Below are positions 1 to 64,000 of a stretch of 64,000 nt of DNA, in pieces; within the stretch, counting starts at the first letter, position 1, and each line of letters starts with the position of its first letter. The DNA is from Paracoccaceae bacterium (GTDB taxonomy: Bacteria; Pseudomonadota; Alphaproteobacteria; Rhodobacterales; Rhodobacteraceae). A program made the position numbers and the translations under genes. A model generated the notes under the pieces. The model searched no databases. It was given only the letters and a program-made list of their open reading frames with translations, and had not been told where the DNA came from. Location: positions 1-64,000 of the forward strand of contig JASBTX010000003.1 in NCBI GenBank assembly GCA_030148225.1, given 5' to 3'.

Positions 1-1
1 C

Positions 2-130
2 AATGAGGTCGAACGCCTATTCCGGAGGCTCAAGGGCTATCGTCGCATCTTCTCGCGCTTCGAAAAGCTCGATGTCATGTACCGCGCATTCCTGAACTTC
101 GCTCTCATCGTCGATATGATTAAGTGTTAA
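2..130 (+). CDS. IS5-family transposase, C-terminal end (cut by window edge)
   Basis: The open frame entering from the left edge encodes 42 residues and stops with TAA at 128-130. It contains NEVERLFRRLKGYRRIFSRF followed by a hydrophobic tail, which matches the C-terminus of IS5-group DDE transposases: the E of the DDE triad sits in an R-x-F-x-RLK context. The stop codon overlaps TGTTAACAGGCCCT, which resembles the terminal inverted repeat of such elements, so the IS probably ends near 138. The 5' part lies outside the window, so whether the IS is intact cannot be seen. Confidence 0.75.
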   Translation, partial: NEVERLFRRLKGYRRIFSRFEKLDVMYRAFLNFALIVDMIKC

Positions 131-144
131 CAGGCCCTAATATG

Positions 145-176
145 AAAAAAAGGACAGCAATTTAATGCTGTCCTTC
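145..176 (-). terminator. Rho-independent terminator of the lipoprotein gene
   Basis: AAGGACAGCA (150-159) pairs perfectly with TGCTGTCCTT (166-175) around a 6-nt loop. Read on the minus strand, the stem is followed by a run of T (complement of the A run at 145-151). It lies 34 bp after the stop of the minus-strand lipoprotein gene. Confidence 0.85.
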
Positions 177-209
177 ATATCACCGTGAAACATCATTAAA
201 AAATATTGT

Positions 210-566
210 TTAACAACCCTTCGAGTCCATGACGTCTTGAATTGCCAAAACTCTACCCTTTGCTTCACCATATTCTTTTTGTTCTTCTGAATTACCATCC
301 ATCATCAGGAGAGCAGGTGCGAATAGGAACCATGCCACTACCTCTGCTGTCTTATCATCTCGATATGATTTTTCGATCGCAGCAGTCATATCTGCTAGTT
401 CACGTTCTGCTTCTCTATTCTCAGAACGTAATGACTTACATGACATCCGTTCATATTTACCTGTTGGAACGTAAGCAGCATTTACTTCATTTGCTGTCTT
501 AGCATTAGAGCAAGCACTAAGTCCAAGTGCTGAAACAATTAAAACAACAACTGATTTTTTCATCAT
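210..566 (-). CDS. Small predicted lipoprotein
   Basis: This is a 118-residue protein. It starts with a lysine-containing n-region and a hydrophobic stretch, and has a lipobox (LSAC, Cys19), so it is predicted to be cleaved by signal peptidase II and anchored to a membrane. The mature part contains a short central charged helix (about residues 45-70), a hydrophobic patch WFLFAPALLMM and a C-terminal Cys. The start ATGATG is preceded by GGAG at good spacing. Similar small lipoproteins occur on prophages and islands, but I recognise no specific function. It is a single-gene unit with its own terminator, between an IS end and the integrase of element A. Codon use is AT-rich. Confidence 0.75.
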   Translation of the reverse strand: MMKKSVVVLIVSALGLSACSNAKTANEVNAAYVPTGKYERMSCKSLRSENREAERELADMTAAIEKSYRDDKTAEVVAWFLFAPALLMMDGNSEEQKEYGEAKGRVLAIQDVMDSKGC

Positions 567-701
567 ATCTTTAACTCCGAGTCTAATACTGAGACAAGAT
601 AAACATTTTCTATTATGGATTACAATCTTAACTTTACTGTGTGAAAGAACACATACAATCTATCAAAAATTGTATATATTTTTGATATACGATTTATATA
701 T

Positions 702-1907
702 CTACTCACCAAATGATTGGATATTTTCTGCCAATTCACCACTCAGTGGGAGATGTTTAGCATAGAACCTTTCAATCTGTTCAACACTGGTTCCAGCATT
801 CTTCGCAAGATTGTAGATATTCACCTTGCCCTTACTGTTGATGATCCGCATACAAATTGCTGTATGCCTCAATGAATACATTGTGTGGTTTTGATCTGTA
901 TAAACATCATCTCTTAACTTCAACTTATCCAAGGTTGCCTTGAACAATCTTTGAATAGCACCTGATACAGTTTGACGATTTGTATGTTCTGGATAGAAGA
1001 TGTAATCCTCTTTATCATGTATTGGATATCTTTTTAATATCCTTTCATAAACAGTCACAGCAGCAGGCATTGTATTTGCTTGCCTGTATCCGGTCTTACC
1101 ATCTCTTATTGTAAGTATTAATCTTCTTGGATCATTAGCAACTGTTACATCACTATGTTTAATACTGTATAATTCAGTCACTGTTGGTCTTACAAAACTA
1201 TGTGTAAGGAACAAACATAGATCATAAAATTCTTCATCTACATTCCACCATTTATGTGAAAATCTACCATCCAGTTCTTTGATACCCTCCATCAACTTTT
1301 GATAGGCATCATCATCCTTACTCACTAATGGATGGAACCTGAAGAATGGTCTTGGGTTATCTTTTTGTTTTGTTCTTGGTGTTGCTGGAATGAGATCGAT
1401 TACACCATCTTCTCTGGCAGTTTTTAATACATTCCTGAATGCTGCCATTAAGGTGTTCTTTGTTGAACCTGATAAGTTCTTCTTCTTACTCAACCAGTTT
1501 AGATAACTCTCATAGTGACGAGTTTTAAGATGCCTAACATCCTCATCACCAAAGTAATCCAATAATCCCCAATCTCTGTTTTGGATACTGAAATTCATAG
1601 AATGCTCATAACCCTTTGATAAATCCCCTCTCATCACTTTCTTACGAAGTGAGTTGAGATAACGAAGGGCAAAGTGTTTAAATGTATATTCTGTTTCGAC
1701 TAAAGGTTGGTTTCTTAAGATACTATTGGAGAGATCAATTGCTGCTTCTCTTGCCTGTATCACATTATCAAATCCAGTAGATTTAACTAAGTATTTCTTC
1801 TTCTTACTATCCCACAATCTAACATACCAAAAGTTAGATCCATTCACTTTGTAGATGGATAACCCTTTGTAGATTTTTACTGCTGATGGTAACTTTGAAT
1901 TAACCAT
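702..1907 (-). CDS. Tyrosine recombinase (integrase) of element A
   Basis: This 401-residue site-specific recombinase is predicted to integrate and excise element A at the tRNA-Asn 3' end. The N-terminal part (about 1-70) looks like an arm-binding domain, followed by a core-binding domain (about 70-190) and the catalytic domain. Visible catalytic residues are Arg240 (FVRPT), Lys271 (DGKTG), His341 and Arg347 (HTMYSLRH) and the nucleophile Tyr382 (RFYAKH). The usual second His of the LGH box is not obvious; the equivalent stretch reads LAKNAGTS. The start lies about 97 bp from the att copy at 2005-2050, with GTTATAA repeats between. It is AT-rich and unrelated at a glance to the integrase of element B, so the two elements are different families that share a target. 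Confidence 0.92.
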   Translation of the reverse strand: MVNSKLPSAVKIYKGLSIYKVNGSNFWYVRLWDSKKKKYLVKSTGFDNVIQAREAAIDLSNSILRNQPLVETEYTFKHFALRYLNSLRKKVMRGDLSKGYEHSMNFSIQNRDWGLLDYFGDEDVRHLKTRHYESYLNWLSKKKNLSGSTKNTLMAAFRNVLKTAREDGVIDLIPATPRTKQKDNPRPFFRFHPLVSKDDDAYQKLMEGIKELDGRFSHKWWNVDEEFYDLCLFLTHSFVRPTVTELYSIKHSDVTVANDPRRLILTIRDGKTGYRQANTMPAAVTVYERILKRYPIHDKEDYIFYPEHTNRQTVSGAIQRLFKATLDKLKLRDDVYTDQNHTMYSLRHTAICMRIINSKGKVNIYNLAKNAGTSVEQIERFYAKHLPLSGELAENIQSFGE

Positions 1908-1944
1908 AAAAACCCTTTAAAAACAGATAGATGCTCCAACAAAA

Positions 1945-2006
1945 GTTATAAAGTTTTGTTATAAATTACCTTATAACATATTGTAAGTAAATAGAAACAT
2001 TATAAC
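1945..2006. repeat. GTTATAA repeats beside att (possible integrase arm sites, element A)
   Basis: GTTATAAA occurs at 1945-1952 and 1958-1965, and the reverse complement TTATAAC at 1971-1977 and 2000-2006. The last copy overlaps the first bases of the att core. Four copies between an integrase gene and its att suggest arm-type binding sites for integrase or excisionase. The stretch 1908-2004 holds nothing else. Confidence 0.5.
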
Positions 2007-2050
2007 TGTTAATCAATTGGTCGTAGGTTCGATCCCTACCGCCGGAGCCA
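2005..2050 (+). other. Attachment site: 46-bp tRNA-Asn 3' fragment (junction of elements A and B)
   Basis: The 46 bases from ACTGTTAATC to GCCGGAGCCA are the anticodon loop, variable region, T-arm and acceptor 3' half of a tRNA-Asn (anticodon GTT), ending in CCA. The 5' half is absent, so this is not a functional tRNA gene. The identical 46 bases recur at 17698-17743. It marks the right end of element A and the left end of element B. Confidence 0.9.
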
Positions 2051-2096
2051 TAAAAATCAAGCACTTAGACGAATTTCATGGTGCCCCTCCCGGGCC

Positions 2097-2116
2097 AAGT
2101 ACAGTATAAGTACAGT
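2097..2116. repeat. AAGTACAGT direct-repeat pair near the left att
   Basis: Two copies of AAGTACAGT at 2097-2105 and 2108-2116 begin 11 bp apart, just inside the left end of element B. The same pair occurs before the integrase start at the other end (17560-17580) and upstream of the terminase operon (12366-12386). A role as arm-type integrase/excisionase sites or as operators is inferred. The remaining bases of 2051-2200 show no gene. Confidence 0.6.
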
Positions 2117-2200
2117 AATCTCAGGTTCAGAAATTCGGCCTGGGCTCTTTGTGAAGCTGAAAGCACTCGACCGACTCGCTAGTTTGAGGTGGCCTCTTGG

Positions 2201-3052
2201 TCAAACGCCAATGCTTTCCAGCCATGATTGCCAAAGCACTTGCTCCGAACACTTCACACGTTCACCATCAGTACGATGCTGTGAAAGCGACTTCAAAACC
2301 CTTTGTTCCATGGCGTGAGCGCTTACCTCGCTTTCCCAACGCTGCTGAAACTTGGCGTTCCACTGCTCGTGAACAACCTCGACCGGAATGTGACAGTTCA
2401 CCTGCTTGAGTCTTTCATTGACATCTATCGTGTGTCCGATTTTCCAGATGTCGGACGATCCAAACCTAAAGGCGTAGGTGAATGAAGGCCGGTCAACGTC
2501 CCTGCTGGATTCTGCGCTCCATGATTTGGGTTTCGGACCGGTTGTCGGGCCCTTCGCACCCAAAGCCTGATCGAGGAGCTTGGCATTTTTCAGAAACTGG
2601 ATTTCAGGCAGTTCGACCCCGGCATTTTTCAACTTAAGAACGGCGTTCGCATCGACTTCAGAAAGGGCAACTGCTTGCGAAGTCGCGTGGTAGGGCAATT
2701 GCTCTTGCAGTACGTCAAGAAGCAAGGGCTGAGGAGTGAATTGCCACGCTTCAACCATTGGGATCGCTTTTGGCCAACGGAACTGGCCGGACTCGTCATA
2801 ATCTTGTGGGCCACGGGCATCATCCCCGATGACGTCCAATGTCTCTACTGGAATGCGGCCAATCTCGGCCATGCCCAAGAGTCGACCACGCATGGGTTCA
2901 GGGGTGGGTTCACGAAGTGTCCCAACAATCACGATACGGTCGCCTGGCGAGGACTCTCTAAGGAGTCGATCCCTGTTTCCTTCTAGGTTGAATGTGATGA
3001 TTGGCCACCGCTTCGGGTCGAAGCCCCAAACACGGGTGATGAAAATCTTCAT
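2201..3052 (-). CDS. PUA-like (EVE-like) plus GIY-YIG (T5orf172-type) protein
   Basis: This 283-residue protein appears to have two parts. Residues 1 to about 80 (SSPGDRIVIVG, then RGRLLGMAEIGRIP) resemble the PUA-like fold of EVE/ASCH domains, some of which bind modified bases. Residues about 190-283 carry YAFRFGSSDIWKIGHT and a following NERLKQVN, the pattern of the T5orf172 branch of GIY-YIG nucleases (Y, then WKIG, then R). Fusions of base-sensing domains with nuclease domains are typical of modification-dependent restriction. It is the last gene of a five-gene operon, and its start overlaps the stop of the HNH gene by 4 bp (3049-3052). The nuclease call is fairly safe, the N-terminal call tentative. 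Confidence 0.65.
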   Translation of the reverse strand: MKIFITRVWGFDPKRWPIITFNLEGNRDRLLRESSPGDRIVIVGTLREPTPEPMRGRLLGMAEIGRIPVETLDVIGDDARGPQDYDESGQFRWPKAIPMVEAWQFTPQPLLLDVLQEQLPYHATSQAVALSEVDANAVLKLKNAGVELPEIQFLKNAKLLDQALGAKGPTTGPKPKSWSAESSRDVDRPSFTYAFRFGSSDIWKIGHTIDVNERLKQVNCHIPVEVVHEQWNAKFQQRWESEVSAHAMEQRVLKSLSQHRTDGERVKCSEQVLWQSWLESIGV

Positions 3053-3753
3053 GGTGCCCAGATGACCTCATACGCTAGATACTCGCTTAGGACACCCCGC
3101 ACCAAGACGCTCCCGGCGCCGACTGCCATGAACCTGTATCGACCACTTTGGACGTCCAACCAACCACCAGAAAACGGCGGCTCCCCTGCAACCATTCGCT
3201 GCATCGCTCGACTACCCACCTCTGGCCAAACTTCTGTATCAGGCACATCTTCAAAATGGTCCCGCTGCTCCTTCGCTAAGCTTTCCAAAGGCATCACCAT
3301 GAAGTGGTCAGGCTCTTTGAGCTGAGGTTCATTCAACTCAAAGGCGGCGTGGCATCTGGCGAGCTTCAAGACTACATTTCGGACCCGGTCTTCTTCTGAT
3401 TCCCAAACCAATACCTCGCCACCGCCGATGGTCTTTGATTGCTTCTTGGCACGTTCAATACGGTTCTTGAGAGCCGCGCCACCCGCGAGAATCCGCTTCA
3501 CCTTTTCACGTGCCAACCTGCTCGGGTCGGTCGATCCGTGGATTACGCATTCGACGAAGCAGGCCAAATACTCCTCGTCCGCGGAAAAGCCCTCATTGCA
3601 GATTGCACAAGCTGGAAGAACCGGCAAATTCGTTGGGTATGGTTCGTCTAGGAGTATTTTGGATGGTGCATGATCTCGAGTTTCGGTGGAGCCACCACAA
3701 TGGACGCAGAAGCCCTCCTGCCTTTGATCTCCATAGTTCTTGAGTTGGTCCAT
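3049..3753 (-). CDS. HNH-type zinc-finger endonuclease-like protein
   Basis: This 234-residue protein has a zinc-finger HNH core in its first 70 residues: CVHCG (Cys16, Cys19), RDHAPSK (with Asp27-His28) and a second knuckle CAIC (Cys49, Cys52) followed by Asn53 and DEEY. This arrangement is shared by HNH nucleases of mobile and defence loci. The remainder (71-234) contains a coiled-coil-like charged segment (about 80-110) and a beta-rich tail that I do not recognise. It lies 2 bp after the vsr stop and overlaps the GIY-YIG gene, so the three are probably translated together. A DNA-cutting role is inferred from the motif. Confidence 0.7.
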   Translation of the reverse strand: MDQLKNYGDQRQEGFCVHCGGSTETRDHAPSKILLDEPYPTNLPVLPACAICNEGFSADEEYLACFVECVIHGSTDPSRLAREKVKRILAGGAALKNRIERAKKQSKTIGGGEVLVWESEEDRVRNVVLKLARCHAAFELNEPQLKEPDHFMVMPLESLAKEQRDHFEDVPDTEVWPEVGSRAMQRMVAGEPPFSGGWLDVQSGRYRFMAVGAGSVLVRGVLSEYLAYEVIWAP

Positions 3754-3755
3754 AA

Positions 3756-4187
3756 CTATTCCTTTCGCCGAAATTCCTGTTCTTGAACAATTTGGCGAAG
3801 GGCGTCACCGAGGCCTTCCGTCGTCTTCAGTTCGCACTCCCAAAATACCATCACTTTCCAGCCAAACGCGCGAAGGGTTTCATCTTTTTCTGCGTCACGC
3901 CGCACATTTTTTTCAAGCTTCGGCCTCCAATACTTCAGGTTGGACGCCGGCAATCGCCCGGCTTTGCATCCGCTGTGCTGGTGCCAAAAGCACCCGCGGA
4001 CCTGAATGGCCAACTTTTGCCGCGGGAACACGATATCCGGTCGACCAGGGAGGTCATTTCGGCAAACGCGGAAGCGCAGACCTTCCCGATGCAATGCCGA
4101 ACGGAGCCGCATTTCTGGTTTTGTGTCCCGACCCCTTATGCGGGACATGTTGCGCGACCTCTGTTCCTTTGTGATCCTGTCTGGCAT
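3756..4187 (-). CDS. vsr: Very-short-patch-repair (Vsr) endonuclease
   Basis: This 143-residue protein is of normal Vsr length. Vsr nicks DNA at T:G mismatches that arise when 5-methylcytosine deaminates, and is usually found beside a cytosine methyltransferase, as here (dcm-like gene at 7260). Visible family residues with E. coli numbering are Glu25 (TKPEMR), Asp51 (LPGRPDIVFP), Cys66 and His69 (GCFWHQH) and the downstream WECEL. Residue 64, normally His in the HGCFWH motif, is Arg here. I chose the internal ATG (MPDRITKEQRS), the conventional Vsr N-terminus. It lies 8 bp after the helicase stop, whereas the longer frame to 4229 would overlap the helicase. Confidence 0.88.
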   Translation of the reverse strand: MPDRITKEQRSRNMSRIRGRDTKPEMRLRSALHREGLRFRVCRNDLPGRPDIVFPRQKLAIQVRGCFWHQHSGCKAGRLPASNLKYWRPKLEKNVRRDAEKDETLRAFGWKVMVFWECELKTTEGLGDALRQIVQEQEFRRKE

Positions 4188-4195
4188 TTTCAATC

Positions 4196-5590
4196 CTAGG
4201 GAATCCGGTTGGACCTGAGAAGGCCACACATTTCATCTTGCGACAGTTGAGAAACGGCGTCTCCGGCACCTTCATCCCCAAGCAGGCTGCGTGCGAGCGC
4301 CGATTTCCGCTCCAGGGCCGTCAAGATTGCTTCTTCTATGGTGTCGGCCGCGACAAGACGGAGATAGGTCACGGGCTCAGTCTGTCCGATCCGGTGATTG
4401 CGGTCCTGGCTTTGGGCGTAGTGATCGTAGCGCCAGGATAAAGACTCATAGATTGTGTAACTTGCGGCCGTGAGCGTGAAACCTGTCCCCGCCGCTGCCG
4501 GGTTGGCGATCAAAACGCGGACATTGGGGTCGCACTGGAAACTGGCTGCAATCTCTTGGCGCTCGTCAGTTGGGGTTCCGCCATAGATCGCGACCGAACC
4601 CGGAATCCTCTCCAACAGGGTCTCAATCGTTCGAATGTAATTCGACCACAGGATGACCTTTCGGGTCGGAACTGAAAGAATGTCCTCGATGATCCCATCG
4701 AGAGCATCGAACTTGGCGGGCGCTCCTTTTGCCTCCGGAAAAATCAGCGCTGGGTTGCTCGCCAATTGGATTAGGCGGGTCAGCTTTGCCAACGCTGTCG
4801 TCGCGTATGCACGGTACTGCTCGCCGTTCATGGCCTCAATCTCACAGACCATTTCGTCGCGCATCTCATCGTACAATCGGCGCTGCCACGATGGGAGTTC
4901 AACACGTACGTCAACAAAAGACTTTTCAGGCAAGTCCAAGCATTGTTCTTTGGTGCGGCGAAGGACCACCCTGTCTATCGTATCCTTTGCGAAGTTCGCC
5001 TGCGGGTCATCGTCAAGGCGTGCCTTGAATGACTCCAGCGACCCCAGGGAGCCCTTTCCTGGTTCGATGATTTCCACCTGAGTGAAAAGGTCGGTCGCTG
5101 TGTTGGTGACCGGCGTTCCTGATAGCAGCCAACGGAAGATGCAATGTGGGGCCACCGTCCGCGCGGCCGCCGAGGTTTGAGATTTCCAATTCTTCGCTGC
5201 GTGGGACTCATCCAGAACCAGTGCCGTTCGTTGGCGCTGTGCAAGTGCCAGAAGTGATGTCGTCTCTGCGCGAGCCGTTTCGTAGCTTGTAACAACAACC
5301 GCCGCCTTGGACTCCCGAAAAGTAGCGCGACGCTTCTTGGGTGCCCCCTCCGCAACGTCTACTGTTAGTTCCGGTGCAAATTTTGCGAACTCGGCTACCC
5401 AGTTGCGTTTAAGCGAGTTGGGACAAACAACAAGCAACTTGTCAGCACGACCTTTGTCTAAAAGCCGGTTAAATGCCTCAATTGCGACGAATGTCTTTCC
5501 TAGTCCCTGCTCGAAGGCAAGAAGGCCCGCACCGCGCTGAGTAAGGAACTCGACTCCCTCAATTTGATGGTTAAGAAGCTCGAATCCCAA
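4196..5590 (-). CDS. SNF2-family DEAD/DEAH-box helicase/translocase
   Basis: This 464-residue superfamily-2 ATPase of the SNF2 type probably translocates along double-stranded DNA. Motifs in order: Q-like start LLNHQIEGVEF (residues 6-16), Walker A GLGKT (29-33), DESH (127-130), SGTP motif III (157-160), then the second RecA lobe with a GTGFTL motif V-like stretch and motif VI QSQDRNHRIGQT (about 395-406). The length is a bare helicase core with no long extra domains. The start is TTG at 5588-5590, one base after the stop of the ParB-like gene, which implies coupling. In a nuclease/methylase operon it most likely remodels or translocates DNA for cleavage. Confidence 0.88.
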   Translation of the reverse strand: MGFELLNHQIEGVEFLTQRGAGLLAFEQGLGKTFVAIEAFNRLLDKGRADKLLVVCPNSLKRNWVAEFAKFAPELTVDVAEGAPKKRRATFRESKAAVVVTSYETARAETTSLLALAQRQRTALVLDESHAAKNWKSQTSAAARTVAPHCIFRWLLSGTPVTNTATDLFTQVEIIEPGKGSLGSLESFKARLDDDPQANFAKDTIDRVVLRRTKEQCLDLPEKSFVDVRVELPSWQRRLYDEMRDEMVCEIEAMNGEQYRAYATTALAKLTRLIQLASNPALIFPEAKGAPAKFDALDGIIEDILSVPTRKVILWSNYIRTIETLLERIPGSVAIYGGTPTDERQEIAASFQCDPNVRVLIANPAAAGTGFTLTAASYTIYESLSWRYDHYAQSQDRNHRIGQTEPVTYLRLVAADTIEEAILTALERKSALARSLLGDEGAGDAVSQLSQDEMCGLLRSNRIP

Positions 5591-5591
5591 A

Positions 5592-6836
5592 TCAATTCCC
5601 GCCGTGGTCTGTGTGCTGGCCTACTAGTCCGTCAAAGTATGAATAAGCGTCACGGAACTCCTCAATTTCCGAAGGCTCCAAGTCCAACACGTCAGCCCTA
5701 CTGGCTTTGTTGAGGGTCCTGGTAGCCTTTTTGAGCGCAAGGCGATACGGATGGACTCCGTCGTGAACCTTGTCTTCGATCAAGTCGATCGTCTGTTGAA
5801 GGCTTGCAATGTCATCATCGTCAAATCCATCTTCGCCACGATCGATTGCACGCCGGACAAGTTGCGGCATCGCTGATATTTTCGCTTTGGGATGACTGCT
5901 TTTGTCTTGGGTCTGTTGCGCCAGTTTGTTGGCGATATGCTTCTCGCCTGATTTTAGTTGCGCCCACGCATCCGGATCGTCGTGAAATTCCTTTAGGAAT
6001 CGGGCATCGCGATATTCTTTGAATACGTCATTCCGTACCATGTCGAAGACTTCTTCGCGCAACTCATCGTAGGCCCCATTTTCAAAGTCGCGCAATTGCG
6101 ATCCGATGACGCGCGCCTTGCTCAGCTCCTCCAGTGTACTGAATTTTTCCGCAGCCAATTTCCGCGGGTTCGGCTCGCTGTCGACATGCTCGATAAACTT
6201 CAGGGCAAATTCGTAGGCACCTTTAAGCCTTGAAACCCACGAGCCGGTCTTTCCCATATTTTCCGCCAGAGTGGCCTGGTTCATTAAGGGAGGGTGCCCA
6301 GGCCGGCCTTCGACGGTCTCGTAGATAAATTTGGCTTCAATGTAACGGCCCCAGGCCCGCACGCCGGTGCCGCGTACGTGGATACCGGCCAAAAGCACCG
6401 CCACGTCCCGTTCGGAAAAGTTTTGCGGAAGGACTTTTGCCTGTACTTGCTTAAATTCGCCCTCCTTTTTTCCGCTAGTAAATTTTCGGTCCAGTTCGCG
6501 AAGGATCGTGACTCGGGTCGCACCTTCGAGGACCAAGTATTTCCCTGTGCTTGTACGCTGCACATATATCGCCTGCATTTGGCCAATATCTTGAATTGAT
6601 TTCCTTAGACCATCGTAGCCAGGAGAAATCCGAAGCGCCTCCTCCAGATCCACCTCTGATGAGAAGCCTTCCATGAGTGATGTTTGGAGTCGCGGGTTGT
6701 CCGCCCAGAGTGCAACATCATCATGGACGTCGAGTGGCATTTCCCGAAGCTCCCACTCCTTGTTACCAATTTTCTCATAGAGAATCCTCCCGTCCGCCGT
6801 CGGAAGACCCTCCAGTAGTTCGCCTTGTTTTGCCAT
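5592..6836 (-). CDS. ParB/Srx-fold DNA-binding protein, first gene of the nuclease operon
   Basis: This 414-residue protein has a ParB-like N-terminal domain (about residues 30-130) with LRKSIQDIGQMQAIYV and VLEGATRVTILREL, the counterparts of the ParB family Q-P-I and GERR boxes. A predicted helix-turn-helix follows (LAENMGKTGSWVSRL, about 190-205). The C-terminal half is acidic and helical and unfamiliar to me. ATG at 6836 was chosen because AAGGA precedes it at good spacing. The frame stays open to 7067 but without a comparable site. It is not part of a parAB pair. ParB-like domains also occur in phage and defence proteins as CTP- or ATP-using DNA binders, and target recognition in this operon would fit. 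The exact role is unknown. Confidence 0.7.
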   Translation of the reverse strand: MAKQGELLEGLPTADGRILYEKIGNKEWELREMPLDVHDDVALWADNPRLQTSLMEGFSSEVDLEEALRISPGYDGLRKSIQDIGQMQAIYVQRTSTGKYLVLEGATRVTILRELDRKFTSGKKEGEFKQVQAKVLPQNFSERDVAVLLAGIHVRGTGVRAWGRYIEAKFIYETVEGRPGHPPLMNQATLAENMGKTGSWVSRLKGAYEFALKFIEHVDSEPNPRKLAAEKFSTLEELSKARVIGSQLRDFENGAYDELREEVFDMVRNDVFKEYRDARFLKEFHDDPDAWAQLKSGEKHIANKLAQQTQDKSSHPKAKISAMPQLVRRAIDRGEDGFDDDDIASLQQTIDLIEDKVHDGVHPYRLALKKATRTLNKASRADVLDLEPSEIEEFRDAYSYFDGLVGQHTDHGGN

Positions 6837-6983
6837 GTGACATTCCTTGCGTTTCTTGCCTGAGCAAGACTTAGCAACTTCAGGAACGAAAATCAAGCTT
6901 GATCTCGGTAGGCGTTTTGGGTAGTGGTCAGGTGGGCCCGAATTAGGGTTCGGAATGGAGGATTCATGCAGAGACTTGTGTAG

Positions 6984-7180
6984 CCCCGCGCCAAGCCACG
7001 AGGTTTGCGGGGAGACTAACGGACAAGGCCGACCTGCGATAAACGCGGTCGGCCCCCGAAGTGGCAAGCAACCGGATGTATCAGTTGCAGCCCTTGTGCA
7101 CTAGGATATATGTCACTGAGACATCCGGACTTCAACCTTAAACCCCTGAAAGTGGGCGGCTTCTTGTCGCCCACTTTTTT
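6984..7180 (+). ncRNA. Candidate structured RNA between the two divergent units
   Basis: This non-coding stretch contains consecutive perfect hairpins. CCCCGC (6984-6989) pairs with GCGGGG (7007-7012). GGCCGACC (7027-7034) pairs with GGTCGGCC (7047-7054), extended by GCG/CGC around an ATAAA loop. CCGGATGT (7072-7079) pairs with ACATCCGG (7121-7128), enclosing CAGT/ACTG. An intrinsic terminator follows at 7150-7180 with its T tract on the plus strand. The density of stems with a terminator suggests a plus-strand RNA of roughly 200-300 nt. No known RNA family was recognised, and no clear promoter was identified. Confidence 0.45.
7150..7180 (+). terminator. Rho-independent terminator upstream of the methyltransferase
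   Basis: AAGTGGGCG (7150-7158) pairs with CGCCCACTT (7168-7176) around a 9-nt loop and is followed by TTTT. It points in the plus direction, yet no plus-strand protein gene precedes it, which supports a transcript arising between 6840 and 7000. Confidence 0.8.
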
Positions 7181-7259
7181 GTTTCAATAAATTCAAAGCC
7201 GAGATATTGTGGCCGCGCGCGCCTGCGCCAAAAGATATTGACAAACAAAAAGAACGAGC

Positions 7260-8486
7260 ATGCCAGGTGTCACGCTGCACAAACGGACAACGCGACTTGC
7301 CGACGGACTTCGGTGCGTTGACCTGTTTGCGGGTGCTGGCGGTCTCGCCGTAGGTTTCCGCGCGGCTGGTTGGAGTATCGCCTGCGGCAACGACATGGAT
7401 GCGGGTGCATCGGCGACTTTTCGGTTGAATTTCCCCGAGGCATCGTTCTTCGAAGGCCCGATCTCGGGCGTCCGCGGCGTGGACATGCTCACCGAAGCGG
7501 CGGTTTCTGTGGGTGGGTTGGACTGCCTGATCGGCGGCCCACCCTGCCAGTCATTCAGCCACAACAATCACAAGAGGAACGCGGTTGATGACCGCGCCAG
7601 GCTCTTTGAACGGTATCTTTCGATCGTCGGCACTATGCGACCCAAGACGATTGTGATGGAGAATGTGCCAGGAATTCTCTCGATTGACGGTGGATCGGTG
7701 GTTGACGAAATCACAGACGGACTAAAGGGCCTGGGCTACAACACGCCTTTCGTAAAGGTACTTTCCGCGGAGGAATTTGGGACGCCGCAGGTGCGACGAC
7801 GAGCTTTCATAGTCGCCAGCCGATTTGGTCCCTCCGAGGAACTCTTGCCAGCCGCCACCCACTGGTCACCTCGTTTTTCCCATGTAGGCTATCCGAAATC
7901 GCGACCGGCCGGGGCAACCAAACAACCTGTCACTGTTTGGCAGGCTATAGGCGATTTGCCCGGTTTGAATGGCGAACATGGGTCGCCAGAAGTGACTAGA
8001 GACTGGAAACGCGCGACGACGGCATATCAAAGAAATGCCCAAGCAGGTGCCCCACTTATCTACAATCACCTGGGCCATAGGTTGACCGAAGTTAATTTGG
8101 CCCGTGTCGTCCATATTCCACCCGGCGGCAATTGGAGGGATGTCCCACGTGAATTGCTGCCTGCGGGAATGCGTCGAGCCAAGCTGACCGACCACACTAA
8201 GAGATACGGTCGTCTTTGCAAGGATGGCTTTGCTTCCACAATTCTTACGAAGTGTGATCCGCATTGGGGTGCCTATATTCACCCGGTCGAAGACAGAACG
8301 ATCACGATTAGGGAGGCCGCCAGGCTGCAAGGATTTCCGGACAGATTCCGCTTTGCCGGAAGCAGCATTGGGCCTCTATACGAACAGGTGGGAAACGCCG
8401 TACCTGTCCAACTTGCTCAAGCAATTGGCGTTGCAGTGCACGATCACCTACATCGGCACGACCTGGGCATTTCCGAAGCCGCGTAA
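7260..8486 (+). CDS. DNA (cytosine-5)-methyltransferase
   Basis: This 408-residue enzyme transfers a methyl group from S-adenosylmethionine to C5 of cytosine in a specific DNA site. Motif I DLFAGAGGL (21-29) binds SAM. Motif IV GGPPCQSFS (92-100) carries the catalytic Cys96. Motif VI ENV is at 134-136, motif VIII QVRRR at 177-181, and motif X (EQVGNAVP) lies near residue 380. The target-recognition region lies between about 190 and 330. Length is normal for a monospecific Dcm-type enzyme. It is divergent from the ParB-SNF2-Vsr-HNH-GIY operon and is presumably its protective partner, since Vsr normally accompanies such enzymes. The start at 7260 is the first ATG in frame with a weak purine-rich site before it. 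The recognition sequence cannot be read from the protein. Confidence 0.93.
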   Translation: MPGVTLHKRTTRLADGLRCVDLFAGAGGLAVGFRAAGWSIACGNDMDAGASATFRLNFPEASFFEGPISGVRGVDMLTEAAVSVGGLDCLIGGPPCQSFSHNNHKRNAVDDRARLFERYLSIVGTMRPKTIVMENVPGILSIDGGSVVDEITDGLKGLGYNTPFVKVLSAEEFGTPQVRRRAFIVASRFGPSEELLPAATHWSPRFSHVGYPKSRPAGATKQPVTVWQAIGDLPGLNGEHGSPEVTRDWKRATTAYQRNAQAGAPLIYNHLGHRLTEVNLARVVHIPPGGNWRDVPRELLPAGMRRAKLTDHTKRYGRLCKDGFASTILTKCDPHWGAYIHPVEDRTITIREAARLQGFPDRFRFAGSSIGPLYEQVGNAVPVQLAQAIGVAVHDHLHRHDLGISEAA

Positions 8487-8549
8487 GTACGTAAGTTTGA
8501 GCGCTGCATTGCAGGTTGAGGCCGACGCAACGGCCGGCCCCTTCCTGAT

Positions 8550-8873
8550 TTAACCGTCCTGAGAGATAATTTTGGCGCGAAAACCCGCCGCGTGTGCCAC
8601 CAAGGTCGCATGTCTGCACAATGCCCCGGGAATGCATCTGCGCGCTTTGTAAAGCACGTCAGAAACCAGCAGGAAAACTTTGAACCCGTTGTAACGATTC
8701 CGACTAAGGTTTGGATCGTCAGCGATCAATTGCACCAATTCGAACGCAGCACGGACGTGCGGCCGTCGGTGTCCTAGCTCTGGCTCTATTTCTTCGATGA
8801 CCTTCCTGAGCTTTTCGGCGGGCGCCACAAATTTCGCACCATCGGACAGGTTTTTTACTTCGCTCGAATCCAT
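8550..8873 (-). CDS. Hypothetical protein, 107 aa, convergent with the methyltransferase
   Basis: This is a 107-residue protein with no recognised domain. The middle (about 25-75) is predicted helical (EKLRKVIEEIEPELG and AAFELVQLIADDPN), followed by a short basic C-terminal part. The start at 8873 was chosen because AAAGGA precedes it at good spacing; the frame extends to 9002 without a better site. It faces the methyltransferase gene tail to tail with 63 bp between, and stands before the phage-like gene row. It may be cargo or a small accessory protein of the island. No function is assigned. Confidence 0.5.
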   Translation of the reverse strand: MDSSEVKNLSDGAKFVAPAEKLRKVIEEIEPELGHRRPHVRAAFELVQLIADDPNLSRNRYNGFKVFLLVSDVLYKARRCIPGALCRHATLVAHAAGFRAKIISQDG

Positions 8874-9037
8874 TGACAGGTTCCTTTTGCTACATGAAAA
8901 TTCAGCCCACGCGAATTGCGTGAACGGACCATTCAATAGGAAACTGTCAAGCCCCGGCATATCCTTATTTGGATTCCGAACGGCGTGGTAAGGAATTGGC
9001 AAGAAATCTCAACGTCACCCGGCACACTCCAGTTCAA

Positions 9038-9241
9038 TCAACTGGAGATGATATAGAGCGTGTTCACATCCTTGGCTGAGATTGCGTCGTACTGAGCCTG
9101 GGTCACCGAAACGATGTTCTGGATCACCGTTCCGCTTGGCGCGTTGGCCTGTTCCAAAGAGGAATAAATCGCGGGTGCTTTGTCGTCACCGACGAACACA
9201 GGACCGGCGAAGAATGTGGATTGGCGGACTTTGCGTGACAT
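9038..9241 (-). CDS. Small phage fibre/collar-like protein
   Basis: This 67-residue protein ends in VTQAQYDAISAKDVNTLYII. The pattern (T-Q-x-x-Y-D-A, then D-x-x-T-L-Y-x-I) is repeatedly seen in phage head-fibre and upper tail-fibre proteins. The N-terminal part is short and basic. It is the last gene of the minus-strand row starting with the terminase-like gene at 12311. In phages this motif is one segment of larger fibres; here it stands alone. A structural or adaptor role in satellite particles is inferred. Confidence 0.5.
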   Translation of the reverse strand: MSRKVRQSTFFAGPVFVGDDKAPAIYSSLEQANAPSGTVIQNIVSVTQAQYDAISAKDVNTLYIISS

Positions 9242-9279
9242 GGGTCAGTGCCCTTTCATGGTTTTGGAGCTGTTCGACT

Positions 9280-9537
9280 TCACGTCGCGGCCCAGACGTC
9301 GGAAACTGTGCTTCCCGCGGACAGCACGGTCACAAACTCGCCAGGCAGAAAGCCAGACAAGACCGGCATTGATACCACGGTCCCGCCCTTCATGACTGCG
9401 CTGAGGTCGCCGTCCGAGCCGATCAGAAGCCCTCTGGTGTCAGACGGGCAATCAGCGTCGCTGCCAATTGACCCGCCGCCATCGAGTTCGGTGTAAAGGC
9501 GCGGCGGACGCTGGGCCTTTTGGTGCGGGGCGGTCAC
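9280..9537 (-). CDS. Small spike-base-like phage protein
   Basis: This 85-residue protein has a central stretch, CPSDTRGLLIGSDGDLSAVM, followed by GGTVVSMPVLSGFLPGEF and VLSAGSTVSDVWA. This resembles the small beta-rich spike-base proteins found with gene transfer agents and phages of Rhodobacterales. In those, a -PSDT-RAL-IG-DGD- start leads into a hydrophobic beta segment. It lies between the fibre-like gene and an 82-residue gene in the same minus-strand row. The assignment rests on recalled sequence pattern only. Confidence 0.5.
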   Translation of the reverse strand: MTAPHQKAQRPPRLYTELDGGGSIGSDADCPSDTRGLLIGSDGDLSAVMKGGTVVSMPVLSGFLPGEFVTVLSAGSTVSDVWAAT

Positions 9538-9538
9538 G

Positions 9539-9787
9539 TCAGGTTCCCGCCAATTTGGCGCGCGCCTCGGTCAAATCCATCGAGGTCACGCCGTCGCGTT
9601 CGAGTTCCTGGGCATCGTCGCGGGTCTGCATGAGCGACCGGCCCATGTCGGTGTCGAGGGCACGCGTATAGGCCTTCTCGAAGGTCTCGCCGTCCCGCTG
9701 CATTGACTTGGCCAGCTTGTCCAGCTCGGCCTCTGCGGCCTCGCGATTGGTCGCGGCTGCCTTCTTCACATCGGTTGTCTTGATCAT
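9539..9787 (-). CDS. Hypothetical protein, 82 aa, helical
   Basis: This 82-residue, highly charged, probably all-helical protein (REAAEAELDKLAKSMQRDG, then YTRALDTDMGRSLMQ) has no recognised domain. The start at 9787 (MIKTTDVKK) is preceded by AAAAGGATAC on the coding strand, while the frame to 9874 would run into the upstream gene. It ends 2 bp before the spike-base-like gene, so the two are probably coupled. Short helical proteins with this look often occur as scaffold or adaptor pieces in phage structural rows, but nothing specific can be claimed. Confidence 0.5.
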   Translation of the reverse strand: MIKTTDVKKAAATNREAAEAELDKLAKSMQRDGETFEKAYTRALDTDMGRSLMQTRDDAQELERDGVTSMDLTEARAKLAGT

Positions 9788-9824
9788 TGTCGTATCCTTT
9801 TCCGTTTCGCGGTATTCTGGGTTT

Positions 9825-10487
9825 TCATTGGGTCGGCTCCATTTTTTCCAATTCGGCCTTGGCCTCGCGGGCAAGGTTGGTTTGCGGACTCTCCGCCTTC
9901 ACCCTGAGTACCGTCGCGCGCAGGCTGGCTGCGACCCGTTCCTCAGCATCGGCAAGAGACAAGCAATGACGCTCGCGGATCGGAGTGTCGATGCCGAGCG
10001 ACCTGGCCAGACCTTGGCCACCGGCTTGGATGACCGCTTTGACCAGTGGTTCGGCCTGTCGGTTCGTCGTCAAAGAGCGCTCGACGGATGTCACGTCGCC
10101 GCCGGCACCGGAAACTTGGCCGACCTCTTTTCGGAGGGCTGCAGCATAGGCGGTCCAGGATGTCGCCAGTGCGGTTATTGCGTCATCCACGGCAACGGCC
10201 AGCTTTGTGCGATTGGCCGTGGCTTCCAACGCGGCTTCGGCCCGCCGTTTTCGCGCGGCTCTTTCCAGCGCATGTGCGGCATTGTCGGAACGGGCTGCCA
10301 ATTCCGCGATGGCTTCGTCCAGGATCGCCGATTGTTCCACCAGTGCGGCCAGCGATGCGGACGGCTTCTCGCCGTTGATGACCGCCTCTTTCGCCTCAAC
10401 CCGCGCTGACTCAATCGCATTCGCGATCTGTTCGCGCTCAGCGCGAAGCTCCGCAAGGCGAGTTTCAATATCCTCTTTCTTGTTCAC
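9825..10487 (-). CDS. Coiled-coil hypothetical protein, 220 aa
   Basis: This 220-residue protein is rich in Ala, Glu and Arg. Residues about 1-100 form strong heptad-like helices (IETRLAELRAEREQIANAI), and another helical segment occurs near the C-terminus. No catalytic motif or signal peptide is visible. It sits in the middle of the minus-strand row of element B between a 121-residue unknown and the small helical protein, with about 170 bp free upstream that shows no gene. Scaffold-like or DNA-binding roles are possible, and I do not assign one. Confidence 0.55.
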   Translation of the reverse strand: MNKKEDIETRLAELRAEREQIANAIESARVEAKEAVINGEKPSASLAALVEQSAILDEAIAELAARSDNAAHALERAARKRRAEAALEATANRTKLAVAVDDAITALATSWTAYAAALRKEVGQVSGAGGDVTSVERSLTTNRQAEPLVKAVIQAGGQGLARSLGIDTPIRERHCLSLADAEERVAASLRATVLRVKAESPQTNLAREAKAELEKMEPTQ

Positions 10488-10655
10488 CAGTAAACCGCTC
10501 CTCTTCGATGTCAGGGCGGGCGCGGCGGTAGACCCAACCGCCGTGCCCGAGTGCCGGCCGACCGGAAAGGAGACCGGCGGTCGGACACGTCGGAACTTTG
10601 CCGTGATCGACAGCGGCGGGGGACCAGCGTTTTCAGTATTGGGTCAAACGCTGGC

Positions 10656-11021
10656 TCAGGCTACCGCCAACACCTCGTTCTCCATCTGAAGAAGCAGTTC
10701 TGTGGGTACGCCTGGCGTTGGAAGGAACTGGCCGGGATTGTCTTGCACATTGGATCGGTAGGACCGCCAGCATCGGGCATTGGGGCAATCGATGTCTCGA
10801 TCGATGAATGCCTGCATGGCAGACCGAACCCACCCACGAGGGAAATCCGTCGAGCCCTGACAATACCACATGGCAGCAAGCAACCTGACAGCATTGGCCC
10901 GCATGGAGAGGTCCGGCTTCGGCGGAAACTCATCTAGCGCTTCTGCCACGAGCGCGTCGGCCTGGGCCTGTGTCCTGTGATAGCGAAAGCCGGGAAGCTC
11001 CGGCTGTTCACGCGTGCTCAT
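10656..11021 (-). CDS. Hypothetical protein, 121 aa
   Basis: This is a 121-residue protein of unknown function. It opens with a polar segment (REQPELPGFRYHRTQAQADA), followed by mixed helical sequence with two Cys residues near the middle (IDCPNARCW). It overlaps the end of the preceding 53-residue gene by 4 bp, which indicates translational coupling within the terminase-led row. No signal peptide, membrane segment or known motif was seen. Confidence 0.55.
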   Translation of the reverse strand: MSTREQPELPGFRYHRTQAQADALVAEALDEFPPKPDLSMRANAVRLLAAMWYCQGSTDFPRGWVRSAMQAFIDRDIDCPNARCWRSYRSNVQDNPGQFLPTPGVPTELLLQMENEVLAVA

Positions 11022-11179
11022 TCCACGGGATGCCCGAGCTCGGCGAGCAAAGCGCGCTTGCGTTCGATCAGGTCGAAAAGCTCATCCTGCTTCAGTTCTC
11101 GTTCGTTGAAACGGGCTTCCATCTTGGCAAGCGCCTGCTTCTCACGGGTAATAACCCGCATCGGTGTTTCTCGACTCAT
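11018..11179 (-). CDS. Very small helical protein, 53 aa
   Basis: This 53-residue charged protein probably consists of one long helix (REKQALAKMEARFNERELKQ). The ATG at 11179 has GGGAG at good distance; the longer frame from 11215 lacks one. Its stop overlaps the next start (ATGA-type, 11018-11021). It may be a coiled-coil partner or a small regulator of the satellite, but there is no family match from memory. Confidence 0.45.
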   Translation of the reverse strand: MSRETPMRVITREKQALAKMEARFNERELKQDELFDLIERKRALLAELGHPVE

Positions 11180-11442
11180 CTTGGCGTCTCCCGAAAGCTG
11201 GTGAGGTCGCCGCATTCTGCCGTACCGTCATAACTACGTAAGCCAGCGAGCCGGCCCCTGGGATTTCCAGAGCAGGGTGGCAGAAATTTCCAGATGTCAT
11301 CCGGAAACTGCGGTTCCGATTTCAGAAAGCCAATATTTCGGCGAGACACACCGAAACCGGATTGCCGAAATTCGGAGGGCGCGAAAAGCTACCCTCCCAG
11401 CCCCGAACGGCATAGCCCCTCCGGTAAAAAGGGCACCTCGCC

Positions 11443-11736
11443 CTACTCGAACCACGGCGTCCGTCTGACGTGATCCAGAAGCAGTTGCCGCATGGCGTCG
11501 TCAAGATCGCGGCGACTTTCGATCGACGCAAGCGCCTCGTCCCTGCGGTCCGCGCTGCGCCACGGCGTCGGTTCGGTGCCTGCTTCCATCTCGGCAATCA
11601 GCCCGGTCTCTGGCGTGTCCAGATGACCCACCGAGGATCGGCAGGTCAACGTGCCATCCTCAAAGGGCAGCGTGACGGTGCCGCAAGGAAGGATGAAGCA
11701 CAGGTTCATCTCCGCCCATTGGTCCACCTGGCTCAT
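11443..11736 (-). CDS. Hypothetical protein, 97 aa
   Basis: This 97-residue protein starts 4 bp inside the end of the terminase-like gene (11733-11736), so it is probably coupled to it. The first half is beta-like (LCFILPCGTVTLPFEDGTL), the second helical and acidic. No known motif is visible. Position directly after a small-terminase-like gene suggests a packaging or head-related helper, which is inference only. The 263 bp between its stop and the next gene (11180-11442) show no further gene. Confidence 0.5.
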   Translation of the reverse strand: MSQVDQWAEMNLCFILPCGTVTLPFEDGTLTCRSSVGHLDTPETGLIAEMEAGTEPTPWRSADRRDEALASIESRRDLDDAMRQLLLDHVRRTPWFE

Positions 11737-12311
11737 CCCTCGTCCTCCTCGGCGATGACCTCGGCGTCGATCACGTCTTCGGCGACCGTGGGCCTCACGA
11801 GCTTCGGCATTGATCCTGTGGTCGATTTGGGGGCCGAGGTGTTGTTTATCTGGACATTCGTCTGTGCCGGACCATCGGCCGACTGCATCCTGAGGGACAG
11901 AAGCTTGTTCAGGATGCGGGGTTCGACCAGGGTCGTCACAAACTTCTGGACCACCTCGAAATCGTCATCCAGTTCCGGTTCGCCCGTTTTCGGGTCGATG
12001 ACAGGCACCCACTTTCCGGTCCCCATCTCTAGCGCCGTCTGAACCACGCGATGCGTCAGTTCTTCTTCGAAGCCGGCAAGGGCCTCATCCCAAGCTTCGG
12101 CAAATTCGGGGTTCCGGTCGCGTCGATCGTAGAAGGTGCGCCTGGTGATACCAGTCATGTTCGCCGCATAGGTCACATGGCCGAACTGCCGCAGATGGTG
12201 AAGGAACTCATCGCCCTTCTCGCCGTAGATTGAGCGGATGATCGGGGCCAGTTCCGACTTCTTGTGCGGGTCGGGTGCAGGCTTGATCCTGTTCATCTGC
12301 AAGATGCCCAT
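11733..12311 (-). CDS. Terminase small subunit-like HTH protein
   Basis: This 192-residue protein has an N-terminal helix-turn-helix (about residues 45-75: GHVTYAANMTGITRRTFYDR, then NPEFAEAWDEAL). This strongly resembles phage small-terminase and terminase-like HTH proteins that recognise pac or cos sites. The middle part is helical and the C-terminus is acidic and disordered. The start at 12311 is preceded by AGGA at 7 nt. It heads a row of seven further small genes. Phage satellites of the PICI type encode their own small terminase to direct helper capsids to package satellite DNA, which would explain the absence of a large terminase. It could also be a simple regulator. Confidence 0.62.
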   Translation of the reverse strand: MGILQMNRIKPAPDPHKKSELAPIIRSIYGEKGDEFLHHLRQFGHVTYAANMTGITRRTFYDRRDRNPEFAEAWDEALAGFEEELTHRVVQTALEMGTGKWVPVIDPKTGEPELDDDFEVVQKFVTTLVEPRILNKLLSLRMQSADGPAQTNVQINNTSAPKSTTGSMPKLVRPTVAEDVIDAEVIAEEDEG

Positions 12312-12365
12312 GTCTTTGTCCTACTGCCGTTAAGGGGCTGGAAATGCCCGTTTCTCGGATCGTCT

Positions 12366-12386
12366 ACTGTACCCGGAACTGTACTT
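12366..12386 (-). promoter_or_regulatory. AAGTACAGT-type pair upstream of the terminase operon
   Basis: On the minus strand, AAGTACAGT (12378-12386) is followed 12 bp on by GGGTACAGT (12366-12374). The pair lies about 55 bp upstream of the terminase-like start, where a promoter operator would be expected. The same 9-mer pair occurs at both ends of element B. This suggests that one element-encoded protein (HTH protein or integrase) acts at all three places. Confidence 0.55.
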
Positions 12387-12691
12387 GGCTGATCCGGGCA
12401 CCTTTAACCCCTTGATCCACAACCCCTTCACACGTGTCGGTCCACTGATCGTCGATCAGAGGGACAGCATAGACGGGGTGCAGATTTCGGTGCGTTTTTC
12501 CGGGCGAGCTTTCCTCACTCGTACTCGCTGACAAATTAGCACGTTGGAGGGATTTCGTACGCCAGCAAATTCGACAACCTCACAACGCTGCGCAGTCCCA
12601 GTGAACTTCCCATCCTCCAGGGAGAGGGCTTCAAAGCCTTTTCGGTGCTCTTTGCCGAATTCGGCGCTTCGCCAAACTGGAGAACGCAATA

Positions 12692-12827
12692 AGGGCGGAC
12701 GAATGGACAAGGGCGGACGCGTTTCTGTTTTATACGCGAAAGTTTATTCAGTAGTTTCTTATCAGTGTTTGTTTTGTTTTCCCTATGACTTTGAAATGCT
12801 GTCCGCCCTTGTCCATTCGTCCGCCCT
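12692..12827. other. Putative replication origin of element B (iterons around an AT-rich core)
   Basis: A 27-bp sequence at 12692-12718 is repeated as a perfect reverse complement at 12801-12827. Each arm contains GGGCGGAC twice, 18 bp apart. The 82 bp between the arms are strongly AT-rich, unlike the surroundings. It lies 30 bp beyond the 3' end of the primase/helicase gene. In the SaPI family of satellites the origin has short iterons in two sets around an AT-rich stretch of about 80 bp, which this matches in layout. The rest of 12312-12856 shows no convincing gene. Confidence 0.6.
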
Positions 12828-12856
12828 CGAACCGAAGTTCCAGATGCTCGATCCGG

Positions 12857-15244
12857 TCAAGTAGTGCCACCCGTCCAACTTTTCCTCGCCGCCAGGATGA
12901 TCTGCTTCATCTCCGCCGGCTTTTCGCGCTTCACCCGAAGGGCATCCCATTTGCCCCTCCGGGCAATGACGACGTAGTCCTTTTCGTTCCCCCCGGACCC
13001 AGGTTGGTTGAAGCGCCGTTGTGTCACCACCCCACCGGCTTCATCCACCAGAAATTTGAGGTTTGAAGGATAGGCGTTGCACGTCTTGTCCAGATGCTCG
13101 CGAACATCAGAAAGGCCGATGAGGTCGGCTGGCCAATCCCGAAACAGCGCTTTGAGCTCCCGGTGTTCTTCGGTTTCCATGAATTCAACCACAGACCTCT
13201 TGGCATCCGTCATAGGCGCTGGAAGACCTGGATTGAACGCCGTCAGGTCACGCTCCTGAAGGAGGCGCGCCACCGACGCGATGAATTTCGGGTCCCGCCG
13301 GGTCTGGTACAGGTCACTGTAGTAGGACGGATCACGGACCTGCTCCGGGTTGTAGGCCACTCGAATGCGCCGGTCCCGATCGTCAATCGGCAGTGCATCC
13401 ATGAAGTTTGAGAACATCAGAAATCGGCAGCAGTTGTACTGGACGGACTTGAGGCCGAACTTCGGGTTTATCTCCCGGTGTTCCTCCGTGATGACCTTTT
13501 GCAGCTTGTTCGCCTTGCGATAGCGGTCGGCACCGGAGCCTTCCCTGGTCTCGTCCACAACAAGCAGCAGCTTTTCGGAAAGCCGTTCGTTGAAACTGCT
13601 GCCCAGAACGTCACCGAGGTCAACGCCAAGCGCCGCATGACCAGCCAAGACGCGAGCAAGAACAGACGCCACCCAATTTCGTCCGACGCCACGTTTGGAG
13701 GTTATCATCAACCAGGCAGTGTGCGGCAGAACACCCGGTTCCTGAACGATGTGCGCCACCCAATCCAGGAAGTCGTCCGCGTCGTCGCCATTCGGCAATA
13801 GCCATCGAACGTGGTCTTCGAATTTTCCGGCCCGTTCAGCCCAATCAGCGGGAGCATCCCCGAACTGTAGATTGCCCCAAACGTTTACCGCCTCGCCACG
13901 CCCTTCTGGCGGGGGACAAATAGTCCCTCGCCCCGGCGCCCAGGTCATGACATCGACGGTCTTTCGGCTGCCGCCTTTGTCCCCGACCCAGACGTTGACG
14001 ACCCTCATCTCTTTTGGCTGTGCTGGCCGGCCGCGTTTCGGCGCGTCCCCCTCATCCTTGGTTTTCTCGGGCTCCAGGATCATCCTGCTTCCTGCGAAGT
14101 GCGTGGCTGCCAGTTCGACCGTGCGCCAAGCCCGTCCGCTTTTCAGATCAACGACGCCACCAGCGAGGCTGACGTATACAAGATCGCGCTTCGCTGACTT
14201 CAGGTCGATCCTGCGGACACTCAGTCTTTCGCGAAGGCTTGTTTCTCCGATTGCCCGGTCTTCTCTGCGTTCCCGTTCGACCAGCGCGGCAATCTCATCT
14301 TCATCGACGTTATCGAAGTCGTCTTCTGCACTTGGTCGCGGCACTTCTTCGCCCGCCCCGTGGTCGCGCATGATTTTATGGAGCGTTCGATACGTCACCC
14401 GCGACCCTGAATTGTCGGCGCTTAGGCTGTCCCAACGTGCGCCGATCTGCGCGCCCTGATCTGCGTAGGCTAGATCACCTGTCGACCAATCGATGAATTC
14501 CTGACGCCCACAACCGGCTGTGGCATGGTGGCAAGCCTGCATAAGCCCCAGCCAGCTATCGTGATCCTGAAAACTCTCAGGGTCCAGATGGGATAACATG
14601 TCAGCCAGTTCGCCAGGGTCATGTTCACCGCCACCCATGGAAGCCGTGGCCGCTCCGGTCTTACGTTTAACTTTCTCCAGGAACGCCTCGGGCACTTTCG
14701 GCGCACCAAGCCAGCCAAGATCCTTTTCGGCGTCACCGTCGCGCCATGCATAGGTTCTGAGCGTGTCAGGATGAATTGACCCCGGGGCCACAACCTGGCG
14801 ACCGATGCTCTTGAATTCGACACCGGGGAAATCGGCAAGGCTATCGACCACCGCGGTTTCGGCGTCCTTGACCATGTAGATGTGCAGGCCGCCCGAGCCC
14901 GTCACGACTGTGGGAAATTCGTCGGGGTCCAACCCGGTTCGCAGCACGAGCTCGACAAACGGGTCGACAGCCTGCCAAACCTGCTGGAAATTTCTTGGGT
15001 CAACATCCACCACCAGATCAGTGGCCTTGAGCCGGACACCAACATTGTCGCCAGCCTCCATGTGGTCGATCTGCTCAGTCGGCTTGTACGGTCGTTTTGT
15101 CCAGTTCCGATGGAGAGGGCTCTTGCCCCGCTTCCTGCTCTTACCGCCTAGTTGGTCCTCAGCGGCATGATTATGCAGTGGGATCAGTTTATAGCCTGCG
15201 TTGATCAGAGGTTCGAGCTGCGCCGCGTCGGTATTGGGCTTCAT
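12857..15244 (-). CDS. Bifunctional primase-polymerase and SF3-like helicase
   Basis: This 795-residue replication protein has an N-terminal archaeo-eukaryotic prim-pol domain (about 1-190) with catalytic VDVD (Asp80, Asp82), GSGGLHIY (116-123) and RQVVAPGSIHP (149-159). A PriCT-like segment follows (about 210-300). The C-terminal helicase is of the DUF5906/SF3 type, with a Walker-A-like GVGRN (519-523) and a Walker B VVDE (562-565). The Walker A lysine appears replaced by Arg522. It probably initiates satellite replication at the nearby origin-like repeat. The start at 15244 has GGAGG before it and lies one base after the stop of the upstream HTH gene. The longer frame to 15331 would overlap that gene. 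Confidence 0.85.
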   Translation of the reverse strand: MKPNTDAAQLEPLINAGYKLIPLHNHAAEDQLGGKSRKRGKSPLHRNWTKRPYKPTEQIDHMEAGDNVGVRLKATDLVVDVDPRNFQQVWQAVDPFVELVLRTGLDPDEFPTVVTGSGGLHIYMVKDAETAVVDSLADFPGVEFKSIGRQVVAPGSIHPDTLRTYAWRDGDAEKDLGWLGAPKVPEAFLEKVKRKTGAATASMGGGEHDPGELADMLSHLDPESFQDHDSWLGLMQACHHATAGCGRQEFIDWSTGDLAYADQGAQIGARWDSLSADNSGSRVTYRTLHKIMRDHGAGEEVPRPSAEDDFDNVDEDEIAALVERERREDRAIGETSLRERLSVRRIDLKSAKRDLVYVSLAGGVVDLKSGRAWRTVELAATHFAGSRMILEPEKTKDEGDAPKRGRPAQPKEMRVVNVWVGDKGGSRKTVDVMTWAPGRGTICPPPEGRGEAVNVWGNLQFGDAPADWAERAGKFEDHVRWLLPNGDDADDFLDWVAHIVQEPGVLPHTAWLMITSKRGVGRNWVASVLARVLAGHAALGVDLGDVLGSSFNERLSEKLLLVVDETREGSGADRYRKANKLQKVITEEHREINPKFGLKSVQYNCCRFLMFSNFMDALPIDDRDRRIRVAYNPEQVRDPSYYSDLYQTRRDPKFIASVARLLQERDLTAFNPGLPAPMTDAKRSVVEFMETEEHRELKALFRDWPADLIGLSDVREHLDKTCNAYPSNLKFLVDEAGGVVTQRRFNQPGSGGNEKDYVVIARRGKWDALRVKREKPAEMKQIILAARKSWTGGTT

Positions 15245-15245
15245 T

Positions 15246-15515
15246 TCAGGCCCTCCGATCGAGGTATGCCTGCACCGACTGCCTGGTGTAGAAAACCGAG
15301 CGCCCAAGCCTAGTGAACTCGGGTCCCGCATCGGGATAACGCCCGGTTGTACGCCAGCTACGATATTGTGAGAGCGTGGCTACAGTGTGGCCAGTAAGTG
15401 CGGCCACCTCCGCTGTGTTCATCAACTCATTCAATGGTGTTTCAGGGGGCGCTGACGCGCTACCTTTGGGATCAATCACGTCCACAGGGACTTGGTCATT
15501 GGTGGTATCAGGCAT
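15246..15515 (-). CDS. AlpA/excisionase-like HTH protein
   Basis: This 89-residue protein has a C-terminal winged HTH of the MerR/excisionase/AlpA type (MNTAEVAALTGHTVATLSQY, then FTRLGRSVFYTRQSVQAYLD). Such proteins act as directionality factors or as activators of satellite and P4-type elements. It is encoded directly upstream of the primase gene with a 1-base gap. The start at 15515 (MPDTTNDQ) has only a weak ribosome site; the frame continues to 15683. An internal start at MNTAEVAAL is also possible. Confidence 0.68.
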   Translation of the reverse strand: MPDTTNDQVPVDVIDPKGSASAPPETPLNELMNTAEVAALTGHTVATLSQYRSWRTTGRYPDAGPEFTRLGRSVFYTRQSVQAYLDRRA

Positions 15516-15697
15516 GTGATTTCTGCTCGTTGTCTGGTGTTGCAAAAGGGATGGGTCGCCTGATGGCGGAGGCGGCCCATCCAACTGATGCGAATATGCC
15601 GTGTGTGAGCGCGCCTGTAATCCAACGTTTCGGACCCACGCAACGAACGCTGGCCGCTCTATTAGGGGCCCATCAACTATCACTATTAGACGTTGGC

Positions 15698-16117
15698 TTA
15701 GAAGTGCCGGAACGGCGCAAGTCCCGGGCGTCCTATGCGTCGTCGAATTCCTGGTAGCTTTGCGCGCCTAGTCGCAAGTCCGACGAGATCGGCATCATTC
15801 CAGAAGAAATCGAGCTTCGAATGCTTCAACGCAAACTGGGGCTCGGTGAACATAATCGGCCACTCATACTCCAAAATGTCCGTGGGTGTGTAAATCCAAG
15901 GAAATACGTTCGCGTAAGCGCCCACCACCCAAAGCGTCATCGGATGGAACCAATCCCAGCCGATATGCCCGCACCCCATAATGAGGTCATGGCAGAAAAT
16001 GTCGGACTCAGTGAACTCACAAGCGACATGGATCGCCACATGTATCAGCTCTTGCTGATCTTCCGTGATTGGGACCGTTCTGCGTGTCCATTCGTCACCG
16101 CAGCTGCGTTGTCTCAT
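15698..16117 (-). CDS. Hypothetical protein, 139 aa
   Basis: This is a 139-residue protein without a recognised family. It is rich in aromatic residues (GWDWFHPMTLWVVGAYANVF, then PWIYTP), contains several Cys and His residues (CEF, FCHD, MGCGH) and ends in a basic tail. The start at 16117 overlaps the stop of the preceding HTH gene as ATGA. The longer frame to 16276 runs over that HTH gene in another phase and was not used. It belongs to the early (integrase to primase) row of element B. Confidence 0.5.
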   Translation of the reverse strand: MRQRSCGDEWTRRTVPITEDQQELIHVAIHVACEFTESDIFCHDLIMGCGHIGWDWFHPMTLWVVGAYANVFPWIYTPTDILEYEWPIMFTEPQFALKHSKLDFFWNDADLVGLATRRAKLPGIRRRIGRPGLAPFRHF

Positions 16118-16305
16118 GCCGCGCCTGCCAACAAGAACGCGTCCAGGTCGTCGCGATGGTAGCGGACGATGCGCCCAACAGTTCGGTAACGTGGCCCATT
16201 GCCCGAAGAAAGCCAATTCGCCAGCGTGCCGCCGGACACACTCAGGTACCTGGCGGCTTCCACAGGTGTCAGCCACGGGGTCGTCGTTATCTGCTCATTC
16301 TCCAA
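16114..16305 (-). CDS. Small excisionase-like HTH protein
   Basis: This 63-residue protein consists almost only of a DNA-binding HTH of the excisionase/helix_turn_helix_17 type (LTPVEAARYLSVSGGTLANW, then GPRYRTVGRIVRYHRDDLDA). It is the first gene after the integrase in the same direction and its stop overlaps the next start. Small proteins of this type serve as excision factors, or as repressors and activators of island genes. It is a prime candidate for the factor that reads the AAGTACAGT pairs, but that is not shown by the sequence. Confidence 0.75.
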   Translation of the reverse strand: MENEQITTTPWLTPVEAARYLSVSGGTLANWLSSGNGPRYRTVGRIVRYHRDDLDAFLLAGAA

Positions 16306-16413
16306 TTCTTGGTCCTCATCCTAAATGCGCCCTGCCGGACGAAAGTGATCGATGATGAAGAACTTGCCTCCCGGAAGATACCAAATTGCATAAGATGAGA
16401 ACTCAACTGGTAA

Positions 16414-17556
16414 CTACTCGGTAACGCATTTCGCCGTCGTCCCAGACTGGACCAAGACCAAATCTTCCAATGCCTGTGCATGTGGTCGGAGCGCTTCGAC
16501 AAGGTGGGTCTGATGGACGTAGCCACCTGACGCACCTGGAAGGCGCTGTCCCAAAAGAAGGGCGCCCTCAGCATAGGGTACGCCAGCCGCGATCATCATG
16601 GTTCTGGAGTGGTGTCGCAAAGCGTGCGGCGATGGCACGCCTCCCCGCTTCGGTTCGATTATGTGACCAGTCGCAGAACCAGGAGAGGGCCATAACCAGG
16701 TCGAGTTCAGGGGCTCGTCTTCCTCCATGCGTGTCTTCAAAACTTCTGTCAGCCAACGGCCTGTCGGGAATGACCACGCCCCGCCTGTCTTCATGTGAGT
16801 GAAGGTCAGGATACCCGCTTCAGGATCAAAGTCCGCACGCCGAACACCGAGAAGCGAGGTTCGTCGGGCGCCCGTCAAAAGGAATGTCCGTTGCAGGTCC
16901 CGCATCAGAGGCGACATCGCTTCTGTGGCCGACCAAAAGTTGGCCACGTCCAACTCGCCGACTTCTCGCTTGGGTGTAGCTGGAACACGAATGGCGTCCA
17001 CGGGGTTCGCGCCAATCGTCTCGTCGTGCCTTCTGGCCGTATTCACAAGCGCTCGGACGGTTCGCATCACCGAAGCGCCTGTGGTCTTGCCGTGGCGCTT
17101 GGTGACCCGATCCATGAGGTCTCGGCAATCCTGGCGCGTGATGTCAGCCACAGCCCGACGCCGAAGACGGCCAAGGTAGTGGTCCATGTGATACTGATAA
17201 TTCCGGGTTGTGGCGTGGGATAGGTCCCGTTCAGCCAGATGCTCGGTCAGCGCTTCCTCCAAGGTGATGCCCGTCGACTCTGGCCCTGCTGTGGGGTCTA
17301 TGCCTGATTGGATGGTGGCCATGAGCCTTCTTGCTTCGATCCTGGCTTCCGACAAACGAACGAGATCGGTACGGCCGATCTTGACGCGAACCGTTCGGAC
17401 AAGTCGCTTGTCCCGGCGCACGTCTCCCTGACAAGCAAATGTCTTTGTCGTCTTGTGGCAGATGCAAAGAAGGCCTTTGACGTCTGTGTCACGATGGATG
17501 CCCGAGCCAAGCGGAAGGTCCCGGACACGGGCCTCGGTGAATTTGAAGATGGTCAT
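16414..17556 (-). CDS. Tyrosine recombinase (integrase) of element B
   Basis: This 380-residue integrase has an N-terminal arm-binding domain (about 1-90), a SAM-like core-binding domain (about 95-190) and a catalytic domain. Expected active-site residues are visible: Arg231/232 (TGARRTSLL), Lys256 (THMKTG), His311 and Arg314 (SPHALRHHS) and Tyr346 (SGGYVHQTH). The LGH box reads LLGQ. The start lies 141 bp from the att copy at 17698, with an AAGTACAGT pair just upstream of the start codon. Binding there could regulate its own expression. It should catalyse integration into the tRNA-Asn 3' end between the 46-bp repeats. Confidence 0.93.
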   Translation of the reverse strand: MTIFKFTEARVRDLPLGSGIHRDTDVKGLLCICHKTTKTFACQGDVRRDKRLVRTVRVKIGRTDLVRLSEARIEARRLMATIQSGIDPTAGPESTGITLEEALTEHLAERDLSHATTRNYQYHMDHYLGRLRRRAVADITRQDCRDLMDRVTKRHGKTTGASVMRTVRALVNTARRHDETIGANPVDAIRVPATPKREVGELDVANFWSATEAMSPLMRDLQRTFLLTGARRTSLLGVRRADFDPEAGILTFTHMKTGGAWSFPTGRWLTEVLKTRMEEDEPLNSTWLWPSPGSATGHIIEPKRGGVPSPHALRHHSRTMMIAAGVPYAEGALLLGQRLPGASGGYVHQTHLVEALRPHAQALEDLVLVQSGTTAKCVTE

Positions 17557-17559
17557 GAA

Positions 17560-17580
17560 AAGTACAGTCCCAAGTACAGT
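17560..17580. promoter_or_regulatory. AAGTACAGT direct-repeat pair before the integrase start
   Basis: AAGTACAGT occurs at 17560-17568 and 17572-17580, 12 bp apart, within 24 bp upstream of the integrase start codon and about 120 bp from the att core. It equals the pair at 2097-2116 at the other end of the element. This placement fits both arm-type recombination sites and autoregulation. Confidence 0.6.
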
Positions 17581-17697
17581 ATTTGAGGTTGATCCGGATG
17601 AAGCCGGATGGTGCTACCGGGAAAATATTGCTATGTTTTCAAGGGACCGTACGCCCCGAATGATCGAAAATAATCCACGATTGACTTACAACTTGAG

Positions 17698-17743
17698 ACT
17701 GTTAATCAATTGGTCGTAGGTTCGATCCCTACCGCCGGAGCCA
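17698..17743 (+). other. Attachment site: right tRNA-Asn 3' fragment of element B
   Basis: The 46 bases are identical to 2005-2050 and comprise the tRNA-Asn 3' half from the anticodon loop to CCA. The upstream bases do not complete a tRNA, so the gene is not functional here. A tRNA-style terminator follows at 17766, which suggests this is the original chromosomal 3' flank of the tRNA gene. Confidence 0.9.
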
Positions 17744-17765
17744 AAAGATACTCTTGGTTGTAAGG

Positions 17766-17796
17766 CAAAAAAGCGAACTCGAAATTTCGCTTTTTG
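17766..17796 (+). terminator. Terminator after the tRNA-Asn 3' end, probably bidirectional
   Basis: AAAAAGCGAA (17768-17777) pairs with TTCGCTTTTT (17786-17795) around an 8-nt loop. Both strands end in a T tract, so it can serve the original tRNA-Asn transcript from the left and the minus-strand gene 17824-18390 from the right. Confidence 0.8.
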
Positions 17797-17823
17797 TATT
17801 GTTCGCAACAAATGTGCCTTTAG

Positions 17824-18390
17824 CTATGTGCCTGCGCGTATAATGCCCACGCGCCCGGGATGTTGGGCTTTCTCGTTATCTCGCCACTGAAATTCGACCT
17901 CGACCGGGATTCGGTGTTTGTCAGCCAAGCGGTTGATCTCTTTCCAAGCATCTTGAGCAGATTGCCCTTGGATCGAAATCCCGAGTCTTGGATAGAACCT
18001 GTAACCTTCTTCCTCATAGCTATCATGCTTCGTAGGGATTTGTAGTTCCTTGACGAGTTGATCTTGGGTAAATCCCTTTGCCTTAACACGCTTGGCCATT
18101 TCGATCAGCAAACCCACCCAATTCGGTCTATCGAGCGACTGCCCTTCCAAATTGGCAGCGAGGATTCGTGTAAAGGTCAGACCTGGTGTCCTCTCAAAAA
18201 AGAAAGGTTCCCCTTCGCTCGCGGCAGCTTCGATCATTTCCTCCCCCGCGTCACGCTCGAGATCGAGAGCATCCATTTTTTCTCGAACCAACCGTTCTAT
18301 GGTCTTCGACGGCGTGTCCGCCCCCAGCCATGTCGCGATGGATTTGAGATCAACAAAAGTTGCGTCGCTAATTCTGACTACTGGCATCAT
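17824..18390 (-). CDS. Hypothetical protein with an N-terminal ribbon-helix-helix/SeqA-like region
   Basis: This is a 188-residue protein. Residues about 1-45 (VRISDATFVDLKSIATWLG, then TPSKTIERLVREKMDALD) look like a small DNA-binding or dimerisation domain of the type in SeqA-N or ribbon-helix-helix proteins. The remainder has a TFTRILAANLEG segment and a helical part (FTQDQLVKELQIPTKHDSY) that I cannot place. The start at 18390 is preceded by GGAG at 7 nt. Two identical 13-bp palindromes lie upstream (18419, 18453) and could be its own operator. It lies just outside the right att of element B, so it is either core DNA or a remnant of an older insertion. Base composition is intermediate. 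Confidence 0.6.
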   Translation of the reverse strand: MMPVVRISDATFVDLKSIATWLGADTPSKTIERLVREKMDALDLERDAGEEMIEAAASEGEPFFFERTPGLTFTRILAANLEGQSLDRPNWVGLLIEMAKRVKAKGFTQDQLVKELQIPTKHDSYEEEGYRFYPRLGISIQGQSAQDAWKEINRLADKHRIPVEVEFQWRDNEKAQHPGRVGIIRAGT

Positions 18391-18418
18391 GACAGTCTCC
18401 ACATCTAGAATCTATGCA

Positions 18419-18465
18419 ATATGTAACATATACATTTGATCTGATCAAGCAAATATGTAACATAT
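18419..18465. promoter_or_regulatory. Two identical 13-bp palindromes (ATATGTAACATAT), likely operator
   Basis: ATATGTAACATAT occurs at 18419-18431 and 18453-18465. The starts are 34 bp apart, close to three helical turns. Each is a perfect dyad (ATATGT/ACATAT) about a central A. They lie 29-75 bp upstream of the gene starting at 18390 and look like a pair of repressor sites. The rest of 18466-18642 holds nothing I can name. Confidence 0.55.
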
Positions 18466-18642
18466 CGTGTAGCGACTTGATACCAAGCACTCGGCGGCGC
18501 TGATCAACATTTAGGTCGGTTCGCAAATCCGTATGCGTATTCCATCGGTTACACGTGCGGATGAGATTTCAGTATTCTACCAATATTATCAGGAACGGTC
18601 TCTACGACTTCATTTGACGACTGAGTTGAATTCAATTCTTCC

Positions 18643-19068
18643 TCACCCCCGATGCAGGTTGCGGATGTGGCGGAGTGTGTCGGTGAGCATGGCGGTCATC
18701 AGGCCGAACATGAGAAAGCCGTTGGCGCCGGTGATGCCGCCGAGAAGCCGCCGCTCGACCGGCACAACCACGTCGCCAAGGCCGAGCGTCGTATAGGCGA
18801 CGAGAGAGTAATAGGCGGCCTCCTCGAAGGTGGAAAACACCCTCAGGTCGTGAAAGACCAGCGCCCAGAGCGCCACGCCCAGCGTCATGATCACCATGGC
18901 CGAGACGACCACCATCCAGATTACGAGGAGTGATTTGAAGGCATGGGGAGGCCGGCAGAGCCAGTCCTCCATCCGCTCGAGCAGCGCGTTCAGCCCCCAC
19001 CAGAAGCCCGCGCCGACGGCAAGCGAGAAGAAGGTGATCAGAAAGCCCACGAGCAGCTGTGTCAGCAT
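18643..19068 (-). CDS. Two-helix potassium-channel-like membrane protein
   Basis: This 141-residue inner-membrane protein has a first hydrophobic helix at the start (LLVGFLITFFSLAVGAGFWW), two central membrane segments (about 45-75) and a pore loop. In the loop, YYSLVAYTTLGLGD takes the place of the TVGYGD filter of the Ion_trans_2 family. A last hydrophobic segment follows (GANGFLMFGLMTAML). It is predicted to form tetrameric cation channels, and the altered filter (GLG for GYG) makes potassium selectivity uncertain. The start at 19068 has GGAGG directly before it. It is a single gene, with the next minus-strand gene ending 108 bp upstream. Confidence 0.75.
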   Translation of the reverse strand: MLTQLLVGFLITFFSLAVGAGFWWGLNALLERMEDWLCRPPHAFKSLLVIWMVVVSAMVIMTLGVALWALVFHDLRVFSTFEEAAYYSLVAYTTLGLGDVVVPVERRLLGGITGANGFLMFGLMTAMLTDTLRHIRNLHRG

Positions 19069-19176
19069 CCCGCCTCCTTGTCCGCGTCCGGTGCCCCGTC
19101 GGCATGTTTCAAGACCGATGCTGAACCCGTTGATGTCGCTTGTCAAATCGCGGGATCCTGCACGGGCAATGCAGGC

Positions 19177-20322
19177 CTAGAGGATCATCTCTTCGACCGT
19201 CTTGGGGTGATGGGTGATCTGCTCGTAGCCATCCTCGGTAATGATGAAGCTGTCGCCGACCTGAGCGCGGAAATCGGCGACCGTGACCGAGCCATCGACG
19301 GCAAATACCATGCCGGGCCTGAGCACGGTGGTATCGCCGGTGACAAGCTGCGGCGTTTCAAGAAAGCTGAAACCCGTCGCCCGGCCACAGCGAAACGGAT
19401 AGTCGTAGCCCGCGCTTTTGATCACCTCGGCATAGGCGGCATGCACGGTTTCCGCCGTGACGCCCGGGCCCAGCACCGAGAGCGCGGCGGCCTGACTGGC
19501 CAGCGCCACCTCGTAGACGGGTATCTGCGCAGGATCGCCAACCTCTCCGATCCAGAAGGTACGGTCGAAACCCAGTTTGAAGCGGTGGAAATTCGTCATG
19601 CCGCAGAAACAGAGGAACACCGGCTCGCCCCGCTGCATCACCCGCGTCGAGGCGCGGTGATGGGTTTTAGTGATCTCGCGGCCCGAGGCCATGATCTGCA
19701 GGAAATGCGTGTTGGGGGACATATCCCCGTCATCGTGATGCGCCGCCAGCAATTCCGCTGCCTTGCGCGTGCCGGCCTGCGATGTGGCGATGGCCACCTC
19801 GTACTCCGCGACGCCCGCACCGATGGCCGCGCGCCCGGCCTCCATCATTGCCATGCCCACCTGCCCGGCATGGCGGGCAAGGGTCAGTTCGGCCTCGGAC
19901 TTGATCATGCGCATCTCGGACAGGATGGGCGTGGCCGACACCGCACGCCCGGCGCCCAGCAGTTCATCGACGTAGCGCCGCACGAGGGGCGGCATGTAAT
20001 CGGGCTCAATCGCCACGCGGGCCCCGCCCGCCACCGCGCCCGGCAATGCCGCGCGCCATTCATCGCCGTCCCCGTCATTCCATGCCGCGATCCGGTCAAC
20101 CCGCGCCGTTGCCTCGGCCGCGTTCAGATCGATCACCGGGGTGATCAGCAGGACGCCGCCGTCGCGGGCGATCACGAGGATGGTCGGGCGGCCAAACTCC
20201 ATATGCAGATAGTCGTAATAGCCCGACAGGTAATAGACATTATCCTCATCCGTGATCAGCGCGACATCGATATCCGCCGCTGCCATCCGGGTGCAGAATT
20301 CCTGCTGTCTTTGTCTGAACAT
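19177..20322 (-). CDS. M24-family aminopeptidase/creatinase-like hydrolase
   Basis: This 381-residue protein of the pita-bread fold family (Xaa-Pro dipeptidases, creatinases, ectoine hydrolases) has a substrate-shaping N-terminal domain (1 to about 150) and a C-terminal catalytic domain (about 155-381). The canonical metal ligands D-D-H-E-E are not all obvious: FDRTFWIG stands where a metal Asp is expected, and GDSFIITEDG near the end. This suggests a creatinase-type, possibly metal-independent member. It follows an M20 amidohydrolase gene with 3 bp between, so the two act together. Ectoine catabolism uses such a pair (DoeA with a deacetylase), but the other ectoine genes are absent here, so the substrate stays open. 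Confidence 0.72.
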   Translation of the reverse strand: MFRQRQQEFCTRMAAADIDVALITDEDNVYYLSGYYDYLHMEFGRPTILVIARDGGVLLITPVIDLNAAEATARVDRIAAWNDGDGDEWRAALPGAVAGGARVAIEPDYMPPLVRRYVDELLGAGRAVSATPILSEMRMIKSEAELTLARHAGQVGMAMMEAGRAAIGAGVAEYEVAIATSQAGTRKAAELLAAHHDDGDMSPNTHFLQIMASGREITKTHHRASTRVMQRGEPVFLCFCGMTNFHRFKLGFDRTFWIGEVGDPAQIPVYEVALASQAAALSVLGPGVTAETVHAAYAEVIKSAGYDYPFRCGRATGFSFLETPQLVTGDTTVLRPGMVFAVDGSVTVADFRAQVGDSFIITEDGYEQITHHPKTVEEMIL

Positions 20323-20325
20323 CCC

Positions 20326-21474
20326 TCAGTTCCCCTTTTTGGCCGCCCCGGCGGGCAGGCGATCACGCACCAGCGCGGCCCAGAAATTGGCCCCGATGGG
20401 CAGAAGATCATCGTTGAAATCATAATCCGCCGCATGCAGCGGCTGTCCATGCGGGCCGGTCTCTCCGTTGCCCATCAAGAGGAAACAGCCCGGCACGGCG
20501 GCGGCGAAATGCGCGAAATCTTCGGAAAAGCTCATCGGTTCGCGGTCGGGCAGCGTCGCGCACCCAATGGCATCGGCCACGCGCAGCACGGCGGCGGCCG
20601 GCTCGGGCGCATTCACGGTTTCGATGAATTCCGTGTTGAATTCGAAGGAGATTTCAACGCCATGCGCTTCGGCCATGCCCCGGCCCATCTGCGCCATCAG
20701 GTCACGGATCGAGGCCCGGTCGCTGGCGCTGCGGGCGCGGACATCACCCCTGAGTTCGGCATGTCCCGGCAGCACGTTGCGCTGACCGTCACTGGTGAAT
20801 TCGGTGACCGAAACAACCGCGCCCGCCCCGGGTGCCAGTTTGCGCGAGACAATGGTCTGCAGTGACTGGACCAGATCGGCGCCGATGGTGATGGCGTCGC
20901 GCCCCGTCTGGGGCATGGAGGCATGCCCGCCCCGGCCCGCGATCCGGTAGGAAAAAAGGCTCTCGCTCGAGCAGATCAGGCCCGGCCGGGTCGAGACCTG
21001 GCCAAGCGGCGCGCCGGGCAGGTTGTGAATGGCATAGACTTCATCGACGGGAAACCGTTCCAGTACGCCTTCGTCGATCATAGCCTGTGCGCCCAGACCA
21101 TGCTCTTCGTTGGGCTGGAAGAGGAACACGACCGTCCCGTCGAAATCCGGGTTACGCGCCAGTTCGTGCACCGCCCCCAGAAGCATTGTCATATGCCCGT
21201 CATGGCCACAGGCATGCATGACGCCGGGATTGCGGGAAACATGGTCATGGGTGGATGTTTCAGCAATGGGCAGGGCGTCCATATCGGCGCGCAGCCCGAT
21301 GGCCCGGTTGCCCCCGCCCGCCCGCAGGATGCCCGTGACGCCCACGCCTTCGTGCACCTCGAGCCCGAGATCGCGCAAGAGACCGGCGATGCGCGCACGC
21401 GTGCGATCCTCGGCAAAACCCAGTTCGGGATGCATGTGAAATTCCTGGCGCAGGGTGGTGAGGTCGGGAAGCAT
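20326..21474 (-). CDS. M20-family amidohydrolase
   Basis: This 382-residue zinc amidohydrolase of the HipO/AmiA type (hippurate, N-acetyl-amino-acid or IAA-conjugate hydrolases) shows LRADMDALP near residue 65, HACGHDGHM near 88-96, the acidic pair in QPNEEH (about 123) and a dimerisation (lid) domain around residues 175-290 containing GGHASMP. Near the C-terminus SFSEDF and a His (GPHGQPLH) complete the site. It is predicted to remove an acyl group from an amino acid or similar amine in the cytoplasm. It is the first gene of a two-gene operon with the M24 hydrolase and is divergent from the flavoprotein gene at 21667. Confidence 0.82.
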   Translation of the reverse strand: MLPDLTTLRQEFHMHPELGFAEDRTRARIAGLLRDLGLEVHEGVGVTGILRAGGGNRAIGLRADMDALPIAETSTHDHVSRNPGVMHACGHDGHMTMLLGAVHELARNPDFDGTVVFLFQPNEEHGLGAQAMIDEGVLERFPVDEVYAIHNLPGAPLGQVSTRPGLICSSESLFSYRIAGRGGHASMPQTGRDAITIGADLVQSLQTIVSRKLAPGAGAVVSVTEFTSDGQRNVLPGHAELRGDVRARSASDRASIRDLMAQMGRGMAEAHGVEISFEFNTEFIETVNAPEPAAAVLRVADAIGCATLPDREPMSFSEDFAHFAAAVPGCFLLMGNGETGPHGQPLHAADYDFNDDLLPIGANFWAALVRDRLPAGAAKKGN

Positions 21475-21666
21475 GGGGCGCGGGTCCGGTCATTGTGTCT
21501 GGTATCAGTCTAACCCTGACGGCTGTGGCAGGCGGGGTCAAATGCGACATGACCGGCATTAGTCCGGCCTGAACCAATGCTTTGTCAGATCATGGTTTTG
21601 GCCATGGCACTGCTGGCCTATGCTCGCGCGGAACAGACGCGAACCAAACGGGACGAGAGAGACGGC

Positions 21667-22893
21667 ATGCAGGTGGAAAAGACCGATACCCTGATCGTGG
21701 GGGGCGGACAGGCCGGTCTGGCCATGAGCGCGCATCTGAAACAGGCAGGCATCGCGCATCTGATCCTCGAGCGGGACCGGATCGCCGAACGCTGGCGCAA
21801 GGATCGCTGGGACAGTCTGGTGGCCAACGGGCCCGCGTGGCACGACCGGTTCCCGGCCAAGACCTTTGCCGATTGCGGCCCTGACGGGTTTCCCGGAAAG
21901 GACAGCGTGGTGCGCTATTTCGAGGAATTCGCAGACGAGATCGCGGCACCGATCCGTTGTGGCGTCGAGGTGACCGAGGTCACCGCCCTGCCCGGCGGCG
22001 GGTTTCGGGCCCGCACATCCGACGGGGTGGTCGAGGCGCGAAACGTGGTGGCGGCAACCGGCCCGTTTCAAAAACCGGTGATCCCGCCACTGGTGCCCGA
22101 ATTGCCGGATGTCACGCAGATGCATTCAACCGCCTACAGATCGCCCGGCGCGCTGGCGGATGGTGCGGTGCTGGTGGTGGGTGCCGGATCATCGGGGGCG
22201 CAGATCGCGGATGAGCTGTTGTCGGCAGGGCGCGTGGTTTACCTGTCGGTCGGGCCGCATGACCGTCCGCCCCGGCGCTATCGCGGCAAGGATTTTGTCT
22301 GGTGGCTGGGCGTGCTGGGCAAATGGGAGATGAAGACACCGCCTGCCGGGCGCGAGCATGTCACCATCGCCGTCAGCGGTGCAAATGGCGGGCATACCGT
22401 CGATTTCCGACGTTTCGCACATCGCGGCATGCAACTGTTGGGCATGGCCGAAGGCTTTGCCGATGGCAGGCTGACCATCGCACCCGATCTGGGCACCAAC
22501 ATACGCGAGGGCGACGCGAATTACCTGTCGCTTCTGGATGAGGCGGATGCCTATGTCGTCCGCGAAGGGCTGGATTTACCCGCCGAGCCGGAGGCGCGGC
22601 ATATCCCCGACGATCCGGCCTGCCTGACCACGCCGATCCGTACGGTCGATCTGCAGAGTGGTGATATCCGCACGATCATCTGGGCCACGGGTTTCGTGCA
22701 GGAATTCGGCTGGCTCAGGGTCGATGCCTTTGACGATCGTGGCAGGCCCGCGCATCAGAACGGCGTTTCGATCGTGCCGGGCATCTATTTCCTGGGGTTG
22801 CCATGGCTCTCGATGCGGGGATCCTCGTTTATCTGGGGTGTCTGGGCCGATGCGGAACGCCTTGCCGGGCATATCGCGGCGCGGCGGGAATGA
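21667..22893 (+). CDS. Flavin-containing monooxygenase-like NAD(P)/FAD oxidoreductase
   Basis: This 408-residue flavoprotein has an N-terminal FAD-binding motif LIVGGGQAGLAMSAHL (about 8-23) and a second Rossmann motif VLVVGAGSSGAQIADEL (about 165-180) for NAD(P)H. The C-terminal ATGF-like motif (IIWATGFVQEF) is typical of FMO/TrkA-like oxidoreductases. Class B monooxygenases of this build oxygenate amines, sulfides or ketones. The start at 21667 has GAGAG upstream; the frame to 21577 lacks a site. Its stop overlaps the next start (ATGA, 22890-22893), so it is coupled to an ArgE-like deacylase. The substrate is unknown. Confidence 0.8.
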   Translation: MQVEKTDTLIVGGGQAGLAMSAHLKQAGIAHLILERDRIAERWRKDRWDSLVANGPAWHDRFPAKTFADCGPDGFPGKDSVVRYFEEFADEIAAPIRCGVEVTEVTALPGGGFRARTSDGVVEARNVVAATGPFQKPVIPPLVPELPDVTQMHSTAYRSPGALADGAVLVVGAGSSGAQIADELLSAGRVVYLSVGPHDRPPRRYRGKDFVWWLGVLGKWEMKTPPAGREHVTIAVSGANGGHTVDFRRFAHRGMQLLGMAEGFADGRLTIAPDLGTNIREGDANYLSLLDEADAYVVREGLDLPAEPEARHIPDDPACLTTPIRTVDLQSGDIRTIIWATGFVQEFGWLRVDAFDDRGRPAHQNGVSIVPGIYFLGLPWLSMRGSSFIWGVWADAERLAGHIAARRE

Positions 22894-24047
22894 CGCGCAG
22901 CCAAGAGATTCTGGAGGCGCTGATTGCCTTTCCCACCGTCTCTGCCGATCCGAACCGGGCGCTGATCGACTATGCCGCCGGGTTGCTGGAGCCGCTTGGG
23001 GCCGGGATATCGCTGATCCCGGATGCCAGCGGGGGCAAGGCCAACCTCTTTGCCACGATCGGACCGGCAGACCGGCCCGGTGTTATGCTGTCGGGCCATA
23101 CCGACGTTGTGCCGGTGGCCGATCAGGACTGGCACTATCCGCCATTTGCCCTGACCGAGCGCGACGGGCGGCTTTATGGCCGGGGGACGGCGGATATGAA
23201 GGGATTTGTCGCCGCCGCACTGGCCGCGGCGGAACGCGCGGCGGCGCGTCCCCTGACAACACCGCTGCACATTGCGCTCTCTTATGACGAAGAGGTCGGC
23301 TGTCTGGGCGTGCGGTCGCTGATCGACATGCTGGCCGATGCACCCTTTCGCCCGGCCTTCTGCATCGTGGGCGAGCCTACGGAAATGGCGGTGGGCACGG
23401 GCCACAAGGGCAAGACGGCGGCGCGGGTGCGTACCACAGGGCGTACAGGCCATTCGGCGATGGCGCCCACGGCGCTGAACGCCATCCATCTGGCCTGCGA
23501 CATGATCGCGGCGCTGCGTGGCATTCAGGATGAACTGGCGCGTAAAACAGGCGCTGATGCCGGTTTCGATATCGCCTATTCCACGCTGCATGTTGGTGAA
23601 TTATCGGGGGGAACGGCACTGAATGTCGTACCCGGATCAGCGGAATTCACGTTTGAATTCAGGAACATGCCAGACGATGATCCGCACGCGATCATTGACC
23701 GCCTGCGCGCAGAGGCGCAGCGTATCCTTACCCCGCTTTCCCCGCAATTTCCCGAGGCCGCCATCGATATCGAGATCACCAATGCCTATCCGGCGCTGGA
23801 GACCGATCAGGGCAGCGAGGTCGTGGCCTTTGTCAGGTCGCTGACCGGATCGAACCGAAGCTGCAAGCTCGCCTTCGGGACCGAGGGCGGGCTGTTTTCC
23901 GGTCAGCTGGCCATTCCCACCGTGATTTGCGGGCCGGGTTCGATGGCAGAGGGGCACCGACCGGATGAATTCATCACCATCGATCAGATGAACCGCTGCG
24001 ATGCGATGCTGGATCGGCTGATCCAGCGGCTGGAGGACGGTATCTAG
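22890..24047 (+). CDS. ArgE-like M20 deacylase
   Basis: This 385-residue protein is of the acetylornithine deacetylase/succinyl-diaminopimelate desuccinylase branch of M20. Metal ligands are visible in SGHTDVVP (about 67-74), GRGTADMKG (about 95-103), the catalytic DEEVG (about 130-134) and EP in VGEPTE (about 156). The lid domain contains the HSAMAP motif, and the C-terminal ligand His is in AEGHRPDEF. Chemically it removes an acyl group from an N-acyl amino acid using zinc. It forms a two-gene operon with the flavoprotein. Since arginine biosynthesis genes are absent here, a catabolic role is more likely than ArgE proper. Confidence 0.82.
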   Translation: MTRSQEILEALIAFPTVSADPNRALIDYAAGLLEPLGAGISLIPDASGGKANLFATIGPADRPGVMLSGHTDVVPVADQDWHYPPFALTERDGRLYGRGTADMKGFVAAALAAAERAAARPLTTPLHIALSYDEEVGCLGVRSLIDMLADAPFRPAFCIVGEPTEMAVGTGHKGKTAARVRTTGRTGHSAMAPTALNAIHLACDMIAALRGIQDELARKTGADAGFDIAYSTLHVGELSGGTALNVVPGSAEFTFEFRNMPDDDPHAIIDRLRAEAQRILTPLSPQFPEAAIDIEITNAYPALETDQGSEVVAFVRSLTGSNRSCKLAFGTEGGLFSGQLAIPTVICGPGSMAEGHRPDEFITIDQMNRCDAMLDRLIQRLEDGI

Positions 24048-24057
24048 GGGGCCCGTG

Positions 24058-24981
24058 CTAGGCCGTGCCGGGCAGGTCCCCGGCGGCAGCGCGTGCGTGG
24101 AGATGGGCGAAAAAGGCCGACACGATGCGCGATCTGTGCACGGACTGCTTGGTTGCCAGCCCCATCGTGACCGGACGCAGCCCCCCCGCCAGCGGCACGA
24201 TGGCCAGTCTTTCACCGTCGGGCGCAAGATCGGACTGCGCCCTGATATTGGCAATGCTGTAGCCAAACCCGTTGGCCACAAGGCTGCGCACGACCGACAG
24301 GCTTTGCGTGCGTTCGGTGATGTTGGGGCGCAGCCCGGCCTCGTGAAACAGCGACAGGAAATAGTCGCGGCTGAGCGGCATATCCAGAAGCACCAGCGCC
24401 TCGGCGGCGATCTCGCTCAGATCAATCTCGTGCCGCGTGGCCAGCGGGTGGTCAGATGGCAGCATCACCGATGGCGACAGCGAGATCAGCCGTTCGAACA
24501 GGATATCCTTGGGTATTTCAATGTCATAAGTGATGGCCACATCGATTTCAGCCCGCCCGAGCATCCGCAGGAGATCGGCCTGATTCCCCTCGGCCAGGGT
24601 GACATCGGCATCGGGGTTTTCGGCCTGAAACGAGCGGCGCACCGAGGCGCTGATCAGGGGTGCCAAGGTGGTCAGCGCCCCCACCGCCAGCGGCCCGCGC
24701 GCGCGCTGGGTGATATCGCTGGCCAGATCGTTCAGCGCCGCCGCGCTGTCGAGTATCTGCCGCGCCGCGTTAAAGAGCCGCCGCCCCCCCGGTGTCAGCG
24801 AAAGACCCTGCGCATGATGGCGCACGAATATCTGGATGCCGAAATGCGCCTCGAGCTGGCTGATCGCCGACGAGATCGAGGGCGAGGAAACGTTCAGCCG
24901 GTCCGCCGCAAGTGCGATGGTTCCCGCATCACCGACGGCGACGAGATATTCAAGCTGGCGAAAGGTAAAACGCAGGGGCAT
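24058..24981 (-). CDS. LysR-family transcriptional regulator
   Basis: This 307-residue LTTR has the N-terminal winged HTH at residues about 3-62 (FTFRQLEYLVAVGDAGTIAL, then AADRLNVSSPSISSAISQLE). A linker helix follows, then a two-lobe periplasmic-binding-type effector domain (about 90-295). It ends 10 bp from the ArgE-like gene (convergent) and is transcribed in the same direction as the Rieske oxygenase genes upstream of it. It is therefore probably their regulator or the last gene of their operon. The inducer cannot be read from the sequence. Confidence 0.9.
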   Translation of the reverse strand: MPLRFTFRQLEYLVAVGDAGTIALAADRLNVSSPSISSAISQLEAHFGIQIFVRHHAQGLSLTPGGRRLFNAARQILDSAAALNDLASDITQRARGPLAVGALTTLAPLISASVRRSFQAENPDADVTLAEGNQADLLRMLGRAEIDVAITYDIEIPKDILFERLISLSPSVMLPSDHPLATRHEIDLSEIAAEALVLLDMPLSRDYFLSLFHEAGLRPNITERTQSLSVVRSLVANGFGYSIANIRAQSDLAPDGERLAIVPLAGGLRPVTMGLATKQSVHRSRIVSAFFAHLHARAAAGDLPGTA

Positions 24982-25047
24982 TCGGCTAGATTGCGTGCGC
25001 CGCCGGGCAAATCAAGCCCGCAATCGGATTGAGCGTGACGAAGCGGC

Positions 25048-26184
25048 CTAGATTTGGCCGGCAAGCCAGGTCTGGAAATCGCGGACCGTGCCTTCGTAAT
25101 CGTCACCGGCCAGCGGCCCGCCCGTGGCGTGGACCGAATTCAGCGCCTGTTGCATGGCCTCCAGTTTTTCGCGGTCCTCGCGGTTGACCTCTTCCCAGAG
25201 GGCAATGCGCGCGGCGATCGTTTCATCGTCCAGATCATCGCCATGAACCGACATCGTCCAGCGCACCCGCACCGCGCCCGGCCCCTGCGGAAAAAGCGAA
25301 AGCGAGACAAGCAGCGAGGCAGCGATGCTGGCGACCTGCGCCGGAAAGACGGCAAAGAGCGTCGAGCGGTGTCGCGCGTCATCATCGAGCCCCGGCGCGC
25401 CCATCCCGCGCGACGGGATATCGCGCGGATAGTTGGCAAAATAGCTGGTAAAGCCGGGGCCGTTCGGGCCCTTGCGGCTTAGCCCGGTGGGGGTATAGCC
25501 ATGCAGCGTTTCGGGATGCACCACCGAGAGGTGATACCCCTCCATGAAATTTTCGACGAGACATTTCCAGTTGGTCTGCCAGACCTCGGTCGCGGCATGC
25601 ACGATGCGATAGGCCTCGGGCGCGTAAGGCGAGATCAGGTCGCCAAGCCCGGTAAGTGCGGCGTCCAGATCGGGCGGGTTCGCGGCAAGGCTGACATAGA
25701 CAAACCCGAAGCGTTCGGCGGTTTCGAATTCCGGCAGACGGCAGGAGGCGGCGTCGAAATCCGCGTTCTTCATGCGCGCCGCGCGCATCAGCGCCCCGTC
25801 AGTGCCATAGGTCCATGCATGATAGGGGCAGACAAAGCGGCTCGAGTTGCCCTGCCCCTGCACGAGCGGCATGCCCCGATGGCGGCAGACATTAGAGAGC
25901 GCCCTGATCCGGGTATCATCGCGCACCAGGATCAACGGCTCTCCCATCAGCTCCAGCGTCAGGAAATCGCCCGCATGCGGCAACTCGTCGGCGCGGGCAA
26001 GGCAATACCAGCCATCGGCGAGCGGGCCGTTGCACTCTTCTTCGAAAAAGGCCGGATCGGTGTAGAACCTGCCTGCAAGGCCCCAGGGCGCGTCCTCCGG
26101 CCTGCCCGCGAGGGCCTGCAATTCGGCGCGCATGGCCTGAACGTCAGTGCCCGACATCATGACTTTTGACTGAGCCTTACTCAT
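25048..26184 (-). CDS. Rieske non-heme iron oxygenase, alpha subunit (first of two)
   Basis: This 378-residue protein binds a [2Fe-2S] cluster through Cys100-x-His102 (CRHRG) and Cys119-x2-His122 (CPYHAW). The catalytic domain shows NWKCLVENFMEGYHLSVVH, which supplies the mononuclear iron His residues and the bridging acidic region. The family hydroxylates or demethylates aromatic and quaternary-amine substrates with electrons from a separate reductase, and no reductase gene is visible nearby. The start at 26184 (MSKAQSKV) overlaps the stop of the DUF1028 gene by 8 bp. The longer frame to 26289 lies within that gene. The resemblance to GbcA/CntA/stachydrine-demethylase-type enzymes is general only. 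Confidence 0.88.
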   Translation of the reverse strand: MSKAQSKVMMSGTDVQAMRAELQALAGRPEDAPWGLAGRFYTDPAFFEEECNGPLADGWYCLARADELPHAGDFLTLELMGEPLILVRDDTRIRALSNVCRHRGMPLVQGQGNSSRFVCPYHAWTYGTDGALMRAARMKNADFDAASCRLPEFETAERFGFVYVSLAANPPDLDAALTGLGDLISPYAPEAYRIVHAATEVWQTNWKCLVENFMEGYHLSVVHPETLHGYTPTGLSRKGPNGPGFTSYFANYPRDIPSRGMGAPGLDDDARHRSTLFAVFPAQVASIAASLLVSLSLFPQGPGAVRVRWTMSVHGDDLDDETIAARIALWEEVNREDREKLEAMQQALNSVHATGGPLAGDDYEGTVRDFQTWLAGQI

Positions 26185-26851
26185 CACCCGGTACCCCGTA
26201 TGACGGCGCACCGCCCGGATCGAGTGCGCGTTGAACATAGGCCGCGCATTGCGGCTTGTAGACATCCCATGCGCGGGCCACGGCCTCAACCGGGCAATCT
26301 TCGCTCCAGTCGCATCTGAGATCGACCAAGGGCCAACTTAGCCGGTCGGCGACCTGCATGCCCGCCGAGTGGACCGGGCCGGCCTCACCCCCTGCTGCCA
26401 GCCCCGCGCGCAGCGCGGCGATCAGCCGGTCACCCAGATGGCCAGTGGACGCGCCAAAGGCCTTGACAATCGCCGTCGGCACCCCGTCATGCGCCAGAAG
26501 GTTGCCCGCCGCTGCCACATCCGGCCCGCTGGCATCGGCCCAGATCCCCAGCGCCTCGGGCCCGGAATGGATGGCGGTGCGGCCGGCACTGTCCACTGCG
26601 AGGATCTGGCGATAGGCCATGTGGGAACCGGTATCGCGTATCCGCGCCACTGCCCCGGCGGCGTCAAGACCGTCCTGCAGGCAATCCAGTGTTGCCGGTC
26701 CGAGCGACGGGTCGGTGACATTCTGACTGGCCACAGCGCCGATGCCAGCGCGGGTGTATGAACAACGCGCAGCAACCGCCGGAGAAGACGAGGAAATTGC
26801 CACCCCGAACATACCGGTCTCGGCGCAGCGGGCCACAAGCGAGAACGTCAT
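26177..26851 (-). CDS. DUF1028-family protein
   Basis: This 224-residue protein is of the DUF1028 family, which has an Ntn-hydrolase-like fold. The start MTFSLVARCAETGMFGVAIS is the family signature, followed by GIGAVASQ and later GNLLAHDGV. Members are commonly found beside RidA, M20 hydrolases and amino-acid catabolic genes and are suspected amidases. Here it lies between RidA and a Rieske oxygenase gene, overlapping both (4 and 8 bp). The active nucleophile and substrate are not known. Confidence 0.85.
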   Translation of the reverse strand: MTFSLVARCAETGMFGVAISSSSPAVAARCSYTRAGIGAVASQNVTDPSLGPATLDCLQDGLDAAGAVARIRDTGSHMAYRQILAVDSAGRTAIHSGPEALGIWADASGPDVAAAGNLLAHDGVPTAIVKAFGASTGHLGDRLIAALRAGLAAGGEAGPVHSAGMQVADRLSWPLVDLRCDWSEDCPVEAVARAWDVYKPQCAAYVQRALDPGGAPSYGVPGDE

Positions 26852-27264
26852 TCGGGGATCACGGCGGTGGCGTCGATTTCAACCAGCCACTCGGGCCGCG
26901 CCAGCGCCTGCACGACCAGCCCGGTCGAGACAGGGTGCACGCCGCGAATATATTCGCCCATGGTCCGGTAGACGGCCTCGCGGTGGCGGATATCGGTGAT
27001 ATAGACCACCACCTTGACCAGATGCTCCATGCGGCCGCCGGCCTCTTCGATCAGCTGACGGATATTCTGCATGACCTTGTGAGTCTGCTCCACCGGGTCG
27101 TTGCTGTCGATATTGGCCGCATCGTCAAGGTTCTGCGGACATTGTCCGCGCATCCAGACCGTGCTGCCACCGCGCGTGACCACCGCCTGACACAGATCAT
27201 TGTCGAGATTCTGTTCGGGATAGGTGTCCTGCGTATTGAACTTGCGGATACGTCTGTGGGCCAT
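26848..27264 (-). CDS. RidA-family (YjgF/Rid) protein
   Basis: This 138-residue Rid-family protein hydrolyses reactive enamine/imine intermediates to ketones plus ammonia, or in catabolic operons acts as a specialised deaminase. Family marks are STVWMRGQ, VMQNIRQLIEEAGG near the middle, VVVYITDI and the C-terminal ALARPEWLVEIDATAV. The conserved Arg of the active site appears as ALARPE (about residue 125), where archetypal RidA has R-x-P. The ATG at 27264 has AAGGAA before it; the frame to 27429 would overlap the upstream gene. Its presence suggests that a nitrogen-bearing intermediate arises in this pathway. Confidence 0.88.
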   Translation of the reverse strand: MAHRRIRKFNTQDTYPEQNLDNDLCQAVVTRGGSTVWMRGQCPQNLDDAANIDSNDPVEQTHKVMQNIRQLIEEAGGRMEHLVKVVVYITDIRHREAVYRTMGEYIRGVHPVSTGLVVQALARPEWLVEIDATAVIPE

Positions 27265-27289
27265 CTGTCGGTTCCTTGCGCCTTGGGAT

Positions 27290-28411
27290 TCAGCCGGGCT
27301 GAACGCGGGCGTTAATGTACTGGGCAAAATCGTAATTCGGCCGTTCAAGATGCGAGAGGTGCCCCGGTGCCGCCACTTGCGAACAGAGGCCGCGGTAAAC
27401 CTTTTCGGTGCAGCCCTTATCCTCGACATTCACCTCGTCCAGCAGGGTCTTGAGCTGGGCGAAATGTTTCTGCGCCCCGGGGTCGTTGACGTAATCGGGC
27501 GACATGCCGCCGCCAAAGCCGATACGCACCTGACCGACGCCATGGGGATGCAATGTCAGATACCAGAAATAGCCGGGTGTCAGCGTGATCAGCAGGCTGG
27601 GATAAAGCGCCAGCAGATAGGTCATGCGCCGACGCTCGCCCTTCAGCCGTGTGTTTTCGGGATGGGCCAGCGCGATCTGCAGCTGATCATCCTTGAGAAT
27701 GGTGTGATAATTGAACGCCTCTTCACCCGGTGGGCAGATCATTTCCTCGAGCTTGGAGAGACCGCCAATCGTACCCGCGTGGCAGACCGGCAGGTGATAG
27801 CTCTCCATGAAATTCTCGGCCAGCACCTTCCAGTTCGTGTCCCAGATATGGGTTTCAAAGAAGGTCTCGGTATAGGCGCCCATGTCGTAATCGCCGACCA
27901 GTTCCTCGACCCGGCCCAGCCGGTTGGCCACCGTGTCGGCATCCGGGTTCAGCGTCACGAACACCCAGCCCAGCCATTCCTCGCACCTGACGGATGGCAG
28001 TTTGTAGTCATCCTTGCAGAAGCCGCTGTTCAGCGTCATTGCCGGTGCCCCGCGCAACCGGCCATCCAGATTATAGGTCCAGGCGTGATAGGGGCAGACG
28101 ATGGCGCGGGTCGTCCCCCGCCCCTCGAGCAGCGTTGACATCCGGTGCAGGCAGACATTCGACATCGCCCTGAGCGTACCGTCATTGTCGCGCAGCACCA
28201 CAATCGGCTGCCCGGCAAGGTCCATGGTGACATAGTCACCGGCACCCGACAGCGCCGAGGCACGGCCCACGCAGAACCAGTCCTGCGCGAATATCCCCTC
28301 AAGCTCGCGCTTAAGAAACGCCTCGGACGTATAGACCGACGGCGGCATGGCGCGCGCGCGTTCAAAAGGAACGGCGACGTTTTCCTGAAGCTCTTCCAGC
28401 GCGTCTTTCAT
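27290..28411 (-). CDS. Rieske non-heme iron oxygenase, alpha subunit (second)
   Basis: This 373-residue Rieske oxygenase has cluster ligands Cys87-x-His89 (NVCLHRM) and Cys106-x2-His109 (CPYHAW) and a catalytic-site stretch NWKVLAENFMESYHLPVCH. It is clearly related to, but different from, the neighbour at 25048, so the operon makes two oxygenases or two alpha-type chains. The start at 28411 has GGAG at 6 nt; the frame to 28510 lacks one. It heads the minus-strand row Rieske2-RidA-DUF1028-Rieske1 and follows the IclR gene with 162 bp between, where a promoter is likely. Confidence 0.88.
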   Translation of the reverse strand: MKDALEELQENVAVPFERARAMPPSVYTSEAFLKRELEGIFAQDWFCVGRASALSGAGDYVTMDLAGQPIVVLRDNDGTLRAMSNVCLHRMSTLLEGRGTTRAIVCPYHAWTYNLDGRLRGAPAMTLNSGFCKDDYKLPSVRCEEWLGWVFVTLNPDADTVANRLGRVEELVGDYDMGAYTETFFETHIWDTNWKVLAENFMESYHLPVCHAGTIGGLSKLEEMICPPGEEAFNYHTILKDDQLQIALAHPENTRLKGERRRMTYLLALYPSLLITLTPGYFWYLTLHPHGVGQVRIGFGGGMSPDYVNDPGAQKHFAQLKTLLDEVNVEDKGCTEKVYRGLCSQVAAPGHLSHLERPNYDFAQYINARVQPG

Positions 28412-28573
28412 ATCATGCTCCGCTGCGGCCAATGGCTGAATGTTATCGAGAAAGCGCCCGCAGGCAACTCCTGTTACGTCTGACGAAAGCATGGGGCCGG
28501 TAAAGCACATCCTGTCACAGACCTGATTTGGACAAGGCTAAGCAGCGCAACGCCGCGCCCCATGGGTGCTGAT

Positions 28574-29338
28574 CTAATGCGCCAGTTCGCGGCGGCAGCG
28601 ATGGATCGCAGCGGCCAGATTTTCGCGAATGCGGTCAAAGCGGGTGCTGGGCACCGGGACCGAGATGGCAAAGACATCGCCGCCCTGGTCGCGGATGGCA
28701 AAACCCAGCGCCGAAATCCCCTCGGTATGCTCATTCTCGTCCTTGGCGAGTGCGCCGTTGCGGATGCTTTCGACATCGGCCAGAATCTCTGAAAGCGCCC
28801 GGCCCTGCCCGTCGCCACGCTCATGTTCGGCAGCGATCAGCGCAACCGCCTCGGTCGGGTCCAGACAGGCCAGCGCGGCCTTGCCATTGGCGGTCGTCGT
28901 CAGCGGAAAGGCCTCGCCGATGCTGGAAACCGTCCTCAGGCGCTGGCTGCCGACGATCTGGTCGATAAAGAGCATCTTGCCGCCCTCCATCATCGCGAGA
29001 TCAACGGTTTCGCCGGTCTGTTCGGACAGGGATTTCATGATCGGGCGCAGCCTGTCGCGGGTATCGGCGACGGTGGCCTGTGCCAGCGACTGGATCTCGG
29101 GCCCGAGCCTGATTCCCCCATAGCCCTTGTCAGAGGAGATAAACCCCTCGACCGTCAGGGCGGCGACGATGCGCTGTACCGTAGAGCGGGGCAAATCCAC
29201 GCGGCGTGCGATCTGACCCAGACTCAGCCCGCCGCTGTCTTCACCCAGCAGGCGCAGAATGTCGGCAGCCCGTGAAATCACCTGAATGCGTTGATTTTTA
29301 TGACTTTCCTGTCCGTCCACCTGACCTTTTCCGACCAT
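28574..29338 (-). CDS. IclR-family transcriptional regulator
   Basis: This 254-residue regulator has an N-terminal winged HTH (about residues 20-80: VISRAADILRLLGED, then LSLGQIARRVDLPRSTVQRI). The C-terminal IclR effector domain (about 90-254) contains TANGKAALA and a closing FAISVPVPSTRF. IclR proteins respond to small aromatic or carboxylic acids. The gene is divergent from the cyclase-cupin-SDR-3HCDH-ABC operon (29461 onward), and the shared 122-bp gap is the obvious place for its operator. It precedes the Rieske row in the same direction, so it could control both halves of the locus. Confidence 0.92.
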   Translation of the reverse strand: MVGKGQVDGQESHKNQRIQVISRAADILRLLGEDSGGLSLGQIARRVDLPRSTVQRIVAALTVEGFISSDKGYGGIRLGPEIQSLAQATVADTRDRLRPIMKSLSEQTGETVDLAMMEGGKMLFIDQIVGSQRLRTVSSIGEAFPLTTTANGKAALACLDPTEAVALIAAEHERGDGQGRALSEILADVESIRNGALAKDENEHTEGISALGFAIRDQGGDVFAISVPVPSTRFDRIRENLAAAIHRCRRELAH

Positions 29339-29460
29339 CTGCGCCGCTGTTTTCCGTGGCTTTACGGTAATTCAACGCCGAGTTCAAATCAACTATTGAC
29401 CGTATTATGATACATATGCACCATGATGTGAGACACCATCACGCCGTTGGGGAGGACCGC

Positions 29461-30300
29461 ATGACCGTCACCATTCGAGGGATCGAATTTCAGGAAAACG
29501 ACAACAATGATATGGGGCTGGAGTTTGTGAACCTGAGCCATCGCTATGGCTTTCAGTGTCCGAACTGGCCCTATTTCAAGGATGTCCAGATCGACCGCAA
29601 GCACTACATGGCGAAATCCGGTGTGCTGAGCCAGACGATCACCACCACCATGCATGTCACGACCCATATCGACGCGCCCGCGCATGTGGTGCAGGGCACG
29701 CCCTTTATCGACGAGGTACCGCTGCCGCATTTCTTTGGCTCGGGCCTAGTTGTGAACGTGCCCAAGGAGAAATGGGAACAGATTACCGCGGACGATCTGG
29801 AAAAGGCCTGCGGCCATGCCATCCGCCCAAATGACGTGCTGATCATCAATACCGGCTGGCACAAGCGGTACGAGGATGGCGATTATTTTGCTTATTGTCC
29901 GGGTCTGGTGCCGTCGGCTGCCGACTGGATGGTCGACAAGCAGATCAAGGTCGTGGGTCACGACACGCAGGCCAATGATCATCCGCTGGCCACTGCCATC
30001 GGCCCCCAGCGCAACGGCCCCATCCTGCCGCATCTTGAGCAGGAATATCTGGAATGGTCCGGCGGCACCCCGTGGGAGGTTGACTTCCCCGAATGGGAGC
30101 CGGTGCACAATACGCTGTTTTCGAACGGTATTCTGGGCATTGAAAACGTGGGCGGCGATCTGGACCGCGTCACCGGCAAGCGCGTAACCTTCGCGTTTTT
30201 CCCGTGGAACTGGGACCGGGGCGATGGCTGCATCATCCGGCTGGTGGCGATGATGGACCCGAACCAAGGCTACCGGATCGAGGCAGGAGCGGCATTCTGA
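29461..30300 (+). CDS. Metal-dependent cyclase-family hydrolase (PF04199 type)
   Basis: This 279-residue protein is of the cyclase family, which includes kynurenine formamidase and isatin hydrolase. The signature is visible as THIDAPAH (about residues 71-78), which supplies the His-x-x-x-Asp-x-x-x-His type Mn/Zn ligands. NTGWHKRY and VGHDTQANDHP follow later, as in the isatin-hydrolase branch. It probably hydrolyses a cyclic amide or related ring. The start at 29461 is preceded by GGGGAGG at short spacing. It is the first gene of a nine-gene co-directional row and its stop overlaps the cupin start by one base. Confidence 0.83.
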   Translation: MTVTIRGIEFQENDNNDMGLEFVNLSHRYGFQCPNWPYFKDVQIDRKHYMAKSGVLSQTITTTMHVTTHIDAPAHVVQGTPFIDEVPLPHFFGSGLVVNVPKEKWEQITADDLEKACGHAIRPNDVLIINTGWHKRYEDGDYFAYCPGLVPSAADWMVDKQIKVVGHDTQANDHPLATAIGPQRNGPILPHLEQEYLEWSGGTPWEVDFPEWEPVHNTLFSNGILGIENVGGDLDRVTGKRVTFAFFPWNWDRGDGCIIRLVAMMDPNQGYRIEAGAAF

Positions 30301-30653
30301 TGCTGATCAAGCGCTTTGGCGAGGCCACGCCTTATGAGGCGCCCAATCATTGGGGGGTTGTGGGGCTGAGATTGCAGGGGTTCGAGGATGGCGGGCCGGA
30401 GAACCAGTGGATCGGCTATTCCCAGTTCCTGCCCGGCGGCGGCGCCGGGCCGGATTCGACCCCGTTCGAAAAGGTCTATGTCGTGCTCGACGGCGAAATG
30501 ACCATCGAATGGGATGGCCGGACCGAGGTTCTGGGACCCATGGACAGTTGCACCATCCCCCCCGGTCAGGAACGCCGGATCGAGAACCGATCCAACCATG
30601 TCTGCAAAATGCTGGTCGTGATCCCCTACCCGCCCGGAGGACGCCCCCAATGA
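30300..30653 (+). CDS. Small cupin-domain protein
   Basis: This 117-residue single-domain cupin has cupin motif 1 around residues 45-65 (PFEKVYVVLDGEMTIEWDG) and motif 2 around 75-95 (DSCTIPPGQERRIENRS). Several usual His ligands are missing: the G-x5-H-x-H-x3-E motif shows no H-x-H. It may therefore bind metal weakly or act non-enzymatically. It is coupled on both sides (TGATG with the cyclase gene, ATGA with the SDR gene). The role in the pathway is unknown. Confidence 0.78.
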   Translation: MLIKRFGEATPYEAPNHWGVVGLRLQGFEDGGPENQWIGYSQFLPGGGAGPDSTPFEKVYVVLDGEMTIEWDGRTEVLGPMDSCTIPPGQERRIENRSNHVCKMLVVIPYPPGGRPQ

Positions 30654-31435
30654 GCCTGTCCAACCCACATGCGATGTTTGATGTGACCGGCAAGGTCGCG
30701 CTGATCACCGGGGCCTCGGGCGCCTTTGGGGCGGTCGCGGCGGAATGCCTGTCGAGCGCGGGCTGCAAGGTCGTGCTGGCGGCGGGAAACAGCGATGCCA
30801 TGGCCGACGTCGCGGCGCGCTGTCCGGGTGAGACGCACCAGATCAACGCCCGCCCCGACAGCGAGGCCGCCTGTCAGGCGCTGGTTGACGAAACTGTCGC
30901 GACATTTGGCAGGCTCGACATTCTGGTGGTGGCATCGGGCATGAACAAGGTCGCCAAGATCACAGAGATGGCGCCGGATACCTTTGCCGATGTCATGGAC
31001 GCCAATGTGACCCAAAGCTGGCTGATGGCCCGCGCCGTGACCGCGCAGATGACCGCACAGGGCGACGGCGGGAAAATCGTGCTCATGTCATCGGCGCGGG
31101 GTCTTCTGGGCCATCCGGCAGGCTATACCGCCTATTGCGCGTCAAAGGCGGCGGTTGACGGCATTACCAAGGCGCTGGGCTGCGAGTTGGGGCCGACGGG
31201 GATTACCGTCAATGCCATCGCGCCGACGGTCTTTCGCTCTCCGCTCACAGCGTGGATGTTCGAGGATAGCGAGAATGCCAAGGCCGTACGCACAGGGTTT
31301 CTGTCGCGCGTTCCCAAGGGTCGTCTGGGCGAGCCCGAGGATCTGGCCGGGCCGCTCCTTTTTCTGGCTTCGCGCGCTTCGGACTTCTACACCGGGCATA
31401 TCCTTTATGCCGACGGCGGATACACGGCGGGCTGA
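30650..31435 (+). CDS. Short-chain dehydrogenase/reductase
   Basis: This 261-residue classical SDR has the NAD(P) motif TGASGAFG (about 20-27) and a VVASGMNK stretch in place of NNAG. The catalytic Ser lies in VLMSSARG, with Tyr-x3-Lys in YTAYCASKAAVDG (about 160-172), and the C-terminus is typical (FYTGHILYADGGYTAG). It probably oxidises an alcohol or reduces a carbonyl intermediate. The start at 30650 overlaps the cupin stop. It is followed 2 bp later by a 3-hydroxyacyl-CoA-dehydrogenase-like gene, so two consecutive dehydrogenation steps are plausible. Confidence 0.9.
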   Translation: MSLSNPHAMFDVTGKVALITGASGAFGAVAAECLSSAGCKVVLAAGNSDAMADVAARCPGETHQINARPDSEAACQALVDETVATFGRLDILVVASGMNKVAKITEMAPDTFADVMDANVTQSWLMARAVTAQMTAQGDGGKIVLMSSARGLLGHPAGYTAYCASKAAVDGITKALGCELGPTGITVNAIAPTVFRSPLTAWMFEDSENAKAVRTGFLSRVPKGRLGEPEDLAGPLLFLASRASDFYTGHILYADGGYTAG

Positions 31436-31437
31436 GG

Positions 31438-32370
31438 ATGCGCAAAAACCAGCAGATCGCGGTGATCGGTTCGGGGCTGATGGGCCATGGTATCGCGCTG
31501 ACATTCGCGCGTGCGGGTCAGTATGTCACCTTGTTCGATCCCGACGCCGTGATGCTGGCCTCGGCGCCGGAGCGTATTTCACGCAGCCTCGCCCTGCTTG
31601 GCGCGAACGCGCGGGAGATCGCGGCGGCGCTCAAGCGGATCGAACTCTGTGCCGCGCTGCCCGTGGCGGTGCGCGATGCGCATTTCGTGATCGAGGCCGC
31701 ACCGGAAAAGCTGGACCTGAAGCAATCGATCTTTGCCGAGATCGAGGCCCATGCGGCGCGCGACGCTGTGCTGGCCTCCAACACTTCGGTCATTCCGATC
31801 ACGCGGATCATGCAGGGGCTGGCGCATCGTGACCGGGCGCTGGGGACGCATTGGTGGAACCCGCCGCACATGATCCCGCTGGTCGAAGTGGTCAAGACCG
31901 AATGGACAGCGCCCGGGCATGCGTCGGCGATGGCCGAACTGCTGACCTCGGCGGGCAAGACCGCCGTGATGGTTGAAAAGGATGTGCCGGGTTTCATCGG
32001 CAACCGGTTGCAGCATGCGCTCTGGCGCGAGGCGATCTCGCTTGTTGAAAACGGCATTTGCACCGCCGAGGCGGTGGACGATGTGGTCAAGGCCAGCTTT
32101 GGCCGCAGGCTGGCCGTGCTGGGCCCGCTCGAAAATGCCGATCTGGTCGGGATCGAACTGACGCGGGATATTCATGCGCAGGTGCTCTTTGATCTTGAAA
32201 GCAGTGGCGCGCCGTCACCCTATCTGGATAAGCTGATGCAAGAGGGGCGCACGGGAATGTCGGCGGGAAAGGGATTCCGGGATTGGGGCGATGGTGATCT
32301 GGAGGCGACCAAAACCCGGATTGCCCGGCATCTGGCCGAACTGGAGGTTCTTTTGAACGCGGCGGCATAG
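31438..32370 (+). CDS. 3-hydroxyacyl-CoA dehydrogenase-family NAD-dependent dehydrogenase
   Basis: This 310-residue 3HCDH-family enzyme has an N-terminal Rossmann motif AVIGSGLMGHGIAL (about 8-21), SNTSVIPI near 120 and a catalytic region GTHWWNPPHMIPLVEVV (about 138-154). The C-terminal helical 3HCDH domain (about 185-300) contains GFIGNRLQHALWREA. Such single-domain members include L-carnitine and L-gulonate dehydrogenases as well as CoA-ester enzymes. Linked to a BKACE gene downstream, it may make the beta-keto acid that BKACE cleaves, as in carnitine catabolism. The substrate is not proven by the sequence. Confidence 0.85.
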   Translation: MRKNQQIAVIGSGLMGHGIALTFARAGQYVTLFDPDAVMLASAPERISRSLALLGANAREIAAALKRIELCAALPVAVRDAHFVIEAAPEKLDLKQSIFAEIEAHAARDAVLASNTSVIPITRIMQGLAHRDRALGTHWWNPPHMIPLVEVVKTEWTAPGHASAMAELLTSAGKTAVMVEKDVPGFIGNRLQHALWREAISLVENGICTAEAVDDVVKASFGRRLAVLGPLENADLVGIELTRDIHAQVLFDLESSGAPSPYLDKLMQEGRTGMSAGKGFRDWGDGDLEATKTRIARHLAELEVLLNAAA

Positions 32371-32520
32371 ACGCGGCGTATTTGCACGATTTTACATGAC
32401 GAAAGGAAAACGTGAGGTCGGTAAGCAGAAAAAATCAGCCCCCAGAAGACGGGCAGAAACCACAGACCGGACCGAACGGGGCAAATGCGCCCAATAACTC
32501 AGATCTCAGGGAGGAGAGAC

Positions 32521-33792
32521 ATGAAACTGAAATCAACCAGAAGACAGCTGCTGGGTGGCATGGCGGCATCGGTCGCGGCACCCGCGATCCTCAGATCAAC
32601 GCGGGCCTATGCGCAGACGCCATCGATCAAGGTGGGCTATGTGTCGCCCTCAACCGGGCCGCTGGCCGGATTTGCCGAGGCGGATGATTATATCATCGAC
32701 GGTCTCAGGGCGCATTTCGCCGGTGGCGTGATGAACAATGGCAAATCCTACAATATCGAGATCATCAAGAAGGACAGCCAGTCCAACCCCAACCGCGCCG
32801 CCGAGGTTGCCGCCAGCCTGATCCTGGATGACGAGGTTGATATCCTGACGGGAGCGGGAACACCGGACACGACGAACCCCGTGGCCGATCAGGCCGAGAT
32901 AAATGAGGTGCCCTGCATCACCACCGATGCGCCATGGCAGCCCTATTTCTTTGGCCGCGGCGGCAACCCGGCGGAAGGGTTCGACTATACCTATCACTTC
33001 TTCTGGGGTCTGGAGGATGTGATCGCCAATTTCACCAATCTCTGGAATGACGCGGGCGTCGCCAAGACGGTTGGCGGGCTGTTTCCCAATGATGCTGACG
33101 GCAATGCATGGGGCCATCCCGAGTTGGGCTTTCCCAAACCGCTGGCTGATATGGGCTTTGCGCTGACCGATCCGGGCCGCTACCAGCCGCTGAACGACGA
33201 TTTCTCGAACTTTATCTCGGCCTTCAAGGATGCGGGCTGCGAGATCATTACCGGCGTGATGATCCCGCCGGATTTCGGCACCTTCTGGGCGCAGGCCGCA
33301 CAGCAGGGGTTCCAGCCCAAGATCGCCACCATCGGCAAGGCGCTGTTGTTCCCGTCGGTGATCGAGTCGCTGGGCGAACGGGGCATCGGGCTGACATCGG
33401 AAATCTGGTGGTCGCCCAATCATCCGTTCTCCTCTTCGCTGACAGGAGCGTCTGCGGGTGATCTGGCGGGTGGTTACACGGCAGCGACGGGGCGTCCGTG
33501 GACCCAGCCGATCGGGTTCCGTCATGCGCTCTTTGAGGTCGTGGCCAATGTGATCGAGCGTACCGAGGATCTGGACGATGTCGATGCTGTCACTGCCGCC
33601 ATCGCCTCGACGCAGATGTCGACCATCGTCGGGGATATCAACTGGGGCGCCGGCCCTGTGCCCAACGTCTCAAAGACACCGCTTGTCGCCGGTCAGTGGC
33701 AGGACAATGGCAGCGGGCTGGAACTGGTGATCACCAACAACAAGCATGCGCCGCAGATCCCGGTTGGCGGCGAAACAATGCTGTTGGGCTAG
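32521..33792 (+). CDS. LIV-type ABC transporter substrate-binding protein (Tat signal)
   Basis: This 423-residue periplasmic binding protein is of the Peripla_BP_6/LivJ class. It begins with a twin-arginine signal (STRRQLLGGMAASVAAPAIL) and a likely cleavage after AYA (about residue 33). The mature protein shows VGYVSPSTGPLAG and repeated aromatic residues in the ligand cleft. Tat export of LIV-type binding proteins is common in this group. The ATG at 32521 has GGAGGAGAG before it. The 150 bp upstream (32371-32520) contain no gene. It should capture the substrate of this locus for the importer encoded next. Confidence 0.9.
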   Translation: MKLKSTRRQLLGGMAASVAAPAILRSTRAYAQTPSIKVGYVSPSTGPLAGFAEADDYIIDGLRAHFAGGVMNNGKSYNIEIIKKDSQSNPNRAAEVAASLILDDEVDILTGAGTPDTTNPVADQAEINEVPCITTDAPWQPYFFGRGGNPAEGFDYTYHFFWGLEDVIANFTNLWNDAGVAKTVGGLFPNDADGNAWGHPELGFPKPLADMGFALTDPGRYQPLNDDFSNFISAFKDAGCEIITGVMIPPDFGTFWAQAAQQGFQPKIATIGKALLFPSVIESLGERGIGLTSEIWWSPNHPFSSSLTGASAGDLAGGYTAATGRPWTQPIGFRHALFEVVANVIERTEDLDDVDAVTAAIASTQMSTIVGDINWGAGPVPNVSKTPLVAGQWQDNGSGLELVITNNKHAPQIPVGGETMLLG

Positions 33793-33801
33793 GGCATTTT
33801 C

Positions 33802-34530
33802 TTGTCGGCGCTGCTGTCAGTATCGGATCTGAGCAAGTCATTTGGCGCGGTTGTCGTTGCCGATCAGACAAGCTTTGAGGTGGCCCCCGGTGCTGCCATC
33901 GGCATTCTCGGGCCGAATGGCGCCGGCAAGACATCGCTCTTTAACCTGATCACCGGTGCGCTCCGCCCAGATGCGGGGCGCATCGAATTCCAGGGCACCG
34001 ATATCACCGCGATATCCGCAGCAGGCCGCTGCAAGCTGGGCATCGCCCGGTCCTTTCAGGTGCCCCACCCGTTCGAGGGGATGACCGTTTTCGAAAATGC
34101 GCTGGTGGGCGCGACCGAAGGCGCGGGCCTGCGCGGTCACGCCGCCGAAGCGCATGTGCTGGACGTGCTCGAGGATACCGGCCTCATGCCCAAGGCCAAT
34201 CAGCGGGCCGGCGGCCTGACACTGCTCGAGCGCAAGCGGCTCGAGATGGCGCGTGCGCTGGCCGCGAAGCCCCGGCTCTTGTTGCTGGACGAAATCGCGG
34301 GTGGCCTGACCGAGGCCGAATGCAGCGCCCTGATCGCCACGATCCGCCGGGTGCATGCCGGGGGCACCACGATCGTCTGGATCGAACATGTCGTGCATGC
34401 CCTGCTGGCGGTGGTCGAAAAGCTGATCGTGATCGATTTCGGCCGCAAGATCGCCGAGGGCGAGCCGCGCGCGATCATGGACAGTGCCGAGGTCAAGGAA
34501 ATCTATCTGGGTGTCGATCCCGATGTCTGA
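33802..34530 (+). CDS. livG: LIV-type ABC transporter ATP-binding protein (LivG-like)
   Basis: This 242-residue ATPase has Walker A GPNGAGKTSL (about 37-46). The signature helix region is reduced (GGLTLLERKRLEMARAL in place of LSxGQ), followed by Walker B LLLLDEIAGGL and the switch His in WIEHVVHAL. The LSGG serine-glycine motif is replaced by LTLLE, common in LivG branches (LPYGxQ/LxxLE). The start is TTG at 33802, 10 bp after the binding-protein stop. It overlaps livF by 8 bp. It energises import together with LivF. Confidence 0.9.
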   Translation: MSALLSVSDLSKSFGAVVVADQTSFEVAPGAAIGILGPNGAGKTSLFNLITGALRPDAGRIEFQGTDITAISAAGRCKLGIARSFQVPHPFEGMTVFENALVGATEGAGLRGHAAEAHVLDVLEDTGLMPKANQRAGGLTLLERKRLEMARALAAKPRLLLLDEIAGGLTEAECSALIATIRRVHAGGTTIVWIEHVVHALLAVVEKLIVIDFGRKIAEGEPRAIMDSAEVKEIYLGVDPDV

Positions 34531-35233
34531 TGAACTGCTCTCGATCCGGGAACTGGATGCGCATTACGGTGACTTTCAGGCGCTTTACGGGCTGGATATG
34601 TCGGTCAATCCGGGCGAGGTGATTGCCATCATCGGCGCCAACGGGGCCGGCAAATCGCCCCTGATGCGCTCGATTTCCGGGCTGCTTGCCAACCGGGCCG
34701 AACAGATCGTCTATCGCGGTGCGCCCATCGGCGGGCTGCGCGCCGATCAGGTTGCGCATCTGGGCATCGCACTGGTGCCTGAGGGCCGCCAGCTCTTTCC
34801 GTCGCTCACGGTCGAGGAAAACCTTGTCCTTGGTGCCAAGGTCGGGCGCACCGGACCATGGTCGCTGGACAAGGTTTACGACCTTTTTCCCATATTGCGC
34901 GAACGGCGCGGGCAGGCCTCGACCTCGCTCTCGGGCGGGCAGCAGCAGATGGTCGCCATAGGCCGCGCGCTGATGGCCAATCCCGAGCTGGTGCTGTTTG
35001 ACGAGATCAGCCTTGGCCTCGCGCCCGTGGTGATCAAGACAATCTATGACGCGCTGCCGGGCATCGTCGGCGCGGGCCTGACGGCGATGATCGTCGAACA
35101 GGACATATCCAAGGCGCTGTCGGTCGCCAGCCGTGTCTATTGCCTGCAAGAGGGGCGCGTTTCACTGCAGGGCAGAACAGATGCCATCACGCGCGAAGAG
35201 ATCACAGCCGCCTATTTCGGAGTGGACGCATGA
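34523..35233 (+). CDS. livF: LIV-type ABC transporter ATP-binding protein (LivF-like)
   Basis: This 236-residue second ATPase of the importer has Walker A GANGAGKSPL (about 37-46), where the family normally reads GKSTL. The Pro right after the P-loop Ser is unusual. Signature SLSGGQQQMVAIGRAL, Walker B LVLFDEISLGLAP and the switch region IVEQDI are regular. The start at 34523 (MSDELLSI) overlaps livG, and the stop overlaps the permease start as ATGA. Whether the Pro lowers activity cannot be judged from the sequence. Confidence 0.9.
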   Translation: MSDELLSIRELDAHYGDFQALYGLDMSVNPGEVIAIIGANGAGKSPLMRSISGLLANRAEQIVYRGAPIGGLRADQVAHLGIALVPEGRQLFPSLTVEENLVLGAKVGRTGPWSLDKVYDLFPILRERRGQASTSLSGGQQQMVAIGRALMANPELVLFDEISLGLAPVVIKTIYDALPGIVGAGLTAMIVEQDISKALSVASRVYCLQEGRVSLQGRTDAITREEITAAYFGVDA

Positions 35234-36096
35234 CAGAATGGATCAACGCCGTCGTGCAAGGCATTCTTCTGGGCGGGCTTTATGCGCTTTTTGCTGCCGG
35301 TCTGTCGCTGATTTTCGGGGTGATGCGGCTGGTCAATATCGCCCATGGCGACCTGATCATCCTCGCGGCCTATATGGGCCTCTCCACCACCGTGATGCTG
35401 GGAGTACACCCGTTTCTGGCACTTCTGATCGTCATGCCGCTGATGGCGGGGCTGGGCTATGTGCTGCAGCGCGGGCTGCTGAACCAGACGCTGGGCCCCG
35501 ACATCCTGCCGCCGCTATTGGTCACCTTCGGCCTGTCGGTCATCATTCAGAACGCACTTTTGGAAATCTATACCGCCGATCCGCAGAAACTGTCGGGCGG
35601 CGCAATCGAGACGGCCAGCATACCCGTGGGCGGGCTGGCCATCGGCGTGCTGCCCCTTTTGACCTTTGCCATCGCGGTGGGCGTGATCGCCGGATTGCAA
35701 TGGATTTTCTATTCAACGGGGCTGGGGCGCGGTTTCCGCGCGGTGTCGGACAATCAGGATATCGCCCAGCTGATGGGGCTGAACAAGGCGCATGTCTTTG
35801 GGCTGGCGATGGCGCTGGCGCTGGCGGTGGTGGCGATTGCCGGTATCCTGCTGGGCATGCGCACCAGCTTTGACCCGGCCATTGGCGGCGGTCGGCTGAT
35901 CTTTGGTTTCGAGGCGGTGATCATCGGCGGGCTGGGCAACCTTTGGGGAACGCTGGCGGGCGGTGTGATCCTTGGCGTGGCCCAGACCATCGGCGGCAAG
36001 ATCGATCCGGGCTGGCAGCTTTTGGCGGGGCATATCGCCTTTCTAATCGTGCTGGCCATCCGCCCCAACGGTCTTTTCCCGAGGATTGAGCATTGA
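35230..36096 (+). CDS. livH: LIV-type ABC transporter permease (LivH-like)
   Basis: This 288-residue polytopic permease has about eight hydrophobic segments. The family N-terminus reads GILLGGLYALFAAGLSLIFG and then VNIAHGD, and the EAA-like loop (FRAVSDNQDIAQLMGLN) contacts the ATPases. The C-terminal GGLGNLWGTLAGGVILG is typical of LivH. Together with LivM it forms the membrane channel of the importer. It starts inside the livF stop (ATGA) and ends inside the livM start (TTGA), so translation is tightly coupled. Confidence 0.92.
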   Translation: MTEWINAVVQGILLGGLYALFAAGLSLIFGVMRLVNIAHGDLIILAAYMGLSTTVMLGVHPFLALLIVMPLMAGLGYVLQRGLLNQTLGPDILPPLLVTFGLSVIIQNALLEIYTADPQKLSGGAIETASIPVGGLAIGVLPLLTFAIAVGVIAGLQWIFYSTGLGRGFRAVSDNQDIAQLMGLNKAHVFGLAMALALAVVAIAGILLGMRTSFDPAIGGGRLIFGFEAVIIGGLGNLWGTLAGGVILGVAQTIGGKIDPGWQLLAGHIAFLIVLAIRPNGLFPRIEH

Positions 36097-37103
36097 CCGG
36101 GCCGCGCGTCACCCGTGCCACCCGCGCATCGCGGATCGCGATGGTGTTGGGGGCGGTCACGCTGATTGTGCTGGCCGCCGCACCGTGGTGGGCGGGACGC
36201 GCCGATCTGCGCCTGATGGGGGAAATCTTCCTCTATCTCTCGCTGGCCTGTCTCTGGAACCTGATGGCGGGCTATGCGGGGCTGGTATCGGTGGGGCAGC
36301 AGGCCTTTGTGGGCTTTGGCGGCTATATGCTCTTTGCACTAACGATATTCGGCGGGCTGCACCCGGTTGTGGCCATCGCCGGTGGCGGGGTGCTGGCGGC
36401 GCTGATCTCTGTCCCGATTGCGACGCTGATCTTTCGGCTCAAAGGGGCCTATTTCGCCATTGGCACATGGGTCATGGCCGAGGTGTTCCGGCTGGCATTT
36501 GCCCAGATACAGGCGCTTGGCGGCGGCTCGGGCACGTCCCTGCCCGTTGCCATTGTCAAGGAGATCGGGCGCAAGAAGGCAATGCGCGAAAGCGTCAGCT
36601 ACTGGCTGGCGCTCGGGGCGGTGCTGTGCGTTCTTCTGGCGGTCTATGTCTTTCTGCGCTCGCGCCGGGGTCTTGCACTGACGGCGATCCGCGACAGCGA
36701 GGTCGCGGCCAGCGGGCTTGGTATTGATATCTGGCGCACCAAGCTCGAGGTTTACGTCGTCACCTCGGCCCTGACGGCGGTGATCGGCGGGCTGATCTTT
36801 CTGCAAAAACTGCGTATCTCACCCGATGCGGCCTTTTCCGTCAATGACTGGACCGCGTTCGTGATCTTTATCGTGGTGATCGGCGGCATCGGCACGCTGG
36901 AAGGGCCGATCATCGGCACGCTGATCTTTTTCGCGCTGCGCGAAACACTGGCCGATTTCGGTACGATCTACCTGATGGTGCTGGGCCTTGTCGCGATTGT
37001 GGTGATGCTGAAGGCCCCCAAAGGGGTCTGGGGCCTGATCCGCGACCGTTTCGATATCGAGCTCTTCCCGCTCAGCTACCGCGTTCACCACCCCAAGGAT
37101 TGA
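36093..37103 (+). CDS. livM: LIV-type ABC transporter permease (LivM-like)
   Basis: This 336-residue permease has about nine hydrophobic segments. It shows LACLWNLMAGYAGLVSVGQQ (the NLxxGYAGxxSxGQ signature of LivM), the GAYFAIGTW motif, the EAA-like loop TAIRDSEVAASGLGID and the late GGIGTLEGPIIG. The start is TTG at 36093, overlapping the livH stop. It is followed 9 bp later by the BKACE gene, so the importer and the enzyme are expressed together. Confidence 0.92.
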   Translation: MTGPRVTRATRASRIAMVLGAVTLIVLAAAPWWAGRADLRLMGEIFLYLSLACLWNLMAGYAGLVSVGQQAFVGFGGYMLFALTIFGGLHPVVAIAGGGVLAALISVPIATLIFRLKGAYFAIGTWVMAEVFRLAFAQIQALGGGSGTSLPVAIVKEIGRKKAMRESVSYWLALGAVLCVLLAVYVFLRSRRGLALTAIRDSEVAASGLGIDIWRTKLEVYVVTSALTAVIGGLIFLQKLRISPDAAFSVNDWTAFVIFIVVIGGIGTLEGPIIGTLIFFALRETLADFGTIYLMVLGLVAIVVMLKAPKGVWGLIRDRFDIELFPLSYRVHHPKD

Positions 37104-37112
37104 GGTAACCCC

Positions 37113-38045
37113 ATGGCCGCCCGGCAAAAGACGATCATCACCTGCGCCGTGACCGGTGCCATCCACACGCCGACCATGTCGGACGCGCTGCCCTATACCT
37201 ATGACCAGATCGCCGAACAGGCTGTGGCCGCCGCCGAGGCGGGCGCATCGATCCTGCATCTGCATGCGCGCGACAATGCAACAGGCGCGCCCTCGGTCGA
37301 TCCGGATGATTTCCGCCCCTTCCTGCCCCGGATCAAGCAGGCGACCGATGCGGTCGTCAATATCTCGACAGGCGGATCGCTGACCCTGTCCATTCAGGAC
37401 CGGATCAGACCGGCGGCGACATTTTCCGCCGAGATGTGTTCGATGAACATGGGCAGCATGAATTTCTCGTTCCATCCGCTGGCCAAACGCTATGAAAGCT
37501 GGAAATTCGATTGGGAAGAGGATTATGTCGCCAATTCGAACGGCAATATCTTTCGCAACACGTTCAAGGATATCGAAGAGGCCGCGACCACGCTGGCCCC
37601 GCATGACATCAAGTTCGAGCATGAATGCTATGATGTCGGCCATTTGTATAATCTGAAATTCTGCATGGATACGGGGCTGTTCAAAGCGCCGATATTCATT
37701 CAGTTCGTCATGGGTATTCTGGGCGGGATCGGGGCCGATATCGACAATCTGGTCTTCATGAAGAAAACCGCAGACAAGCTCTTTGGGGATGATTACCGCT
37801 GGTCGGTGCTGGCGGCGGGGGCAGCACAGATCCCCATGGCCACCACCGCCAGCCAGATGGGTGGCAATGTGCGCGTCGGGCTGGAGGACAGCCTGTTCAT
37901 TCAGCGTGGCAAGCTGGCGGAATCGAATGCCGAGCAGGTTGCCAAGATCAGGCGCATCGTCGAAGAGCTGGGCAATACGGTCGCGACACCCGACGAGGCG
38001 CGCGAGATTCTGGACCTCAAGGGCGGTGACCGGGTGAATTTCTGA
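37113..38045 (+). CDS. BKACE-family beta-keto acid cleavage enzyme (DUF849)
   Basis: This 310-residue TIM-barrel enzyme is of the 3-keto-5-aminohexanoate cleavage (BKACE) family. It condenses a beta-keto acid with acetyl-CoA to yield acetoacetate and a new CoA ester. The metal ligands lie in ILHLHARD (His49, His51), with NISTGGS near 83-89 and GGNVRVGLED near 252 supplying the phosphate/CoA region and the catalytic acid. The ATG at 37113 has GAGGTAA before it. The variable pocket residues define the substrate class and were not decoded. It closes the importer operon; dehydrocarnitine, 3-oxoadipate-like or similar keto acids are candidates. Confidence 0.92.
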   Translation: MAARQKTIITCAVTGAIHTPTMSDALPYTYDQIAEQAVAAAEAGASILHLHARDNATGAPSVDPDDFRPFLPRIKQATDAVVNISTGGSLTLSIQDRIRPAATFSAEMCSMNMGSMNFSFHPLAKRYESWKFDWEEDYVANSNGNIFRNTFKDIEEAATTLAPHDIKFEHECYDVGHLYNLKFCMDTGLFKAPIFIQFVMGILGGIGADIDNLVFMKKTADKLFGDDYRWSVLAAGAAQIPMATTASQMGGNVRVGLEDSLFIQRGKLAESNAEQVAKIRRIVEELGNTVATPDEAREILDLKGGDRVNF

Positions 38046-38170
38046 GATCCCGCCGGTTGATGCCCCTGCCTGATGCACGGCCCGTCCAAGGGCGAAAGGC
38101 GCAAATGCGACCCGTCGGCGTCGTTGGTGGCTAGATTTCCCGTGGCCCGCGTGGATGCTGGGATCAGCAG

Positions 38171-38782
38171 ATGCGGGGTGATGTCATCACACTTACGACG
38201 CTTTTTGCCGAATTGGCGGATGTTTTCGACGGGCCGGAATCCATCGAAGCGGTCGCGCGCCAGGCGCTGCGCGAGGCCGACACAGAGTGGACGCCGCCTG
38301 ACGACGCCGCGCCCCTCGCGCAACCTTTTCTGGATGTGCTGGCGCAGGCGGATGCGCATCCGGTTTCGGCGCTGATCGCGGCCATGCCCTTTGTCTGGGC
38401 ACCGCCGCAGACATCCGCCGATCCGCTTTATGTCGAACACAGCAAATCCAAGGCGCATGTCGAGATTCTGGGGCCCGGCGGGCTGATCAGATCGGATCAG
38501 GTGCGTATCGGTCTTTACGGTATGCTGCCAGAAGCCGAATATGGCATGCGCACCCATCCGGCCGAGGAGATCTACGTGATGCTGGCCGGGCGGTCCTACT
38601 GGCGGCGCGGCACGGCACCTTATGCGCCGCTCTTGCCCGGCGAACGGTCGCATCACCCCTCGATGATGCCGCATGCATCGCGGACCGGCGATCTGGCCTT
38701 CATGTCGATCTATGCATGGCGGGGCGATATCTCGACCGACGATTACCAGTATCTGGGCCTGCCGGACGACGCGCGCCCCTGA
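38171..38782 (+). CDS. DMSP-lyase-family cupin (DddL/DddQ-like)
   Basis: This 203-residue protein has a helical N-terminal part (1 to about 95) and a C-terminal cupin resembling the dimethylsulfoniopropionate lyase family. The metal-site region reads YGMRTHPAEEIYVMLAGRSYW (H-x3-E-x-Y), followed by PHASRTGD and YAWRGDIS at the end. DddQ-type enzymes use H-x3-H-x-Y; here Glu stands in the second His position. It may cleave DMSP to acrylate and DMS, but the family also holds proteins without proven lyase activity. It lies 125 bp after the BKACE gene and is convergent with the FAD monooxygenase. The start has only a weak ribosome site. Confidence 0.68.
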   Translation: MRGDVITLTTLFAELADVFDGPESIEAVARQALREADTEWTPPDDAAPLAQPFLDVLAQADAHPVSALIAAMPFVWAPPQTSADPLYVEHSKSKAHVEILGPGGLIRSDQVRIGLYGMLPEAEYGMRTHPAEEIYVMLAGRSYWRRGTAPYAPLLPGERSHHPSMMPHASRTGDLAFMSIYAWRGDISTDDYQYLGLPDDARP

Positions 38783-38823
38783 GCGGGGTCGTATCCGCGC
38801 GCCTGCGTCAATGCAGCAAGGCG

Positions 38824-40581
38824 TCAGCGGGCGAGCACGGTGTTCAGCACCCGCATCAGTTCGGCTTCGGGGTCCGCGGTCATTTCGGCCGCGCGCCAGG
38901 CGACGTGATGGTCGGGGCGCACCAAAATGCAGCCGGTATCCGATATCTCGGACGCGCGCGCCCAGTCGCCCACGTGATCGACATAGGGCTGGCGGGGTCC
39001 GATGATGTGGGTTGTGATATCGATGCCAAGCGCGTGCCCCGCCTGCGTGGCCGCACTGGCCCATGCTTCGCCACCGATCCCGGTCAAGAGCGTGAACCGC
39101 CCCCGCCCGCAAAGATCGAGCGTCGATATTTTCTCGCCGGTGTCATGGTCGAACACCCAGACATGCGGCAGGCGCGCACCGGGCCATGTTGTCGGCTGGT
39201 AGTGCAGTTCCGGATCGCGGTCAAATCCGGGCGCGGGCTGATCATCATGCACCACCGCACCGGATGAATAGCGCTGGTTCATCTCGACGCCATGGGCGTC
39301 AAATTCGTATTTCTTGAACGCGATGGCGTCGCGGATCGCGCTGCGCTGCGCCTCGCCTTCGGGACCGGGATGGCAGCGCGCCTCCATGCTGGCGCGGATA
39401 CGCTCGATATCGGTGCCGCCGGTCATACCCAGCGCCTCGAAAATGGGTCCGAACTCACCGATGGACTGGTTGGCGCGGGTGACGATCTGGCGCGCGACCG
39501 GCGCGCGCTCGGCGTTGTAGCTCTCCAGCAGCTTTGCCCCCGCCTGCCCCTTGAGCACGCTTGCCAGTTTCCAGCAGAGGTTGAACGCATCCTGGATCGA
39601 GGTGTTCGATCCCAGCCCGTTCGAGGGCGGGTGGCGATGGGCGGCATCGCCCATGATGAAGACCCGGCCGTTGCTGAGCTGCGTGGCATAGGCGTCATTC
39701 ACCGTCCAGGTATTGGCCGACAGAAGCTCGATCTCGAGCGCGGGATCGCCGACCAACTGGCGCGCGACACCGGTGGCGAATTCGGCATCGACCACCGGCG
39801 CGGGCGCGTTGATGTCATAGCCCCAGACGATCAGCCATTCGTTCCAGGGCCGGATCATGCGCACCAGCCCCATGCCGATACCACCGACATCCGCGCCGGG
39901 CTGCATCACCCAGTAGAGAACGGATGGCCGGTGCGCGACATATTTCGAGAGATCGGCCCGGAAGAGGATATTCATCGACCCGCCGACACCCATCTTGCCC
40001 TCGATCGGCGTATCGATATGTTCCGCCACCAGTGAATTGCCGCCATCGGCGCCGATCAGGTATTTCGACCGGACCTGATATTCGCGCCCCGACAGACGAT
40101 CCAGAAGCGTCGTGGTCACCCCGTCATCATCCTGCTCGTGGCTCAGATATTCTGTCGACATGCGTGACTGGCTGCCGCGCTTGCAGGCGGTCGAATATAG
40201 GATCGGTTCCATGAATGTCTGGGGCAGATCGTTCATGAAACAGGGGCTGGCCAGTTGATGGGCGGCGCGCGACAGCGGGTGTTTGCCCCAGCTTTTCATC
40301 CGGCCGATCTCTTCGCCTGCAAGGCTCTCGCAGAAGACGTTTTCGCCCATCAGGTCCTGCTCGGTCGCGTGCAGATAGGCCTCGGCCTCGACCTCGTACC
40401 CGAGATCGCGCAACACCTCCATCGTGCGCTGGTTGGTGATATGGGCGCGCGGCGTGTTGGCCAGCCAGCGATAGCGGTTGACCACCATGTTCTCGACACC
40501 GTAGCTCGAGAGGAGTGCCGCCGCCGACGCGCCGGCCGGCCCGGTCCCGATGATCAGCACATCCGTCGTAATTTCCGCCAT
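38824..40581 (-). CDS. FAD-dependent aromatic monooxygenase (PheA/TfdB type)
   Basis: This 585-residue group-A flavin hydroxylase has GTGPAGASAAALL (about 12-24) for FAD, YLIGADGGNSLV (the DG motif, about 175-186) and GDAAHRHPP (about 300-308) for the FAD ribityl. The C-terminal thioredoxin-like domain is typical of phenol 2-monooxygenase and 2,4-dichlorophenol hydroxylase. It should hydroxylate a phenolic or aromatic acid ring using NAD(P)H and oxygen. The start at 40581 (MAEITTDV) has GGGGGC before it; a GTG at 40605 is also possible. It is transcribed alone and points toward the importer operon. This is the strongest hint that the locus handles an aromatic compound. Confidence 0.85.
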   Translation of the reverse strand: MAEITTDVLIIGTGPAGASAAALLSSYGVENMVVNRYRWLANTPRAHITNQRTMEVLRDLGYEVEAEAYLHATEQDLMGENVFCESLAGEEIGRMKSWGKHPLSRAAHQLASPCFMNDLPQTFMEPILYSTACKRGSQSRMSTEYLSHEQDDDGVTTTLLDRLSGREYQVRSKYLIGADGGNSLVAEHIDTPIEGKMGVGGSMNILFRADLSKYVAHRPSVLYWVMQPGADVGGIGMGLVRMIRPWNEWLIVWGYDINAPAPVVDAEFATGVARQLVGDPALEIELLSANTWTVNDAYATQLSNGRVFIMGDAAHRHPPSNGLGSNTSIQDAFNLCWKLASVLKGQAGAKLLESYNAERAPVARQIVTRANQSIGEFGPIFEALGMTGGTDIERIRASMEARCHPGPEGEAQRSAIRDAIAFKKYEFDAHGVEMNQRYSSGAVVHDDQPAPGFDRDPELHYQPTTWPGARLPHVWVFDHDTGEKISTLDLCGRGRFTLLTGIGGEAWASAATQAGHALGIDITTHIIGPRQPYVDHVGDWARASEISDTGCILVRPDHHVAWRAAEMTADPEAELMRVLNTVLAR

Positions 40582-40827
40582 ATCTGCCCCCTGTTCCGCG
40601 CTCACAGCGCCTGCAGCCGCATCCCGTTGATGCCTTGGACAAATCTAATGGTAGGTGCCCCGGCAAAACAACAAAAACCCTGAAAATCCCGTATCCCGAT
40701 TTGCAGATGTGCCCCACCCGCACGATGCGGGGATTTTTGTCCGCAGCCGCCTGAGAATTTGCGCTAGATCAAGGCGGTTTTGCCCGAAGCGCCTATGATC
40801 TGTCCGCAACAAGAAAGGAGCGCAGAA

Positions 40828-41241
40828 ATGGTTGAAAAACGTGAAGCACATGGCATGTGGCCATCCATTTATGACCCGTTCCGGGCCTTTGGAAACCGCC
40901 TTGCCGACTGGCTGAACCCCGCCACCGAGGCCTCGGGCAGCGGCAAATCCTACGAGATCAGCATGGAATTGCCCGGGGTGGCCGAAAAGGATGTCGAACT
41001 GACCGTCGACAAGGGCGTTCTGGCGATCAGCGGCGAAAAACGCGCGCATGAGGAGAAGAAAGGCGACACGTGGTATTTCAGCGAGCGTCAGTACGGCGCA
41101 TTCCGCCGTTCGTTCCGGCTGCCGGAAGATGCCGATGGTGCCAAGGCCAGCGCCACGATGAAGGATGGGGTTCTGCATATCTCGGTGCCCAAGCTTGACC
41201 CCGGCAAATCAGCCGACGTCAGGAAGATCGCCATATCCTGA
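40828..41241 (+). CDS. Hsp20/alpha-crystallin small heat-shock protein
   Basis: This 137-residue small heat-shock protein has an alpha-crystallin domain from about 30 to 125 (YEISMELPGVAEKDVELTVD, then GVLAISGEKR). The conserved A-x-x-x-n-GVL motif appears as ASATMKDGVLHISVPK. The N-terminal arm is short (WPSIYDPFRAF). It binds unfolding proteins in the cytoplasm without ATP. The ATG at 40828 has AAGGAG at proper spacing. No clear heat-shock promoter was identified in the 240 bp upstream. Confidence 0.93.
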   Translation: MVEKREAHGMWPSIYDPFRAFGNRLADWLNPATEASGSGKSYEISMELPGVAEKDVELTVDKGVLAISGEKRAHEEKKGDTWYFSERQYGAFRRSFRLPEDADGAKASATMKDGVLHISVPKLDPGKSADVRKIAIS

Positions 41242-41446
41242 ACCGGAGCGGCGGACCTGGCTGGAGGGTTAAACGGGCGGGTTGAACCGGCGGGCTGGGC
41301 GGGCTTGCGCAGGGTGTCTGTGCGCGGATGTGGGTTGCAACCCCGCCGCGCCCGACTATCTCTGGCGTCCTTTCAGCAACATTGCGTCGTCCCGCCCGGA
41401 ACATGAGAGGTGAACCACAAGGGGCGCGGCGGCGCGGAGCGATCCG

Positions 41447-42040
41447 ATGACAAATGATCCCAGACACACCGCCACCCCAAACGCTTTCGACATCCGGACC
41501 AATGCCATGCCCGCCGAGATGCAGCTTCTCTTGCGCGACTATCCGCGCGACAGCTGGCAGGCGCATCCCGGTTTTTCGCGCATGACGCAAAACTGGCTGG
41601 GGGCGCATCTGATGTTTCGGCGTCTGGCCAATGTGCTGGAGGATGACACGGCTGCCTTTCTGGACCGCAACCTTGACGACATGGAGTTTGCCGGCAGGCT
41701 GGGCCGCTACGGCAACGCGCTGGTGCAGAACCTGCACGGTCACCACCATTTCGAAGATCACGATTACTTTCCCGAACTCAGCGCCGCTGACCCGCGCTTT
41801 GACCGGGGGATCGAGATTCTTGAGGCCGATCATCTGGCGCTGAACACTGTGCTGGATGCGCTGACCGAAACGGGCAACCGCACGATCAAGCTGATCCAGC
41901 TTGATCCTCAGCAGGCCCGCGACGAGGCCGGGCGTCTGCATGAGGTCACCGGTGCCATCGGCAAATTTCTCGAGCGGCATCTCGGCGACGAGGAAGAGCT
42001 TGCCGTGCCGATCATTCTGCACCACCGTCTGAGAGGCTGA
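41447..42040 (+). CDS. Hemerythrin-domain (HHE) protein
   Basis: This 197-residue four-helix-bundle protein has metal-type His/Glu residues spread as in hemerythrin-like domains: AHPGF, the cluster HGHHHFEDHDYFPEL (about 98-112), EADHLAL and the C-terminal ERHLGDEEELAVPIILHH. It probably binds a di-iron centre and senses or stores oxygen, nitric oxide or iron. It lies 22 bp before the glutathione-transferase-like gene, so the two may form a redox-stress unit. The 205 bp before it show no gene. Confidence 0.85.
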   Translation: MTNDPRHTATPNAFDIRTNAMPAEMQLLLRDYPRDSWQAHPGFSRMTQNWLGAHLMFRRLANVLEDDTAAFLDRNLDDMEFAGRLGRYGNALVQNLHGHHHFEDHDYFPELSAADPRFDRGIEILEADHLALNTVLDALTETGNRTIKLIQLDPQQARDEAGRLHEVTGAIGKFLERHLGDEEELAVPIILHHRLRG

Positions 42041-42061
42041 GCACCACCGGAAGGAACCGCC

Positions 42062-43132
42062 ATGAGCGACAAGCGTGACGATACCGCCGACAAATCGGTC
42101 GAGGAATCGCAGAGGGACGCGGCCCTACGCCGCGCGCGGGGCGAATTCGTGCGCGGCGTCAGCGGGTTTCGCGCCCGTCTGGGCGATACCGAATTTCCGG
42201 CAGAACCCGGGCGCTATCACCTTTTTGTTGCGCTGAACTGCCCGTGGTGTCATCGCGTTTCGCTGGCGCGCAATGTTCTGGGACTGCAGAAGAGCATCAC
42301 CATGGACGTGGCCTTTCCGGGGCGGACGGATGATGACGATCCTGCCGGCCCGAACCTGTGGGAGTTTTCGCCGGACCGCCGGGCCAGCCTGACTGGGGCG
42401 CCCCTGCCCGAATGCACGCGCGAAACGGCGACGGGCCGGGGCCTGAGACTGGCGCGCGATATCTACGCCGCCGAAGGGTCCGCAGAACGCTCGCTGCCCA
42501 TCCTTTTCGACAAGCAGAGCCAGCGCATCGTCTCGAACGAAAGCGCCGAGATCATCCGGATGCTGAACGCGAACGCCGCCGATCTGGGCGCGCGCGCGGG
42601 CAATGACACACCCGACCTTTATCCGGCGGGTGAGGCTGACGCACCGCTCAGGACGGAAATCGACCGGCTGAACGATCTGATCTATGTCACCATCAATAAC
42701 GGGGCCTACAAGGCGGGCTTTTCTGCGGACCAGCAGGTCTATGCCAAGGCCTTTGCGGCCTATTTCGACACGCTGGGCCAGCTTGACGCTTTGCTGGCGT
42801 CTGACGGGCGGGCATATCTGACGGGTGAGCGGTTTACCGAGGCGGATCTGCGTCTTTTCCCGACGCTCTATCGCCATGACCCGGTCTATTTCCTGCGCAT
42901 GAAGCTGAACGGTGCGCGCATCCTCGACTATCCCCATCTCTGGCGCTGGCTCTGCCGTGTGTATGCGCTGCCCGGCGTGGCCAGCAGCAATTCGCTGATC
43001 CATTGTCGGCAGGGGTATTTCGGACGGAGCTGGAACCGCACGATCCCGCTGGGCCCGACGCGCCCCATGCCCTATCCCGAGGCCTATCTGCACCCCGAAC
43101 TTGCCGATATGACCCGCCGATCGTCGGCATAG
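42062..43132 (+). CDS. Xi-class glutathione transferase (glutathionyl-hydroquinone reductase-like)
   Basis: This 356-residue protein has the long N-terminal extension typical of the Xi class, an N-terminal thioredoxin fold with NCPWCHR (Cys60-Pro-Trp-Cys63) and a helical GST C-terminal domain (about 180-330). Xi-class enzymes use this Cys to remove glutathione from hydroquinone conjugates. The common motif is C-P-W-A/C. It would fit a role downstream of aromatic oxidation. The ATG at 42062 has GGAAGGAA before it. Confidence 0.85.
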   Translation: MSDKRDDTADKSVEESQRDAALRRARGEFVRGVSGFRARLGDTEFPAEPGRYHLFVALNCPWCHRVSLARNVLGLQKSITMDVAFPGRTDDDDPAGPNLWEFSPDRRASLTGAPLPECTRETATGRGLRLARDIYAAEGSAERSLPILFDKQSQRIVSNESAEIIRMLNANAADLGARAGNDTPDLYPAGEADAPLRTEIDRLNDLIYVTINNGAYKAGFSADQQVYAKAFAAYFDTLGQLDALLASDGRAYLTGERFTEADLRLFPTLYRHDPVYFLRMKLNGARILDYPHLWRWLCRVYALPGVASSNSLIHCRQGYFGRSWNRTIPLGPTRPMPYPEAYLHPELADMTRRSSA

Positions 43133-43253
43133 ACCGGGGCCTTCGCCCCCGGATCAGATTTGAATTGATTTCATCGCCAAGCTTGGAAAGAGTGCGGGAA
43201 TTCGTGGCCCTGACCGGCGCGGAAAACCTGTGTCCCATGCGAGGAGCCGCCCC

Positions 43254-44189
43254 ATGCATGATCCCGCCTTTTCCGCGCCCGGCCGTTTCTGGCGCGGCAA
43301 TCTGCACACCCATTCCACCCGCTCGGACGGGGTGCTCGACCCGGGTGAGGTGTGCCGCCGCTACCGGGCAGAGGGCTATGACTTTATCTCGATGACCGAT
43401 CATCTGGTGGGCAGGTTCGGCTATCCGATCACCGATACCGAAGCCTTCAGAGATACGGATTTCACCACGATCCCGGGTGCCGAGCTGCATTCCGGGCCGA
43501 TGGAAAACGGGGATATCTGGCATATCCTTGCCGTGGGTCTGCCACCGGATTTCACCCCGCCTGATGCCCCGGATTTCACGGCGAACACCGATCAGGAAAC
43601 CGGACCGGCGCTGGCGCGGCGCGCCCGGCAGGCCGGTGCCTATGTGGCGGTCGCGCATCCCGAATGGGGCGGGCTGAGCCTTGCGGATGCGCGCAGCATC
43701 GACGCGGCCCATTCGATCGAGGTTTACAATCACGGCTGCCTTGTGGCTGCTGATCGCGCGCAGGGTTTCTGGCATCTGGACCGCCTGCTGGAAGAGGGGC
43801 GTCGCCTGACCCTGTGTGCCACGGATGACGCGCATTTCTATGAGCCGGACCATTTCGGCGGCTGGACCATGGTCAGGGCCACCGAAAATACGCCCCAAGC
43901 GCTGGTCGCGGCGCTGAAGGCGGGGCAGATGTATGCCTCGACCGGGCCGGAATTTCATGACGTCCGCTGGGAGGCGGCGCAGGTGACGCTGGAGATCAGC
44001 GCCTGCACGACCGCCATCGTGCAGGGTGCGGGCAAGGCCGCTGTTGCCGTGCATGGCGACGAGATGCGCCGCGTGAGCCTGCCGCTTGGCCAGCTGGACG
44101 CATCACCATGGATGCGGCTGACGATCATCGACGCAAAGGGGCGGCGCGCCTGGACCAACCCGGTCTGGAAACCGGAAGGGGAACTCTAG
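43254..44189 (+). CDS. PHP-domain phosphoesterase-like protein
   Basis: This 311-residue PHP-family protein has metal-binding motifs NLHTHSTRSDG (His-x-His, about 16-26), SMTDH (about 47-51), GAELHSG, VAHPEW and CATDDAHF near 195, which together form the trinuclear metal site. The C-terminal part (about 235-311) is beta-rich. Stand-alone PHP proteins hydrolyse phosphate esters or act on nucleotides. The ATG at 43254 follows GAGGAG. It ends 4 bp inside the convergent tcuB gene. Confidence 0.85.
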   Translation: MHDPAFSAPGRFWRGNLHTHSTRSDGVLDPGEVCRRYRAEGYDFISMTDHLVGRFGYPITDTEAFRDTDFTTIPGAELHSGPMENGDIWHILAVGLPPDFTPPDAPDFTANTDQETGPALARRARQAGAYVAVAHPEWGGLSLADARSIDAAHSIEVYNHGCLVAADRAQGFWHLDRLLEEGRRLTLCATDDAHFYEPDHFGGWTMVRATENTPQALVAALKAGQMYASTGPEFHDVRWEAAQVTLEISACTTAIVQGAGKAAVAVHGDEMRRVSLPLGQLDASPWMRLTIIDAKGRRAWTNPVWKPEGEL

Positions 44190-45253
44190 GCGCGGCCCTT
44201 CTGCGCAGCGTCCTGCATCAGCGCCGCCATCCGGTAAAACCCGTGCGCCATCTTGGAATATGGTATCAGCAGGAAGAAGGTGAGCACCGTGGCCAGATGC
44301 AGCGGCAAGAGAACCCTGACATCCGACGAACCGGTCGCCGCATAGAGCAGCAATCCGGTGAAGCTGACGCTGAAGAGCAGCACCACAAAGGCCATTTCCC
44401 CACCCCAGAGCCGGGCCACACCCAGATCAGCGCGCGCGCCCATCTTGAGCCATGCCAGCCCTGCCGTGCCCGCACACAGCAGGATACCCCCCGTAACGCC
44501 CAGCAGCTTGGGCAGGCTGAAAAACGCATATGGCGCCTTGAGCGCGAAACCGTAATGCATGATCGTGCCCGCCGTCGTCGCCGCAAAACACAGGAGGAAC
44601 CCATAAAGCGTCGCCTGATGCAGATAGCGGCGCAGGTTGGAATAGCGGTCTTCATCCTCGAAATTGCAGCCCTCGCCATGTCCGCCGGCAAGGTTTGTCA
44701 TGGCCCCCGCCGCACGCGTGGCCTGCCATAACGCGCTGATGGCGGGCCTGCCGCCCCCGACAAAGCGCCAGTAGCGACGCACCGACACCGCCATCGCCGC
44801 CAGCGGCAAGAGGAAGGCCGGGGCGAAGATCGCCACCATCAGCCCGTGGGACATGACGGCATAAAACCCCTCGCCGCTGGCTGGGCGCAGCGCCGCTGCC
44901 AGCCAGAACAGCAGCGCAAAGCCCACTACCAGCCCCGCCGCAATGGCCAGACCCGCCCGCTCAAAAACCGGGGCAAAGGCGCGGGGCCATGCAAATTCCT
45001 GCCAGCTGGCCTGCCGCGTTTCCGCCAGCGCCTGCGGCAGGTTCAGCGCAAATTCATGCGGTTCGGTATATTGGCAGGCATAGTAGCACCCCCGGCAGTT
45101 ATGGCAGAGATTGGCCAGCTGGGTCAGATCCGCATCGTCAAAGCTGCGATGTTCGAACATGGCGGGAAAGACCGCGCAATAGCCTTCGCAATAGCGGCAG
45201 GCATTGCAGATCTCGGCCTGTCGGCGGGCCTCTTGCAGCGTTTCATCGAACAT
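44186..45253 (-). CDS. tcuB: Tricarballylate utilisation 4Fe-4S membrane protein TcuB
   Basis: This 355-residue protein has two N-terminal cysteine clusters (CNACRYCEGYC at about 16-26 and CHNCRGCYYAC at about 51-61) that hold 4Fe-4S centres. About six membrane helices with His residues follow. TcuB re-oxidises the FAD of TcuA and passes electrons to the quinone pool. The start at 45253 (MFDETLQE) overlaps the tcuA stop by 11 bp. The length matches TcuB/CobZ-C proteins. Confidence 0.88.
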   Translation of the reverse strand: MFDETLQEARRQAEICNACRYCEGYCAVFPAMFEHRSFDDADLTQLANLCHNCRGCYYACQYTEPHEFALNLPQALAETRQASWQEFAWPRAFAPVFERAGLAIAAGLVVGFALLFWLAAALRPASGEGFYAVMSHGLMVAIFAPAFLLPLAAMAVSVRRYWRFVGGGRPAISALWQATRAAGAMTNLAGGHGEGCNFEDEDRYSNLRRYLHQATLYGFLLCFAATTAGTIMHYGFALKAPYAFFSLPKLLGVTGGILLCAGTAGLAWLKMGARADLGVARLWGGEMAFVVLLFSVSFTGLLLYAATGSSDVRVLLPLHLATVLTFFLLIPYSKMAHGFYRMAALMQDAAQKGRA

Positions 45254-46637
45254 AATCTGCGGCCCCCTCACCCGCGAGACGGCCAAACACCGTGCCTATC
45301 GCCATGCCGAACCCGGCCAGATACCCCTGCCCCAGGATCGAGCCTGCCATGATCTCTCCGGCGGCCCAGAGGTTTACGACCGGGCCATCCGGCCCCTGAA
45401 CCTGGGCAGTGTCGTCAACCTTGAGCCCGAGATAGGTAAAGGTCACGCCGGGGCGCAGTTCATAGCCGAAAAAGGGCGGCTCGGTAATTGGCCGCGCCCA
45501 GTTGGTCTTGGGCGGGTTGAGGCCTTTCGTACTGAGCCCGTCCAGCTCGGTCGGCTGAAACGGGCCGTCCTGACAGGCGGCGTTGAACTCGCTGACCGTC
45601 TTGGCCAGCGTTTCGGCGGGCAGACCCATTTTCCCGGCAAGCCCCTCGATCGTGTCAGCCGTGACCGGCGGGAAGACCGAGGGCATGAAGAGTTCGCGTG
45701 ATTTCGCATCGATGATCGCATAGCCGACCTGATCGGGCTGGGCTGCCACCAGACGGCCCCAGATCGCATAGCGTTTGGGCCAGACATCCTCGCCCTCGTC
45801 ATAAAACCGGCGGGCCGCGTTGTTGACGACAATCGAAAACGGCACACAGTCCAGCCGTGTGACGATACCGCCATCATATTTCGGTGCGCGCCCGTCAATG
45901 GCCACCGCATGGCACTGGGTGGGATCACCAACACTCTCGATGCCCTGACCCAGCAGGTCCTTCAGCACTTCACCCCGGTTATAGGGTGTGCCCCGGATCA
46001 GAAAGTTGCGCGCGGCCTCGCCCCAGGCCGAGGCGAGCCAGTCGATATCGGCCTGAAAACCACCCGAGGCCACGATGACGGCGCGTGGGCAAAGCGTGAT
46101 CTGCTGTTCGTCCACCGTGGCCATCACGCGCCGGACGCGGCCGTCAAATTCCAGATGATCGACCCGCGCATCATACACGATCTCGACCCCCAGCGCCGCT
46201 GCCGTGCGGTAATAGGCATTGACCAGCGCCTTGCCGCCGCCGAGAAAAAAGGCGTTGGTGCGGCTGAGGCTGAGCGTGCCGGACAGGCTGGGCTGAAAGC
46301 GCACGCCATTGTCCTGCATCCATGAATAACAGCTTTCAGAGCGGCGTATCGTCAGGCGCGCCAGCGCCTCGTCCGTCTTGCCGCCGGTGACCTTGATCAG
46401 ATCGTCGAAAAATTCGCCTTCGTCATAAATATCGGTCAGCTGGCCCAGCGGGCCGGCATGCATGCAGCGGAAATTGCGGGTATGGCGCGAATTGCCGCCG
46501 CGATAGGGTTTCGGCGCACGCTCGAGTATCAGGACCGAGGCACCGGCGCGCCTTGCGCTGATGGCGGCACAGAGCGCGGCGTTTCCACCGCCCACTACAA
46601 GGATATCGGGTGCCGCATTCACCGCCCTGTCTGCCAT
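45243..46637 (-). CDS. tcuA: FAD-dependent tricarballylate dehydrogenase TcuA
   Basis: This 464-residue flavoprotein is of the succinate dehydrogenase/fumarate reductase flavoprotein fold, with ILVVGGGNAALCAAISARRA (about 12-31) for FAD and VIVASGGFQADIDWL near 190. The C-terminal LWAAGEIMAGSILGQGYLAG is typical of TcuA/CobZ-N. It oxidises tricarballylate to cis-aconitate, passing electrons to TcuB. No TcuC transporter or TcuR regulator is visible nearby, so in this organism the pair may serve a related tricarboxylate. Confidence 0.88.
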   Translation of the reverse strand: MADRAVNAAPDILVVGGGNAALCAAISARRAGASVLILERAPKPYRGGNSRHTRNFRCMHAGPLGQLTDIYDEGEFFDDLIKVTGGKTDEALARLTIRRSESCYSWMQDNGVRFQPSLSGTLSLSRTNAFFLGGGKALVNAYYRTAAALGVEIVYDARVDHLEFDGRVRRVMATVDEQQITLCPRAVIVASGGFQADIDWLASAWGEAARNFLIRGTPYNRGEVLKDLLGQGIESVGDPTQCHAVAIDGRAPKYDGGIVTRLDCVPFSIVVNNAARRFYDEGEDVWPKRYAIWGRLVAAQPDQVGYAIIDAKSRELFMPSVFPPVTADTIEGLAGKMGLPAETLAKTVSEFNAACQDGPFQPTELDGLSTKGLNPPKTNWARPITEPPFFGYELRPGVTFTYLGLKVDDTAQVQGPDGPVVNLWAAGEIMAGSILGQGYLAGFGMAIGTVFGRLAGEGAADYVR

Positions 46638-46757
46638 CGCCCCTGCCCATCACGTTTTGCACCGGTTGCAGGTAGCTATACAGCATGCCCGCGCCAACAG
46701 GTCCAGACCGATCAGGCCGGCATGATCGAAGACTGTGCCGGGCAGACGGGGCGGCAG

Positions 46758-47717
46758 TCAGAAAATCGTGGGCCATCCCGTCCAGACGGCGATCCCGGCC
46801 TTGCGCGCAATCGCATCGATCCAGACCGCCATGAAGTGGAAAAACAGGTAATAGAGCGAGAGGCGGAAATACACGCGTTCCCGGTGATAGCGGTCGGCCT
46901 CGGCCTCGGCCTCGGTTCGCCTGCCGATGGCGATGGCACCGCTGAGGAACAGGGCGTTCATCGCCAGCGCCGTCAGCAGGTACACCGGCCCGCCGACCCC
47001 GCTGAAGGCAAGCATCACCGCCACGGGCGCCAGGCACCAGGTATAGGCCACGATGTGGCGTCTGGTGCTCGGCTTTCCGTGAGTGACAGTCAGCATAGGC
47101 ACGCCCGCGCGGGTGAAATCATCGTTCATATACAGCGACAGCGCCCAGAAATGCGGCGGCGTCCAGAGAAAGATCAGGGCAAAAAGCGCAACACTTTCAA
47201 AGCTGACGGCGCCCGTGGCCACCGCCCAGCCGATCATCGGCGGAAAGGCCCCTGCCGCGCCACCGATCACGATATTCTGCGGCGTGCTGCGTTTGAGGAT
47301 CATCGAATAGATGACGACGTAGAAGAAAATGGTAAAGGCCAGAAGCGCCGCTGACAGCGGATTGGCCACGATGGCCAGTGCCGTCACGGAAAAGACCGAG
47401 AGCGTCAGGCCAAAAACCAGCGCCGCCTGCGGTGATATCCTGCCGTCGGGAATGGGGCGGTTGCGGGTGCGCCGCATCACCGCGTCGATATCGGCATCCC
47501 ACCACATGTTCAGCGCGCCCGATGCCCCCGCGCCGATGGCGATGAGCAGGATCGAGACCAGCGCCGTCCAGACACCCGGCTGGCCCGGGGCCGCAAAAAG
47601 GCCCGCCGCCGCGGTAAAGACGACAAGTGACATCACCCGGGGTTTGAGCAGGGTGAAATATGTCCGCAACGCTGGCCTTCTGCGCTGTTGCGCAGCAATG
47701 ATGCTGGTATCGGTCAT
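46758..47717 (-). CDS. ctaB: Protoheme IX farnesyltransferase (heme O synthase)
   Basis: This 319-residue membrane prenyltransferase adds a farnesyl group to heme B to make heme O, the precursor of heme A in terminal oxidases. The first aspartate-rich motif is visible as NMWWDADIDAVMRRTRNRP (about 90-108), a second conserved region as FLWTPPHFWALSLY (about 185-198), with about nine hydrophobic helices. It lies downstream of the oxidase genes in the same direction and so probably serves that oxidase. Confidence 0.93.
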   Translation of the reverse strand: MTDTSIIAAQQRRRPALRTYFTLLKPRVMSLVVFTAAAGLFAAPGQPGVWTALVSILLIAIGAGASGALNMWWDADIDAVMRRTRNRPIPDGRISPQAALVFGLTLSVFSVTALAIVANPLSAALLAFTIFFYVVIYSMILKRSTPQNIVIGGAAGAFPPMIGWAVATGAVSFESVALFALIFLWTPPHFWALSLYMNDDFTRAGVPMLTVTHGKPSTRRHIVAYTWCLAPVAVMLAFSGVGGPVYLLTALAMNALFLSGAIAIGRRTEAEAEADRYHRERVYFRLSLYYLFFHFMAVWIDAIARKAGIAVWTGWPTIF

Positions 47718-47748
47718 CAGGAAATTCCGTAGCAGATATGTGGTAGTT

Positions 47749-47772
47749 CCGGCCCGCCCTGAGGCGGGCCGG
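47749..47772 (-). terminator. Strong hairpin between the cupredoxin gene and ctaB
   Basis: CCGGCCCGCC (47749-47758) pairs perfectly with GGCGGGCCGG (47763-47772) around a CTGA tetraloop. No T tract follows on either strand, so it is more likely a partial terminator or an mRNA stability element that tunes ctaB below the oxidase genes. Confidence 0.5.
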
Positions 47773-47794
47773 TGCAGTCATGCGCGGTCGCGCA

Positions 47795-48706
47795 TCACAT
47801 CTCCATCTCCATGGCCATGCCTTCGGTGGCCAACTGCCCCATCATGCCCATCTGCATGTGATATGGCAGCATGCACATGAACATCCAGGCACCTGGCCGG
47901 ACGACTTCGGCGACAAAAGAGACTTCCTGACCGGGCAGCAGAAGCGATTTTTCATAGAGCGCTTCGTGTTCCAGCAGGTTCCAGTCGGCCCGTTTGGCGC
48001 GGTAGTTGACAGCCTGCATCGCGGCCATGCTCATGAACATAAACTCGTGCAGGATCTTGCCGTCATTGCGCAGGGTAAACCGGATGCGTTCACCGGCCTT
48101 GGCGTCGATTTCGAGATCCGAGAAAGTCCATTCCGACATGGAAAGTGTGACCTCGCGGTCGAAATCGCCCTCGTTCTGGATGATCAGACCGGCCATCCTG
48201 CCGGCCATCAGCCGTTCTTCTTCCTCTTCCTCTTCAGCGCCATGTGGATCGGCCTCGGCCTCGGCGGCATGATCGCCGTCTTCTTCGCCGGCCCCTGCAT
48301 CTTCGGCGTGATCGGCATCACCATCTTCGGCCATCGCCATGGTCTCACCATCGGTATCCATGTTCATCGTGCCGTCTTCGGCCATGTTCATGGTGCCGTC
48401 CATGTTCATGCTTTCGCCGTCGTTCATGTCCATATCCATGTCCATATCCATGTCCATGTTCATGTCCATATTGGCCATGGCGGCGGCGAGTTGTGCCTCA
48501 TCCTCTTCGGGAACGCCAAAGACCGAATGCTCGACCTCCTCATTTTCCGCGATGTCGCCGGTCGGGAACACGCCCTCGGCCTGCAGAATGGTCACTTCTC
48601 CGGTCATCGGTGCCGCCTGATAGGTCGGCGGCTGTTGCCCGACGACGAAATAGGCCGTTCCTCCAAGGAGGATCAGACCGGTTACAAGAAAGAATCTCAT
48701 TATCAT
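47795..48706 (-). CDS. Membrane-anchored cupredoxin with Met/Asp-rich copper-binding region
   Basis: This 303-residue protein starts with a signal-anchor (FFLVTGLILLGGTAYFVV). It has a low-complexity region from about 78 to 165, first MDMD/MNMD repeats and then Asp/Glu/Ala, and a C-terminal cupredoxin domain (about 170-303). Type-1 copper ligands are visible: His in KILHEFMF and a C-x4-H-x4-M loop (MCMLPYHMQMGM). Methionine-rich repeats bind Cu(I) in the periplasm. Its position after the oxidase genes suggests copper delivery to CuA/CuB or an electron-donor role. At the DNA level the Met/Asp part is a hexamer repeat (48425-48472). Confidence 0.8.
   Translation of the reverse strand: MIMRFFLVTGLILLGGTAYFVVGQQPPTYQAAPMTGEVTILQAEGVFPTGDIAENEEVEHSVFGVPEEDEAQLAAAMANMDMNMDMDMDMDMDMNDGESMNMDGTMNMAEDGTMNMDTDGETMAMAEDGDADHAEDAGAGEEDGDHAAEAEADPHGAEEEEEEERLMAGRMAGLIIQNEGDFDREVTLSMSEWTFSDLEIDAKAGERIRFTLRNDGKILHEFMFMSMAAMQAVNYRAKRADWNLLEHEALYEKSLLLPGQEVSFVAEVVRPGAWMFMCMLPYHMQMGMMGQLATEGMAMEMEM
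48425..48472. repeat. Hexamer tandem repeat coding for Met-Asp units
   Basis: Degenerate hexamers of the form CATGTC/CATATC are repeated about eight times on the plus strand, which is GACATG/GATATG coding for Asp-Met on the minus strand. Units are multiples of 3, so slippage would change the number of Met-Asp pairs without breaking the frame. Confidence 0.65.
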
Positions 48707-48720
48707 GGTTGTCTCTCCTC

Positions 48721-50301
48721 TTACTCGGCGGGCGTGGCGGCCGCGCCGGTGTTGCCTTCGTGCTCGATCGCCCAGGGATCACCCGAGAATTCACGACCAC
48801 GATTGGCGCTCAGCATGATGTTGATCACAAAGATGATGAAACCAAGACCAATCAGATAGGCACCACCGGTCAGCGTCAGCTGGGCGGTCGACCATTGTGG
48901 CAGGTCCAGATAATCCACGACCCAGCGCGGGAAGTAGACGTAACCCAGATAGTACATCATCATCACCTTGGTGAAGATACCGATCTGCCAGCACCAGAAA
49001 TGTAGGTTGCCCATTGTCTGATTGTACATCCGCCCCGTGAAATACGGATAGAGATAGTACACGCCCGCCATCGCCATATTGGCCATGAAGCCCACGAACA
49101 TCGCGTGGAAATGCGCCGGGACGAAATAGGTGTTGTGCACGAAATCGCTGTCTGTCGCGATCTGCGCGTTCACATAGGCCGTCACGCCGCCAAGCATCAG
49201 AAAGAAGATCGAGGCGATGATGAACTTGAACGGCACCGCCCGTTTCGCGGAAACCGGGATGACATCATACCAGAGCGACGCGATCCAGTTGAACACGTGC
49301 AGCGTTGACGGGATGAAGATCATCAGCGTCAGGATCTGCGTGGCGCGCTCAAGTGGGCCGCTGACCGTCTCGGCCGGCTGGAAGTGGTGCGGATAGACGA
49401 TAAAGGCCAGTACCGTGAGGATCGAAAAGGCCGTGACCGCGGACCAGTAGCTCCAGATCGGGCGGCCAAGGAACCGGGGCATCAGCGTATAGAGGATCGC
49501 GATAGCCGGCATCAGCGGCAGGTAAACAGCCGGATGGCCATAGAACCAGAACATGAACATGAAGGTCATCACATCCCCGCCCCGCGCAGGGTCGAACATC
49601 GCCGTAACCTCGAGCCAGTCGGTGAACATGTAGATACCCACCAGGCCCAGAATAGGTGTGGAACCGACAAGCAGGATGCCTTCGGATATCGCACCCCAAC
49701 CCATCAGGGGCAGCTTGCTCCAGCCGGTTTTCTTGGCTGCTGCCCAGCCGTTGCGAAAGAGGACCGCGCCGGCGATGAATTCCGAAATTGCCACCAACGT
49801 TACCGCCAGATAGCCCATCCAGACCAGTTCACCGCCCACCCTGAGGGACATGGGCGGGTAGAAGGTCCAGGTAAAGTCGGGCCGCGAGATGACCAGCAGC
49901 ACCGCAGCGAGGATCAGCGTCCAGTAGCTCCATTGCGCGCCGCGCGCCCAGAGGAGTTCCTCGGTCCCCAGCACCTTGGGTATCATGTAATACATGATCG
50001 AGATGACCAGCGGGATGACAAAGCCGAAAACCATCAGCATCCCGTGCAGCGTCATCAGCGACATATAGGGCCGCGCATCGAAGAACTGGATATCCGGCAC
50101 CGCCAGTTCGGTGCGGAACAGCATCGCCATCAGGCCACCAAGGCCCAGCATGACGACCGAGGTCAGCATGCCCTTGATCGCGATATGGCGATAGTGGTTG
50201 GAAAACAGCAGCGTCGACAGGGTCATCTTGCCGATGACATCCTCGCGCTCCCAGTGGGGCGTGCCGCCCATTCTTACTGCATCATGTGGACTTGCCATCA
50301 T
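48721..50301 (-). CDS. B-family (ba3-like) heme-copper oxidase subunit I
   Basis: This 526-residue protein has about 13 membrane helices. Visible ligands are the low-spin heme His in MTLHGMLMVFG, the CuB/Tyr motif FYGHPAVYLPLMPAI (His and cross-linked-type Tyr, with Ala instead of the Glu of A-family enzymes), YPHHFQP (two CuB His) and HNTYFVPAHFHAMF (heme His pair). The GHPxVY form without Glu and the HNT-x-x-VP-x-HFH form match B-family ba3 oxidases. At the K-channel position the sequence reads IPSTLHVF, with His where ba3 has Thr and A-family enzymes have Lys. It reduces oxygen to water while pumping protons. The ATG at 50301 follows GGGAG. Confidence 0.88.
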   Translation of the reverse strand: MMASPHDAVRMGGTPHWEREDVIGKMTLSTLLFSNHYRHIAIKGMLTSVVMLGLGGLMAMLFRTELAVPDIQFFDARPYMSLMTLHGMLMVFGFVIPLVISIMYYMIPKVLGTEELLWARGAQWSYWTLILAAVLLVISRPDFTWTFYPPMSLRVGGELVWMGYLAVTLVAISEFIAGAVLFRNGWAAAKKTGWSKLPLMGWGAISEGILLVGSTPILGLVGIYMFTDWLEVTAMFDPARGGDVMTFMFMFWFYGHPAVYLPLMPAIAILYTLMPRFLGRPIWSYWSAVTAFSILTVLAFIVYPHHFQPAETVSGPLERATQILTLMIFIPSTLHVFNWIASLWYDVIPVSAKRAVPFKFIIASIFFLMLGGVTAYVNAQIATDSDFVHNTYFVPAHFHAMFVGFMANMAMAGVYYLYPYFTGRMYNQTMGNLHFWCWQIGIFTKVMMMYYLGYVYFPRWVVDYLDLPQWSTAQLTLTGGAYLIGLGFIIFVINIMLSANRGREFSGDPWAIEHEGNTGAAATPAE

Positions 50302-50332
50302 GCATCTCCCTTAATTCTTGTGCTTGGGGCGC

Positions 50333-50929
50333 TCATGCCTCGGCCCCTTCCACGACCAGCCACGCCTTCATCTGTGCATGGCCGACGCCGCAATAATTCA
50401 GACATTGGATCAGGTATTTGCCGGGTTTTTCCGGCGCCCGGATCCAGAGCGCGCGCTCGCGGCCCGGCTCGAACTCGGCCGTGATCCCGGCAACAGGAAT
50501 GTTGAACCCGTGGATCACGTCATTGGCAAAGATGCGGAACAGCACCTTTTCGCCGGGCTTGACCACGGCAGCGTTGCGGCTGATCGCGTCTTCGTCGTTG
50601 AAAAAGGCAAAGCCCCACTGAAAGGCGAGAACGCGTATCTCGCGGTCGAATGCGCCTTCGGTTTCGGCGGAAGTGGTTTCCAGTACCTCACCTTCGGCAT
50701 TTGCCAGCGGTTCCTGATAGGCGGTGAAGATCTCGGTACTGCGTTTGTCGCCATACCAGACCAGAACAATCAGAAGCCCGACAAATACGAACTCCATCGA
50801 ATAGGGCAGTTTCCAACGTGCCGGCAGGAAGAGCGCGGCAAAGAGCGCGGCAATCCCAAGCCCGAGGACGAAGAAAACCAATATCATCATAGTTGCCTGA
50901 TATCCGCTCAGGCCGAGTGCGGTTTCCAT
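50333..50929 (-). CDS. Cytochrome c oxidase subunit II with CuA site
   Basis: This 198-residue subunit II has two N-terminal hydrophobic helices (about 8-35 and 45-65) and a periplasmic cupredoxin domain. The CuA ligands are visible as NDVIHGF (His) and CLNYCGVGHAQM (C-x3-C-x3-H-x2-M), preceded by the aromatic electron-entry motif AFQWGF. It accepts electrons from cytochrome c or a cupredoxin and passes them to subunit I, encoded 31 bp downstream. The ATG at 50929 was chosen because GGGAGG precedes it and the longer frame to 50980 adds residues unlike the family. Confidence 0.9.
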   Translation of the reverse strand: METALGLSGYQATMMILVFFVLGLGIAALFAALFLPARWKLPYSMEFVFVGLLIVLVWYGDKRSTEIFTAYQEPLANAEGEVLETTSAETEGAFDREIRVLAFQWGFAFFNDEDAISRNAAVVKPGEKVLFRIFANDVIHGFNIPVAGITAEFEPGRERALWIRAPEKPGKYLIQCLNYCGVGHAQMKAWLVVEGAEA

Positions 50930-51007
50930 GACAGAATAACCTCCCGATAATTGAAACTCATGGACGCAAACCCGCCGCAACGCGCAGACGGGCAGGAAAA
51001 CGGAGTA

Positions 51008-51415
51008 TCAGAGGATCGGAGGCCGGAAGTGGAACGTGGATATCTGTGCCGGATGCAGCGGTGCCTCGGTCACGCTGACGGCAACCGTGTAGGACACGGC
51101 ACGTTCGCAGACGGGAACATCGCTGATCAGGACCGTCGGTGCACAATGGCCAACCGACGACATCATGTTGCAGCCGAACATCATCGGACAGAATTGCCCC
51201 ATGCCGCCCATATCCGAACCGGACATGCCACCGGTCTCCATCATCATGGCATCGCCGGTCTGTTCGGTGATGGCAGTGTTGCGATACTGGGACTGCATGG
51301 CGCTCATCCCCGCCACGGCCACAGCCGGGATGCTTGCGATCACGATCACAAGCAGCGTTGCAATCAGCAAACCGGTAACAATCCGGTTTTGATGATGTGC
51401 GACCCTTTGGCTCAT
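51008..51415 (-). CDS. Small Met/Cys-rich membrane-anchored protein
   Basis: This 135-residue protein has one hydrophobic segment (VTGLLIATLLVIVIASIPAV, about 13-32). A Met/Cys-rich patch follows (GGMSGSDMGGMGQFCPMMFG and then CNMMSSVGHC, about 62-92), and the protein ends in TFHFRPPIL. The tail resembles small periplasmic copper-related (DUF2946-like) proteins. It is the first gene of the row leading into oxidase subunit II (78 bp gap), so it probably handles copper for the oxidase. There is no firm family assignment. Confidence 0.6.
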   Translation of the reverse strand: MSQRVAHHQNRIVTGLLIATLLVIVIASIPAVAVAGMSAMQSQYRNTAITEQTGDAMMMETGGMSGSDMGGMGQFCPMMFGCNMMSSVGHCAPTVLISDVPVCERAVSYTVAVSVTEAPLHPAQISTFHFRPPIL

Positions 51416-51735
51416 GCAGGCAGGTTAGCACTCAGATTTTTCGGCGTCCAGAAACTTATAATCGATATAAATACAGCATAAGCATATTGTTTTATGGTTT
51501 AAATACAATGTTATACAAAGAGATGTCATACCAGATGATCTTCGCTGAATTTAGGTCAATACTATTGTCTAGTTGAGTCGCTGACGCCGCTGATCCCGGA
51601 TCGTGATGCCAACGTAAGCATCCTGACGACACCACAGCGCCTACTGGTTTGAAGCCCATGATCCATGGGCAAAGCCTTGACCCGTTTCATCCCGGTCACC
51701 TACCAATGATGGCGCGAAGCGGGGGAATGCAAAAA
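51416..51735. other. AT-rich intergenic region between divergent genes
   Basis: These 320 bp separate the minus-strand oxidase row from the plus-strand dehydrogenase gene. The stretch 51455-51575 is markedly AT-rich for this genome and probably carries the promoters of both units. I see no tRNA, no clear FNR or CueR dyad and no small gene with a ribosome site. Confidence 0.5.
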
Positions 51736-52599
51736 ATGACGGATACGGCAGTTATCGGCCTTGGCGCCATGGGTACAGCACTTGCGCGGGCGCTTCTTGA
51801 TGCGGGTTTCACGACGACGGTGTGGAACCGGACCCCGGGAAAAGCCGGGGGCCTTGTCGATGCGGGGGCAAAGCAGGCGGCGTCATTCGGGGAAGCTCTG
51901 GCCGCCAGCAAAAAGATCATATTTTGTCTGCCCGGCTATGATGCGACAGCGGCACTTTTCGCCGGTGAAGAGACACAGAAAAATCTGGCAGGCAGAACCA
52001 TCATCCAGCTGAGTACCGCCTCGCCGCTTGAGGCGGCGAACGCCGCGCAGTGGTTTGACGGGTTGCAGGCATCGTTCCTCGCCGGTGCAATATTGTGCTG
52101 GCCAACCCATATCGGAACGGATGAAGGACGTATCGTCGTGGCCGGTTCGCAGGCGGCCTATGATGACTGCCATGGCGAACTGGCGGCGATGGCTGGCGGG
52201 CTGCGGTACCTGGGCACGAATATCAGGGCCCCTTCGACCGTTGATCTGGCATTCCTGTCCCGGACGCTCGGGATCGTATTCGGATCGATTCACGGCGCAT
52301 TGGTATGCGAGGTCGAGGGCGTGCCGGTATCGGAGTTCACGGCAATTCTTCCGCCCGGTGACCGCGCTGTCCCCCTGACCGAGACCATAAATGCCGGCTC
52401 GTTTGATGATATCAGCGATGCGGGCGCGTCGGTTGATATTGCCTGGGCGGCTGTGCGGCAACTGGCAGAGCAGGCCCGAGATGCCGGGATCAACAGCGAT
52501 CTGCCGGACCTCATGAGCAGTTGGGTCAGGAAAGCACAGGCAGCGGGCTTTGGCGCAGAGGAAACCGCCGCGGTGATCAAGGTGCTGCGCAAGGGTTAG
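51736..52599 (+). CDS. NAD(P)-dependent oxidoreductase of the 3-hydroxyisobutyrate dehydrogenase/imine reductase group
   Basis: This 287-residue protein has an N-terminal Rossmann fold, AVIGLGAMGTALARALLDAG (about 4-23), with VWNRTPGKA (about 28-36) favouring NADP. The helical C-terminal domain dimerises. Where the hydroxyisobutyrate group has the catalytic Lys, this branch shows an imine-reductase-like stretch (PSTVDLAFLSRTLGIVFGSI). It may reduce cyclic imines or beta-hydroxy acids. The start at 51736 places GGGGGA about 10 nt upstream; an ATG at 51727 is too close to that site. Confidence 0.75.
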   Translation: MTDTAVIGLGAMGTALARALLDAGFTTTVWNRTPGKAGGLVDAGAKQAASFGEALAASKKIIFCLPGYDATAALFAGEETQKNLAGRTIIQLSTASPLEAANAAQWFDGLQASFLAGAILCWPTHIGTDEGRIVVAGSQAAYDDCHGELAAMAGGLRYLGTNIRAPSTVDLAFLSRTLGIVFGSIHGALVCEVEGVPVSEFTAILPPGDRAVPLTETINAGSFDDISDAGASVDIAWAAVRQLAEQARDAGINSDLPDLMSSWVRKAQAAGFGAEETAAVIKVLRKG

Positions 52600-52703
52600 C
52601 CAACCGCAAAGGCGGCTGAGACCACAGGTCTGTCGGGCACGCCTGATCCCGACCGGTCTATACCGCCCCCCAACCCCGGCCATTGCGACCTCACGTTCCC
52701 GTC

Positions 52704-52721
52704 ACGCCGACGTCACGGCGT
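52704..52721. promoter_or_regulatory. Inverted repeat ACGCCG-N6-CGGCGT upstream of the periplasmic protein gene
   Basis: Perfect 6-bp arms surround ACGTCA about 105 bp before the start at 52828, and further GTCAC/GTGAC motifs lie on both sides. It may be a regulator site. Nothing else is recognised between 52600 and 52827. Confidence 0.3.
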
Positions 52722-52827
52722 TGTAACCCGGCTTGAGCCCTTCGTGACACCCCGGCTGGCGGTGGCGGCGTTAGCATTGCGGCGGCGGTTCGGGGCTGTC
52801 CCGAACCGGGAAGAGGGGAAGAGTGAA

Positions 52828-53688
52828 ATGTCCTTTGATCAACTGAAACACGGTGTGGCGCTTGCGGCGGTCGCGGCAGCGCTGACAACAACGGCTGCTC
52901 TGGCCGAACAAAGCGGCGACTGGGCGGGGCCGGGTGCCATGGCCGCGAGTGCGGATGGCCAGGCGATCTGGCAGTTCCCGGACAAGCGCGCACTGGACCC
53001 GGCGCTGTTCGGCACGCCGGAAATGCCGCTGAATGTCGAGCTGCTGCCGCTTGAAAACCGGGCGACCACCGACGATGGCAGCGCCTATACCACGATCAAG
53101 AACCCGGCGATGTTTTCCAACAAGATCGCGATGACCGAGGGCACATTTGCCATGCAGGTCCGCGATCTGACGGCCAAGGACGGGCCGGGTTCGCGCGACG
53201 AGATCGCGATGGAGGCAGAATTCGCGGCGCCCGACGGGCGCATGATCCGCGTGGTGATGAACAAGGTCATCCCCAAAGGGCCGGATCATCCGTTCTTTGG
53301 CGGCGTGGGCACGAATGTGCTGATGCATGGCGGCACCGGGATCGGCACACCGCTGGTGGCCGAGGAATTCAGCTATATCACTGCCTGGGGGATCGGGGAC
53401 ATGTATGTTGACGGTGAATTGGTCGATCAGGGCCGGGTCGTGCATATCATGGTCTCCGAGCGTACGCGCGACGATGATTTCAAGGTGGGCTTTGGCGTGG
53501 CCAAGCCGGATGAACTGGAAATCCACCTCGCCATGCCGCCGCTCAAAGCCTCGCCCGATGGCCCCAAACCCAGCCCGGTTCCCACGGGCGTGATGCTGCC
53601 CAACGGCAAGGAACAGCCTTTTATCCACGTCAATTTCTACGGAAACGCCGAGGTACGCGGCAATCGCTTTGTCGCAGCTGACAGCTAG
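52828..53688 (+). CDS. Exported protein of unknown function
   Basis: This 286-residue protein has an N-terminal Sec signal (HGVALAAVAAALTTTAALAE, cleavage after ALA, about residue 27). The mature part is mostly beta-like, with TIKNPAMFSNKIAM, NVLMHGGTGIGTP and the tail FIHVNFYGNAEV. No catalytic motif or lipobox is visible. The ATG at 52828 follows GGGGAAGAG; the frame to 52744 lacks a site. It lies next to copper-related genes, but a link is only by position. Confidence 0.7.
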   Translation: MSFDQLKHGVALAAVAAALTTTAALAEQSGDWAGPGAMAASADGQAIWQFPDKRALDPALFGTPEMPLNVELLPLENRATTDDGSAYTTIKNPAMFSNKIAMTEGTFAMQVRDLTAKDGPGSRDEIAMEAEFAAPDGRMIRVVMNKVIPKGPDHPFFGGVGTNVLMHGGTGIGTPLVAEEFSYITAWGIGDMYVDGELVDQGRVVHIMVSERTRDDDFKVGFGVAKPDELEIHLAMPPLKASPDGPKPSPVPTGVMLPNGKEQPFIHVNFYGNAEVRGNRFVAADS

Positions 53689-53788
53689 AACCCAGGCGCA
53701 GTCATAATCAGGCGTAGCCCCGTACCCCCGGGGTTGCGTCTGACAAGAACGAACCGGTCGGCACCGCCCGGCACCTCTCGGAAAGGGC

Positions 53789-53819
53789 TTGAGCTTCCAG
53801 TGGGGGAAGCCTCAGCATG
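53789..53819 (+). promoter_or_regulatory. MerR-type (CueR-like) promoter/operator
   Basis: TTGAGC (53789-53794) as a -35 box is followed by a dyad, GAGCTTCC (53791-53798) against GGAAG-C-CTC (53805-53813), and a -10-like stretch AGCATG about 19 bp after the -35. CTTCC-N-GGAAG dyads inside a long spacer are the hallmark of CueR/MerR-controlled metal promoters. Because it covers the ATG at 53817, the following gene is given the later start at 53856. Confidence 0.55.
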
Positions 53820-53855
53820 GTCCCGACCGATGAGGGAGCGGTTTTCGTGGGTGAG

Positions 53856-54509
53856 ATGTCCTTGCTGCTGGCGCTGGGTCTCGGGCTTTTGGGGTTTGTC
53901 GAGCCCTGCACGATAGGGGCGCATATGCTGTTTCTGTCGGCGCAAAAGTCGCGCGCAATGGCGGCGCGGCTCAGGGCCGTCGTGATCTTCATTCTGGCAC
54001 GCGTCGTGGTAATGGCGGGGTTTGGCGGGCTGATCGTGGTGCTGGGCCAGCGCCTGATCGGGCTTCAGACCGGCGCATGGCTGGGTTTCGGCCTGCTTTA
54101 TCTGGCCATTGGCATCTTCATTTATCTGGGTGCGGACGGGGTTTTGCGCCAGCGTATCGCTCTGGCGCCCGCGCGCTGGAAAGGCGCAGAATCGCCACTG
54201 ATCCAGGGGCTGGGTTTCGGGCTGAATATTCCGGCCTGCGCGGCGCCCATCCTTTTTGCCCTGATCGGGTCGGCAACGCTGGGGGGCACGGTCGCCACCG
54301 GCTTTCTGATGATGGCGATATTCGCGCTGGCCCTGTCACTGCCGCTGGTCCCGCTGTCGGTGATGCCGGGTCTGGCGCGACCGCTGGACCGGCTGGGCGA
54401 CTGGCTGCGCCCGCGCCGCCGGTTTCTGGGGCTGATATTCCTGTTGCTGGGCGTCTGGTCGGTCTATTTCGGACTGTTTGTCGATCCGGCTGACTGGAGT
54501 AGCCTGTGA
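53856..54509 (+). CDS. CcdA/DsbD-type membrane thiol-electron carrier
   Basis: This 217-residue six-helix membrane protein is of the CcdA family, which moves reducing equivalents from cytoplasmic thioredoxin to the periplasm for cytochrome c or metal-protein maturation. The two functional cysteines are visible in helices 1 and 4: GFVEPCTIGAHML (near 12-24) and LNIPACAAPILFAL (near 127-140). The start at 53856 (MSLLLALG) follows GTGGGTGAG. Its stop overlaps the MFS gene start (GTGA). With a CueR-like operator in front it may be copper-induced. Confidence 0.82.
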   Translation: MSLLLALGLGLLGFVEPCTIGAHMLFLSAQKSRAMAARLRAVVIFILARVVVMAGFGGLIVVLGQRLIGLQTGAWLGFGLLYLAIGIFIYLGADGVLRQRIALAPARWKGAESPLIQGLGFGLNIPACAAPILFALIGSATLGGTVATGFLMMAIFALALSLPLVPLSVMPGLARPLDRLGDWLRPRRRFLGLIFLLLGVWSVYFGLFVDPADWSSL

Positions 54510-55741
54510 CGCCCCGCCGCCGTTTCTGGCATGTTGCCGGTGCGGGCACGGTGTTTCAGGCCGGTTCGGCGGCGGTCGACAGCGCAACGGTGATGTCGGC
54601 GCTTGTCTTTCAACTGACCGGCAGCGCGCTTGCGGTCGGGGCGGTGCCCGCGATTTTACGGTTTGGTTGGCTTTTGCCGCAGATATTCGTGGGCTATCTG
54701 GCCGGCAAGGGCGGCTCTTCGATGCCTTATTATGTCATCGGGGCCTTTGGCAGGACCGGCGCGATGGCACTGCTTTGCCTGTTGCTCTGGCTGGGCGGCA
54801 TATCCGGCTGGCAACCCGGTGTCATCGGCGCGCTGACACTGGGCCTCTGGGCGGTTTATGCCGGGCTCAGCGGCATTGTCGGGGTGCCTTATAATGATAT
54901 CGTCGCCCGGTCGGTGCCCTCGGGGCAGCGCAGCCGGCTCTTGTCGATCCGCTTTCTGGGCGGCGGATTGTTGGCCCTGATTGTTGCGATCCTGGCCGAC
55001 CAGATGATTGCGCGCTTTGCATTTCCACTCTCATATGCCGCGATCACGGGCGTTGCGGCAGTTCTGATGCTGATCTCGTCCCTGCTCTTTGTGATGATGG
55101 GCGAGCCGTCTGCGCCCCCTGCCCGCCGGGCTGCCGGCCGCTTTGGTGACTATCTGAAAGAGGGGCGTGTCACCTTTCGCGACGATCCCGCATTTCGCCG
55201 CTTTGTTCAGGCGCAATGGTGCGGCGGTGCCGTTTTGATGGCGGCACCGTTTTACATTCTGGCCGCCGACCGGCTGGGATTGACGCTGGAGGATGTCGCG
55301 CTTTTGCTTGGGGTGCAGACGCTGGGTGCGCTGGTGCTGAACCCGCTTTGGGGCTGGTGGGGGGATCGGCGGGGCAAAAAAAGCCTGATGCGCGCCATTG
55401 CCCTGGCGCGGATCCTGCCGCCCCTTGTCATTCTGGCGCTGATCTGGCTGTCACCACCGCCCGGGATCAGCAAATTGCTCCTCTTCCTGACGTTTTTCGG
55501 GCTGGGGGCGCTGGCCAACGGGCTGACAATCGCGGTGATCGGGTTGCTGATGGAAATATCGCCCGATGACCGCCGCCCGGCCTATAGCGGCTATTTCAAC
55601 GCGCTGACCGCACCGGCCTTTTTGCTGCCACTGGCAGGGGGCGCATTGGCGGGGCTGGTCGGGCTGTGGCTCGTCTTTCTGCTGGCGGCACTTGCCGCCA
55701 CGGCGCAGGTTTTTCTGCTGGGCCGGATAGGGCGGCGCTGA
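54506..55741 (+). CDS. MFS transporter
   Basis: This 411-residue membrane protein of the major facilitator superfamily has about 12 hydrophobic segments, an intracellular loop with RSVPSGQRSRLLSIRFLGGG (between helices 4 and 5 region) and WGWWGDRRGKKSLM after helix 8, as in MFS motif A. The start is GTG at 54506, overlapping the CcdA-like stop, so the two are co-translated and likely share the upstream metal-type promoter. The substrate is unknown; metal complexes or a siderophore/chalkophore-like compound are possible. Confidence 0.85.
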   Translation: MTPRRRFWHVAGAGTVFQAGSAAVDSATVMSALVFQLTGSALAVGAVPAILRFGWLLPQIFVGYLAGKGGSSMPYYVIGAFGRTGAMALLCLLLWLGGISGWQPGVIGALTLGLWAVYAGLSGIVGVPYNDIVARSVPSGQRSRLLSIRFLGGGLLALIVAILADQMIARFAFPLSYAAITGVAAVLMLISSLLFVMMGEPSAPPARRAAGRFGDYLKEGRVTFRDDPAFRRFVQAQWCGGAVLMAAPFYILAADRLGLTLEDVALLLGVQTLGALVLNPLWGWWGDRRGKKSLMRAIALARILPPLVILALIWLSPPPGISKLLLFLTFFGLGALANGLTIAVIGLLMEISPDDRRPAYSGYFNALTAPAFLLPLAGGALAGLVGLWLVFLLAALAATAQVFLLGRIGRR

Positions 55742-55762
55742 CGGGCGCTGACCGCGCGAAAT

Positions 55763-56938
55763 CTACCAGATCCCGCGGTAGAGCGTCACGATCTGTCCGG
55801 CATCGGGTACGCGCGGATTGTTCTGCGGCGAGCCCGAGGCCAGTGCCTGCCCCGCCATGAGCATCAGCATGTCATCATCGGCCTGATGCCCCAGATCGCG
55901 CGGGCGCGGCACCCTGAGATCCGCGTTAAGTTGGCGCAGCCCCGCGATCAGTTTTTCGCATGCCGGATCGTCGCCATCATCCGCCTTCGCCCAACCCATG
56001 ACGCGCGCGCAGGTGGCATAGCGCGCGGGCGCGGCAGAGACCGAAAACGCCGTGACCGCAGGCAGGAGCATCGCGTTCGACAGCCCGTGCGCCACGTGGA
56101 AATGCGCGCCGATGGGGCGGCTCATCCCGTGGACAAGCGCCACGGAGGCGTTGGAAAAGGCCATGCCTGCCTGCGATGCCGCCAGCATCAGCGCCGCGCG
56201 GGCCGGCCCATTATCGGGCGCGGCGCAGGCCGTGCGCACATGCGCCGCAATCGCCGGCATCGCCGCCAGTGCAAATGCATCCGTATAGGCGAAGGCCCGG
56301 CGGGAGACATAAGCCTCGATCGCGTGGGTCAGGCTGTCAACAGCCGTGTCGGCGGTGATGCGCCAGGGCTTGGTGACGGTGAATGTCCAGTCGATCAGCG
56401 CCGCGGTCGCCACGCAGGCGAGACCCGAGAGGTTATATTTCTCGGTCACTTCGGTGTCGGTGATCACGCACCAGCGCGTCAGTTCGGACCCGGTACCGCC
56501 CGTTGTCGGGATCAGGATGACCGGCGGGCCACAGCGATCGATCTGGGCCGGGGCCTTGTAATCGCGCACATGGCCGGGATTGACACTCATGAAGCTGATG
56601 GCCTTGGCCGTGTCCATCGGGCTGCCGCCACCCAGCCCGATGACGCAATCGAAATCGCCCCCGGCACCGCCGGCCCTGAACGCTGCCAGCCCCTGGTCGA
56701 CGCAGGTATCGGTCGGGTCCTCGACCACCCCGTCAAAGACCCGCCAGGCGATACCGGCATGATCCAGCACATCCGTCACCCTGCCGACATGACCCAGTTC
56801 GACAAGGTTGCGGTCGGTCACGATCAGCGGGCGCGACAGGCCAAGCTGTGCCAGCACCTCGGCCAGTTCATCGGCCACACCGCCCCCGATCCGGATGATC
56901 CGGGGTGACTGAACCCTGCCGATTATCTGCGTCTCCAT
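55763..56938 (-). CDS. Iron-containing alcohol dehydrogenase
   Basis: This 391-residue group-III alcohol dehydrogenase has an N-terminal dinucleotide domain with [14 protein letters not shown] (about 95-108) and PTTGGTGSE (about 143-151). The metal domain has [12 protein letters not shown] (Asp and His ligands) and [16 protein letters not shown] (His ligands at both ends). The second His of the usual HGMxHP motif is Arg here. It should interconvert an alcohol and an aldehyde with NAD(P). It is convergent with the MFS gene and divergent from the ABC export genes. Confidence 0.88.
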
Positions 56939-57104
56939 GGCGTCCTCCGTTCACCTGCCCGATCCCCCGCAGCCCTGCGCGGGATTGCCGATACGTACAT
57001 CCTACGCCCCATTCGCGATTGCCCGCCACCCCCGGCGGGCCGGGGATGCGCGCAAGTTTGACCTCAATCAAATCCAATTCCCTATGTCTGGTGTATCAGG
57101 TCTC

Positions 57105-57833
57105 ATGGAACCGACATCGGACAGGGGCGATGTGCCTGCCTTTCGCGCCAGCGGCGTGACCAAGATCTATGGCGAGGGACGCTCGGCCGTGCATGCGTTG
57201 CGCGGCGTTGATCTGGAAATCCGGAACGGGGAAATCGTGGTGCTGCTGGGGGCGTCGGGCAGCGGCAAGTCGACATTGCTGAACATTCTGGGCGGGCTTG
57301 ACCGGGCGACGGACGGCGATGTGTGGTTTCGCGATGCGCATCTGACCGCGATGAATGACAGGGCGCTGACACGCTATCGGCGCGATCACGTCGGCTTTGT
57401 CTTTCAGTTCTACAACCTGATGCCCAGCCTGACCGCGCGTGAGAATGTCGAGCTGGTCACCGAGATTGCCGATCATCCGATGTCGGCGGCGGAAGCACTG
57501 GAACTTGTTGGTCTGGGCGCGCGCGTCGATCACTTTCCCGCCCAGTTGTCGGGGGGTGAGCAGCAGCGCGTCGCCATTGCGCGCGCCGTCGCCCGCCAGC
57601 CCGATGTGCTGTTTTGTGACGAGCCGACCGGCGCGCTTGACAGTCGCACGGGCCGCGCGGTGCTGAGGGTGCTGCAGGATGTCAACGCCAAGCTGGGTAC
57701 CACGGTGCTGATCATCACCCATGCCGCCGCCACGGCGGCCATGGCGCACAGGGTCATCCATTTTGCCGATGGCGCCATCCGCAAGGTCGAGGTGAACGCC
57801 AGCCCCGCCCATGCCGAGGAGATCATCTGGTGA
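57105..57833 (+). CDS. MacB/LolD-type ABC exporter ATPase
   Basis: This 242-residue ATPase has Walker [13 protein letters not shown] (about 45-56), the Q-loop [12 protein letters not shown], signature [16 protein letters not shown], Walker [14 protein letters not shown] and the switch His in IITHAA. The FYNL-P and DEPTGALD motifs define the MacB/LolD/FtsE group that works with FtsX-like permeases. The start is uncertain: 57084 is also possible and neither has a strong ribosome site. Its stop overlaps the permease start (GTGA). Confidence 0.88.
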
Positions 57834-60193
57834 GCCCGCTTCACGCCAAATTGCTGCGCGATCTCTGGCGCATCAAGGGTCAGGCGCTGGCGATTATCGT
57901 GGTGATTGGCATCGGTGTGGCGTTGCAGGTGATGATGTCGGGGGTGATCGCGTCGCTGACGCAGACCCGCGACGCCTATTACCAGCGCCACCAGTTTGCC
58001 GAGGTTTTTGCCGGGCTCAGCCGTGCGCCGGAACATGTGGCGTCGCGGCTGCGGGCGATTGATGGCGTCGCGGTTGCCCAGACCCGGCTGCGGGGGCTGG
58101 CGCTGATCGATATCACCACGCGCGACCTGCCGATCAATGCCCTCATCCTGTCGCTGCCCGGGGGCGCGGCGCGCCCGCTGAACGAGATCATGCTGACCAG
58201 CGGGCGCATGCCCGAGGCGGGCCGTCTGGACGAAATCCTGTTGCTGGACAGTTTTGCCAAAGCGCATGGGCTGGGCCCGGGCGACAATTTGCGCGTGACC
58301 CTGAACGGGGCCCGGCGCCAATTCGAGATCGTGGGCACCGCCCTGTCGCCCGAGTTTATCTATTTCGCCGCGCCCGGCGAACTGGTGCCCCATGACGCGC
58401 GTTTCGGTGTGATCTGGATCAGCAGGCCTGCGCTGGCGGCGGCGCTGGATCTGGAGGGCGCGTTCAATGAAGTGTTGATCACGCTGGTGCGCGGCGCGCG
58501 ATCCGAGGCCGTACTGGACCGGGTTGACCGCATTCTGGACCCTTACGGCGCGCCCGGTTCCTATGATCGCGACGAGCATCCGTCGAACCGTTTCCTGAAT
58601 GAAGAGTTCAAGGGGCTGACCGCCTCGGCGCGCAATGTGCCGCCGGTCTTCATGCTGGTGGCGGCATTCTTGCTGTATATCGTCACCAGCCGCATGCTGC
58701 AGTCCGAGCGCGAGGAAATCGGGCTGATGAAGGCCTTTGGCTATACCGATGCCGAGGTCGGTGGCCACTATCTGCAGATGGTGGTGTTGATTGCGCTGGC
58801 CGGTGCCCTTTTTGGCAGCGTTTTGGGCGTGGCCATGGGGCGGCTCATCATACCGCTTTATGCGGGTTTCTATAAACTGCCTTTCCTTCTGTTCCGGCTT
58901 GATCTGGCGGCTTTCCTGTCGGGGCTGATCATCAGTGTCGGTGTCGCCTCGCTGGGCGGTGTGGTGGTGTTGCGGCGAATATTCCGGCTGACCCCGGCCG
59001 AGGCGATGCGCCCGCCCGCGCCGCCCGACTATTCCCGCGCCGGTCATGTTGCGCAGGCCTTGCTGGAGCGGTTTGATCAGCCGACGCGCATGGTCTTTCG
59101 CCGGATTTTCCGCCAGCCATGGCGAATGCTGGGCGCGGTTGCGGGCATTGCGGCGGGCATGGCGCTGAGCCTGTCGATGCTGATCATCTATGACGGTTTC
59201 GACGAGGCGCTGACGCGCACATTCGAGGTGATCGACCGGTCGGATGCCAGCGTCAGCTTTACCGCCCCCGAACCCTATCGCGTTATCTATGACCTGCGCC
59301 GCCTGCCGGGTGTCATGCGCGTCGAGCCGGTGCGCAACGTGCCGGTGATCCTGCGCAAGGGCCGACGCGAGTTTTCCGGCGCGATCACGGGGCTCTCAAC
59401 CGATGCAGAGCTTTTCCGCGCGCTGGATGCGGACGGTGCACCGATCCCCCTGCCCGCGCGCGGAATTGTGCTCTCGTCAACATTGGCGCGCATACTGGAT
59501 GCCGCGCCCGGCGATGTCCTGAACGTCGATATCCGCGAGGGACGCCAGCCAGAGGTGCAGATCGTCGTCGCCGCGATATCCGAGAGCCTGCTGGGATCGC
59601 CTGCATTCATGGAAATCGACGCGCTGAACCGCGCATTGGACGAGCCCGGCCGTGTGTCGGGGGCCTATCTCTCGGTCAGTGATGGCGATGAGGCGGCGGT
59701 TCATGCGGCGCTGAGGGACATGCCAAGGGTCGTCGGCGTCAGCCTGCGGCGTGAGGCGCGGGCGGCCTTTGAGGTGATCATGGATCAGGGCGCGGGTTCG
59801 GCCCGGTTCATCATGGGGCTGATGGCCTTTGCCATCACATTCGGCATCATCTACAACGCTGCCCGTGTAGCGCGGGATGAACGCGCCCGCGATCTGGCCA
59901 GCCTGCGCGTGCTGGGATTTCATCGCGGCGAAACCGCCTTTGTCCTGTTGGGCGAACTGGCGGTCGTGACGCTCGCTGCCTTGCCGATCGGCCTTTTGGT
60001 CGGCAGGTTCATGTCCCACATGATCGCCGCCGGTTTCTCGACCGATCTCTACCAGATACCGGTTGTATTTGCCCCGCGTGCGCAAGGGATGGCGATTGCC
60101 ATTGTCGTCGGCGCGGCGCTGGCATCGGGCTGGCTGGTCAAGCGCGATATCGACCGGACAGACATCATCACGAGCCTCAAGACGAGGGAGTAG
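57830..60193 (+). CDS. FtsX/MacB-like ABC permease with two repeats
   Basis: This 787-residue membrane protein has one N-terminal helix ([20 protein letters not shown]) and a large periplasmic domain (about 45-280). Three helices of the first FtsX core follow (about 285-395, with [20 protein letters not shown]), then a second helix-periplasmic segment (about 430-650) and a final three-helix core (about 660-787, with [20 protein letters not shown]). Such duplicated permeases export or extract hydrophobic molecules mechanically. It is coupled to the ATPase upstream and the adaptor 6 bp downstream. The start is GTG. Confidence 0.87.
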
Positions 60194-60199
60194 ACGGAC

Positions 60200-61435
60200 A
60201 TGGCCAGAAAGACAAAAATTTCACGGACATTCATGATCGCACTCGCTGCCGGCGCGGTGGTGCTGACACTGGTGCTGGCGTTCCTGCCCAAGCCTGTCGA
60301 GGTTGATCTGGCGCCCGTGACGCGCGGTGATCTGGTCAAGAGCATCGATGCCGAGGGGCGCACCCGGGTCGCCGAAACCTATGTCGTCTCGACACCCGTG
60401 GCGGGACGGTTGCTGCGGGTCAGGGTGAACCCCGGCGATATCGCATTGCGCGGCGAAACCGTGGTGGCGCAGATGCGTCCGACAAATCCGTCTGTTCTGG
60501 ACAGCCGCACCCGCGAACAGGCCAGCGCCGCCGTTGATGCGGCAACGGCTGCGCTGCGTCTGGCGCGCGCCAACCTGAACGCCGCCGCCGCCGCCGAGGA
60601 CCTTGCCAGCGCCGATTTCGCGCGCACCCAATCGCTCTTTGACAGCGGGATCGTCAGCCAGGCCGCACTGGACCGCGCCCAGAGCACCCTGCGGGCGGGC
60701 CGTGCCAGCCGCGATACCGCCGAGGCGGCCATCGCCATGCGCGAGGCCGAACTGGCCAATGCCCGCGCCAATCTGATCGGGTTCGATGATGTCGGGCTGG
60801 CCAATGCCATCGGAAGCGCCGGGGGTCAGGAAATCCCCCTTTATGCCCCGATTGACGGGCGCATTCTACGGCTGATGCAGGAAAGCGAAACCACCCTGCC
60901 CGCGGGTGCGCCAATCATGGAAATTGGCGATATCGCCTCGGATCTGGAGGTTGTTGTCGATCTCTTGTCCTCGGACGCTGTGCAGGTCTCGGTTGGTGAC
61001 AGGGTGATCCTGCGCGACTGGGGCGGGCCGAATGACCTGACCGGCGAGGTGACGCGCATCGATCCCTTTGGCGTGACGAAATATTCTGCCCTTGGTGTCG
61101 AGGAACAGCGCGTCAATGTCGAGATCGCGCTGCAAAGCCCGCTGGATGAGCGGCCCGGTCTGGGGCATGGCTATCGTCTGGAGGCGGCCATCATCATCTG
61201 GCAGGCCGAGGATATCCTGACCGTGCCGGCGAGCGCGCTTTTTCGCGACCGGGACGGATGGGCGGTGTTCGTGGCGCGCGACGGGATCGCGCGGCTAACC
61301 CCGGTGGAAACAGGTCAAAGCGATGGTCTGATGACCGAACTCAAAAGAGGGCTGGCGGCGGGCGAGATGGTCATCCTTTATCCCTCTGCCGCGATAACCG
61401 ATGGCGTCCGGATCCGGCAGAGAGACGCGGAATGA
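60200..61435 (+). CDS. Periplasmic adaptor (HlyD/RND membrane-fusion) protein
   Basis: This 411-residue membrane-fusion protein has an N-terminal signal-anchor (FMIALAAGAVVLTLVLAFL), a barrel-sandwich half with VVSTPVAGRLLRVRVNPGD, and a long alpha-helical hairpin from about 95 to 200 (ALRLARANLNAAAAAEDLA). The second half of the lipoyl-like domain follows (YAPIDGRILRLMQESETTL), then beta-barrel and membrane-proximal domains (VPASALFRDRDGWAVFVARD). It links the ABC permease to the outer envelope. No outer-membrane channel gene is adjacent. Confidence 0.9.
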   Translation: MARKTKISRTFMIALAAGAVVLTLVLAFLPKPVEVDLAPVTRGDLVKSIDAEGRTRVAETYVVSTPVAGRLLRVRVNPGDIALRGETVVAQMRPTNPSVLDSRTREQASAAVDAATAALRLARANLNAAAAAEDLASADFARTQSLFDSGIVSQAALDRAQSTLRAGRASRDTAEAAIAMREAELANARANLIGFDDVGLANAIGSAGGQEIPLYAPIDGRILRLMQESETTLPAGAPIMEIGDIASDLEVVVDLLSSDAVQVSVGDRVILRDWGGPNDLTGEVTRIDPFGVTKYSALGVEEQRVNVEIALQSPLDERPGLGHGYRLEAAIIIWQAEDILTVPASALFRDRDGWAVFVARDGIARLTPVETGQSDGLMTELKRGLAAGEMVILYPSAAITDGVRIRQRDAE

Positions 61436-61514
61436 CCGCCCGGATCCGGACCCGAGGTTCCGGCGCGCCCCTATTCCGCCAGAACCCATCGACCCGTCGG
61501 CCCGCAATCTGTTG

Positions 61515-62267
61515 CTAGCGCTTGGCCGCGTAATAGGACACGCGCCGCTCGAGATAGGCCAGAAATTCGGAAATGGTGAAGGCCATGGCAAAGAGCACGA
61601 TCAGCACCGCCCAGAAATGCGACATCAGGAAATTCGCGGAATAAAGTTCAAATAGCGCCCCAAAGCCCACGATCGATATCAGAAGCTGACCGATGATCAC
61701 GCCTTTGACGGCGCGGATGATGCCAATGCGCACACCGCCCAGAATCTCGGGCAGTGCCGCCCAGAAATATATCTTGGTAAAGCTTTCCCAGGGCGAGGCG
61801 CCGAAACTGTTGGCCATGTCAATCAGTGACCGGTTGATCTGCATCACCCCGGCGCGCGCGTTCAGGATGATGATCCAGATCGCAAACAGCGTGGTGGTGA
61901 TGATGATGGATTTCATTCCAAAGCCAAAGAGCACCATCAGGACCGGCACCAGCGCCGTCAGTGGCGCGCTGAGAAAAATGTTGACCCAGGGCAGCAGCAA
62001 TTCGTCTATCAGGCGGTTCTTGCCCATGAAAATGCCGGTGGGAATGCCGATGACGACGGCAAAGAACACCCCGGCCAGAAAGGCATATCCCGTTTCATAA
62101 AGCGCCTTCTGAAATGCCGGTGACGGCAGAACCTGAATGAGGGTCGACACCACGTCAGAGAGCGGCGGGACAAAAAAGGAATAGCCCGACCTGCCCACGA
62201 TTTCCCACAAAAGCGCCCAGATCAGAAGTGACGACATCCCCGGCAGCCGGTATCCCCAGATAGTCAT
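61515..62267 (-). CDS. SsuC/TauC-type ABC transporter permease
   Basis: This 250-residue permease is of the BPD_transp_1 family, with about six hydrophobic helices and the EAA-type loop MANSFGASPWESFTKIYFWA followed by ALPEILGGVRIG that contacts the ATPase. It lies 3 bp after the ATPase stop. Together with the permease at 63049 it forms a heterodimeric channel of a nitrate/sulfonate/taurine-type importer. The ligand is unknown. Confidence 0.88.
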   Translation of the reverse strand: MTIWGYRLPGMSSLLIWALLWEIVGRSGYSFFVPPLSDVVSTLIQVLPSPAFQKALYETGYAFLAGVFFAVVIGIPTGIFMGKNRLIDELLLPWVNIFLSAPLTALVPVLMVLFGFGMKSIIITTTLFAIWIIILNARAGVMQINRSLIDMANSFGASPWESFTKIYFWAALPEILGGVRIGIIRAVKGVIIGQLLISIVGFGALFELYSANFLMSHFWAVLIVLFAMAFTISEFLAYLERRVSYYAAKR

Positions 62268-62270
62268 GCG

Positions 62271-63068
62271 TTACTCCACATAGTTTCTGAGCGAGGCCCA
62301 GATCCGGTCGACGATATCGAGATATTCGGAATCGCGGCGGATATTGTCGACATCCTTGTCGCGCAGCCCCGCGGGGCGGATGATTTCGCTTACCCGGCTG
62401 GGACGCGGCAGGAGGATGGCGATCTGATCAGAGACATAGACCGCCTCTTCGATGGAATGGGTGACAAAGATGAATGTCTTGTTCTCGACGGCGACCAGTT
62501 CCAGCAGATCCTCCTGAAACTTGCGGCGTGTCTGTTCATCCACGGCCGAGAACGGCTCGTCCATCAGCAGCACCTGACTGTCGACCGAGAGCGCGCGCGC
62601 CAGACCGACCCGCTGGCGCATGCCACCCGACAATTCATGCGGAAAGGCGTTTTCGAACCCGCCAAGCCCGACATCGTTGATGTATTTCGCCGCCCGCGCT
62701 TCGCGTTCGCTTTTGGCGACGCCGCGCAGTTCCAGCCCGAAGGCAACATTGCGCAGAACGCTGGCCCAGGGCAGCAGCGCGAAATCCTGAAAGACAAAGG
62801 CGCGATCCTCGCCCGGGCCGGTCACGGCCTTGCCGTCAACCTCGACCTCGCCGCTTGTCGGCTCGAGCAGCCCGGCAATGATCTTGAGCAGCGTGGTCTT
62901 GCCGCAACCCGACGGCCCGAGAAGCGATGTCAGCTGACCACGCGGAAACTCGAGCGAGAGATCCTTGAGCGCTTCGACATCGCCGTAATTCTTGGAAATA
63001 TTGCGCGTGGAGACGGCGATATCCGGTTCAGCGGGTGCTACCGCTTCTTTAATCTGAGGCATAGCCAC
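62271..63068 (-). CDS. SsuB/TauB-type ABC transporter ATPase
   Basis: This 265-residue ATPase has Walker A LGPSGCGKTTLL (about 51-62), the Q-loop VFQDFALLPWASV, signature LSGGMRQRVGLARAL, Walker B VLLMDEPFSAVDEQTR and switch IFVTHSIEEAVYVS. The LLPW and DEPFSAVD wording is typical of the nitrate/sulfonate importers. Its start overlaps the end of the upstream permease by 20 bp. A later start at 63062 is also possible. Confidence 0.92.
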   Translation of the reverse strand: MAMPQIKEAVAPAEPDIAVSTRNISKNYGDVEALKDLSLEFPRGQLTSLLGPSGCGKTTLLKIIAGLLEPTSGEVEVDGKAVTGPGEDRAFVFQDFALLPWASVLRNVAFGLELRGVAKSEREARAAKYINDVGLGGFENAFPHELSGGMRQRVGLARALSVDSQVLLMDEPFSAVDEQTRRKFQEDLLELVAVENKTFIFVTHSIEEAVYVSDQIAILLPRPSRVSEIIRPAGLRDKDVDNIRRDSEYLDIVDRIWASLRNYVE

Positions 63069-63813
63069 GGACGTTCCCCTCGAAGAGATAGATTTCTAGT
63101 TTTTCCAGCAGGTTCAGAAAGATGACGGCCAGAACGATGATCGAGAATATGGCGGCATACATGGATGCATAATCGGCGATGGAGCGGCTGAAGGTGATGA
63201 TATCGCCCACGCCGGTCGGTGTGATCTTTAGCTCGGCAAGGATGGCGCCGATAAACCCGGCAGAAACACCCAGCCTGAGACCGGAAAATATGACCGGCGA
63301 GGCCGAAGGCACGATGATGCGGGTGATCACCTCGAAGCGGGTGGCCAGAAAGGCCGTGCCCATCTCGATCAGGTTTGTGGGGGTGTTGCGCACTGCACCG
63401 GCCGTGTTGAGAACGATCACCGGCATGGCCATGATGCAGACCACGAAAACCTTGGACGTCAGACCGATACCATAGACCATGACCAAAAGCGGGATCAGCG
63501 CCGCGAGGGGCGCGGATTGCATCACGATGAAGATCGGCGAAAAGAGCCAGTCAAACCAGTTCGACAGCCCGATCCATATCCCGATGGCGATGCCGATGGT
63601 GCCCGATATGGCAATCCCGACGATCAGCGGCTTCAGCGTTTCAGCATAGGCCACGAACAGGCTGCCATCCAGTGCCATGCGGATCAGCGCCGACATCGAT
63701 TCCAGAAAGGTCGGAAAGGCATAGCTGACCGGCACCCAGCCGGCGATTTCCCAGGCGCCAAACAGAACAAGCGCCGAGATGAGTTTCAATGCCATGGATC
63801 GGCTGATCGTCAT
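63049..63813 (-). CDS. SsuC/TauC-type ABC transporter permease
   Basis: This 254-residue permease has about six hydrophobic helices and the EAA-type stretch MGTAFLATRFEVITRIIVPS followed by ASPVIFSGLRLG. The N-terminus (LISALVLFGAWEIAGWVPVS) is typical. It is the second gene after the binding protein, separated by a strong hairpin (63841-63870), and precedes the ATPase with overlap. Two different permeases in one operon point to a heterodimer. Confidence 0.88.
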   Translation of the reverse strand: MTISRSMALKLISALVLFGAWEIAGWVPVSYAFPTFLESMSALIRMALDGSLFVAYAETLKPLIVGIAISGTIGIAIGIWIGLSNWFDWLFSPIFIVMQSAPLAALIPLLVMVYGIGLTSKVFVVCIMAMPVIVLNTAGAVRNTPTNLIEMGTAFLATRFEVITRIIVPSASPVIFSGLRLGVSAGFIGAILAELKITPTGVGDIITFSRSIADYASMYAAIFSIIVLAVIFLNLLEKLEIYLFEGNVRGYASD

Positions 63814-63840
63814 GTCCGTCCCTCATGTATCAAACGGGAG

Positions 63841-63870
63841 GCCGGCCCCTGCCCATGTGGCGGGGCCGAC
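63841..63870 (-). other. Intercistronic hairpin after the binding-protein gene
   Basis: GCCGGCCCC (63841-63849) pairs with GGGGCCGAC (63862-63870), with one G-U on the RNA, and is extended by GCC/GGC around a CATGT loop. There is no T tract. Such stems after a binding-protein gene commonly protect its mRNA and reduce expression of the permease genes behind it. Confidence 0.5.
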
Positions 63871-63881
63871 CGGATTGCGCA

Positions 63882-64000
63882 TCAGTTCATGGTCGCCTTG
63901 TCCAGCGGTGCCATGTACCAGAAGTCGTCGATATTCAGCGTGGAGGGATCCCCCTCGAGCTGACCGGCCTGCGTGTACCATTCCAGATCGGCCTGAGCCG
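63882..64000 (-). CDS. ABC transporter substrate-binding protein, C-terminal end (partial)
   Basis: The frame entering from the right edge encodes at least 38 residues ending LNIDDFWYMAPLDKATMN and a TGA stop at 63882-63884. Position upstream of two permease genes and an ATPase of the Ssu/Tau type identifies it as the periplasmic binding protein of that importer. The tail resembles NMT1/SsuA-like proteins. The signal peptide and most of the gene lie outside the window. Confidence 0.7.
   Translation of the reverse strand, partial: AQADLEWYTQAGQLEGDPSTLNIDDFWYMAPLDKATMN

Follow-up and report, generated by a model that had tools for sequence, protein, structure and literature searches.

Analysis of a 64-kb window, the whole stretch of DNA studied and the first 64 kb of a 111.8-kb contig (C32) from a 3.5-Mb draft genome, revealed a set of six genes that is probably an anti-virus restriction system and that is carried as cargo at the end of a phage-satellite-like element. 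The locus can be read with reasonable confidence as a C5 restriction-modification (R-M) system of the NotI type rebuilt into a multi-subunit, motor-driven defense. R-M is a known kind of system; the unusual features here are a ParB-SNF2 pair joined to a NotI-type methyltransferase (MTase), an altered Vsr, and an exchangeable nuclease slot.

Gene content and organization

All six open reading frames lay between positions 2201 and 8486, five of them minus-strand and the sixth divergent, on the plus strand:

2201..3052, minus strand: GIY-YIG (MUG113/T5orf172) nuclease, 283 aa, exchangeable accessory (Pfam MUG113, 3.1e-5)
3049..3753, minus strand: HNH_5-like nuclease, 234 aa, exchangeable accessory (HNH_5 in relatives; invariant Cys/DH/CxxCN)
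3756..4187, minus strand: Vsr-like PD-(D/E)XK nuclease (Vsr profile, 1.8e-27; TIGR00632, 2.1e-43; PDB 1cw0, 3.4e-29)
4196..5590, minus strand: SNF2-family dsDNA translocase, helicase core only, 464 aa (Pfam SNF2, 7.5e-37)
5592..6836, minus strand: ParB-like protein, 414 aa, ATG at 6836 (PHROG ParB-like, 3.5e-6)
7260..8486, plus strand: C5-cytosine DNA methyltransferase, NotI-partner type by sequence, 408 aa (Pfam DNA_methylase, 6.7e-59)

Transcription of the minus-strand genes runs from the ParB-like gene through SNF2, Vsr, and the HNH-like gene to the GIY-YIG gene, with spacers of 1 bp (ParB/SNF2), 8 bp (SNF2/Vsr), and 2 bp (Vsr/HNH) and a 4-bp overlap of HNH and GIY-YIG. The ParB start was set at the ATG at 6836, after an AAGGA-type ribosome site, rather than at the long-ORF start, and the Vsr start was set at 4187 because the TIGR00632 match begins there. 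The tight operon and divergent C5-MTase described in an earlier note on this DNA were all present as claimed, and its SNF2, Vsr, C5 methylase, and GIY-YIG assignments were borne out by the profile matches listed above. Its ParB-like call agreed with a weak PHROG profile match and with a weak resemblance of the center of the protein to ParB/Noc DNA-binding domains. Its HNH call was likewise upheld via relatives of the window copy, itself invisible to Pfam.

Recurrence and conserved core

Recurring linkage in other genomes was the deciding test named in the earlier note, and the linkage was found again in five other loci and one fragment. Searches with the ParB-like protein recovered a viral contig (L005/L010), three loci (L006, L007, and L008) and a solitary ParB gene (L009) in 84,980 species genomes, and L020 in genome G969; the fragment L012, with SNF2-Vsr-HNH, was reached via an SNF2 search. 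All six genes were maintained in unchanged order in L006 (Litoreibacter) with 76-92% identity. The order MTase, ParB, SNF2, Vsr was followed in L010 by a one-transmembrane (1-TM) effector-like protein (PADLOC, 1.6e-4) and then a GIY-YIG gene, in L008 by an EVE-HNH protein (HNH_2, 6.4e-11), and in L007, where Vsr is frame-shifted, by a tRNA-Arg gene. The divergent MTase/ParB arrangement was common to the window, L006, L007, L008, and L010; in L020 the R-M half is rearranged, with SNF2-ParB divergent from NotI (5.7e-97)-MTase-Vsr. The core therefore consists of the MTase, the ParB-like protein, SNF2, and Vsr, with HNH and GIY-YIG outside it. The five-gene unit of the earlier note was accordingly real in its linkage but not uniform, as its HNH and GIY-YIG members are swappable and also occur outside the system.

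Distance matrices of the core genes across six loci were correlated at r 0.90-0.94 for every pair of the four genes, and such correlations were matched by only 2-9 of 720 relabellings; given the few loci (six) and a possible shared carrier history, this co-divergence signifies joint inheritance rather than joint function. Compared with L006, dN/dS was low (0.02-0.08) in the four genes with finite dS; dS itself was about 2 or more, and infinite in most comparisons, such that the low dN alone is meaningful. The recurrence of the same gene order, the small protein change set against saturated or near-saturated synonymous change, and the co-divergence of the core together indicate more than chance.

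The system is rare. A close ParB homolog was identified in four overlapping samples (289-398 genomes) only in the genome of the window itself, in G969, and in G176, where it is solitary. A Rhizobium ParB-SNF2-ParB locus at first resembled a relative and was rejected as a different, distant system. SNF2 alone was rejected as a marker of the system, since its distant matches in plasmids and phages number in the thousands; of 34 further viral loci encoding SNF2 relatives, none displayed a significant match to the remaining five proteins.

Carrier element and insertion sites

The earlier note had described the locus as cargo of a mobile element, which was confirmed, and 46-bp att repeats made the bounds of a 15.7-kb element exact:

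2005..2050, plus strand: left att site, 3' end of tRNA-Asn, 46-bp exact repeat
11733..12311, minus strand: small-terminase-like protein (PHROG terminase small subunit, 1e-9)
12857..15331, minus strand: Prim-Pol/PriCT_2/DUF5906 replication protein (Pfam; PHROG primase, 5e-65)
16414..17556, minus strand: tyrosine integrase with arm-binding domain (Pfam Arm-DNA-bind_3, 1.3e-6; PHROG integrase, 1.9e-35)
17698..17743, plus strand: right att site, the same 46-bp exact repeat

The element also encodes a weak HTH_17 protein and an ORF with a tail-tip domain, and no capsid, portal, or large terminase was detected among its ORFs scanned. An intact tRNA-Asn(gtt) gene is located on contig C31 of the same genome (G000). 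The integrase, tRNA att repeats, own primase, and few or no structural genes would place the element among P4/PICI-like satellites. Phage satellites are already known to harbor defense genes (PMC9122126).

Among the relatives, L006 is flanked by a 46-bp repeat of 91% identity and a tRNA-Thr, L008 lies near tRNA-Thr, L007 is next to tRNA-Arg, and L020 is next to tRNA-Gly. Every chromosomal relative carrying the core sits at a tRNA gene, and the accessory genes vary; both would suit a chance gathering, at tRNA hotspots, of defense genes that have no joint function. Such a gathering is nevertheless highly improbable, since core order is fixed and spacing tight in five loci and the core genes co-diverge. 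At the level of the accessory genes, the varied downstream nucleases could be independent cargo at a hotspot.

Methyltransferase and NotI ancestry

The divergent gene is a C5-MTase as the earlier note had it, although it proved not to be anonymous, since by sequence kinship it is of the type that partners NotI-family enzymes. Among near plasmid homologs of the MTase (43-50% identity), the next gene was a NotI-family restriction endonuclease, identified as such by its annotation, in 5/5 cases examined. These plasmid neighbors, together with the NotI of L020, suggest that the locus descends from a NotI-type R-M system or has recombined with one. No match to the NotI family (PF12183) was found among the six window proteins or the other element ORFs scanned.

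NotI cuts at GCGGCCGC and its relative EagI at CGGCCG. The kinship with NotI partners makes a NotI- or EagI-like site containing GGCC the most natural candidate and, by analogy, the probable target of the MTase. The deficit of CGGCCG in host DNA (observed/expected 0.43) was weighed as a pointer to the site of methylation and rejected, as other GC-only palindromes ranged from 0.22 to 1.19.

An altered Vsr

Vsr is the nuclease present in all six loci, although frame-shifted in one (L007). Where F-V-H-GCFWH is usual, the window protein has QVRGCFWH. In the 29 background Vsr proteins, read from alphaproteobacterial genomes, the residue preceding GCFWH/GCYWH is His or, in fewer cases, Asn, Gln, or Asp, and the stretch is mostly F-V-H; Arg at the E. 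coli H64 position, present in the window, was found in 0/29. The Q-V-R form was identified in the window, L006, L007, L008, L010, and the fragment L012, in every case within the ParB-SNF2 operon, whereas the L020 Vsr, adjoining NotI and the MTase, has F-V-H. Among complete loci, Q-V-R thus occurred in 5/5 without NotI and F-V-H in the single locus with NotI. Positions retained are Asp65 (E. coli D51), F81, W82, and H83, as well as the putative zinc ligands. By the alignment, the PD-(D/E)XK triad would become D, Q, R.

Because its active-site stretch is altered, the window protein is probably not an ordinary mismatch-repair Vsr; it may have been repurposed or its catalysis changed. It differs from the Vsr of the E. 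coli Dcm-Vsr repair pair, whose T63/H64 stretch is not matched (Arg at H64). A second explanation is that the locus is the remnant of a NotI-type R-M system with a V gene, the MTase and Vsr being an old dcm-vsr-like pair in which Vsr would repair T:G mismatches after 5mC deamination, ParB and SNF2 would serve in regulation or partition, and HNH and GIY-YIG would be separate defense genes. C5-MTase genes do lie near most other sampled Vsr genes, and the HNH and GIY-YIG relatives are found alone in other contexts. However, the window Vsr belongs to the ParB-SNF2 operon rather than to the MTase, the His of F-V-H is lost, and the MTase co-diverges with ParB and SNF2 across loci, which makes a remnant rather improbable.

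Accessory nucleases

A Pfam scan of the window HNH-like protein gave no HNH match, while 3/8 aligned relatives matched HNH_5 (best 6.4e-4), and C16/C19, D27-H28, and C49/C52-N53 were invariant in the eight aligned proteins. The HNH slot is replaced in L008 (a VcaM4I-like EVE-HNH protein), L010 (the 1-TM effector-like protein), and L020 (NotI), and holds nothing in L007. The L008 protein matched PDB 6yex at 4.6e-73, an entry that, judging by titles, we assign to the VcaM4I study (PMC7897488). If a 5mC-dependent EVE-HNH enzyme operates beside a C5-MTase in L008, its site would need to differ from that of the MTase.

HNH relatives were also identified in a three-gene HNH-Vsr-MTase operon (L064), 3' of phage or satellite integrases (L025 and L026), and in other plasmid loci; GIY-YIG relatives occurred beside AbiE-type genes (L028) and at L029. 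Their occurrence outside the system marks both nucleases as plug-in parts. Arg214 and Glu249 were invariant in five GIY-YIG relatives. The "PUA" half proposed for the GIY-YIG protein found no support from any test run and is unproven: its N-terminal half gave no match in profile searches of PDB and Pfam or when profiles were compared with the EVE-HNH protein, and an AlphaFold model from three relatives at pLDDT 37 allows no claim of fold. By analogy with described EVE-GIY-YIG fusions (PMC7641849), this half may be a base reader.

ParB-like protein and SNF2 motor

The ParB-like protein comprises a putative ParB/Srx-type N-terminal part, a putative ParB/Noc-like HTH domain, and a helical C-terminal part, with an EGxxR element invariant in seven relatives (alignment A4). 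In its AlphaFold model the N-terminus is poorly modelled; residues 156-290 matched ParB/Noc chains at Z 5-5.9, weak on the tool's own scale, and Foldseek returned nothing significant (best ParB match 6sdk, E 0.16). The SNF2 protein is an intact motor with no extra domains, its motifs GLGKT, DESH, and QSQDRNHRIGQ being invariant in five aligned sequences, and its nearest solved structure is the Sulfolobus SNF2/Rad54 duplex translocase 1z63 (1.1e-36). In the simplest case, ParB would serve SNF2 as a clamp or as a loader at specific sites.

The best phage-family match of SNF2 was the helicase family phrog_62 (6.4e-120, inside an 1881-residue profile). Along with the satellite nature of the carrier and the repeated presence of ParB-like and SNF2-methylase domains in polyvalent proteins (PMC5512222), this match favors a third explanation, in which the MTase, SNF2, and ParB modify or shield the element's own DNA on entry as a DarB/DdrB-like protective or anti-restriction module and the nucleases are unrelated cargo. 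Polyvalent proteins, however, have an adenine MTase and fused domains as opposed to the NotI-type C5-MTase of the window; in addition, the nuclease genes lie 1-8 bp from ParB/SNF2 and one relative (L020) retains NotI. A protective module is consequently unlikely.

Proposed mechanism and implications

Counted in favor of the reading as an R-M-type defense were the divergent layout, co-divergence, NotI-adjoining MTase homologs, SNF2 motifs, the VcaM4I relative in the L008 slot, the L064 operon, and the satellite-like carrier; counted against it were the rarity of the system, the variety of downstream nucleases, the separate site that the L008 EVE-HNH would require, and L007, where the frame-shifted Vsr is the only nuclease 3' of SNF2. 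In the proposed mechanism, the C5-MTase would mark the DNA of both host and element at its target site, and the ParB-like protein and SNF2 would assemble into a conserved ATP-driven sensing and translocating part. ParB would load either as a clamp gated by NTP or by binding DNA at specific sites, and SNF2 would move along the duplex checking for the mark. On unmarked incoming DNA, such as that of a phage, ParB/SNF2 would activate or deliver a nuclease that would restrict it. In gene content the nuclease is interchangeable between relatives, with HNH and GIY-YIG here and a VcaM4I-type EVE-HNH, NotI-family enzyme, or TM effector elsewhere; Vsr would be the core cutter or else a repair enzyme that has diverged. 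A stronger version, a new class of ATP-dependent restriction in which an NTP-gated ParB-type clamp and the SNF2 translocase discriminate, the NotI-type MTase marks, the Q-V-R Vsr cuts, and plug-in nucleases are added, is put forward tentatively as a lesser possibility.

The locus suggests that a two-gene type II R-M system (MTase and NotI) may turn into a motor-driven, multi-subunit defense with interchangeable nucleases, L020 being an apparent surviving intermediate of that change. Should ParB work as a sliding clamp, a chromosome-segregation fold would have been reused for patrolling foreign DNA; should Vsr do the cutting, a restriction role would have been taken on by a repair enzyme. The known defense cargo of alphaproteobacterial phage-satellite-like elements is also extended.

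Comparison with known systems

No named system was matched in PADLOC or NCBIfam, in agreement with the earlier note, and no description of the SNF2, ParB, Vsr, and methyltransferase combination was found in the literature searched, which is not proof of novelty. The window SNF2 resembles DrmD, ZorD, and DpdE of DISARM, Zorya, and Dpd, yet is a bare motor. As the earlier note had stated for DrmA/B and DISARM, DrmA/B/C were not found among the six proteins, nor were ZorA/B or Dpd partners (PADLOC; best 25 families for SNF2 and MTase). For Zorya, the sole match was the SNF2 domain of ZorD, and the ZorA/ZorB membrane motor was absent among the six proteins.

DarB/DdrB-type polyvalent proteins share SNF2 and ParB-like domains and residence in mobile elements with the window (PMC5512222) but have fused domains and an adenine MTase, compared to separate genes, a C5-MTase, and nuclease partners in the window. 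A relative of the modification-dependent EVE-HNH nucleases (VcaM4I) fills the slot in L008, whereas the window has no EVE-HNH. NotI-family type II R-M systems (C5-MTase and PF12183 endonuclease) have their MTase subfamily in common with the window, and L020 keeps NotI by the MTase and Vsr; the window differs in lacking the NotI enzyme and in its added ParB, SNF2, and exchangeable nucleases.

The closest described system is the MORC/paraMORC R-M operon, which encodes SWI2/SNF2, Dcm, Vsr, HNH, and a GHKL ATPase (Iyer et al., 2008; PMC2292703), a study in which ParB goes unmentioned. A further locus (L065) resembled the MORC type on sequence inspection (MTase-Vsr-SNF2-putative GHKL). No GHKL family member was found in the six genes or neighboring element ORFs scanned. 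The neighborhood of SNF2 helicase, C5-MTase, Vsr, and HNH is shared between the MORC-type operons and the window, while in place of the GHKL ATPase the window has a ParB-like protein.

Neighborhood of the carrier element

The left att site of the carrier element was directly bordered by AT-rich DNA (GC 34-38%) holding a second tyrosine integrase. This DNA is apparently a second element, inserted in tandem into the same tRNA-Asn gene as the carrier and seemingly split by the assembly between window 1-2004 and positions 1-5221 of C31, the contig of the same draft genome (G000) bearing the intact tRNA-Asn(gtt). Transposase-like sequence was present at the extreme contig start. Within the carrier, the ORF adjoining the MTase gene matched no family.

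702-1907: second tyrosine integrase, within the AT-rich DNA of window 1-2004
8550-9002: 150-aa ORF of the carrier element

Related genes in other genomes

Additional conflict genes were identified close to two relatives of the system, L020 and L008.

L020:18533-19447: NTase-conflict protein (match 1.1e-115)
L008:18332-19024: HEPN RiboL-PSP protein (match 3e-9)

A ParB homologue (about 50% identity) stood alone in genome G176 (loci L009/L003) among housekeeping genes, with neither SNF2 nor MTase genes in its vicinity. A compact HNH-Vsr-C5-MTase operon was found in locus L064 (7406-9983), where the HNH protein, 47% identical to that of the window, is the obvious candidate for the restriction enzyme.

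More distantly, loci L004, L013, and L021 from Rhizobium, Bradyrhizobium, and one relative of the window's family encoded SNF2 proteins at 30-37% identity close to two ParB-like genes. A radical SAM gene and a gene for an ATP-binding protein adjoined these, and L004 and L013 additionally had one for a DGQHR protein; this locus has the appearance of a conflict system in its own right, as yet without a name.
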